Source: Synergistaceae bacterium (GTDB lineage: Bacteria; Synergistota; Synergistia; Synergistales; Synergistaceae). Taken from it: a stretch of DNA of 33,638 nucleotides. The DNA is taken from contig JAGPAO010000002.1 of assembly GCA_018063805.1 (NCBI GenBank), positions 1-33,638 of the forward strand, given 5' to 3'. Below are positions 1 through 33,638 of this stretch, one piece after another (position 1 is the stretch's first letter; every line of letters starts with the position of its first letter). The notes below the pieces were generated by a model that worked only from the letters and a program-made list of their open reading frames with translations, was not told the DNA's origin and did no database searches. Position numbers and translations under genes: made by a program.

Positions 1-1041
1 GGCAAGGGCGGTATGATCCGGCACGTCACTTATCCTGATAATTTCATGTCCGAAATGGAAACCACGATCTCTCAGATCGCCAGCATGGCGGATGATCCTC
101 TCATGAAGGTCGTCGTAGTCAATCAGGGAGTCCCCGGAACCACGGAGGCCTTCCGCCGCATTAAGGAAAAGCGCCCCGATATTCTCTGCTTCTCCGGCGA
201 AGCGCATGAAGACCCCAACGTCATCTCCTCCGTAGCAGACCTCAATGTCAATGCGGACTTTATCTCCCGCGGCTACCTTATCCCATTGGCGGCAAAAAAG
301 TTGGGCGCAAAAACGTTTGTGCACATTTCCTTCCCTCGTCATATGAGTTATGAAACATTGGGACGCCGCCGCGCCATTATGGAGCAGGCTTGCAAAGACC
401 TCGGCATTAAATTCGTCTTTGAAACCGCCCCCGACCCAACAAGCGACGTTGGCGTTGCCGGTGCACAGCAGTTTATTTTAGAGAAAGTCCCCGCCTGGAT
501 TCAGAAATACGGCAAGGATACCGCGTTCTTCTGCACCAATGACGCACAGACCGAGCCGTTGCTCCGCCAGATCGCAAAATACGGCGGTTATTTTGTCGAG
601 GCAGACCTACCCTCCCCGCTCATGGGGTATCCGGGTGCCCTCGGCATCACCATCCCCAAAAACGAAGCAGGAAACTTCCCCGCCATTCTAAAAACAGTGG
701 AAAAAGCGGTCATTAAGGCCGGCGGCAAGGGACGCATGGGAACATGGGCTTACTCATACGGCTTCACCACGACGGCAGGGCTTGGGGAATTTGGCAAGCG
801 CATCGTTGAAGGGAAAGCTAAGCTCTCCGATCGTAAAGCACTCCTCGCAAGCTACGGGAAGTATTCTCCCGGAGCCGCTTGGAACGGCAATAGCTACTAC
901 GATTCCAAAACGGGCGTAAAAATGAAGGGATTCTACCTCATCTACCAGGATACGTATATCTTTGGCAAGGGGTATTTGGGCATGACCAAGGTCACCGTTC
1001 CTGAAAAGTATCTGAAAATAAAAATGAAGGCCGGCAAATAA
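1..1041 (+). CDS. DUF3798 periplasmic binding-type protein (5' end missing)
   Basis: The reading frame is open from base 1, with four codons before the first ATG at 13, so the gene begins outside the window and its N-terminus, normally a signal peptide or lipobox, is missing. The visible 346 codons match my recollection of the DUF3798 family, which has a two-lobed periplasmic-binding fold related to BMP/PnrA nucleoside-binding proteins. Recognisable segments are the KVVVVNQGVPGTTEAF strand-turn region, FFCTNDAQTEPLL in the middle and GYLGMTKVTVPEKYL at the end. Genes for a tandem ATPase, two permeases and a small membrane protein follow on the same strand, so I infer that it is the substrate-binding component of that importer. 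The ligand is unknown. A hairpin after the stop could make it more abundant than the membrane subunits. Confidence 0.8.
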   Translation, partial: GKGGMIRHVTYPDNFMSEMETTISQIASMADDPLMKVVVVNQGVPGTTEAFRRIKEKRPDILCFSGEAHEDPNVISSVADLNVNADFISRGYLIPLAAKKLGAKTFVHISFPRHMSYETLGRRRAIMEQACKDLGIKFVFETAPDPTSDVGVAGAQQFILEKVPAWIQKYGKDTAFFCTNDAQTEPLLRQIAKYGGYFVEADLPSPLMGYPGALGITIPKNEAGNFPAILKTVEKAVIKAGGKGRMGTWAYSYGFTTTAGLGEFGKRIVEGKAKLSDRKALLASYGKYSPGAAWNGNSYYDSKTGVKMKGFYLIYQDTYIFGKGYLGMTKVTVPEKYLKIKMKAGK

Positions 1042-1066
1042 AGCGTCTTCCTTTCTATAATAGCCT

Positions 1067-1110
1067 CAGGGCGGGAATCGAAAGATTCCCGCCCTGCTGG
1101 TGAATTTTTT
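1067..1110 (+). terminator. Intra-operon hairpin, probable partial terminator
   Basis: A perfect 13-bp stem (1067-1079 with 1084-1096) is closed by a GAAA tetraloop, and six T residues follow about eight bases later (1105-1110). The gap before the T run makes it weaker than a classic intrinsic terminator. Its place between the binding protein and the ATPase fits a read-through terminator or an mRNA-stabilising hairpin that sets subunit ratios. A second short hairpin (AACACC/GGTGTT, 1135-1150) lies just before the ATPase ribosome-binding site. Confidence 0.55.
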
Positions 1111-1169
1111 ACCCCCTCAGGGGACTATCTTGATAACACCCTTCGGTGTTTAAGAATGAGGTGATGCGC

Positions 1170-2783
1170 GTGTCCGAGAATGTCCCGCTCCTACAGGTTC
1201 AAGCAGTCGGAAAGGAATATTTTGGAAACCGCGTACTTGAAGAAGTAAACTTTACGCTAAATCGCGGAGAAATACTGGGATTAGTAGGAGAAAACGGGGC
1301 CGGAAAATCGACTCTGATGAATATTCTCTTCGGAATGCCGGTTATAGAACAAACAGGGGGGTTTGAGGGAAAGGTTATCCTTGATGGTAAAGATGTCCAC
1401 TTCAAAACACCCTTTGACGCATTGGACGCAGGGATCGGAATGGTGCACCAAGAATTCTCTCTGATTCCCGGATTTTCCGCGACAGAAAATATCCTGCTGA
1501 ACCGCGAACCAACCCGCTATAACTTTTTAGTCGAGGCTTTCGGTGAGCGCCTGGAGACGCTGGATCGAACGGTAATGCGGGCAAGGGCGGAGAAAGCCAT
1601 CGGAACTCTGGGATTTTCCATTGATCCCAATACTCTGATCAGTGAAATGCCCGTCGGGCACAAACAGTTTACGGAAATAGCGCGAGAAATTGACCGAACA
1701 CAGACAAAGTTGCTTTTTTTGGATGAACCAACTGCTGTATTAACCGAGTCAGAGGCTGTTATTCTCATCTCTGCCCTTCGAAACCTGGCGAAAATGGGAA
1801 TTTCAATTATCTTTATCTCCCACCGCCTACAGGAGATCATCGATCTCTGCGATAAGCTGATCGTACTTCGCGATGGCCGTGTTGTAAAAGAGGCCACGCC
1901 ATCGGAAGCCGATGTCTTCCAAATCGCAAGTTGGATGGTCGGGCGCAATGTCGACGCCACTAAAACTGAGAAAAAAACGCGCACACTCTCCAAAGAGATA
2001 GCGCTGGATGTTCAAAACCTCTGGGTCGATATGCCCGGAGAAACGGTTCGCAACGTCTCCTTACAGGTACACAAAGGAGAGATATTTGGGATCGGCGGCC
2101 TGGCGGGGCAAGGGAAACTCGGCGTTGCCAACGGAATTATGGGGCTGTTTCCCGCAGGTGGAAATGTAAATCTCAACGGTCATCCCACCCGTCTGAACGC
2201 CCCGTCCTATGCTCTCTCTCAAGGAATGTCTTTTGTATCCGAAGATCGGCGCGGGGTGGGACTCTTGCTTGAAGAGCCGATTGACTGGAACATCGCCTTT
2301 ACCGCAATGCAATCACAGGGTAAGTTTTTAAAAAAATATCTCGGTGGGTTGATTGAATGGCGCGACGATAAAAGCATGGAGGAATCGGCAAAGAAATACA
2401 TCGATGCCCTCGAAATTCGCTGTGTGGGACCGAAGCAGCGAGCGATAGAGCTCTCGGGAGGCAACCAGCAAAAAATTTGCCTCGCCAAAGCTTTTGTGGT
2501 GGAACCGGAACTCCTGTTTGTCTCCGAACCCACAAGGGGCATTGACGTAGGAGCCAAAAAGCTCGTGCTCGATACGTTAAAAAGAGTCAACGAAGAACAG
2601 GGAACCACTATTATTATCACCTCGTCAGAGTTGGAGGAACTTCGCTCCGTCTGCGACCGCATCGCCATTGTCGATGAAGGGTGCGTCAGCGGAATTTTAG
2701 AGGGCAGTGCCCCCGCCGAAGAATTCGGATTGCTCATGATGGGTAAAACGCCGCTCTGCGAAACAGGAGGTCCTAACGAATGA
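1170..2783 (+). CDS. ABC importer ATPase, tandem-domain (RbsA/NupO type)
   Basis: This cytoplasmic ATPase powers the importer encoded by the flanking genes. It has two nucleotide-binding domains in one chain of about 537 residues. The first has Walker A GENGAGKST, a modified signature MPVGHKQF and Walker B LLFLDEPTAVL. The second has a degenerate Walker A (GLAGQGKLG) but a full signature LSGGNQQK, which is the usual asymmetric pattern of RbsA-like ATPases. Its Walker B reads LLFVSEPTRGID, with Ser where Asp is typical. I chose GTG 1170 because GAGGTGAT at 1158-1165 is a strong Shine-Dalgarno for it; the in-frame GTG 1146 and ATG 1164 lie upstream of or within that site. The stop overlaps the next start (ATGA), so translation is coupled. 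The substrate is unknown. Confidence 0.9.
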   Translation: MSENVPLLQVQAVGKEYFGNRVLEEVNFTLNRGEILGLVGENGAGKSTLMNILFGMPVIEQTGGFEGKVILDGKDVHFKTPFDALDAGIGMVHQEFSLIPGFSATENILLNREPTRYNFLVEAFGERLETLDRTVMRARAEKAIGTLGFSIDPNTLISEMPVGHKQFTEIAREIDRTQTKLLFLDEPTAVLTESEAVILISALRNLAKMGISIIFISHRLQEIIDLCDKLIVLRDGRVVKEATPSEADVFQIASWMVGRNVDATKTEKKTRTLSKEIALDVQNLWVDMPGETVRNVSLQVHKGEIFGIGGLAGQGKLGVANGIMGLFPAGGNVNLNGHPTRLNAPSYALSQGMSFVSEDRRGVGLLLEEPIDWNIAFTAMQSQGKFLKKYLGGLIEWRDDKSMEESAKKYIDALEIRCVGPKQRAIELSGGNQQKICLAKAFVVEPELLFVSEPTRGIDVGAKKLVLDTLKRVNEEQGTTIIITSSELEELRSVCDRIAIVDEGCVSGILEGSAPAEEFGLLMMGKTPLCETGGPNE

Positions 2784-3826
2784 ACGACACGTTAAAAAAA
2801 TTCATAGAAAATGCGGGGTGGCCTCGGGTCATCATCGGTCTTTTTCTCGCGTCTCTTTTTGTCGTCGCACCCTTTGTCAACGTACGCGTTGACACATCCC
2901 TCTCCGACACACTCGTACGAGTGGGGATGAATGGAGTCTTGGTGCTCGCCATGGTTCCCATGGTGCAATCCGGATGCGGATTAAACTTCGGGCTGCCGCT
3001 TGGAATTATTGCCGGCTTACTGGGAGCCGTGACCTCTCTTGAACTGCAGCTCAAAGGCGGTCTGGGCTTTCTGGCAGCCATGGGAATGGCAATCCCTCTT
3101 GCGGCCCTCTTCGGCTATGCGTACGGTAAGGTATTAAATCGCGTCAAAGGAGACGAGATGATGATCGCGACCTACGTCGGCTTCTCATCCGTCGCCGCAA
3201 TGTGCATGGGGTGGCTGTTGCTCCCCTACACCAACCCCGTTATGATCTGGGGATACGGCGGTTCCGGACTCCGAACGACGATCAGCGTTGAGGGGTACTG
3301 GTTGCATATTTTAAGTGACTTTATGTCCGTACAAATTGGAGAGTCATTTTACTTCCCCACGGGAATGTTTCTCTTTTTAGGGGTCATGATCGCGCTCGTA
3401 TGGGCCTTCTTCCGAACCAAGCTGGGGACAGCTGTCACCGCGGTCGGGTCCAATCCGGAATTTGCAAGGGCGTCCGGTATTGACGTCAACAAAATGCGCA
3501 CGGTCTCGGTCATGTTATCCACTGTTCTGGGTGCCATCGGTATTCTCATCTACCAGCAAAGTTTTGGATTCATCCAGCTCTACCTTGGCCCTCTGTATAT
3601 GGCATTTCCTGCGGTTGCCGCTATTCTTCTCGGCGGGGCCTCCGTTAATAAAGCTTCTATGGTCAACGTCATCGTCGGAGCCTTTCTCTTTCAAGGAATA
3701 TTGACGATGACGCCCTCAGTCATCAACAGCTTGATTCAGACCGATATGTCCGAAGTCATACGCATCGTCGTGAGTAACGGTATGATCCTATACGCCCTCA
3801 CGAGAAAATTGCAGGTGAAACGATAA
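2780..3826 (+). CDS. ABC importer permease 1 (RbsC/BPD_transp_2 family)
   Basis: An inner-membrane permease of 348 residues, about the usual family length, with many hydrophobic segments. It overlaps the ATPase stop by four bases and ends in a TAATG overlap with permease 2, so the three are translated together. The GSNPEFARASGIDVNKMR segment near residues 215-232 resembles the cytoplasmic loop that contacts the ATPase in RbsC-type permeases, and AILLGGASVNKASM is the typical late glycine-rich segment. Two different permeases behind one tandem ATPase is the layout of BMP-type nucleoside importers (NupOPQ style). A nucleoside-like ligand is possible but not shown. Confidence 0.88.
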   Translation: MNDTLKKFIENAGWPRVIIGLFLASLFVVAPFVNVRVDTSLSDTLVRVGMNGVLVLAMVPMVQSGCGLNFGLPLGIIAGLLGAVTSLELQLKGGLGFLAAMGMAIPLAALFGYAYGKVLNRVKGDEMMIATYVGFSSVAAMCMGWLLLPYTNPVMIWGYGGSGLRTTISVEGYWLHILSDFMSVQIGESFYFPTGMFLFLGVMIALVWAFFRTKLGTAVTAVGSNPEFARASGIDVNKMRTVSVMLSTVLGAIGILIYQQSFGFIQLYLGPLYMAFPAVAAILLGGASVNKASMVNVIVGAFLFQGILTMTPSVINSLIQTDMSEVIRIVVSNGMILYALTRKLQVKR

Positions 3827-4947
3827 TGGCTGCACAGACAGAAAACCGTGGTTTTGCGCGTTTTAAACGCCTTCTGCTGGCAAACGCTGTCCCTTTGATC
3901 TTCATCATTCTCTCGGTCGGCGGCATTCCCCTCTCCGGTTTTTCCGGAAACTACCTTGTACAGGAGATGCTGACACGGCTTGCCAGAAACTCCTTCCTGG
4001 TTCTCTCCCTTCTTATTCCCATTATGGCGGGGATGGGGCTCAACTTCGGAATGGTGCTTGGGGCCATGGCGGGGCAGATCGGGTTGATCTTTATCACGGA
4101 TTGGGCCATTGTCGGGCTTCCCGGGCTTATGTTGGCCGCGTTGATCGGCCTTCCCATTGCTATTACACTGGGGTGCATCTGCGGGGTTGTTTTGAACCGA
4201 GCTAAGGGCAGAGAGATGGTCACCTCCTACATCCTGGGATTCTTCATCAACGGTATCTACCAATTTATTGTGCTCTACACAATGGGCAACCTTCTCCCCA
4301 TCAAAAACCCGGCGCTGGTTCTCTCTCGTGGATTTGGCATTCGCAACGCCATTAACCTCACAGGCGTCCGTCATGCCCTTGACAATACCCTCCCCCTGTC
4401 CTTTGATATTGGCGGCGGAAACATCAGCATCCCCGTTGGCACATTTCTGCTCATCGGGCTTTTTTGCCTCTTCATCGTCTGGTTTCGCAAAACCAAACTG
4501 GGACAGGATATGAAAGCGCTGGGCCAGGATATGTCCGTCGCTGATTCCGCCGGTATTCCCGTTGAACGAACGCGTATCATTGCTATCGTCATCTCTACCG
4601 TTCTTGCCTGCTTTGGACAGATCATCTTTTTGCAGAACATCGGGACGATGAACACCTACAACAGCCACGATCAAGCGGGGATGTTCGCCATTGCGGCGCT
4701 TCTCATCGGAGGTGCCACTGTCTCAAAAGCCGGCATTGCCAACGTCTTCGTCGGGGTTATGCTCTTTCACATGATGTTCATCATCTCCCCAATGGCAGGG
4801 AAAGAATTGATCGGACAGGCGATGCTTGGGGAGTACTTCAGGGTCTTTGTCTCCTACGGCGTTATCGCTCTTGCCCTGGTGCTCCATGCGTGGAAGCGTC
4901 AATCCGATAAAGACAGAGCCAGAAGAAATCTCCGAGGGGAGCAATAG
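3826..4947 (+). CDS. ABC importer permease 2 (RbsC/BPD_transp_2 family)
   Basis: The second inner-membrane permease of this importer, 373 residues and strongly hydrophobic. It starts at the ATG sharing one base with the TAA of permease 1. The equivalent ATPase-contact loop reads KALGQDMSVADSAGIPVERTR, and AALLIGGATVSKAGIANV matches the late segment of permease 1, so the two are distant paralogues that probably form a heterodimer. The C-terminus is short and basic (WKRQSDKDRARRN), as expected for a cytosolic tail. The next gene starts three bases after its stop. Confidence 0.88.
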   Translation: MAAQTENRGFARFKRLLLANAVPLIFIILSVGGIPLSGFSGNYLVQEMLTRLARNSFLVLSLLIPIMAGMGLNFGMVLGAMAGQIGLIFITDWAIVGLPGLMLAALIGLPIAITLGCICGVVLNRAKGREMVTSYILGFFINGIYQFIVLYTMGNLLPIKNPALVLSRGFGIRNAINLTGVRHALDNTLPLSFDIGGGNISIPVGTFLLIGLFCLFIVWFRKTKLGQDMKALGQDMSVADSAGIPVERTRIIAIVISTVLACFGQIIFLQNIGTMNTYNSHDQAGMFAIAALLIGGATVSKAGIANVFVGVMLFHMMFIISPMAGKELIGQAMLGEYFRVFVSYGVIALALVLHAWKRQSDKDRARRNLRGEQ

Positions 4948-4950
4948 CCG

Positions 4951-5454
4951 ATGAAATCCAAAACACATAGCAAACGCACATTCATTCGGATCGGACTTTT
5001 CATCGCCCTCGTCGGATTTGGATTCTTCCTCTACAACATCGGGATGGAACACCAAGTTTTATTGGATAATAAAACGGTGACGGTGGATGGTAAAAGCATG
5101 GAGGAAATCCCCTACGCACGGCTGACGATAGACAATAACACAGAAGAGCCGATTGAGTTTGAAGCGGGGGATCGCGATATTACAAAACTTGTCGGCCGCA
5201 GCCACAAGCTCAAACTGGAAATTTTGGAAGAGGATTTGGAAACCGTCACCAAAACGGTTGAGCGAGATCTGCCGCTAGGCACGACGCCTTCTGTGATGAT
5301 TTCGCTGCCTGCCATTCTGGCGGAAGCGGAGAACATTACAATCCCGCTGCCAACGGAAGCAGAAAATGAAAAAGCCGCAGAGGATGCCAGTGCAGCTGAG
5401 GATGCAGCAGAAAAAGCGCAGGAAGCAAGCGAGGTCCCTTCTACCAATCCGTAA
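4951..5454 (+). CDS. Small membrane-anchored protein, DUF6672-like
   Basis: A 167-residue protein with a basic N-terminus and one hydrophobic segment (about residues 12-29, IRIGLFIALVGFGFFLYN). An extracytoplasmic part of about 100 residues follows, then a low-complexity Ala/Glu tail (about 130-160). The start of the mature part (EHQVLLDNKTVTVDG) resembles DUF6672, which I recall beside DUF3798 importers. It lies three bases after permease 2 and is the last gene before a strong terminator. I infer an accessory subunit of the importer, perhaps docking the binding protein. No enzymatic motif is visible, and the family name is from memory. Confidence 0.6.
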   Translation: MKSKTHSKRTFIRIGLFIALVGFGFFLYNIGMEHQVLLDNKTVTVDGKSMEEIPYARLTIDNNTEEPIEFEAGDRDITKLVGRSHKLKLEILEEDLETVTKTVERDLPLGTTPSVMISLPAILAEAENITIPLPTEAENEKAAEDASAAEDAAEKAQEASEVPSTNP

Positions 5455-5503
5455 CCTTACGCCGCAAGTAGTAATAAGCGGCCGTTAAAGGCTTGTTTTA
5501 TTC

Positions 5504-5539
5504 GATCGCAAGCGAGCCATCGCTTGCGATCTGTTTTTT
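5504..5539 (+). terminator. Rho-independent terminator of the DUF3798 importer operon
   Basis: A perfect 12-bp stem (GATCGCAAGCGA at 5504-5515 with its complement at 5520-5531) has a four-base loop and is followed by six T residues at 5534-5539. It lies 50 bases after the last gene of the operon. Confidence 0.9.
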
Positions 5540-5649
5540 GATAAAAACAGACAATATCGTCATCGTGCCGATAGAAAAAATAGATTAGAATAGGGACAGC
5601 GATATAAAAATTCGTTACGAATGCTATTCAAGAACAGGATGATAGAACG

Positions 5650-6291
5650 ATGCTGATAGACATGCACCTCCACTCTGCTGAATACTCACCCGACAGCGAT
5701 TTACAAATAGTTGACGCCATTGTGCGTGCCAAACAGCTTGGCCTTGATGGCCTGTGTGTGACAGACCATGGAGCTGAACAAGCCATGCGTAAGGATGCAA
5801 AACGGCTATCCGAAAAACATCAATTCCTTATCTTAGTGGGAGCTGAAATAACGAGCCTTGAGGGGGATCTGCTGCTCTACAACTGCCCTAATCTCCCCAA
5901 AAACATAAAACACCCGCCGTGTGCAGAAGTTATTGCGTTAGCGACCGCTCTTGGAGGTATTGTGGTTCCGGCGCACCCTTTCCGCTGGTGCGGGCTCGGC
6001 ATCGGCACGCTGGTTGAAAGTGTGCCGGGTATCTCAGGCATTGAAACTTTTAACGGAAAGGCCTCTTTAAGCGAAAACAGCAGAGCCTTATCCGTCGCAA
6101 AAAAACGCAACCTCGCATCCATCGGCGGCAGCGATGCCCATGATCTCTCTTCAATGGGCACCTGTGCGACGCACTTTGCCATTCCTATCCGCAACGAGTC
6201 AGATCTTGCCGAAGCTATTTTAAAACGTGCTTGCAACGCCGTCATTTGGAACGGAAAAGAATACGAAGATGCAGAAAGGCATGTCCTCTGA
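5650..6291 (+). CDS. PHP-domain metal-dependent phosphoesterase
   Basis: A 213-residue PHP-family hydrolase. The metal-binding signatures appear in order: DMHLHS at residues 4-9, VTDHG near 37-41, GAEIT near 64-68, PAHPFR near 114-119 and GGSDAHD near 158-164. The complete ligand set suggests an active enzyme, of the type that hydrolyses small phosphate esters or short oligonucleotides (compare the TrpH/YciV group); the substrate is not fixed by sequence. AGGATGAT precedes the ATG. The stop overlaps the start of the uracil-DNA glycosylase gene by one base, so the two are coupled. A link to nucleic-acid repair or nucleotide clean-up is therefore plausible but inferred. Confidence 0.88.
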   Translation: MLIDMHLHSAEYSPDSDLQIVDAIVRAKQLGLDGLCVTDHGAEQAMRKDAKRLSEKHQFLILVGAEITSLEGDLLLYNCPNLPKNIKHPPCAEVIALATALGGIVVPAHPFRWCGLGIGTLVESVPGISGIETFNGKASLSENSRALSVAKKRNLASIGGSDAHDLSSMGTCATHFAIPIRNESDLAEAILKRACNAVIWNGKEYEDAERHVL

Positions 6292-7052
6292 TGACTCAGA
6301 GTATCGCTCAAAAACAGATTGCCTCCGCTCGCACCCTGTGCGACGCACTTGAAAGCATCGCCTTTAGTGAAAATATCATTTATAACCCCTTAATGTATGC
6401 GCGCCGCGCATTCGAAGAATATGTAACGCGCTACGGCAACAGCACAAAGCGCGTTGTTTTCTTAGGAATGAACCCCGGGCCATGGGGAATGGCGCAAACG
6501 GGAGTACCCTTTGGGGAGATAAATACCGTCAGGGATTGGCTCTCCATAACCGCCCCTATCGGGGTGCCCGAGACGATCCACCCCAAACGCCCCGTGTTGG
6601 GATACAAATGCACGCGAAGCGAAGTCAGCGGAGAACGCTTATGGGGGCTTTTCAAAGAGCGTTACAAACAAGCGGATGCCTTTTTTGCCGATCACTTTGT
6701 TATAAACTACTGCCCGCTGCTCTTCATCGCTCCCTCGGGAAAAGACAACAACGGAGCCCGCAATATCACGCCGGACAAGCTCAAAACCGAGGAAAAAACA
6801 GCTCTTTACGATGCGTGCGACGGGCACTTAAGGGATGTCATCCGGGCGCTCTCTCCTGAATTTCTCGTGGGCGTCGGCAATTTTGCCGCAGAGAGAGCGG
6901 CCGATGCTTTAAGCCGTGACGTAAAGATAACAAAGATTCTCCACCCAAGCCCAGCAAATCCACGGAGCAACGGCGGAAACTGGGGTAAAATTGCAGAACA
7001 ACAACTGGTTGAAGCCGGCGTGTGGGGTTCTCAATACGCTCTCTTAGGATAA
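6291..7052 (+). CDS. SMUG1-type uracil-DNA glycosylase (family 3 UDG)
   Basis: A cytosolic base-excision repair enzyme expected to remove uracil and oxidised pyrimidines from DNA. The 253-residue protein carries the SMUG1 active-site block GMNPGPWGMAQTGVPFGE (about residues 61-78), almost the same as the vertebrate block, in which Asn is the catalytic position. A second block, HPSPANPRSNGGNW, lies near residues 218-231 and corresponds to the loop inserted into the DNA helix. The asparagine-plus-MAQTG pattern separates it from family 1 (GQDPYH) and family 4 enzymes. The start is the ATG overlapping the PHP stop (TGATG); an in-frame extension back to 6231 would lie inside the PHP gene and is rejected. 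Confidence 0.9.
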   Translation: MTQSIAQKQIASARTLCDALESIAFSENIIYNPLMYARRAFEEYVTRYGNSTKRVVFLGMNPGPWGMAQTGVPFGEINTVRDWLSITAPIGVPETIHPKRPVLGYKCTRSEVSGERLWGLFKERYKQADAFFADHFVINYCPLLFIAPSGKDNNGARNITPDKLKTEEKTALYDACDGHLRDVIRALSPEFLVGVGNFAAERAADALSRDVKITKILHPSPANPRSNGGNWGKIAEQQLVEAGVWGSQYALLG

Positions 7053-7094
7053 GGAAAAAGGAAATGAAATGACGTTTTTTTGAGGTGAATGCTG

Positions 7095-8195
7095 ATGGCC
7101 GAAACATTCGTTGCAGAGGAAGACAAGATCATTATCCGAGCGGGACACTCCCCGCTATGGTTCATTCCCGGAATCATCACATTCGGAATGATTCTATTGC
7201 CCTCTTTGATAGCGATTGTCTTTGCTGTCGTCTCAGATAATCCATCCAAAAACATGGTCCAAGGACTTATCGCACTCTTTTTTGTCATCCTTTGGCTCGC
7301 TTTTTCCACCCGGTTTTCAAGTTTTTTTCTTCTCATCTTTGGAATCGCCAACACCATCACCTTTGATTTTCCGAATCAATGCGTCTATCGCAAGGGCTTC
7401 TTCCTCACAAAAAAAATAGCGAATCTGTCACAAATCGACGATATTGTGCGCGTGGATCGCAGCGCTTGGATCTTCAAAAAAGCGTATTACAAGATCGTGA
7501 TGCATGAAAATCGTTTCGGCACAGGCATACGGATTACAAAGTTGTACACACCGTCCGACCCCGGGCTAGCCGAATTTGAACAGGAAATTCTGCCCCAAAT
7601 AATCAAACGCCGAATCAGAGTCCCCATTCAAAAGAGCTCCGTTTCGAGCTCACAAAAAAACTTCTTCCGCAAAGAAGGGGATTGTTACATAAAAAAATTT
7701 CGTACAAGTTTAGTTATCGTCAGCATTCTCCTGACTTACATGCTGTCGTTTCTCCTTTCGCTTTTAATACCCGATGAATCGATGACGCAGGATCACGTTT
7801 TTCTTTATCTGCTGCTGTTGGTAAATACATTCCTCTTCCTGACACTGCTGTTCCTCCCTCGGAAAATAATCATCGACACAGGAGCAAGAATGATATCCCG
7901 CTACACCGTCCTTGGGTTCCGGCGCAAAACAGCCTCTTTTGATAGGGTTAAGGAAATCTGCGTCATCCGCGCCAACTATGATTCCTGGTTCTTTAACAGC
8001 ACAGAAATTTGCCTGAGTATCTCCGGATTGAAAAGACCCATGCCCATTGCAACGCAGGTTTTACCCCAAAAGCTTGATACCCTCGCCGATGAATTGCCCA
8101 CTCTATTGGGAAAGTCTCTGCCGTTTGTATACCTGGATGCCAACAAAACCAGCCCCTTAACCCTGTTTGGCATAGACCCCAGAGGGAAAAGTTAA
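7095..8195 (+). CDS. Membrane protein with two PH-like (bPH2/YdbS-type) modules
   Basis: A 366-residue protein built as two similar halves. A pair of membrane segments (about residues 20-72) is followed by a beta-rich region (FPNQCVYRKGFFLTKK and on). A second pair of membrane segments (about 205-260) is followed by another beta-rich region (IIIDTGARMISRYTVLGFRR). This is the architecture of bacterial PH-domain membrane proteins such as YdbS/YdbT, whose role is unclear. ATG 7095 is preferred over ATG 7089 because GAGGTG at 7082-7087 is seven bases upstream of 7095 and nearly touches 7089. The last 75 codons recur as a decayed copy at about 17206-17440. Confidence 0.7.
   Translation: MAETFVAEEDKIIIRAGHSPLWFIPGIITFGMILLPSLIAIVFAVVSDNPSKNMVQGLIALFFVILWLAFSTRFSSFFLLIFGIANTITFDFPNQCVYRKGFFLTKKIANLSQIDDIVRVDRSAWIFKKAYYKIVMHENRFGTGIRITKLYTPSDPGLAEFEQEILPQIIKRRIRVPIQKSSVSSSQKNFFRKEGDCYIKKFRTSLVIVSILLTYMLSFLLSLLIPDESMTQDHVFLYLLLLVNTFLFLTLLFLPRKIIIDTGARMISRYTVLGFRRKTASFDRVKEICVIRANYDSWFFNSTEICLSISGLKRPMPIATQVLPQKLDTLADELPTLLGKSLPFVYLDANKTSPLTLFGIDPRGKS
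8051..8171 (+). repeat. Left copy of the direct repeat flanking the accessory block
   Basis: This stretch is the 3' part of the PH-like gene and matches 17290-17410 at a constant offset of 9,239 bases. I count about 14 mismatches in about 120 positions, roughly 88% identity. Weaker similarity extends left to about 7975 (17206-17214 in the other copy). Two importer operons and the double-cubane-type genes lie between the copies. Confidence 0.8.
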
Positions 8196-8234
8196 AACTC
8201 ATTAAGATAGATTATAGGGAAAATCCGATAGACT

Positions 8235-8263
8235 CTGACAACCCGGAGATTTTATGATATACT
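8235..8263 (+). promoter_or_regulatory. Sigma-70-type promoter of the NitT/TauT-DCCP operon
   Basis: CTGACA at 8235-8240 and TATACT at 8258-8263 are separated by exactly 17 bases, close to the vegetative consensus. Transcription should start near 8270, leaving a leader of about 290 nt before the binding-protein gene at 8558. Confidence 0.7.
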
Positions 8264-8557
8264 TTTACACCTATTATATTTCGGAAATTAAAGGAGGGAT
8301 GACGCAATGTACGCTTTTTCATGACGCTTGAACATTATGCACGGGGTGCATTACTGTGGTAAGTTTTTTATAGAAAAAGATGTTTTACATGCGGAGGTCC
8401 CTTTAGTTTCTGAATTAACCTATCAGACTCCCTAAAACATCTTTTTCCACTGTAGCAATTAACCCGTGAAGCGGTAAGACATACTTCTGTATGTCTTTGT
8501 TTGTTTGCTTGCTTGCTTGCTTGCTTGTGAAGAAAAGAAAAAGGAGTTTGATTAAAG
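8264..8557 (+). promoter_or_regulatory. Long structured 5' leader, candidate regulatory RNA
   Basis: This gene-free stretch holds several ordered elements. AAGGAGG at 8291-8297 precedes very short reading frames (ATG 8299, 10 codons; ATG 8307, 5 codons). A 6-bp hairpin ATGCAC-GGG-GTGCAT spans 8337-8351. A perfect 15-bp inverted repeat pairs 8373-8387 with 8433-8447, and GGAGGTC/GACTCC can pair inside it. A 9-bp hairpin (AAGACATAC/GTATGTCTT) spans 8476-8497 and runs into the T-rich tetranucleotide tract. The true ribosome-binding site, AAGGAG, is at 8541-8546. I do not recognise a known riboswitch class: TPP, T-box and guanidine consensus blocks are not seen. Confidence 0.45.
8496..8527 (+). 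repeat. Tetranucleotide tract (TTTG)3(CTTG)5
   Basis: Eight uninterrupted four-base units, three TTTG then five CTTG, lie 13 bases upstream of the AAGGAG ribosome-binding site of the binding-protein gene. The tract also forms the T-rich tail of the 8476-8497 hairpin. Such tracts can change length by slipped-strand mispairing. Here that would alter leader length and structure, not the reading frame. Confidence 0.9.
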
Positions 8558-9649
8558 ATGAAAAGATTTATGTTTACGTTGATGTTGTGCCTGTTTATCA
8601 CTATTCCAGTGTATGCGGCAGAGAAAAAAGTCCCCGTTATTCGTATGGCTTATGGTATGACAACGCATCAGCAAGGCTTTACCATCACCCTTCAAAAAGC
8701 TGAGGAGTTCAAGGATTTTGGCGTATACTTCAAGCCCGTTGTAGAAAAAGAAAAATACGATCTCTATAGGGGAAAAGAGCGAATCGCACGATTCGACATT
8801 ATTGTAACAAAGAGTGGAGCAGAAGCGGCGTCACTTTTTGCCCAAGGTCACCTTGATCTTACAACCAATTCATTTCCGGCAATGCTATCCGCAATTGATA
8901 ACGGCACACCGATTAAGGTATTAGCACCCATTCAAGCCGACGGTATTGCGATGGTTGGACGTATCGACTCTCCTGTAAAAGATTGGGATTCTCTCATGGC
9001 GTTTATCAAGGAAGCGAAGATGCCTGTCAAATTAGGTTATCATTCGCCAACCAGCGCCCCGAAAATTCTTATTGAAGCGGCTCTTTTTGAAGCAGGTTTG
9101 CGACTTACAGGTGACGCGAACGCGACGAAAAAAGAAGCTGACGTTCTCCTTGTGGACCTGAAAAGTGTTGCGAACTTCAATCCTGCTCTTACCTCTGGAC
9201 AGGTTGATTTTTGGGTGGCTCCCGCCCCAACCCCGCAAGTGGCGGTTTTGAAAAAACAGGGAAAAATGATTTTAGATCTTAAAACCCTTCCCCCTGCAGG
9301 AAAATGGGATCATTTTCCCTGTTGCGTAACAGCCGCGCATGTCAACATAATTGAGAAGTATCCGGAAGTTCTCAAAGCCTATATGGAGTTGCTGACGAAA
9401 TCCAGCGAGTGGTGTAACGCACACAAAGAAGAAGCAGATAAACTTTCCGCTGTATGGTTTGGCGTTCCAGTCGAGGCGACCAGGATGTCCCAGATGACAT
9501 TCTCAACAGACCCCAATGAAAAATGGTTTCGTAACGCCTCCCTGTATCCCGACATGCTGAACAAGATGAAACAGTTTAAAAATCACCTTAAGGGTAAAAA
9601 ATTGGAAGAGAGTAAAGACCTCGTCTTCGACTTCCGTTTTGTTAAATAG
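8558..9649 (+). CDS. NitT/TauT-type ABC substrate-binding protein
   Basis: An exported binding protein of 363 residues. The signal peptide is clear: Lys-Arg, then a hydrophobic run, then PVYA with likely cleavage before AEKK (about residue 21). There is no lipobox, so it should be soluble in the periplasm. The mature part resembles the SsuA/TauA/NMT1-like family: IRMAYGMTTHQQGFT near the start, GHLDLTTNSFPAMLSAI near residue 90, KLGYHSPTSAPKILIEAALFEAG near 155-178 and GQVDFWVAPAPTPQV near 215. These families bind small organic anions (sulfonates, nitrate) or pyrimidine precursors. AAGGAG lies 11 bases before the ATG. The permease and ATPase genes follow, then a metalloenzyme pair, so the ligand may be that enzyme's substrate (inference). 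Confidence 0.85.
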   Translation: MKRFMFTLMLCLFITIPVYAAEKKVPVIRMAYGMTTHQQGFTITLQKAEEFKDFGVYFKPVVEKEKYDLYRGKERIARFDIIVTKSGAEAASLFAQGHLDLTTNSFPAMLSAIDNGTPIKVLAPIQADGIAMVGRIDSPVKDWDSLMAFIKEAKMPVKLGYHSPTSAPKILIEAALFEAGLRLTGDANATKKEADVLLVDLKSVANFNPALTSGQVDFWVAPAPTPQVAVLKKQGKMILDLKTLPPAGKWDHFPCCVTAAHVNIIEKYPEVLKAYMELLTKSSEWCNAHKEEADKLSAVWFGVPVEATRMSQMTFSTDPNEKWFRNASLYPDMLNKMKQFKNHLKGKKLEESKDLVFDFRFVK

Positions 9650-9676
9650 TAAACCTCAACCTATGGAAGATAGAAA

Positions 9677-10513
9677 ATGAACAGATACTTTTACCAAGGT
9701 ACTTTGCCGTTGGTTGCCCCATTTCTATTTCTAATATTTTGGCATTACTCGTCTTTGCGGGTAGACAACCCTGTCGTATTGCCGCAAATCAGAGACGTAG
9801 TGTCGATATTGTTCCGTCCTACAGAGGATCTTTTGAATATGGGTTCCTTGATTAGGAATGTGTCCGTTAGTTTTATCCGTGTATTTGGAGGGTATTTTAT
9901 AGCTGTTGCTATTGCCCTCCCACTAGGTCTTGCTATGGGGTACTGGAGTAAGCTCCATCGGATGCTGAGTTTACTAATAGGCATCTTTCGCCCTATACCT
10001 CCGTTATCCTGGATTCCACTCGTCTTGGCTTGGTTTGGTGTCGCCAGCCTGGCAACAGTTATCGGAATCGAGGAAGGAGCATGGTATCCCTTTTTCAGTA
10101 ACATCAAACTTTCTATGCTGTTCATCATTTTTATCGGAGCTTTTTTCCCCATTCTGGTAAATACCATAGGAGGTGTTCAAAGCGTTAGAGAGACGTTGAT
10201 TGACGCAGCGAAAGTATTGGGGGCGTCTCAATATCAAATACTACGCTACGTTGTTCTTCCTTATGCTGCACCACAGGTTTTTACAGGCCTTAGGGTTGGC
10301 CTTGGTGTAGCGTGGATGTGTCTGGTTTCCGCTGAAATGATGCCCGGCAGTATTTCTGGAGTCGGTTACCTAATAACACACGCTTATACCGTCGCGCAGA
10401 CGGATATCGTGATTGCCGGGATGATCACCATTGGTGTGACGGGTGTCTTGATTGATACGGTATTCGTATTGATTGAGCACCGCGCCTTCCAGTGGCAAAA
10501 ACTCTACAGGTGA
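9677..10513 (+). CDS. NitT/TauT-type ABC permease (SsuC/TauC-like)
   Basis: An inner-membrane permease of 278 residues with about six hydrophobic segments, the normal size for SsuC/TauC. The ATPase-contact EAA loop is visible as DAAKVLGASQYQILRYVVLP (about residues 176-195). FRPIPPLSWIPLVLAWFG is the conserved segment seen in nitrate/sulfonate permeases. It starts 27 bases after the binding-protein gene. Its stop (TGA 10511-10513) lies inside the ribosome-binding site of the ATPase gene, so their translation is linked. Confidence 0.9.
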   Translation: MNRYFYQGTLPLVAPFLFLIFWHYSSLRVDNPVVLPQIRDVVSILFRPTEDLLNMGSLIRNVSVSFIRVFGGYFIAVAIALPLGLAMGYWSKLHRMLSLLIGIFRPIPPLSWIPLVLAWFGVASLATVIGIEEGAWYPFFSNIKLSMLFIIFIGAFFPILVNTIGGVQSVRETLIDAAKVLGASQYQILRYVVLPYAAPQVFTGLRVGLGVAWMCLVSAEMMPGSISGVGYLITHAYTVAQTDIVIAGMITIGVTGVLIDTVFVLIEHRAFQWQKLYR

Positions 10514-10517
10514 TGAT

Positions 10518-11282
10518 GTGACGAATAATAATTTGCTTGAAACTCAAGGATTGAACAAAACATTCACGACAGACAAAGGAGAAAACGTCGATGCGCTCTA
10601 TGACGTTAACCTTGTAGTAAAGCCAAATGAGTTTGTCTGTATTGTAGGTCCGTCTGGATGCGGAAAATCTACACTTCTGCGGATATTGGCAGGTCTGGAA
10701 GCACCTTCTAGTGGGAGAGTTCTTCTAAAAGGTACTGAAATAACCGGGCCGGGACGTGAGCGAGGCATGGTTTTTCAGGAATATTCTTTGATGCCATGGC
10801 GTAATGTTGAGGAAAACATCTGGATGGGACCTCAGCTTTTCGGTAAATCAAAAGACGATTGCAGAGCAATTGCCAGGAAGTATATAGAACTAGTTAAGCT
10901 GAATGGTTTTGAGCGAGCCCTGCCACATGAGCTTTCTGGAGGAATGAGGCAGCGTGTGGCAATTGCCCGTGCTCTAGCAAACGATCCAGAAATTTTGTTG
11001 ATGGATGAACCGTTTGGTGCTCTGGATTCTTATACAAGGATTATCCTGCAAAAAGAACTGCTTAAAATTTGGCAGGCGAATCGAAAAACGGTTTTGTTCA
11101 TAACGCACAGCGTTGATGAAGCGGTTTTTTTAGCTGACCGCGTTGTCGTCATGTCGGCACGCCCAGGTAAGGTTGTGCTGGAGGAATTCTTGGATATTCC
11201 TCACCCGAGAAAAAGAGATAACCCTCTTTACGCCAAAACTCTGGAAAAAATTTTGGAACTTCTGGAGAACGAACAGTCGTGA
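10518..11282 (+). CDS. NitT/TauT-type ABC ATPase (SsuB/TauB-like)
   Basis: A single-domain cytoplasmic ATPase of 254 residues. It has Walker A GPSGCGKST, a Q-loop in MVFQEYSLMPWRNV, signature LSGGMRQRVAIARAL, Walker B LLMDEPFGALD and the H-loop THSVDEAVFLADRVVVM, the set expected for SsuB/TauB. GTG 10518 is chosen because AGGTGAT (10508-10514) sits just upstream. The alternative TTG at 10473 lies inside the permease gene and would add residues unlike the family. The gene belongs to the operon 8558-13234. Confidence 0.92.
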   Translation: MTNNNLLETQGLNKTFTTDKGENVDALYDVNLVVKPNEFVCIVGPSGCGKSTLLRILAGLEAPSSGRVLLKGTEITGPGRERGMVFQEYSLMPWRNVEENIWMGPQLFGKSKDDCRAIARKYIELVKLNGFERALPHELSGGMRQRVAIARALANDPEILLMDEPFGALDSYTRIILQKELLKIWQANRKTVLFITHSVDEAVFLADRVVVMSARPGKVVLEEFLDIPHPRKRDNPLYAKTLEKILELLENEQS

Positions 11283-11315
11283 GCAAGGTACCATGCTTTG
11301 AAAGGAGAATGTAGT

Positions 11316-12464
11316 ATGCACAATATAGACGCAATGCTGGATAAAATGCGAGATGAGAGCCTGGAAGCAGCGGTTGTTATCAAAGAAGCTAAAGACGTAG
11401 GCCAACGGGTACTGGGAACCTATTGCGTATTTACTCCCGTCGAGATCATTCGTGCTACTGGTGCCTGGGCGGTCTCTCTTTGCAGCAAGAAAGCCGATCC
11501 GATCCCAGCCGCAGAGGAGCATCTACCCCGCAATCTCTGCCCCTTGATTAAGGCCAGTTACGGTTATGCCTATACGGATACATGCCCATATTTTTTTCTG
11601 TCCGACGCGGTAATAGGGGAGACAACCTGCGACGGCAAGAAAAAGATGTACGAGTATCTTAACCGAATCAAGCCTGTTCATGTTATGCAGCTTCCTCAGA
11701 CCTTGGATGATTCCGCTATTTTCCAATGGCGCGAATCCGTTTTAAAAATGTCGACCTGGCTGGAAGAGTTTTATGGCATAAAAATAACGGAGGATAATCT
11801 TTCCAAAGCCATTCGCGAGGGCAATGCGGAAAGAAAAGCGCTGAACGAATTCTTCGCCCTGTCAAAACTTGATCCGGCTCCCGTAACAGGATTGGAAATA
11901 ATGATGGTCTCCGATTGGACGAGGCTAATCTATGATCCGAATGAAATTGTACGTCGATTGCATGAACTGACAAATGCGATTCGTGAGAATTATGAGAACG
12001 GAGAGCGCAGAACCGCAGCAGATCGCAAGAGAATTCTGGTTACAGGCTGCCCGCTCGGCAAGGCAGTAGAAAAGACCATTGTCGCAATCGAAGAAAATGG
12101 CGGGACCGTCGTGTGTTACGACAACTGCGGCCATTACAAGGGGACGTTGGAGATGGTGGACGAAACCCAAGACCCACTCGAGGCGATTGCGGACAAATAC
12201 ATGCATACAGCGTGTTCGGTAATCAGCCCCAATGATCGGCGCATGAATATTCTCTCGCGATTTGCTGACGAATATCAAATCGACGGCGTTGTCGACATCG
12301 TATTACAGGCCTGTCATACCTATGCGATTGAGACCATGAGAGTACGGGAAACGATGAATAATAAGGGGAATATCCCCTATATCTCCATCGAAACCGATTA
12401 CTACCAAGGCGACACAGAACAGCTCTCGACAAGAATGGGCGCGTTCATGGAAATGATGAGTTAG
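11316..12464 (+). CDS. yjiM: YjiM-like double-cubane-cluster/2-hydroxyacyl-CoA dehydratase-family protein
   Basis: A 382-residue member of the HgdB/BcrB/BzdO superfamily, in the stand-alone branch containing E. coli YjiM and the double-cubane-cluster protein (DCCP). Cysteines likely to bind iron-sulfur clusters are C37 (GTYCVFTP), C75 (LPRNLCPLI), C105 (GETTCDGKKK) and C333 (VLQACHTYAIE), with C271 and C300 nearby (DNCGHYKG, HTACSVISPND). True dehydratases need two such subunits; only one is encoded here, as for DCCP. DCCP is reported to use ATP-driven electrons from its partner to reduce small molecules, and its natural substrate is unknown. AAAGGAGA is eight bases before ATG 11316. The partner ATPase follows by five bases and an importer precedes it, so a role in transforming the imported compound is inferred. 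Confidence 0.85.
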   Translation: MHNIDAMLDKMRDESLEAAVVIKEAKDVGQRVLGTYCVFTPVEIIRATGAWAVSLCSKKADPIPAAEEHLPRNLCPLIKASYGYAYTDTCPYFFLSDAVIGETTCDGKKKMYEYLNRIKPVHVMQLPQTLDDSAIFQWRESVLKMSTWLEEFYGIKITEDNLSKAIREGNAERKALNEFFALSKLDPAPVTGLEIMMVSDWTRLIYDPNEIVRRLHELTNAIRENYENGERRTAADRKRILVTGCPLGKAVEKTIVAIEENGGTVVCYDNCGHYKGTLEMVDETQDPLEAIADKYMHTACSVISPNDRRMNILSRFADEYQIDGVVDIVLQACHTYAIETMRVRETMNNKGNIPYISIETDYYQGDTEQLSTRMGAFMEMMS

Positions 12465-12469
12465 GGAAG

Positions 12470-13234
12470 ATGGATATTTTGACAGCAGGATTGGACATCG
12501 GTTCTGTTGGCGTCAAGGCCGTTTTAATGAAGAATGGACAGATAGTATCCACTGTTTTAATGCCTACCGGATGGAATCCTGGGGATAGCGGAGAAAAAGC
12601 AATGCATCAGTTATTCGATGTGGCAGGGATTCATCAGGAGGATGTGACCTATACCATTGCTACGGGTTACGGGCGAAAGGCATTCAAAAGAGCAAACAAG
12701 TATATTACTGAAATAACGTGCCATGCGATTGGAGCAAGATATCTCTTTCCAGAAGTAAATGCAATTCTTGATATCGGGGGACAAGACAGCAAGGCGATTC
12801 GCCTTGGCGAGGCAGGAGAAATCCTGGACTTTCTTATGAACGATAAATGTGCGGCAGGAACCGGAAGATTTTTAGAATCGATGGCAATTTTGCTGGAATA
12901 CGAATTCAAGGATTTCAGCGAATTGCCGTGCGGCATAGAGCCTCACCGCATATCAAGTATGTGTACTGTCTTTGCGGAAAGCGAGGTCATCGGCCTTCTA
13001 GCGAAGGGTATCGACAAGCAATCTATCGCACTCGGTCTATTGGATTCAATTGCCTCCAGAGCCGAAGGAATGATTAAAAGACTCGGTGGAAACGGCCCCA
13101 TTGTCTTTACCGGAGGTTTGTCAAAGAGTAAAAATCTAGTTGCATTTCTTGAAAAAAGACTCACGCGAACGGTCCTCTGCAGTGAAATGTCTCAGTTTGC
13201 CGGGGCAATTGGTGCCGCATTGCTCGGCGAATAG
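12470..13234 (+). CDS. yjiL: YjiL/HgdC-type ATPase, reductive activator of the YjiM-like protein
   Basis: A 254-residue BadF/BadG/BcrA/BcrD-family ATPase (ASKHA fold). The nucleotide-binding blocks are LDIGSVGVKAVLM (residues 8-20), DIGGQDSKAI (101-110) and the late VFTGGLSKSKNL. C127 (NDKCAAGTG) and C165 (SSMCTVFAESE) match the two cysteines that hold a single [4Fe-4S] cluster at the interface of the activator dimer. By family knowledge it couples ATP hydrolysis to one-electron transfer into the partner metalloprotein encoded immediately upstream. The size is normal for a one-domain activator. No dedicated ferredoxin gene is nearby, so the electron donor must come from elsewhere. Confidence 0.9.
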   Translation: MDILTAGLDIGSVGVKAVLMKNGQIVSTVLMPTGWNPGDSGEKAMHQLFDVAGIHQEDVTYTIATGYGRKAFKRANKYITEITCHAIGARYLFPEVNAILDIGGQDSKAIRLGEAGEILDFLMNDKCAAGTGRFLESMAILLEYEFKDFSELPCGIEPHRISSMCTVFAESEVIGLLAKGIDKQSIALGLLDSIASRAEGMIKRLGGNGPIVFTGGLSKSKNLVAFLEKRLTRTVLCSEMSQFAGAIGAALLGE

Positions 13235-13353
13235 GCATGACATAAGCTCCAAGAACATGAAAATAAAAATGTTTAGAGGTGGAGAAATGACATAAACACT
13301 AACGTGATGCACCGTAGTACCGAACGACCCAGATTCATAAGGAGAGATTTTCA

Positions 13354-14133
13354 GTGATAACGGAAAACAGCGGTAACAATCAAGGCTTCCTTCTGCGGGT
13401 ACATGAGATTTCTAAAAAATACGGTAACGTTAAGGCGTTGCAGAGGGTTTCTCTTGATATTTTTTCAGGCGAGATTATTGCGCTTGTCGGAGATAACGGA
13501 GCGGGAAAATCTACATTGTTCAAGTGTCTTTCAGGCACAATTTACCCTGATAAAGGTTTTATCGAAATCGTCGGAAAACGTTTTACCGGATTGACTCCCA
13601 AAGAATCCGTTTCCTGCGGTATTTCTGCCGTTTATCAGGATTTAGCCTTGGTCGAAGAACTTGATGTGGCAACCAATATATTCCTGGGAATGGAGCCTCT
13701 TTTACTAAAGTTGGTTGTCGACCGCAAGCGTATGTACAGAGATGCCGTCTCAGTGTTGGAGAAGCTGGAGATAAATTTGCCCTCCGTCCACGTTAAAATG
13801 AAAAAACTATCGGGGGGGCAGCGTCAAGCGGTGGCTATAGCCCGCGCCGTAGTTCGGAGCTCTCATTCAAACACTAAAGGGTTGATTATTTTTGACGAAC
13901 CCACTGCGGCTATGGGAGCGCGCGAAAGTACAGCGGTTCTGAAGATCCTGTCTGACCTCCGAGGCCAAGGTTACGCCCTGCTCTGCATCTCTCACAATAT
14001 TCCTCAGATTTTTGACCTTTCCGACCGCATTTGCGTTATGAGGTCCGGGAAAATCATCTGGATTGGAGATAAGTCCGCGACATCCGTAGGAGAAATTCTT
14101 TCCCTGGTTTCGGGAGTGTCTGTCAATGCTTAG
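13354..14133 (+). CDS. ABC sugar-type importer ATPase, single-domain (FrcA/RbsA half)
   Basis: A 259-residue ATPase with one nucleotide-binding domain: Walker A GDNGAGKST, signature LSGGQRQAVAIARAV, Walker B LIIFDEPTAAMG and H-loop CISHNIPQIFDLSD. The sequence is closest in style to one half of RbsA, or to the short FrcA-type ATPases that act as homodimers. The GTG start at 13354 has AAGGAGA eight bases upstream. It overlaps the permease start by eight bases. The 119-base gap after the activator gene shows no terminator, so read-through from the upstream operon is possible. The substrate is unknown, probably a sugar or similar polyol. Confidence 0.9.
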   Translation: MITENSGNNQGFLLRVHEISKKYGNVKALQRVSLDIFSGEIIALVGDNGAGKSTLFKCLSGTIYPDKGFIEIVGKRFTGLTPKESVSCGISAVYQDLALVEELDVATNIFLGMEPLLLKLVVDRKRMYRDAVSVLEKLEINLPSVHVKMKKLSGGQRQAVAIARAVVRSSHSNTKGLIIFDEPTAAMGARESTAVLKILSDLRGQGYALLCISHNIPQIFDLSDRICVMRSGKIIWIGDKSATSVGEILSLVSGVSVNA

Positions 14134-15046
14134 GTGGGGACAAACTTTCTGGGTTGCCGTAAGTCTTGCCGTTTTCGTGCTGCTGTTTTCTGTCTGGTCG
14201 CCATATTTTGCCAACTTGGATAATATGCTCAACATCCTCGACCAAAGTAGTATCAACGTTATTGCTGCTATAGGTATGACGCTAGTCATTGCCTCCGCAG
14301 GCATCGATCTATCGGTAGGGTCCGTAGTCGCAGCCACAGGAGTTGTTATGGCAACGCTTTTGAAAGAAGGTTCCCTCCCGTTTCCAGCTATAGCCGCAGG
14401 GCTGGCTTTCGGTGGACTAATCGGTGCCTTCAACGCCTTGTTGGTCGTCAAAATCAGGGTCACTCCTTTCATGGCAACGCTGACAACGATGAATCTGGCT
14501 GGAGGTGCTACGCTCATTTTCACTCAGGGTATTCCGATATACGGTTTTTCCCAGGCGTTCGCCTGGATCGGCAGAGGAAGGCCCGGCGGGGTTCCCGTTT
14601 CGATCTGGATTGCTATCGTTGTTTTTCTTGCTGGCTTCTGCATTGTGCGCTTTACCCGTCTTGGATTGTATGCTTTGGCTCTGGGCAGTAACGAGGAAGC
14701 GCTTTGGCGTGTCGGAGTTTCCACGGCATCTTACAAAGGAGCGTTGTACGTGCTCTCCGGCATATGCGCAGCCGCGGCTTCCGTCATTTTGACCGCCAAA
14801 TTAAACAGCGCGGAGCCATTGGCCGGCACAATGATTGAGATGAACGCTATTGCCACTGTGATTTTGGGGGGTACAGACATCAGGGGAGGCCGGGCAAACA
14901 TGGCAGGCACGCTCCTGGCAGGGCTGTTGATGGGAGTATTGGCGAACGGGTTGGTGCTTGTAGGAATTTCTTCCTATTATCAGCAATTCACAGTGGGTGT
15001 CATCATCCTGGTTGCCGTAGTCATCTCGGAAATGAAAAGAAAATAA
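14126..15046 (+). CDS. ABC sugar-type permease (RbsC/FrcC-like)
   Basis: An inner-membrane permease of 306 residues with the RbsC hallmarks: GMTLVIASAGIDLSVGSVVA near residue 50, the loop ALGSNEEALWRVGVS near 185 and AIATVILGGTDIRGGRA near 240. The start overlaps the ATPase stop by eight bases, implying coupled synthesis. As the only permease gene of the set it probably works as a homodimer. A spare AAGGAG motif (about 15056) follows the gene with no credible start behind it. Confidence 0.9.
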   Translation: MLRWGQTFWVAVSLAVFVLLFSVWSPYFANLDNMLNILDQSSINVIAAIGMTLVIASAGIDLSVGSVVAATGVVMATLLKEGSLPFPAIAAGLAFGGLIGAFNALLVVKIRVTPFMATLTTMNLAGGATLIFTQGIPIYGFSQAFAWIGRGRPGGVPVSIWIAIVVFLAGFCIVRFTRLGLYALALGSNEEALWRVGVSTASYKGALYVLSGICAAAASVILTAKLNSAEPLAGTMIEMNAIATVILGGTDIRGGRANMAGTLLAGLLMGVLANGLVLVGISSYYQQFTVGVIILVAVVISEMKRK

Positions 15047-15158
15047 AAGGATGTAAGGAGACAAAAAAAACTTGGTGCTTTACCCGGCTCCCATCAAAAA
15101 TACTCAGTCTATCTGGGCTTGTAATCGGATAGAAAAACGTGAAAGGAAAGTGTTTATA

Positions 15159-16190
15159 ATGATGAAAAAGTATATCGCTCGAACCGTGTTAACAGCTCTT
15201 CTTTTCTGCCTGGCTTTTCCGGCCCTAGCAGCAGACTTGAACCCAATGGTCTTGAAATCCATTAGAATCGTCGAATCTCAGCTGGGAGATATCTCCAAAA
15301 TTAAAAAAGATAAAAAGATCGGCGTACTGGTTATTACTCTGGCTAACCCTTATTGGGCGGAGATGAAAAAACGCTATGAGGAATGGGCTCCCCAAATGGG
15401 TGTTACGGTGGAAATTCTCGCGGCTCCCACGGAAGGTGACCTAAAGTCGCAGTTGGACACCTTGGAAACAATGGTCGCGAAAGATTACGATGCAATTATC
15501 GTAACACCTATGGATCCGTTTAACTTGATTCCTGGTATTTTAAAAGCCAATAAAAAAGGCATTCCCATTATTTGTTCGGGACCAACCGTAGACAGCAAAG
15601 CGTTGACAGATGCCGGCGGGCATCTGAATGGTTGGATTAGTGCCACATTTCTGGATCAGGGGCGCCTTGCGGCGGAAGACATGGTTAAAAAACTCGGCAA
15701 ATCCGGTGGGGACGTGGCAATCATCGAGGGCATACCGGGCGCGGGACAGAGTGAGGCTCGCAAAAAGGGCGCAAGCGATATTTTTAAAAATGCTCCCGGA
15801 GTTTCACTTGTTTCTGTCCAACCCGGAAAATGGAACCGTAACCTGGCGTTTGACATAACCACCAACCTAATCAAAGCCAACCCCAAGCTGAGGGGTCTCT
15901 ACTGCGCCAACGATGTAATGGCCCTGGCCGCTGCCGATGCTCTTCTGGCTGCGGGGAAAAGTGAAGGCGTTCTGATATATGGGACAGATTTTATTCCGGA
16001 AGCCCAAAAAGCGATACGTGAAAAAAAACTCCAGGGTTCTACGACATTCTCTCAGGCAGCATGGACACGCGGTGCCCTTATCTTTGCGGTGAAACTGGCA
16101 TCCAAGGTGAATGACCTGCCCAAACAGTTGGACATTCCTATCATATTGGCAACTTTCGACAACATCTCAGATTTTAAAGGCTGGAAGTAA
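15159..16190 (+). CDS. ABC sugar-type substrate-binding protein (RbsB-like)
   Basis: A 343-residue periplasmic protein of the Peripla_BP_4 family. The signal peptide starts at MMKKYIARTV, has a hydrophobic core and ends at PALAA with likely cleavage before DLNP (about residue 25). The mature part has IGVLVITLANPYWAEMKKR (first strand and helix), DYDAIIVTPMDPFNLIPGI and LYCANDVMALAAADALLAAG, all typical of RbsB. ATG 15159 is chosen because the signal peptide begins there and AAAGGA lies upstream; a 29-codon in-frame extension to TTG 15072 would put odd residues before it. Trp residues in the mature part (NPYW, GKWNRN, FKGWK) may help stack a sugar ring, but the ligand is not identifiable. Confidence 0.9.
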   Translation: MMKKYIARTVLTALLFCLAFPALAADLNPMVLKSIRIVESQLGDISKIKKDKKIGVLVITLANPYWAEMKKRYEEWAPQMGVTVEILAAPTEGDLKSQLDTLETMVAKDYDAIIVTPMDPFNLIPGILKANKKGIPIICSGPTVDSKALTDAGGHLNGWISATFLDQGRLAAEDMVKKLGKSGGDVAIIEGIPGAGQSEARKKGASDIFKNAPGVSLVSVQPGKWNRNLAFDITTNLIKANPKLRGLYCANDVMALAAADALLAAGKSEGVLIYGTDFIPEAQKAIREKKLQGSTTFSQAAWTRGALIFAVKLASKVNDLPKQLDIPIILATFDNISDFKGWK

Positions 16191-16193
16191 TAA

Positions 16194-17057
16194 ATGAGCC
16201 CGGTCAATCATTTGGGTAATAGAAGGATCGGAATTCTGCTTTGTGATACGGACAATCCTTTTTGGCAGGCAAAGATTGAACAATACCGGAACTTGGCGGA
16301 TTCGTTCGGGTTTGATGTTGAGTTTAGGGCCGCAAGGAACGCGAACGATACAGAAGAGCAGCGCAGTGAATTGCTCCGCATAGCGGAGGAAAACTACGAT
16401 GCCGTCATTATTAACCCCTTGACAGCTGACAATCTGCTTTCCGTTTTGAGCGAACTGCCCTTTCCCGCGTTCGACGTGGGACCCAAATGCGACCCTAAAA
16501 AGACGACCGGGCTCAGGAATTATTTTCCCGTCTTTGTGGCGGACTTTGAGGAACAGGGATTTCTGGCTGGAGAGGCTCTGACATCGGCCTTAGAGCCCAC
16601 TGATGAAGCTTGGGCACTGATTATAGGCGGCTTCTTCGATGCCCGTCACTCCTCTTTGCGTTGCCGTGGCGCTTTTAAGGCGTTTCGCAAAGTTTTTACG
16701 CAGGAACACATCATTACAATCTATGCGAACTTCAACCGTTACGATGCTCGAAAAGCTGTGAAAGCTCTCGTGCCCAAGCTGGATATCCGGGCTGTTTTCT
16801 GCGCCAATGATCTGATGGCTTTGGGTGCGAGCGATGTTTTGGCGGAAAGTGCTTCCGGCTCTTCGGTACCAGTGGGTGGAGTGGATGCGATTCCTGAAGC
16901 GCTGGATGCCCTGAAAGACGGCAGGTTATTTTGCACGGTAAGCCTGTCCCATGAAGAAGTAGTGAGCGGCGTTTATCGTGCCGTTACCAATTGGTTTGAT
17001 GGCATCCTTCCCTCTGGAAACCCCATCGCGCATTCTGCTTTAATAAGGAGGCCTTAA
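16194..17057 (+). CDS. Signal-less cytosolic periplasmic-binding-fold protein
   Basis: A 287-residue protein with the same fold as the preceding binding protein: IGILLCDTDNPFWQAKIEQY at the start, NYDAVIINPLTADNLLSVL, and VFCANDLMALGASDVLAES. It has no signal peptide, since the fold starts by about residue 11, and no N-terminal helix-turn-helix. It is therefore neither an ordinary transport receptor nor a LacI-type repressor. It begins three bases after the RbsB-like stop, so it is made with the importer. A cytosolic ligand sensor, ligand buffer or partner of an unseen regulator is possible. A paralogue that lost its signal sequence is the simplest alternative. Confidence 0.75.
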   Translation: MSPVNHLGNRRIGILLCDTDNPFWQAKIEQYRNLADSFGFDVEFRAARNANDTEEQRSELLRIAEENYDAVIINPLTADNLLSVLSELPFPAFDVGPKCDPKKTTGLRNYFPVFVADFEEQGFLAGEALTSALEPTDEAWALIIGGFFDARHSSLRCRGAFKAFRKVFTQEHIITIYANFNRYDARKAVKALVPKLDIRAVFCANDLMALGASDVLAESASGSSVPVGGVDAIPEALDALKDGRLFCTVSLSHEEVVSGVYRAVTNWFDGILPSGNPIAHSALIRRP

Positions 17058-17178
17058 AAATAGCTTTAAACAATAGCGAGCTCTCCTTTAGAATATCGGA
17101 TCATCAGTAAAAAGTCGCTAAAAATCAGGGGATAACCAACCGAATATCTGTAAACCATCAAAATGTGATGTGCAATTC

Positions 17179-17210
17179 AAAAAGAGTGCGGGCAAAACAC
17201 CCGCCCGCAC
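17179..17210 (-). terminator. Minus-strand terminator-like hairpin inside the remnant
   Basis: GTGCGGGC (17186-17193) pairs with GCCCGCAC (17203-17210) over a nine-base loop. On the minus strand the stem is followed by TCTTTTT. No minus-strand gene ends nearby; the nearest one stops about 1 kb to the right. It may be a relic of lost DNA. Confidence 0.4.
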
Positions 17211-17289
17211 GAACCTATGCCTCCTGGCTATTCAATAATACGGCAATCGGCTTGGGTATCTCCGGTGAGCAGAGGGGCATGCCGATCAT

Positions 17290-17410
17290 AACGCAGGTTT
17301 TATCCCAAAAGCTTGATACCCTCGCCGATGAATTGCCCGCGCTATTGGGAAAACCACTGCCGTTTGTATACCTGGACGCCAACAAAACCAGCCCCTTTGT
17401 CTTGTTGGGC
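17290..17410 (+). repeat. Right copy of the direct repeat flanking the accessory block
   Basis: This is the partner of 8051-8171 at an offset of 9,239 bases with about 88% identity. Recombination between the copies would delete or amplify the intervening importer and metalloenzyme genes and leave one intact PH-like 3' end. Confidence 0.8.
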
Positions 17411-17591
17411 ATCGATCCGGAGCGACGGAAAGAATCCACAGGAGAAGCTGCAGGGAAGATGGATGAAAGACCACGAGCAAAAAAACAGGTAAAATAGGCT
17501 GGTGGAGTATACTATTTTAATGGGCAAGATTACGCCGTTAAAATTCAGCCATGAGTTACTATTTAAGAATAATCTTAGAATGAGGTGCGAA

Positions 17592-18149
17592 ATGGAAATC
17601 AGAAGAGCAGAAATGAAAGATCTCGAGGGCGTGATGGCTCTGCACAAACAATACCACGTGGACTCCATTAACCCTGCGGATAAACCGGACGGTTTTGTAA
17701 CCACGAACTTCACACCGGAGCAGCTCCAAGCCCTTGTGGAAAAGGAGCGGGGAATCACGATCGCAAAAGACGGCGAGCGGGTTATTTGTTACGCAATGGC
17801 CGCCTCATGGCAGTTCTGGTCTGAATGGCCTTTCTTTGTCCATATGATCCAGCAGCTTCCGGAACATTCCTTTGAGGGGCAGGTTTTAAGCACCGATAAT
17901 TCATACCAATACGGCCCCATTTGTGTGGATAAACAATACCGAGGAAGCGGCGTGCTTCAGAAAGTTTTTGATGCGTCTCTTGACAGTATGGCGAGTCGTT
18001 TTCCCATCATGGTTACGTTCATCAACCAAATCAACCACCGCTCCTATGCGGCGCACACAAGGAAACTGAAGATGCATACCGTCTGCACGTTCCAATTCAA
18101 CAACAATGATTACTATATGCTAGCGTGCCCGACGGTCCGAAAAAAGTGA
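17592..18149 (+). CDS. GNAT-family acetyltransferase
   Basis: A 185-residue protein with the GNAT pattern: an N-terminal MEIRRAEMKDLEGVMALHKQ strand-helix and the acetyl-CoA-binding block GPICVDKQYRGSGVLQKVFD (about residues 111-130), in which YRGSGV is the pyrophosphate-binding turn. A late NQINHRSYAAHTRKLKM segment matches motif B. Transfer of acetyl from acetyl-CoA to an amine is expected; the acceptor is unknown. ATG 17592 is chosen because GAGGTG (17582-17587) lies just upstream; the in-frame extension to 17502 has no such site. It converges with the hydrolase gene on the other strand. Confidence 0.8.
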   Translation: MEIRRAEMKDLEGVMALHKQYHVDSINPADKPDGFVTTNFTPEQLQALVEKERGITIAKDGERVICYAMAASWQFWSEWPFFVHMIQQLPEHSFEGQVLSTDNSYQYGPICVDKQYRGSGVLQKVFDASLDSMASRFPIMVTFINQINHRSYAAHTRKLKMHTVCTFQFNNNDYYMLACPTVRKK

Positions 18150-18156
18150 CCGTTTA

Positions 18157-18190
18157 CGCCGGGGGGTAAATCAACTGCCCCCCTAGGGCG
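18157..18190. terminator. Convergent-gene hairpin, possible bidirectional terminator
   Basis: GGGGGG (18161-18166) pairs with CCCCCC (18178-18183), and outside it CGCC (18157-18160) pairs with GGCG (18187-18190) across a small bulge. It occupies the 33-base gap between the converging acetyltransferase and hydrolase genes and overlaps the hydrolase stop. No T tract is present on either strand, so termination strength is uncertain. Confidence 0.4.
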
Positions 18191-19766
18191 TGACTTCGCT
18201 CTCGTATTGCTCCGCCTCTTGTATAAACTTCTCTTCTTCCTTTTCCCAAAAACCGTCATCGATAAGTTCCGGTTTTTGAATGGTGTTTTTATCCAAACGA
18301 CGAAGCGGCGCGGGGTCAGCTATTGCCTGATCCACTTTTTCGAGCAGCAGGCTGAAAAAAGGATTGGACGTCGTGCGGAAGAGAGAGTCCAAATTCACCA
18401 TGAGAGCCCCCTGCTCCCCGCGGACGGCAATATTCCCCAAATTGACGCCGAACATTTTATAAGACCCCGGTTTGGGCGTCATGCCATAGAGTTCATCGTC
18501 CATGGGAAAGGGAATACTTACATGCGATAAGGAGAAAATATCCCGCGGATAGCGTATACCCAAATCTTTCGACCGCATTTGGGTTGCCCCGGCCTGTGTT
18601 GTAAAAAGTGCCGTTTCCACATCGTTTTGCGTTTTATTGGCGACCACAGCCACGCTATAAAGCCGAGGAGAAGGCGGAAGGATATTTTCCACGACGCTTC
18701 GAGAGACAGAGCGCATCAGCGGCGAGAAGAGGGAGACTTGATTGACATCAAATAAAATCAATTCGCTCTTATTGGACGGCAAGTGAGCGTAAAGGCCGTA
18801 AACAATGGCAGGCGTGCTGACGGTGTGGTCGATAACGGACTGAAACGTCACAACGGGGGGAAGTTCTTTCAAATAATCGGCTCGCCCCATTTTACGTATC
18901 TGCGATTGCAGCACACGCGTTAAACGCCACGACTGTACCGCTCCGTTAACAGGAAAGGAATTATACTTAAACGGGTTGAACTCGGGCAAAACTGAGAGCC
19001 ATGCGGAACGCTCAAACGCAGGAAAATGAGCGGGGACTGCGGCTATTCCGGCAAAACGAGCAAAGCGGGTGATCCCCACCATGGGTGATATCAACATGAC
19101 GCGGTCGACTTGCGGCAATGTTTTATCCTCCAGAGCGTCGAGCGCGTACTTCATCGCAAGCGCCCCTCCGTTAGAGAAACCGACAATATGGAGAGGTTTG
19201 CCCTTGTCCACAAGCTCCCTTGCCGAGCGCACGGCCAGGCGCGTGGCGGCCATCCAATCTTCCCACGTTGCATCCGTCAGCCCTGCAGGGACGGTGCCAT
19301 GTCCTGGAAGCCGCAATCCCAGTGCCGCATAGCCGTTTTCTGCGTAACGATGCGCAATGTGCCGCAAGCTATAAGGAGCGTCCGTCAAACCATGAAGAAG
19401 AATAACGGTCCCCTTGATTTCACCTTGGGGATAAATCAGATATGAACGATTCCAATTCTCTTTAAAGTGCGGCGGATAGATCGGAGCCCCACTATAAAAG
19501 CGATTGCTTAATTCTTTTTCATCAGCCGTTAATTTATCTGTTACCTGCGCGCGCACATCTTGAAAGAGTTGTTCTTCCACCTCTAAATAACGTTTGAGGT
19601 TGGCCTCGTCTAATTCTTTAACGGAGAGCTCCTCAGGTATGTACGTATGCCACGGCTGAAGCGGCGTATGCCACGAGTCATAAGCACGCATCCCCCACCA
19701 GATCAAGACGAACAGCAAGAGATAGACCAATCCGTATTTCAGCATATTAAAAAGAAATTTTTTCAT
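18183..19766 (-). CDS. Membrane-anchored alpha/beta hydrolase (serine aminopeptidase S33-like)
   Basis: A 527-residue protein with one N-terminal membrane segment (about residues 9-26), a charged linker of about 80 residues and an alpha/beta-hydrolase domain. The oxyanion region is VILLHGLTDAPYSLR (about 121-135) and the nucleophile elbow is GFSNGG (Ser about 198). The likely catalytic His lies much later in SLSHVSIPFP. This resembles lysophospholipase/S33 hydrolases, but the segment between nucleophile and histidine is long, so a large lid or inserted domain is likely. The anchor suggests the enzyme faces the periplasm and acts on lipid or ester substrates (inference). A GTG one codon upstream (19769) is an equally spaced alternative start behind AAAAGG. 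Confidence 0.8.
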   Translation of the reverse strand: MKKFLFNMLKYGLVYLLLFVLIWWGMRAYDSWHTPLQPWHTYIPEELSVKELDEANLKRYLEVEEQLFQDVRAQVTDKLTADEKELSNRFYSGAPIYPPHFKENWNRSYLIYPQGEIKGTVILLHGLTDAPYSLRHIAHRYAENGYAALGLRLPGHGTVPAGLTDATWEDWMAATRLAVRSARELVDKGKPLHIVGFSNGGALAMKYALDALEDKTLPQVDRVMLISPMVGITRFARFAGIAAVPAHFPAFERSAWLSVLPEFNPFKYNSFPVNGAVQSWRLTRVLQSQIRKMGRADYLKELPPVVTFQSVIDHTVSTPAIVYGLYAHLPSNKSELILFDVNQVSLFSPLMRSVSRSVVENILPPSPRLYSVAVVANKTQNDVETALFTTQAGATQMRSKDLGIRYPRDIFSLSHVSIPFPMDDELYGMTPKPGSYKMFGVNLGNIAVRGEQGALMVNLDSLFRTTSNPFFSLLLEKVDQAIADPAPLRRLDKNTIQKPELIDDGFWEKEEEKFIQEAEQYESEVTP

Positions 19767-20066
19767 CACGACACGCCTTTTCTTTTTTATAGTGTGTTCT
19801 TCTCTGTTCTCTCTGAATTCTACCAGATATAACTTCTCATCTTGGGATGCTTTTATCTTAAATTATAAAGATACACCGTTTTGGGATTTTGGTCGAGAGG
19901 CTACAAATTCCACGCGGATTGTATGGGATCTTGACTTTTACCATCCAATTTGATTAACTTATCAATATAGTATTAGAAAAAATAAAAAAGGAAAGGATGG
20001 TATGCGTTTATTTCATTTTTTTCAGTTCAATCCAAGAATATTATTCTTATAGGACGGTGGATAAAA
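19767..20066. other. Divergent intergenic region (300 bases)
   Basis: This AT-rich spacer lies between the minus-strand hydrolase and the plus-strand LRR gene. Near its right end there is a loose dyad TTGATTAACTTATCAA (19950-19965), then a short reading frame with a strong ribosome-binding site (20002-20052). TTGACT (19931-19936) and TATAGT (19966-19971) are promoter-like but badly spaced relative to each other. I see no convincing promoter pair, RNA gene or mobile element. Confidence 0.5.
20002..20052 (+). CDS. Possible 16-residue Phe-rich leader peptide
   Basis: A short frame, MRLFHFFQFNPRILFL, is preceded by AAGGAAAGGATGG, a stronger ribosome-binding site than that of the LRR gene itself. 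It stops 14 bases before ATG 20067, inside the sequence that serves as ribosome-binding site for that gene (GGACGGTGG). Five of its 16 residues are Phe. It could couple translation into the LRR gene or act as a leader. The evidence is position and binding site only. Confidence 0.35.
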   Translation: MRLFHFFQFNPRILFL

Positions 20067-21899
20067 ATGATACTATCAAGCATGGTCATAAAACCCATCC
20101 ACTTTCGCAAATTCAGTGCCGTATTATTCGTACTTGCCGCACTGATAATCACAATGCACCCGATAATAGCATCGGCAGCAAATATTACAATAACCAAAGG
20201 AGTCGAAACAATTACGATTCCCTCCTACAATGCAGACGATACCCTCATCATCACAGGCAGTGCACTTGAAGCAGACGATTGGAATATATTAAAAGCTCTG
20301 ACAACAAATTTTAAGCTCCGCATGGAAAACACTCAAACGGAAATACCGGAAAACGCGCTTGATAACTGCACCACGCTGACAGCCTTGGATCTGTCCGCAC
20401 TTCCTGGTTTAAGAACCATAAAAAGGGGGGCATTCCAAGTCTGTATCTCCCTTACCCAAGCAAACCTATCCGGATGCAGTCAATTGGTTTCCATTGCCGA
20501 GGATGCGTTTTATCGATGCACAACCCTCACAACGCTCAACCTAAGTGGATGCACCGGGTTGCAATCCATCGGGGCAAACGTATTTCGTGACTGCGATAAT
20601 CTTGCCCATGTGGATCTATCCCCATGCACCGGCTTACAAAGCATAGGGGTAGGTGCATTTCGAAGCTGTAACGCCCTTGCGGGTGTAACCTTGTCCGGAT
20701 GCAGCAACCTGACCTCCATCGCGGATAACGCGTTCTACCAATGCACCGCCCTCACAACGCTAGACCTAAACGGATGCACCGGGTTGCTGTCCATCGGGGC
20801 AAACGCATTTTATGATTGCAATCTTCTTGCTCATGTAAACCTATCCCATTGCACCAGCTTACAAACCATTGGAGCAGGTGCATTTCAAAGCTGCAACGCC
20901 CTTGTGGATGTAACCTTGTCCGGATGCAGCAACCTGACCTCCATCGCGGATCGCGCGTTTTCCCAGAACACAGCCCTCAGGACAGTAGATTTAAGCGGAT
21001 GCACCGGACTAAAATCCATCGGAGCAAATGCATTTCGTGATTGCGATTTTCTTACCCGTGTAAACCTATTCAATTGCACAAGCTTACAAACGATTGGAGC
21101 AAGTGCATTTCAGAACTGCAACGCCCTTACCGAAATACGGCTGAATCGTACCTCTCCACCCACTTTGGGAGCCGATATTTTCTGGCAATCCGGCAACATA
21201 AAGATCTATGTACCGAGTAGTCTTGTGGCAACCTACAAAAATGCTTGGCCGGATTACGAGGATAAGATCTTTGCGATGTCAAGCATCGCCGCACCGACAG
21301 CCACACCCTCAGGCGGTTCATATACCGGCCCACAGACTGTTGTTCTTGGATGCTCTACTGAGGGAGCGACTATTTATTACACGGTTGATGGCAGCAACCC
21401 CAGGGCCTCTTCCACCCGAAATACATATACCGCGGCGCTCACTATCCCCCTCGGCACAACGCTCAAGGCGTATGCTACAAAAGACGGTATAGGGGACAGC
21501 GATGTGCTCACTCAAACGTACACGCAAGTAGGTTTTGTCGCCGAACCGACAGCCACTCCGTCGGGAGGATCGTATACCGGCCCGCAGACTGTTGTTCTGG
21601 AGTGCCTGACTCCGGGCGCGGCGATTTACTACACGCTCGACGGCAGCAACCCCAGGGCCTCTTCCACCCGAAATACATATACCGCGGCGCTCACTATCCC
21701 CCTCGGCACAACGCTCAAGGCGTATGCCGCAAAAGACGGCTTGCAGGACAGCGAGGTACTGACACAAACATACACGCAAATGCAAACAAACTGCAACAGC
21801 AGTAGCGGCTGTAATAGTGGCGTTGCCGTTGTTGGTTTGGGGCTCGTGATCAGCTTGCTCGCTGTTTTGACGAAGAAACGACAGAACCGCAAGGCTTAA
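20067..21899 (+). CDS. BspA-like LRR surface protein with CHB_HEX domains and Synergist-CTERM
   Basis: A 610-residue exported protein. A signal peptide (HFRKFSAVLFVLAAL, ending PIIASAA) is followed by about eleven LRR_5 repeats with a strict 25-residue period, for example LTTLNLSGCTGLQSIGANVF (about residues 100-375). Two tandem CHB_HEX_C-type beta domains follow (about 410-575), each with TPSGGSYTGPQTVVL and IYYTxDGSNPRASSTR. The C-terminus has SSGCNSG, a hydrophobic span and KKRQNRK, the Synergist-CTERM sorting signal, so the protein is probably processed and anchored at the cell surface. BspA-like proteins mediate adhesion. The LRR cysteines recur at fixed positions (LSGC). No catalytic motif is seen. 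Convergent terminator 21915-21970 ends the unit. Confidence 0.9.
   Translation: MILSSMVIKPIHFRKFSAVLFVLAALIITMHPIIASAANITITKGVETITIPSYNADDTLIITGSALEADDWNILKALTTNFKLRMENTQTEIPENALDNCTTLTALDLSALPGLRTIKRGAFQVCISLTQANLSGCSQLVSIAEDAFYRCTTLTTLNLSGCTGLQSIGANVFRDCDNLAHVDLSPCTGLQSIGVGAFRSCNALAGVTLSGCSNLTSIADNAFYQCTALTTLDLNGCTGLLSIGANAFYDCNLLAHVNLSHCTSLQTIGAGAFQSCNALVDVTLSGCSNLTSIADRAFSQNTALRTVDLSGCTGLKSIGANAFRDCDFLTRVNLFNCTSLQTIGASAFQNCNALTEIRLNRTSPPTLGADIFWQSGNIKIYVPSSLVATYKNAWPDYEDKIFAMSSIAAPTATPSGGSYTGPQTVVLGCSTEGATIYYTVDGSNPRASSTRNTYTAALTIPLGTTLKAYATKDGIGDSDVLTQTYTQVGFVAEPTATPSGGSYTGPQTVVLECLTPGAAIYYTLDGSNPRASSTRNTYTAALTIPLGTTLKAYAAKDGLQDSEVLTQTYTQMQTNCNSSSGCNSGVAVVGLGLVISLLAVLTKKRQNRKA
20684..20951 (+). 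repeat. Higher-order DNA repeat within the LRR region (225-base period)
   Basis: A stretch around 20684-20726 recurs almost unchanged 225 bases later (around 20909-20951). This equals exactly three 25-codon LRR units and both copies encode VTLSGCSNLTSIAD. The LRR array therefore grew by copying three-repeat blocks, not only single repeats. Confidence 0.75.
21390..21727 (+). repeat. Identical 86-base segments in the two CHB_HEX domains
   Basis: Bases 21390-21475 and 21642-21727 are identical by eye, 252 bases (84 codons) apart, while sequence before them has several differences. This is recent duplication or gene conversion between the two domains. Confidence 0.8.
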
Positions 21900-21914
21900 T
21901 ATCTTTGAGTGCAA

Positions 21915-21970
21915 AAGATCACAGAAAAAGCGAGTCCGTTTATCGGCGGACTCGCTTTTTCTGTGATCTT
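21915..21970. terminator. Bidirectional terminator, 24-bp perfect stem
   Basis: Bases 21915-21938 pair perfectly with 21947-21970 over an eight-base loop. Each strand carries a CTTTTTC run in its descending arm. It lies between the converging LRR and RNase HI genes and should stop transcription from both sides. Confidence 0.85.
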
Positions 21971-22008
21971 GAAAGAAACACTATTACGTTTTTATTTTTT
22001 CATGCCCG

Positions 22009-22590
22009 CTAACTCAGGCTTTTTTTGACGGCCTTCAGCGCCGTGTCCACCCATTTTTCAAGCTGATCGACGGCTAGATCGTATTTTTGAGCTGTTTCGG
22101 AGAAGCTTACTTTGCCCTTTAAAATATCCAAAACCATCTCCGTTTTTTGCTCCCCCGTCCAACGGAGGCTCGCTTCTTTTTTTGTGCTGTTATGACACGC
22201 ACGGCTGTCAATCGCACGATTGGAAAGTTCATCCGCAATCGTGTTTTTTTCGCGCGGCACCCAAACCAGCTTAACGCGCACGCCTTCCATCTCTTTCCAT
22301 GCGAGTGCGGCAAGCTCACGCAAATGCGGCACGTTGATCTTCCATTTTTTTGAAACCTGCTCGATCACCAAACGGCTGTCCCCACGGATCTCAATATCGG
22401 TAATTCCTCGTTTTTTGGCCTCTGTCAAAACACGAATCAGGGCCTCATACTCCGCCTCGTTGTTGGTTTTTTTCCCTAAATAGTCGTGCGATTCCCAGAT
22501 GATGTTGCCATCGGAATCCAATATACAGGCTCCGGCACCCGCATCTCCCGGGTTCCCCCTTGAAGCTCCGTCAAAATATCCCAGATACAA
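22009..22590 (-). CDS. rnhA: Ribonuclease HI with extra C-terminal helical/HTH-like domain
   Basis: The first 130 residues form a complete RNase HI domain, which cuts RNA in RNA-DNA hybrids. The carboxylates are D7 (YFDGASRGNPG), E45 (TNNEAEYEAL), D71 (RGDSRLVIEQ) and D120 (TIADELSNRAID). About 60 further residues follow that RNase HI normally lacks; SLRWTGEQKTEMVLDILKG and VSFSETAQKYDLAVDQLEKW look like a transposase-type helix-turn-helix. TTG 22590 is chosen as start because GGAGGT on the minus strand (22604-22599) is eight bases before it; in-frame ATG 22614 would lie upstream of that site. It follows the glycosyltransferase gene by 38 bases, so the two are probably co-transcribed. Confidence 0.85.
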   Translation of the reverse strand: MYLGYFDGASRGNPGDAGAGACILDSDGNIIWESHDYLGKKTNNEAEYEALIRVLTEAKKRGITDIEIRGDSRLVIEQVSKKWKINVPHLRELAALAWKEMEGVRVKLVWVPREKNTIADELSNRAIDSRACHNSTKKEASLRWTGEQKTEMVLDILKGKVSFSETAQKYDLAVDQLEKWVDTALKAVKKSLS

Positions 22591-22628
22591 ACACACACAC
22601 CTCCGTTGATGCAAACAGGCAGAAAAGA

Positions 22629-23714
22629 CTATAGCACTGAATTAAAAAGTTCCTCCCACTCTCTTACGGCTGTCGCAGGATCAAAAAGGGGAAGAAAACG
22701 CTCCCGCATTACCTTCATATCCGCAGTCAATTGTTCGACATTCCAATCCTCGTAAAGATTGAGCAGCGATTCCGTCACTCGCTTGGGTTCCTGCCAAGCC
22801 GGGAAGTGCCCTCCTCGCTCGCCGTAGTAACAAGCAATCGCGTCGTCCAAATTGGCGGGGGTAACCAACCCAAACCAGTAGGCACTCACGGCGATCACGG
22901 GGCGATTACAGAGGATGCTTTCGATCACGCAGGTGGAACCGGAACAAACCACGTTCGATTCCGCAAACCACGGAGCGGGATCCGGCTGATACCCAACGGT
23001 ACGGACATACCGCTCCCCCGCAGATATATTCGCCTTCAAAGCCGTTTTAGCAAAAAGCAAACGCCGCCACCCGCCTCCCACTGCCGTAATCCTCACCGAG
23101 GGAATTTTCTTGCGCAACAGGGGTGCATCTTCAAATACGGCGAGCAGACCGGGCGTTTTATACTTGGAAAGCCTCCCCATACACAGAATTGAAAAGGGAT
23201 CCCTGGGCAAAACCGGTTTTAAGATCATGCAATCTTCCACAACCGCACGACGAATCTGCCGAACGGGCACAGAGGGATTCAAGGCGCTCATTTTTTCACA
23301 AAGAGAGCGCTCGGGGGAAACCCAAGCGGCGCTGAAAGACTCTATCTCCTTTAATCGACGCCCCTTTTTCTCTTTGTTCTGGGGGGGGTCCATAAAAATA
23401 GTGATGATCGGTGTCCCTGTGCGCTCGTGGATTTGCAGCGCAAGAGGAAAGGCGCGCCTGCTGTCGGAGATAAGTACATCCGGCGCAAAATCGCGCGCAA
23501 GCCCGAGAGCGGCAGAGCTCGTCACAAACGGAGAAACATACGACAGAACCTGAACCCCGTTCTCGCGAAAACGCGATTGATATCCATTAAACCCAAGCCA
23601 ACGTCCAAGAATTCCCACTTCATGCCCCATTTTTTTAAAAGCAACCGCCATATGCAAATGATACGATGCGACGCCATCCAGAATAAAGCCCTCTGAACAA
23701 AAAAGAATCCTCAA
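22629..23714 (-). CDS. Glycosyltransferase, GT-B fold (group 1/GT4-like)
   Basis: A 361-residue cytosolic or peripheral enzyme expected to transfer a sugar from a nucleotide-sugar donor. The N-terminal domain begins MRILFCSEGFILDGVASYHL, where the glycine loop for the acceptor lies. The linker FSILCMGRLSKYKTPGLL (about residues 193-210) is the usual start of the donor-binding half of GT4-like proteins. GSTCVIESILCNRPVIAVS (about 268-286) corresponds to the donor-binding E-containing helix. The start codon is TTG, six bases after AGGAGGG. The acceptor is unknown; no other polysaccharide genes are nearby, only rnhA downstream. Confidence 0.75.
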   Translation of the reverse strand: MRILFCSEGFILDGVASYHLHMAVAFKKMGHEVGILGRWLGFNGYQSRFRENGVQVLSYVSPFVTSSAALGLARDFAPDVLISDSRRAFPLALQIHERTGTPIITIFMDPPQNKEKKGRRLKEIESFSAAWVSPERSLCEKMSALNPSVPVRQIRRAVVEDCMILKPVLPRDPFSILCMGRLSKYKTPGLLAVFEDAPLLRKKIPSVRITAVGGGWRRLLFAKTALKANISAGERYVRTVGYQPDPAPWFAESNVVCSGSTCVIESILCNRPVIAVSAYWFGLVTPANLDDAIACYYGERGGHFPAWQEPKRVTESLLNLYEDWNVEQLTADMKVMRERFLPLFDPATAVREWEELFNSVL

Positions 23715-23766
23715 ACGTATCCCTCCTCATTTCTTTATCATAGCACAAAGGCTAAAGTTGCTATTT

Positions 23767-23777
23767 TGCTATATAAT
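23767..23777 (+). promoter_or_regulatory. Possible extended -10 promoter for the nitroreductase-ybaK pair
   Basis: TGCTATATAAT contains an extended -10 (TG-C-TATATA) overlapping a perfect TATAAT (23772-23777). No good -35 hexamer lies upstream. Transcription would begin about 30 bases before ATG 23811. Confidence 0.45.
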
Positions 23778-23810
23778 CGGTTGAGAAACTGAGGATGGAG
23801 GGATTTATAC

Positions 23811-24311
23811 ATGGATGTTATCATGAAGCGCGCCAGCATTAGAAAATACCTGCCTGATCCTGTGTCAGAAGAAGATCTCGATGGAATGATCCGGGCGGGG
23901 ATGGCAGCACCATCAGCAAACAACCGCCAGCCATGGCATTTTATTATTATCACGGAAAGAACTCTTTTGGAAGCTATCCCCGGATTCCACCCCTACACGC
24001 GCATGCTGCTTACGGCACCAACCGCCATCGTGGTATGCAGTACCCTTAAGGAGTTGGAGGAAAACCCCTTTATGCCTCAGGACCTAGCTGCAGCAACGCA
24101 AAATATCCTGCTTGAAGCTACGGATCGAGGGCTGGGAAGTTGCTGGTGCGGCGTTTACCCAAAGGAATCGCTCCAAAATGCGCTATCGGAGTTGCTGGGG
24201 CTCCCCAAAACAGTGCTTCCGTTTTCGATCATCGCACTGGGAAAACCTGCGGAGACAAAAAATCCCAATAAACCGTATGATCCGCTCCGCATCCACAGAA
24301 ACGGCTGGTAA
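23811..24311 (+). CDS. Nitroreductase-family FMN oxidoreductase
   Basis: A 166-residue flavoprotein expected to use NAD(P)H and FMN. FMN-phosphate contacts are KRASIRKYLPDPV (Arg7, Ser9, Arg11) and APSANNRQPWHF (residues 33-44). GLGSCWCGVYP and IIALGKPAE are the other conserved blocks. The length is that of the shorter nitroreductase subfamily common in anaerobes. The physiological electron acceptor cannot be deduced. GGAGGG precedes the ATG. The ybaK gene starts just after its stop, so the two form one unit. Confidence 0.9.
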   Translation: MDVIMKRASIRKYLPDPVSEEDLDGMIRAGMAAPSANNRQPWHFIIITERTLLEAIPGFHPYTRMLLTAPTAIVVCSTLKELEENPFMPQDLAAATQNILLEATDRGLGSCWCGVYPKESLQNALSELLGLPKTVLPFSIIALGKPAETKNPNKPYDPLRIHRNGW

Positions 24312-24312
24312 A

Positions 24313-24792
24313 ATGGCCGCTCACAAAAAAACGAATGCGGCCCGTATCTTGGATGGATTATCCATTTGTTATGAATTGCTTGAGTACCATCTGGATGAAG
24401 CGGATTTTTCTGCAGAAGCAGCGGCTCAATGCGTCAACCTCCCCCCCGAACAAGTGTTTAAGACGCTCGTCGTCCGGGGGGACAAAACGGGCGTCCTCAT
24501 GGTTTGCCTGCCTGCCACTTCAGAGCTTAGCCCCAAAAAACTCGCCGCCGCATCCGCGAACAAACAGGTGGAAATGGTTCCGATTAAGGAAATCCAACCG
24601 CTTACAGGCTATATACGCGGGGGATGCTCGCCCATCGGCACAAAAAAAAAATACCCCGTTTACATTGATCAGAGTTGCGAAAAACTGGATCACATTGCCG
24701 TCAACGCAGGGCATCAAGGTGTTCTCTTTTTGATCAGCACAAAAGACCTCCTCGCGGCAACAGCCGGAGTTGTAGCGGATGTCTGCAAATGA
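24313..24792 (+). CDS. ybaK: YbaK/EbsC-type Cys-tRNA(Pro)/aminoacyl-tRNA deacylase
   Basis: A 159-residue trans-editing enzyme that hydrolyses mischarged Cys-tRNA(Pro), acting in the cytosol beside prolyl-tRNA synthetase. Family marks are VFKTLVVRGD (Lys50 at the catalytic lysine position), the glycine loop GYIRGGCSPIGTKKKYPVYID and AGHQGVLFLIS near the end. The first ATG after the nitroreductase stop is used (24313, overlapping the second base after TAA). The in-frame stretch back to 24112 lies inside the upstream gene. The Shine-Dalgarno is weak, consistent with translational coupling. Confidence 0.9.
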   Translation: MAAHKKTNAARILDGLSICYELLEYHLDEADFSAEAAAQCVNLPPEQVFKTLVVRGDKTGVLMVCLPATSELSPKKLAAASANKQVEMVPIKEIQPLTGYIRGGCSPIGTKKKYPVYIDQSCEKLDHIAVNAGHQGVLFLISTKDLLAATAGVVADVCK

Positions 24793-24816
24793 TACTATTT
24801 AGATTAACGGCATTTG

Positions 24817-24825
24817 TGCTATCAT
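24817..24825 (+). promoter_or_regulatory. Extended -10 promoter of the trk operon
   Basis: TGCTATCAT has the TG-n-TATnAT form of an extended -10, with only a poor -35 (TTTAGA, 24798-24803). Transcription would start about 37 bases before the TTG start of trkH1. The core resembles that of the nitroreductase promoter. Confidence 0.4.
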
Positions 24826-24868
24826 GACTGGCTGAACCGGAAGCGATCAGAGGAAAGAAGGCTGGGAT

Positions 24869-26380
24869 TTGCGACTGTCCATCGTTTTAAAATTTCTCGG
24901 AGCCATCACCGGTATTGTTACCTTCTGGATGGTTTTCCCGCTTGGGTGGTCTCTTTTTACAGCAAGCAATGATGTATTTGCTCTTCTTGAATCTATGGGA
25001 ATTGGGTTTTCCGTTGCGATTGCTCTTTATCTCTCCGGCTACAATGCGCGGTCAGAGGATATGGGAGGACGAGAGGCCTTTTTAGCGGTCACCCTTTCGT
25101 GGGTGATTGCATCCGCGATTGGCGCACTGCCCTATTGGATCCACGAATCCCTGCCGACTTATACGGATGCTTATTTTGAGGCTATGTCCGGTTTTACAAC
25201 CACAGGCTCAACCGTCATGACCGATATTCAATCCGTCCCCAATGGCATCCTTCTATGGCGATCGATCACACATTGGCTTGGAGGAATGGGTATTATCGTG
25301 CTGACCTTGGCTGTCATGCCTCTTCTTGGGATCAGAAGTTCCCAGCTTTTTAACGCGGAATCTCCCGGCCCTATTAAAGAAAAACTAACTCCCCGTATCC
25401 AACAAACGGCGATGTTGCTCTGGGGAATCTATGTCGGCCTCTCCGCCCTCCTGATGCTACTGTTGCTTATAGGAGGAATGAGCTTTTTTGATTCCTTAAC
25501 CCATGCTTTCGCCACCATTTCAACCTGTGGATTCTCTACTAAAAATGCAAGTGTCGGGCATTACGACAGCGCTTATTTTGATTGGGTGATCACGCTCTTC
25601 ATGTTCTTGTCCGGAGCCAGTTTTGCGTTGCATTATAGAGTTTTGGTAGGGAAAAAAATCGGGCTCTTCTGGAAAGATCCAGAGTTTCGCTTTTACACCG
25701 TGATTGTGTCCATCGCATCCATCGTCATTGCTTTCTTTTTATTTTTCTCAAAAAACTACGGCTCATTGGCAGATGCTTTTCGCTTTGCAACCTTTCAAGT
25801 CGTCAGCATTATCACCACGACAGGTTTTGCGACTGCGGACTACGAACTTTGGCCCATGGGAACTCAAGCGATTATATTGCTATTAATGCTATTGGGTGGC
25901 TGCGCGGGCTCTACCAGCGGAGGGATTAAGCTAATTCGGGTGCTTGTCATCGGCAAACACAGCATGAGGGAATTCAGGACACTCCTTTCTTCGCGCATCG
26001 TACTCCCTCTGCGCATAGGCGACAATGTTGTGGAATTACCGGTCATCTCCTCCTGCATGGCCTTTCTCGGCATCTATCTGTCCATCTTAGTCGTTGCCTC
26101 TTTTCTTATTTCGCTCACAGGGGATGATCTGCTCACCTGTTTATCCTCCGTTATCACAACGTTAGGTAACACAGGTCCCGGCTTTCATGCCGTCGGCCCC
26201 TCACATAATTTTTCCGAACAGACACTTGCAGCCAAATGGATCTTCTCTTTTTGCATGCTCTGCGGGCGTTTGGAGCTGTACACCGTTCTCGTTCTTTTTT
26301 CTGCCCCTTTTTGGCAGGAAACGACCTTTCGTTTTACATCAAAGAAAGCCCCCATCATAGGGACAGGGAGGGATCATTAA
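24869..26380 (+). CDS. trkH: TrkH-family potassium uptake channel subunit 1
   Basis: A 503-residue inner-membrane protein with four membrane-pore-membrane repeats. The filter loops are SGFTTTGST (107-115), STCGFST (218-224), TTTGFAT (316-322) and LGNTGPG (432-438); each keeps the glycine needed for potassium selectivity. The intramembrane gate loop reads GGCAGSTSGGIKLIR (about 343-357), as in standard TrkH. The start is TTG with GAAGG seven bases upstream; no better in-frame start is seen. It is followed without a gap by trkA and a second trkH. Confidence 0.93.
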   Translation: MRLSIVLKFLGAITGIVTFWMVFPLGWSLFTASNDVFALLESMGIGFSVAIALYLSGYNARSEDMGGREAFLAVTLSWVIASAIGALPYWIHESLPTYTDAYFEAMSGFTTTGSTVMTDIQSVPNGILLWRSITHWLGGMGIIVLTLAVMPLLGIRSSQLFNAESPGPIKEKLTPRIQQTAMLLWGIYVGLSALLMLLLLIGGMSFFDSLTHAFATISTCGFSTKNASVGHYDSAYFDWVITLFMFLSGASFALHYRVLVGKKIGLFWKDPEFRFYTVIVSIASIVIAFFLFFSKNYGSLADAFRFATFQVVSIITTTGFATADYELWPMGTQAIILLLMLLGGCAGSTSGGIKLIRVLVIGKHSMREFRTLLSSRIVLPLRIGDNVVELPVISSCMAFLGIYLSILVVASFLISLTGDDLLTCLSSVITTLGNTGPGFHAVGPSHNFSEQTLAAKWIFSFCMLCGRLELYTVLVLFSAPFWQETTFRFTSKKAPIIGTGRDH

Positions 26381-27751
26381 ATGCGCATCGTAATTATCGG
26401 AGCCGGCGAGATCGGCTTTGACGTTGCAAAGAGTTTGTCTCAAGACGGACACGATATTATCGTGGTGGAATCAGACCCAGATCGCGCCGCAAAAGTAGAA
26501 AACGAACTGGACGTCATGCTCATTCGCGGAAACGGCGCTCGCCCTCAAACGCTGGAGAGGGCAGGCATCAAAATTGGATCGCAGATTGACATGCTGATTG
26601 CCTGCACGAACCGAGACGAAGTCAATATTATTGCCTGCTGGATTGCTAAAAAAATGGGAGTTCCCCGCCTGCTTGCGCGTGCCGTTAGCCTTGAATTCAC
26701 GGACTCCAACACGTGGAGACAGGATCTGGGTATCGAAATGATGGTCTCCCCGGAGCGCACTGTGGCAAAAGAAATAGGTGATTTGCTGGAGATTCGGAGC
26801 GCCGTGCATTCAACGGAAATCGCAGACGGAAGCGCGGGCATCTATGTCTTTCGCATTGCCCCCGGTTCCCCCGCATGCGGATCCACTCCCAAAGAGATCC
26901 GGTCTCGTTACCCCTCTCTCGTTATGGCTATGGTTTATGCCCAACGTGGAGACTGGGGTTTTTTACCCACCGCCGACAGCGTTTTGAAGGAGGGGGATCT
27001 CTGCTACGCCTTCTGTTACCGCGATCACATTCATGAAGTCGAAGAAATCTACCATGCAGGGCAGAGTCGAAGGATTAAACGCGTTTTCATCGTGGGAGGA
27101 GGCAAGGTGGGCTTCCAAACCGCCGATCTTCTCGGAAAGAGAATTCGCGGAATCGATATCCGTATCATTGATTTGAACCACGATAAATGCAAAAAACTGG
27201 CGACAGAATTACCCCGCACCACCGTATTATGGGGAGACGGTGCGGATGATGTTTTATTGTTGCAAGAGGGCATCGCAACCGCAGATGGTGTTGTCGCCGC
27301 AACGGATAACGATGAATTAAACCTTATCATCGCAGCTCAAGCCAAAATACTGGGGGCGGAGAAGAGTATCGCTGTCGTTCGAAGAAAAAACTACATCCGG
27401 TTGTCAAGCCATTTCCCCATAGATACCGTGGTAAGCCGCAACCAGGCGTTATCTGCGGCAATCATCGGCAGTGTACGCCACCCCGGAGACTCTCGGATAT
27501 TCGCTGTGCTGGACCAGATCGGAGCGGAGACAATACGCCTCACCATCGGAGAAAAAAGCCCTGCTCTTGGTTTTACACTGACAGAACTGCCCTTACCCGT
27601 CGGCACCATTCTGGGGATCGTGGAGCGAGAGCAGAATGTTTTCATCCCAACGGGAGATACTCGCCTGCGTGTGGGGGACAAAGCCGTCCTCTTTGCCTCC
27701 ATTGAAAACATGCCCCGGGCACTTGAAGTCATAGAAGGCACAGAAGAGTGA
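26381..27751 (+). CDS. trkA: TrkA potassium-uptake regulatory subunit
   Basis: A 456-residue cytosolic gating protein with two RCK_N plus RCK_C units in one chain. The nucleotide-binding turns are VIIGAGEIGFDVAKSL near the start and VFIVGGGKVGFQTADLL near residue 228. The acidic ends of the second strands (VVESDPDRA and IDLNHDKC) fit NAD(H) binding. Double-length TrkA forms a tetrameric ring under TrkH and responds to nucleotides. It starts directly after the trkH1 stop behind GGAGGG. Its stop overlaps the GTG of trkH2 (GTGA), so one TrkA probably serves both channels. Confidence 0.95.
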   Translation: MRIVIIGAGEIGFDVAKSLSQDGHDIIVVESDPDRAAKVENELDVMLIRGNGARPQTLERAGIKIGSQIDMLIACTNRDEVNIIACWIAKKMGVPRLLARAVSLEFTDSNTWRQDLGIEMMVSPERTVAKEIGDLLEIRSAVHSTEIADGSAGIYVFRIAPGSPACGSTPKEIRSRYPSLVMAMVYAQRGDWGFLPTADSVLKEGDLCYAFCYRDHIHEVEEIYHAGQSRRIKRVFIVGGGKVGFQTADLLGKRIRGIDIRIIDLNHDKCKKLATELPRTTVLWGDGADDVLLLQEGIATADGVVAATDNDELNLIIAAQAKILGAEKSIAVVRRKNYIRLSSHFPIDTVVSRNQALSAAIIGSVRHPGDSRIFAVLDQIGAETIRLTIGEKSPALGFTLTELPLPVGTILGIVEREQNVFIPTGDTRLRVGDKAVLFASIENMPRALEVIEGTEE

Positions 27752-29196
27752 AGATTAAAATCGTCCTGAAATTCCTTGGTTTAGTAACCGCCAGCGTAGC
27801 CCTTTGGATGTTCATCCCTTTATTGTGGGCATACGTTTACGCAACCGGGGATGTGAAGCTCTTCTTTATTTCCGCATCCGCAGGCTTTGCCGTTGCAGGT
27901 TTGCTTTACACACTAGGGAGGAATGCATCCCTAAAAGAAATCGGCTCACGGGAAGCCTTTGCTGCCGTTACTTTTTCTTGGATTGCTGCCTCCGCAATCG
28001 GCACCTTTCCCTACTGGTTTGGGGGAACGCTTTCTTTTTCCGATGCATTCTTTGAAGCGATGTCCGGCTTTTCCAGTACAGGCGGCACCATGATCGTCAA
28101 TCTTGAATCATGCACTCAAAGCCTCCTTCTATGGCGATCCCTGACACAATGGCTTGGTGGGATGGGGATTATTCTCTTGGCACTTGCGATCATCCCTATG
28201 GGCGGAAGCAGCCTTCAACTCTATCGAGCAGAAATACCGGGCCCCGTACAGGAACGTCTGACTCCACGCATCCAGCAAACGGCGCTTTTTTTATGGGGCG
28301 TTTATTTGACGCTTACCATTGCAGAGCTGCTGCTGCTATTGCTCTCCGGCCTAAGTTTTTTTGATGCACTGACTCATAGTTTTGCGACCATTTCCACAGG
28401 AGGTTTCTCCACTCATAGCGCAGGGATCGGCCATTTTAAAAGCGCTCAGGTTGAGTGGGTTATCACCCTTTTCATGTTCCTCTCAGGAACAAACTTTACC
28501 CTCTACTACCTTGCCCTTTCCAACAAACGGGTGAGCGCCTTTTTAGAAGATCCGGAGTTTCGCTTCTATGGATCCATTCTGTTTTTCGGCTCGCTGATTA
28601 TCTTCGCCATACTCATGGCCTCAGGAAATAGAGATTCTATTCTTGATACCTTTTCTCACTCTTTATTTCAAATCGTAAGCGTCGTCACCACAACGGGATT
28701 TTTTACCGAGGATTACACACTATGGCCTCTGGCAACACAGTACATTCTTTTTATTCTAATGTTCAGCGGGGCGTGCGCCATCTCGACAGGAGGCGGCATC
28801 ACTAACATACGAGTTCTGATTATTCTTCGCCACGCAAAAGCGGAGTTTAAACGATTGATCCATCCTCGCGCCATTGTCCCCGTTCGTCTGGGGAAAAGAA
28901 CGATAGAGCCGCATGTTGTCTCATCCTGCTTTGCCTTTATTGTGGCCTATCTGACTCTGTGGATTCTGGCTGTCATCTTTGTTACCTCACAGGGAATAGA
29001 CCTGACAATGTCCCTGTCGGGAGCTGCCGCAATGCTTGGGAATATCGGCCCGGCATTGGATGCCGTTGGCCCCGGCGGCAACTATGCGGCACATCCGGAA
29101 AGTGTAAAGTGGTGCTACTCTTTTCTAATGCTCTGCGGACGACTTGAAATCCACACCCCACTTATTCTCTTTCTCCCCTCTGTTTGGAAAAATTAG
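27748..29196 (+). CDS. trkH: TrkH-family potassium uptake channel subunit 2
   Basis: A 482-residue paralogue of the upstream TrkH with the same four-repeat plan. Filter loops are SSTGG (109-113), STGGFS (216-221), TTGFF (315-319) and LGNIGPA (430-436). All four glycines remain, but the flanking residues differ from copy 1: Thr to Ser in loop 1, Cys to Gly in loop 2, Thr to Ile in loop 4. The gate loop reads SGACAISTGGGITNIR, losing the Lys found at GGIK in copy 1. Ion selectivity or gating may therefore differ (inference). It starts at a GTG overlapping the trkA stop. Confidence 0.93.
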   Translation: MKIKIVLKFLGLVTASVALWMFIPLLWAYVYATGDVKLFFISASAGFAVAGLLYTLGRNASLKEIGSREAFAAVTFSWIAASAIGTFPYWFGGTLSFSDAFFEAMSGFSSTGGTMIVNLESCTQSLLLWRSLTQWLGGMGIILLALAIIPMGGSSLQLYRAEIPGPVQERLTPRIQQTALFLWGVYLTLTIAELLLLLLSGLSFFDALTHSFATISTGGFSTHSAGIGHFKSAQVEWVITLFMFLSGTNFTLYYLALSNKRVSAFLEDPEFRFYGSILFFGSLIIFAILMASGNRDSILDTFSHSLFQIVSVVTTTGFFTEDYTLWPLATQYILFILMFSGACAISTGGGITNIRVLIILRHAKAEFKRLIHPRAIVPVRLGKRTIEPHVVSSCFAFIVAYLTLWILAVIFVTSQGIDLTMSLSGAAAMLGNIGPALDAVGPGGNYAAHPESVKWCYSFLMLCGRLEIHTPLILFLPSVWKN

Positions 29197-29219
29197 TCCA
29201 AACATCACATCTCCTTTTT
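29181..29219 (+). terminator. Weak terminator-like hairpin after the trk operon
   Basis: TGTTTGGA (29181-29188) pairs with TCCAAACA (29197-29204) around the trkH2 stop, and five T residues follow at 29215-29219. The gap between stem and T run and the low GC content make it weak. Confidence 0.35.
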
Positions 29220-29248
29220 ATGAAGAATAAAACCTACCAGCGGATTTA

Positions 29249-29259
29249 TGTATTATAAT
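29249..29259 (+). promoter_or_regulatory. Probable promoter -10 region of chemoreceptor gene 1
   Basis: TATAAT at 29254-29259 lies in TTTATGTATTATAAT, which is nearly repeated before the second chemoreceptor gene (31702-31707, in TTTATGGATTATAAT). No clear -35 is visible, and no FliA-type flagellar promoter is seen. Confidence 0.45.
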
Positions 29260-29320
29260 AAAAGAATATAGCGTCATGTTAACCATATATCGTATCGATT
29301 TTGAAAGGCGGGGATTTTAC

Positions 29321-31498
29321 ATGAAGTTACGCACTAAAATGTTGTTGGGCATATTAGGCACTGTGATGTTTATCTTCATTGCAGTCGGAATCGTCGTTGT
29401 TCGATCCAGCAATCAGTCGGCGCGCGCCTCCGCGGAGATCATCGCCGCTCGAAGCACGGGGGAAACAGCCGTGCAGATTTCAAAAAAGCTTGAGGCGTAC
29501 AAACAAAAACTAGACGGCATTTCAATCGTCATCGAATCAATGAAGCGCGACGCAACCGCTCGGGCCAAGCTGACCTCATGGATGAAAAAGTTGCTCGACG
29601 GAATGCCGGGCGCAACATCCGCATGGATCGCTTTTGAACCCGACCAATTTGACGGCGCTGATGCTACCCTTGCCGGAAAACATGGCTTTGGCCCCAAGGG
29701 GCGAATGGTTATCAGCTACATGCGCTCCGGAAGCGGAATAACTCGCGTAACAGAGGGAATCGAAGATTATTTGGGGCTTGATTTTTATCGTTTACCGCTG
29801 ACAAGCGGACAGCCGACACTTTTGGAACCCTACCCCTATACCTTCCCCTCGGGGGAAGAACATCTCCTGACAACTTTTGCCAGACCCATCCGCCTGAACG
29901 GAAAAGTAGTCGGCGTCATCGGAGTTGATGTCGATTTAAGCAGCATCACGGAATTGCTCACCGATGTATCCTCCTCACCCAACGCCTTCTCTTTTCTCCT
30001 TTCAAACCAGGGCGTTATCACGGGGGCGAAAGACCAGACACTGCTCAGCAAAAAAATCAGTGATTGGAAACCGGACAGCAAATCCCTTCCGCAGATTATG
30101 AACGCGATACAAAAAGGACAGACGTTTCAAGTGTACGAATTTTCACAAACGCTCGGAGAACGTATGCTTTTCAGCTACGCCCCTATCACGATAGAGGGTG
30201 TCAGCACCCCATGGAGTCTGTTTAATGCCACTCCGGAATCAGAAATTATGGCCGATGCAAACGCCCTCACGCGGCGTCTGCTCCTCTCATTCACCATCGG
30301 ACTTTTCATTGTCGCAGGTATCCTCTACTTCATGATTCAGCGCGTAGTCTCACCGATTAAGGCTATCACAGAGAGAATCAATGCCTTCGCAACTCTTGAT
30401 TTCAAGCGGGACTTGAGCAAACGCTGGCTTACCGAACTGAAGGATGAAGTTGGCGATATGGCGCGCAGCTTAAGAAATTTGCAGGAAAACTTAGTGACCA
30501 TTCTCGTCGATCTCTCTGCAGAAACAAACACCTTCATGGACCGGGCACAAACATTGGCCTCCTTGTCCGAGGAAACCGTGGCTTCCACAGAGGAGGTAAA
30601 AGCCTCCGTCGATCAAGCAGCCGCTCTCTCCGAATCCAGCTCTGCGTCCCTGGAGCTCACGACTTCAGGCATTCAAGAGGTTGCCCATGCCGCAAGCATG
30701 ACGGCAAACGCAGCGGAAGAGGGAGCCGAAGCAGCCACAAAAACCGCTTCTCTGGGCACTGCGGTTGCCTCTGAAGTGGAGCAAGTCGTCAACAAGATTA
30801 ATAACGTAGGAACTAAATCTCACGATAGCGGAGAAAGCATCCGAAAAGTGGGGAATTCTGTCGCCGCTATAACAAACTTTATTTCTACCATCGCCAGTAT
30901 TGCCGACCAAACGAACCTACTCGCTTTAAACGCAGCTATTGAAGCCGCCCGTGCTGGAGAAGCGGGGCGAGGCTTTGCCGTTGTCGCGGAAGAGGTCCGA
31001 AAACTCGCGGAAGAATCCAATGTTGCCGCAAGAGAAGTGGAAAAACTGATCGGCGCACTGCAAGGAGACACGAAATCAGCAGATCTCGTTATCGGTGAAA
31101 TGAATCACATCTTAAAAGAAGCGGTGGAGATTGTGCGCCATGCTGAGGGTAAATTGGCAGAAAGCATGGGCCAAACAGACACACTCAACGGGATTATGCA
31201 AAATATGGCAGCCACGGCACAGCAGCAAGCGGCAGCAAGCACTGAGATGAGCCAATCCATAGGGCAAACCACAAACGACACGCAAGAAGTGATGGAGTCG
31301 CTCGATAATATCAAAAACGCAATGGAAGAAGCCGCTCAGGCCAGCGAAAGAGTGGCACAGGAAGCACAGGGCATGACACAAGGAGTGGACTCCTTGCGCC
31401 GGATTATTGAGCAGTTCGCCTTTGACGAAAAAGAAGACTCGAACGAACACCCCCATAAGCCATTTGCCGCTTTGCAACACGGTAGAAAGAGACTGTAA
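29321..31498 (+). CDS. Methyl-accepting chemotaxis protein 1 (Cache-type sensor)
   Basis: A 725-residue transmembrane chemoreceptor. It has a first membrane span (about residues 8-27), a periplasmic Cache-like sensor (about 30-315, with the typical end [11 protein letters not shown] near 196-206), a second span (about 320-340), a HAMP linker (about 341-395) and a long signalling coiled coil. The tip that contacts CheA/CheW is [20 protein letters not shown], followed by [18 protein letters not shown]. There is no NWETF-type CheR tether at the end; the tail is basic (HGRKRL). ATG 29321 is chosen because AAAGGCGGGG precedes it and the first span begins nine residues in. No che gene is nearby, so signalling proteins are encoded elsewhere. 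Confidence 0.93.
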
Positions 31499-31501
31499 TA
31501 A

Positions 31502-31549
31502 CCCATAAGAAGAGGTGAGACGCTAAACCGTCTCACCTCTTCTTATGGG
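31502..31549 (+). terminator. Long perfect hairpin after chemoreceptor gene 1
   Basis: Bases 31502-31522 pair perfectly with 31529-31549 (21 bp) over a six-base loop, three bases after the stop. No T run follows the stem, though the descending arm is pyrimidine-rich (CTCTTCTT). It probably ends or stabilises the transcript and separates the two receptor genes. Confidence 0.6.
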
Positions 31550-31696
31550 AAGCCGGGATACCTTTAATACCCTGTGACCGGCTTGCAATCCACACCCCGT
31601 TTATCCGTTGTCTTCCCTCTCTTTTAGAAATAGAAAATTAGCAAAAATTTAAATGCTAATCCTTCTTCTCATAAAAAAGAAAAAATAGCAAGTTTA

Positions 31697-31707
31697 TGGA
31701 TTATAAT
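31697..31707 (+). promoter_or_regulatory. Probable promoter -10 region of chemoreceptor gene 2
   Basis: TATAAT at 31702-31707 within TTTATGGATTATAAT matches the region upstream of gene 1 with one change in 15. Transcription would give a leader of about 50 bases before ATG 31765. Confidence 0.45.
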
Positions 31708-31764
31708 GAATGTAATACTACATATAAAGGGTAATAACAGATATTGAAAGGCGGCGAATTAAAA

Positions 31765-33638
31765 ATGAAATTACGCGCAAAAATGTTGTTGGGAATTTTG
31801 GGTACCGTGATGTTCATCTTCATCGTAGTCGGTATTGTCGTCAGCAGATCCAGTAATCAATCAGCACGCGCCTCGGCCGAGATCATCGCGGAACGAAGCA
31901 CACAAGAAACCGCTGTACAAATTTCCAAAAAACTTGAGGCATACAAGCAAAAACTGGACGGTATTTCCATTGCCATCGAAGGGATAAAACGGGATGTAAA
32001 CTCTCGGGATAAACTGGCATCATGGGCGAAAGGCTTGTTGGAGGGGATACCGGATGCGACAGCTGTATGGATAGCCTTTGAACCCAACCTATTTGACGGT
32101 GCCGATGCCACCTTTGCAGGAAAGCAGGGCTTTGGCCCCAAGGGGCGAATGGTTGTTATATACACGCGCTCCGGCACCACTATTAGCCGCTTGGCAGAGG
32201 GCATAGAGGACGATCTGGCGCTTGATTTTTACCGTCTGCCGGTAACCAGCGGACAAGTGACTCTGTTGGAACCGTACCCCTTTACCTTCCCATCGGGGGA
32301 AGAGCATCTCTTGACAACCATTGGCAGACCAATACGCTTCAACGGGAAAGTAGCCGGCGTCATAGGAGTGGATATCGATTTAAAAAACATCACAGCACTG
32401 CTCACCAATGTATCCACCACTCCTAACTCTTTTTCGTTTCTGCTCTCAAACCAGGGTGTTATCACGGGAGCTCAAGATCCGTCACTGCTCGGTAAAAAAA
32501 TAGGAGATTGGAAACCGGACAGCAAATCCCTTCCGCAGATTATGAACGCTATTCAGAAAGGGACGGGGTTCCAAAGCTACGAATTTTCACAGACTCTCGG
32601 AGAACGTATGCTCTTCAGCTACGCCCCCATCACGATAGAGGGTGTCAGCACCCCGTGGAGTCTGTTTAATGCCACTCCGGAATCAGAAATCATGGTCGAT
32701 GCAAACGCCCTCACTCGGCGTCTGCTCCTCTCATTCACCATCGGACTTTTCATTATCGCAGGTATCCTCTATTTCATGATTCAGCGCGTGGTTTCACCAA
32801 TTAAGTCCATCACAGAGAGAATCAATGCCTTCGCGACTCTTGATTTCAAGCGGGACATGAGTAAACGCTGGCTTACCGAACTGAAGGATGAAGTTGGCGA
32901 TATGGCGCGCAGCTTAAGAAATTTGCAGGAAAACTTAGTTAACATTCTCGTCGATCTCTCCACAGAAACAAACACCTTCATGGACCGGGCACAAACGCTG
33001 GCCTCCTTATCCGAGAAAACCGTGGCATCCACAGAAGAGGTAAGAGCCTCCGTGGATCAAGCGGCCACTCTCTCCGAATCCAGCTCTGCGTCCTTGGAGC
33101 TCACAACCTCGGGTATTCAGGATGTGGCCCACGCCGCAAACATGACGGCACATGCCGCTGAAGAGGGAGCCGAAGCAGCTACAAAAACGGCCTCACTCAG
33201 CAATGCTGTCGCCTCTGAAGTGGGGGCGGTCGTTATCAAAATTGATAGAGTCGGCGTCCAATCCCAAAACAGTGGTGTCAACATCCGGAAAGTCGGCAAC
33301 TCTGTCGCTGCTATCACCAATTTTGTCTCCACCATCGCCGGCATCGCCGATCAGACAAATTTACTGGCACTAAACGCCGCGATTGAGGCCGCCCGTGCCG
33401 GAGAAGCGGGGCGAGGCTTCGCCGTTGTCGCAGAAGAGGTCCGAAAACTCGCGGAAGAATCCAATGTTGCCGCAAGAGAAGTGGAAAAACTGATCGGCGC
33501 ACTGCAAGGCGACACGAAATCCGCAGATCTCGTTATCGGCGAGATGAATCAAATTTTAAAAGAAGCGGTGGAGATTGTACGCCATGCTGAGGGTAAATTG
33601 GCAGAAAGTATGGGTCAAACAGACACCCTTAACGGGAT
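31765..33638 (+). CDS. Methyl-accepting chemotaxis protein 2 (3' end outside window)
   Basis: An open frame starts at ATG 31765 (AAAGGCGG upstream) and continues to the last base, giving 624 complete codons. It is a tandem paralogue of the previous gene, with the same first span, Cache-like sensor, second span (about 320-340), HAMP and signalling region up to [11 protein letters not shown]. The sensor half differs at many positions, for example [16 protein letters not shown] against [16 protein letters not shown]. The segments 32513-32960 and about 33370-33638 are nearly identical in DNA to gene 1. The remaining 3' end, expected to be about 100 codons, is beyond the window. Confidence 0.93.

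Follow-up and report, generated by a model that had tools for sequence, protein, structure and literature searches.

The importer-DCCP operon of a Synergistaceae contig is preceded by a leader that probably ties operon expression to the decoding of selenocysteine (Sec). In the window (the whole stretch of 33,638 nucleotides analysed here), the leader contains a short ORF with an in-frame UGA and, closely behind it, a SECIS-like hairpin (Table 1). The same UGA-hairpin anatomy recurs before known selenium genes across Synergistota, so the leader is probably a switch that reads selenium supply during translation. The selenocysteine-decoding leader ORF would let operon expression follow Sec-tRNA, SelB, and selenium, and the shared device would amount to a translation-based selenium regulon. 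That the UGA is decoded as Sec, and that its decoding regulates the operon, we infer from comparison of the sequences.

The original prediction of an undescribed, uORF-based cis-regulatory leader ahead of the importer-DCCP operon is supported, and the leader is conserved. The promoter named there is present; it matches 10 of the 12 hexamer positions and ranks top of the 7 promoter-like sites in 2 kb (shuffled sequences give 3.0 +/- 1.6). The perfect 15-bp repeat, whose 3' arm begins at the leader-ORF stop codon, the hairpin at 8476-8497, and further inverted repeats are all found as well. The region 8264-8560 folds at -84.9 kcal/mol compared with -63.6 kcal/mol for shuffled sequences (z -4.4), beating 200 of 200 shuffles. 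A mini-ORF with a strong ribosome-binding site had also been described. The ORF stands, with its start moved to ATG 8307 and its frame extended through the UGA to the TAA at 8433-8435. ATG 8307 lies 9 nt from AAGGAGG and fits better than ATG 8299-8301, which is disfavoured because it is too near the Shine-Dalgarno (SD) sequence.

Table 1. Features of the leader and of the operon behind it (positions in the window)
Feature	Position	Strand	Basis
Sigma-70-type promoter CTGACA-17-TATACT, TG ahead of -10	8235-8263	+	Promoter scan
Leader-ORF SD AAAGGAGGG	8290-8298	+	Sequence
Leader ORF MYAFS-U-RLNIMHGVHYCGKFFIEKDVLHAEVPLVSELTYQTP, 42 codons if UGA is read, stop TAA 8433-8435	8307-8435	+	Same anatomy in 59 further leaders
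In-frame UGA, sixth codon, proposed selenocysteine codon	8322-8324	+	TGA in 54/54 and 59/59 leaders
SECIS-like hairpin ATGCAC-GGG-GTGCAT, 12 nt past UGA	8337-8351	+	Geometry as in selD SECIS of the same phylum
Perfect 15-bp inverted repeat 8373-8387/8433-8447	8373-8447	+	Repeat search
Possible anti-SD within the final leader-ORF codons, pairs with 8543-8552	8422-8431	+	Pairing search
Weak terminator-like hairpin AAGACATAC-TTCT-GTATGTCTT, T-rich tail	8476-8497	+	Promoter/terminator and repeat searches
Tandem TTTG/CTTG tetranucleotides separating hairpin and importer SD	8498-8529	+	Sequence, repeat search
SD of importer binding protein, AAGGAG	8541-8546	+	Sequence
NMT1/SsuA-like substrate-binding protein	8558-9649	+	Profile matches
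ABC permease, nearest model SaoP, below cut-off	9677-10513	+	Profile matches
ABC ATPase, nearest model SaoA, below cut-off	10473-11282	+	Profile matches
Double-cubane-cluster reductase (NF040772, above cut-off)	11313-12464	+	Profile matches
BadF/activase of double-cubane protein	12470-13234	+	Profile matches

The terminator-like hairpin, present as predicted, is weak, with 3 G-C pairs and a G that interrupts its T-tract. This hairpin and the 15-bp stem had been taken as the key parts of the leader. They are rejected as its conserved core, because the segment of the stem is missing from the leader (L039/L262) of the nearest relative in which the leader is readable (binding protein 74% identical). 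The conserved element is instead the UGA together with the hairpin at 8337-8351.

The tetranucleotide repeat at 8498-8529 has counterparts among the leaders L002-L007, L019, L023, L025, and L027. In family relatives, (GCTT)n tracts of 28-112 nt are found at many loci, where they often adjoin or overlap the predicted start of an ORF on the opposite strand. This suggests slipped-strand (phase-variable) loci.

Rfam gives no match to the window leader above the gathering score, in agreement with the original prediction, which recognised no known class. Used whole as a BLAST query in the family, the leader DNA returns mostly microsatellite matches, and the remainder are short chance matches. Upstream of binding-protein orthologues, however, seven Synergistota genomes (the window included) share an SD, a start, a few codons, an in-frame TGA, and a hairpin. 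A first covariance model built from these seven leaders finds further copies, in many cases several in one genome, and also ahead of other operons. An improved model gives 138 matches, which come from 74 of the 188 Synergistota genomes. The leader unit can be described as SD, start, 2-11 codons, UGA, 10-19 nt, a hairpin with a G-first loop, and an open frame. A second copy exists in the window's own assembly (L322, G000:C50:13884-13958), 125 nt ahead of yedE and a TusA-like gene. To avoid circularity, the 188 genomes were also searched with a pattern of the hairpin only, which gives 67 matches in 41 genomes versus 8 for the reversed pattern. About ten of the matches, most of them apparently due to chance, lack the SD-start-TGA arrangement and were set aside.

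The spread of the element was also followed with a model-free scan ahead of yedE. The architecture is found in 14 of 30 Synergistota genomes versus 1% of random windows, and in 2 of 30 when TAA or TAG replaces TGA. The stems of these yedE leaders are unrelated in sequence (e.g., GGATGCGG/CCGCATTC, GTGCGCGC/GCGCGCAC, and GGGTCCA/TGGACCT), which is no independent proof of pairing since the scan itself requires a hairpin. Outside Synergistota, 2 of 24 yedE genes have the start-UGA-hairpin arrangement, both in Desulfovibrio: L434 (Desulfovibrio piger) and L435, with stems GCTTCAC/GTGGAGC and GCTTCAT/ATGGAGC, respectively. No binding-protein homologue of Desulfovibrio and Clostridia has the hairpin pattern upstream, and model R2 gives only weak matches that are not leader-like in 34 non-Synergistota genomes.

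Among the 66 hairpin-only matches outside the window, 54 have an SD and a start followed by a stop, and this stop is TGA in all 54. In the 59 distinct leaders, the first stop is TGA without exception, whereas all three codons are used as second stop of these ORFs (TGA 25, TAA 23, TAG 11). For 50 representatives the difference from this second-stop control has a p of about 1e-19, an optimistic value as relatedness among leaders is ignored. Beyond the TGA the frame stays open in all 59. All 50 representatives have at least 16 open codons there, which is true of 40 and 21 of them in the two alternative frames (p 6e-9, kinship ignored). Ribosomes are therefore expected to pass the UGA. The codon just ahead of the UGA encodes Thr in 38 of the 59 distinct leaders. 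ACG (21), ACC (9), and ACA (8) are all used, so Thr is kept at the amino-acid level.

The hairpin resembles a SECIS. Missing conservation or missing covariation would have counted against the original prediction, but both are found. In the stem, both sides have changed in 4 of the 6 pairs, and the covariation score is reached by 0 of 500 shuffles. All 21 distinct hairpin sequences begin their loop with G, and the gap between UGA and hairpin is 10-19 nt across leaders. The selD genes of Synergistota, which are mostly UGA genes themselves, have a SECIS of the same build (TGA, 11-13 nt, a stem of 6-7 bp, and a GGC or GGA loop). All three phases of the hairpin relative to the ORF occur among the leaders, implying that it is conserved as RNA and not as peptide.

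These phases bear on another use of a decoded UGA, namely the production of a small selenopeptide acting in trans, which might bind or reduce the imported compound, with regulation secondary or absent. Such a product would account for the frame kept open past the UGA, for the stop positions that agree among close relatives, and for synonymous changes within an HYC/HDC motif of several leaders. The peptide is, however, not conserved across leaders, and the phase in which the hairpin is read varies. Close relatives L032 and L033 differ mainly by substitutions that change amino acids, and the leader unit precedes many different operons. We consider a selenopeptide acting in trans unlikely and favour selenocysteine decoding as the sensing step of a regulatory leader.

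Selenium genes are among those directly after the leaders. One is yedF (TIGR03527), and another is yedE (TIGR04112), which encodes a putative selenium transporter and is accompanied by a TusA-like gene. A SclA-like cysteine desulfurase/selenocysteine lyase, saoT, and DCCP together with its activase follow leaders as well. Importers (PstS-like and NMT1/SaoP-like), TVP38-type proteins along with a transglutaminase-like one, a TorD-like gene with a molybdo-oxidoreductase, and a MoeA/MoaA cluster are also found in this position. Downstream names for which there is no NCBIfam match were read from the sequences. Some of the leader-bearing genes have no known link to selenium (e.g., the gcvT region and sugar-binding proteins). 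For YedE, YedF, and DCCP/activase, gene context had already pointed to selenium (PMC5322559, PMC10418091). selB is found above cut-off in 43 of the 47 genomes with strong leaders versus 86 of the 141 others. In the window's own assembly, which is 65.7% complete, neither selB nor selD is seen.

Divergent leaders in head-to-head arrangement are found at L335, L341, L346, and L348 (genomes G123, G138, G121, and G139, respectively). One leader of each pair lies ahead of TorD-like and molybdo-oxidoreductase genes and the other ahead of transglutaminase-like and TVP38-type genes. The genes of these pairs are candidates for the handling of selenium oxyanions.

A SECIS-like hairpin in the leader of a selenium gene would also be expected if it were a repressor site for SelB-Sec-tRNA and the UGA merely a stop. 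The E. coli selA leader is a precedent, a SelB-responsive SECIS-like element of the selAB leader having reportedly been described by Thanbichler and Boeck in 2002. For the Synergistota leaders this is very unlikely, as the UGA is invariant, its spacing to the hairpin is fixed, the ORF is well initiated, and the frame beyond is open in every leader. The UGA might otherwise be an ordinary stop with special termination properties, followed by a pause hairpin. UGA is the codon of RF2, its termination efficiency depends on context, and Thr often stands ahead of it. The selenium genes downstream, the SECIS geometry, the open frame, and the co-occurrence with selB make this extremely improbable.

With the UGA as selenocysteine codon of the window's leader ORF, acting with the SECIS hairpin 12 nt behind it, the switch would work as follows. 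When Sec-tRNA and SelB are scarce, the ribosome would terminate or pause at the UGA, six codons into the ORF. When selenium is present, selenocysteine would be inserted, about 36 more codons would be translated, and the ribosome would sweep the RNA downstream. The outcome between decoding and termination would depend on Sec-tRNA and SelB and, therefore, on selenium. This choice would set expression of the operon, and the importer and the double-cubane reductase would respond to selenium.

Two outputs may be considered in the window: the terminator hairpin at 8476-8497, or masking of the SD region of the importer (8543-8552) by 8422-8431. If the SD is masked, read-through of the UGA would favour expression; under classical termination attenuation, it would oppose expression. 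The masking pair has -14.4 kcal/mol (best-anywhere p 0.03) and is specific to the window, not conserved family-wide. Terminators are found in 17 of 60 sister leaders versus 4.4 expected. An anti-SD at the end of the ORF is rejected as a general feature (19 of 71 leaders versus 14.1 expected), and so is pairing between the loop and downstream sequence as a general antiterminator, which shows no enrichment among leaders. The earlier idea, that the leader is a riboswitch binding the imported compound or a classical attenuator for it of the amino-acid type, is scarcely credible in spite of the strong folding and the terminator-like hairpin: Rfam is without a match, what leaders of very different operons have in common is a 6-bp hairpin and no conserved structure of aptamer size, and nothing points to a ligand-binding riboswitch.

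It is likely that these leaders form a widespread selenium-sensing class with a recoded UGA and its own SECIS in a short leader ORF, whose regulon of genes for taking up and handling selenium extends across Synergistota and reaches Desulfovibrio, and that they mark unassigned ABC importers, TVP38-type membrane proteins, and molybdo-oxidoreductases as selenium genes. As a regulon marker, the element would link importers (that of the window operon, PstS-like, and NMT1-like), double-cubane reductases, TVP38-type proteins, and TorD/molybdo-oxidoreductase pairs to selenium, making the substrates of the linked genes directly testable. A selenium leader would imply that the compound imported by the window operon relates to selenium. 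The original suggestion that the leader could reveal the substrate is thus upheld in that it can indicate it, but the sensed factor seems to be selenium status through selenocysteine decoding and not the imported molecule directly. Note that such leader ORFs would escape gene finders that take UGA as a stop. In the open-access literature, no published precedent was found for selenocysteine decoding as the sensor in a bacterial regulatory leader.

The binding protein of the window operon shares 84% and 74% identity with those of Fretibacterium-type genomes of another family (f6), but at most 55% with any within the assembly's own family (f1). This may reflect horizontal transfer or a misbinned contig. 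A 110-aa ORF (17165-17497) resembles the C-terminal third of the 368-aa ORF at 7089-8195, and these two partial copies bracket the importer-DCCP operon together with a sugar ABC system. The block between them looks as though recombination had inserted it. At L042 (genome G164), a binding-protein homologue has an in-frame TAA, probably because the gene is broken or wrongly assembled.

The leaders share features with several known systems. Like the leader-peptide attenuators of trp, his, and cys, they have a short translated ORF with a diagnostic codon ahead of genes for the same nutrient, and terminator-like hairpins in part of the set. They differ in that a single, putatively recoded stop, in need of its own hairpin and SelB, takes the place of a codon run, and in that the downstream switch is not conserved. 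With the SECIS of fdhF and selD they have in common a UGA followed after a short gap by a stem-loop with a G-first loop, in the geometry of the phylum's own selD, but the leader hairpin sits in an ORF of 20-110 codons without a conserved protein product, ahead of another gene. The SelB element of E. coli selAB is likewise a SECIS-like hairpin in a selenium-gene leader and reportedly reads Sec-tRNA/SelB. It is not known to have a UGA leader ORF, whereas the Synergistota leaders keep both UGA and frame. Finally, a resemblance to the Sao (selenocysteine-assisted organometal) systems lies in SaoP and SaoA, which are among the best NCBIfam models of the window permease and ATPase, and in the leaders that precede saoT. 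The window importer, however, is far below the Sao cut-offs (SaoX, SaoP, and SaoA give 27, 161, and 251 bits for cut-offs of 300, 295, and 360, none of which is reached), and its operon carries DCCP and activase instead.
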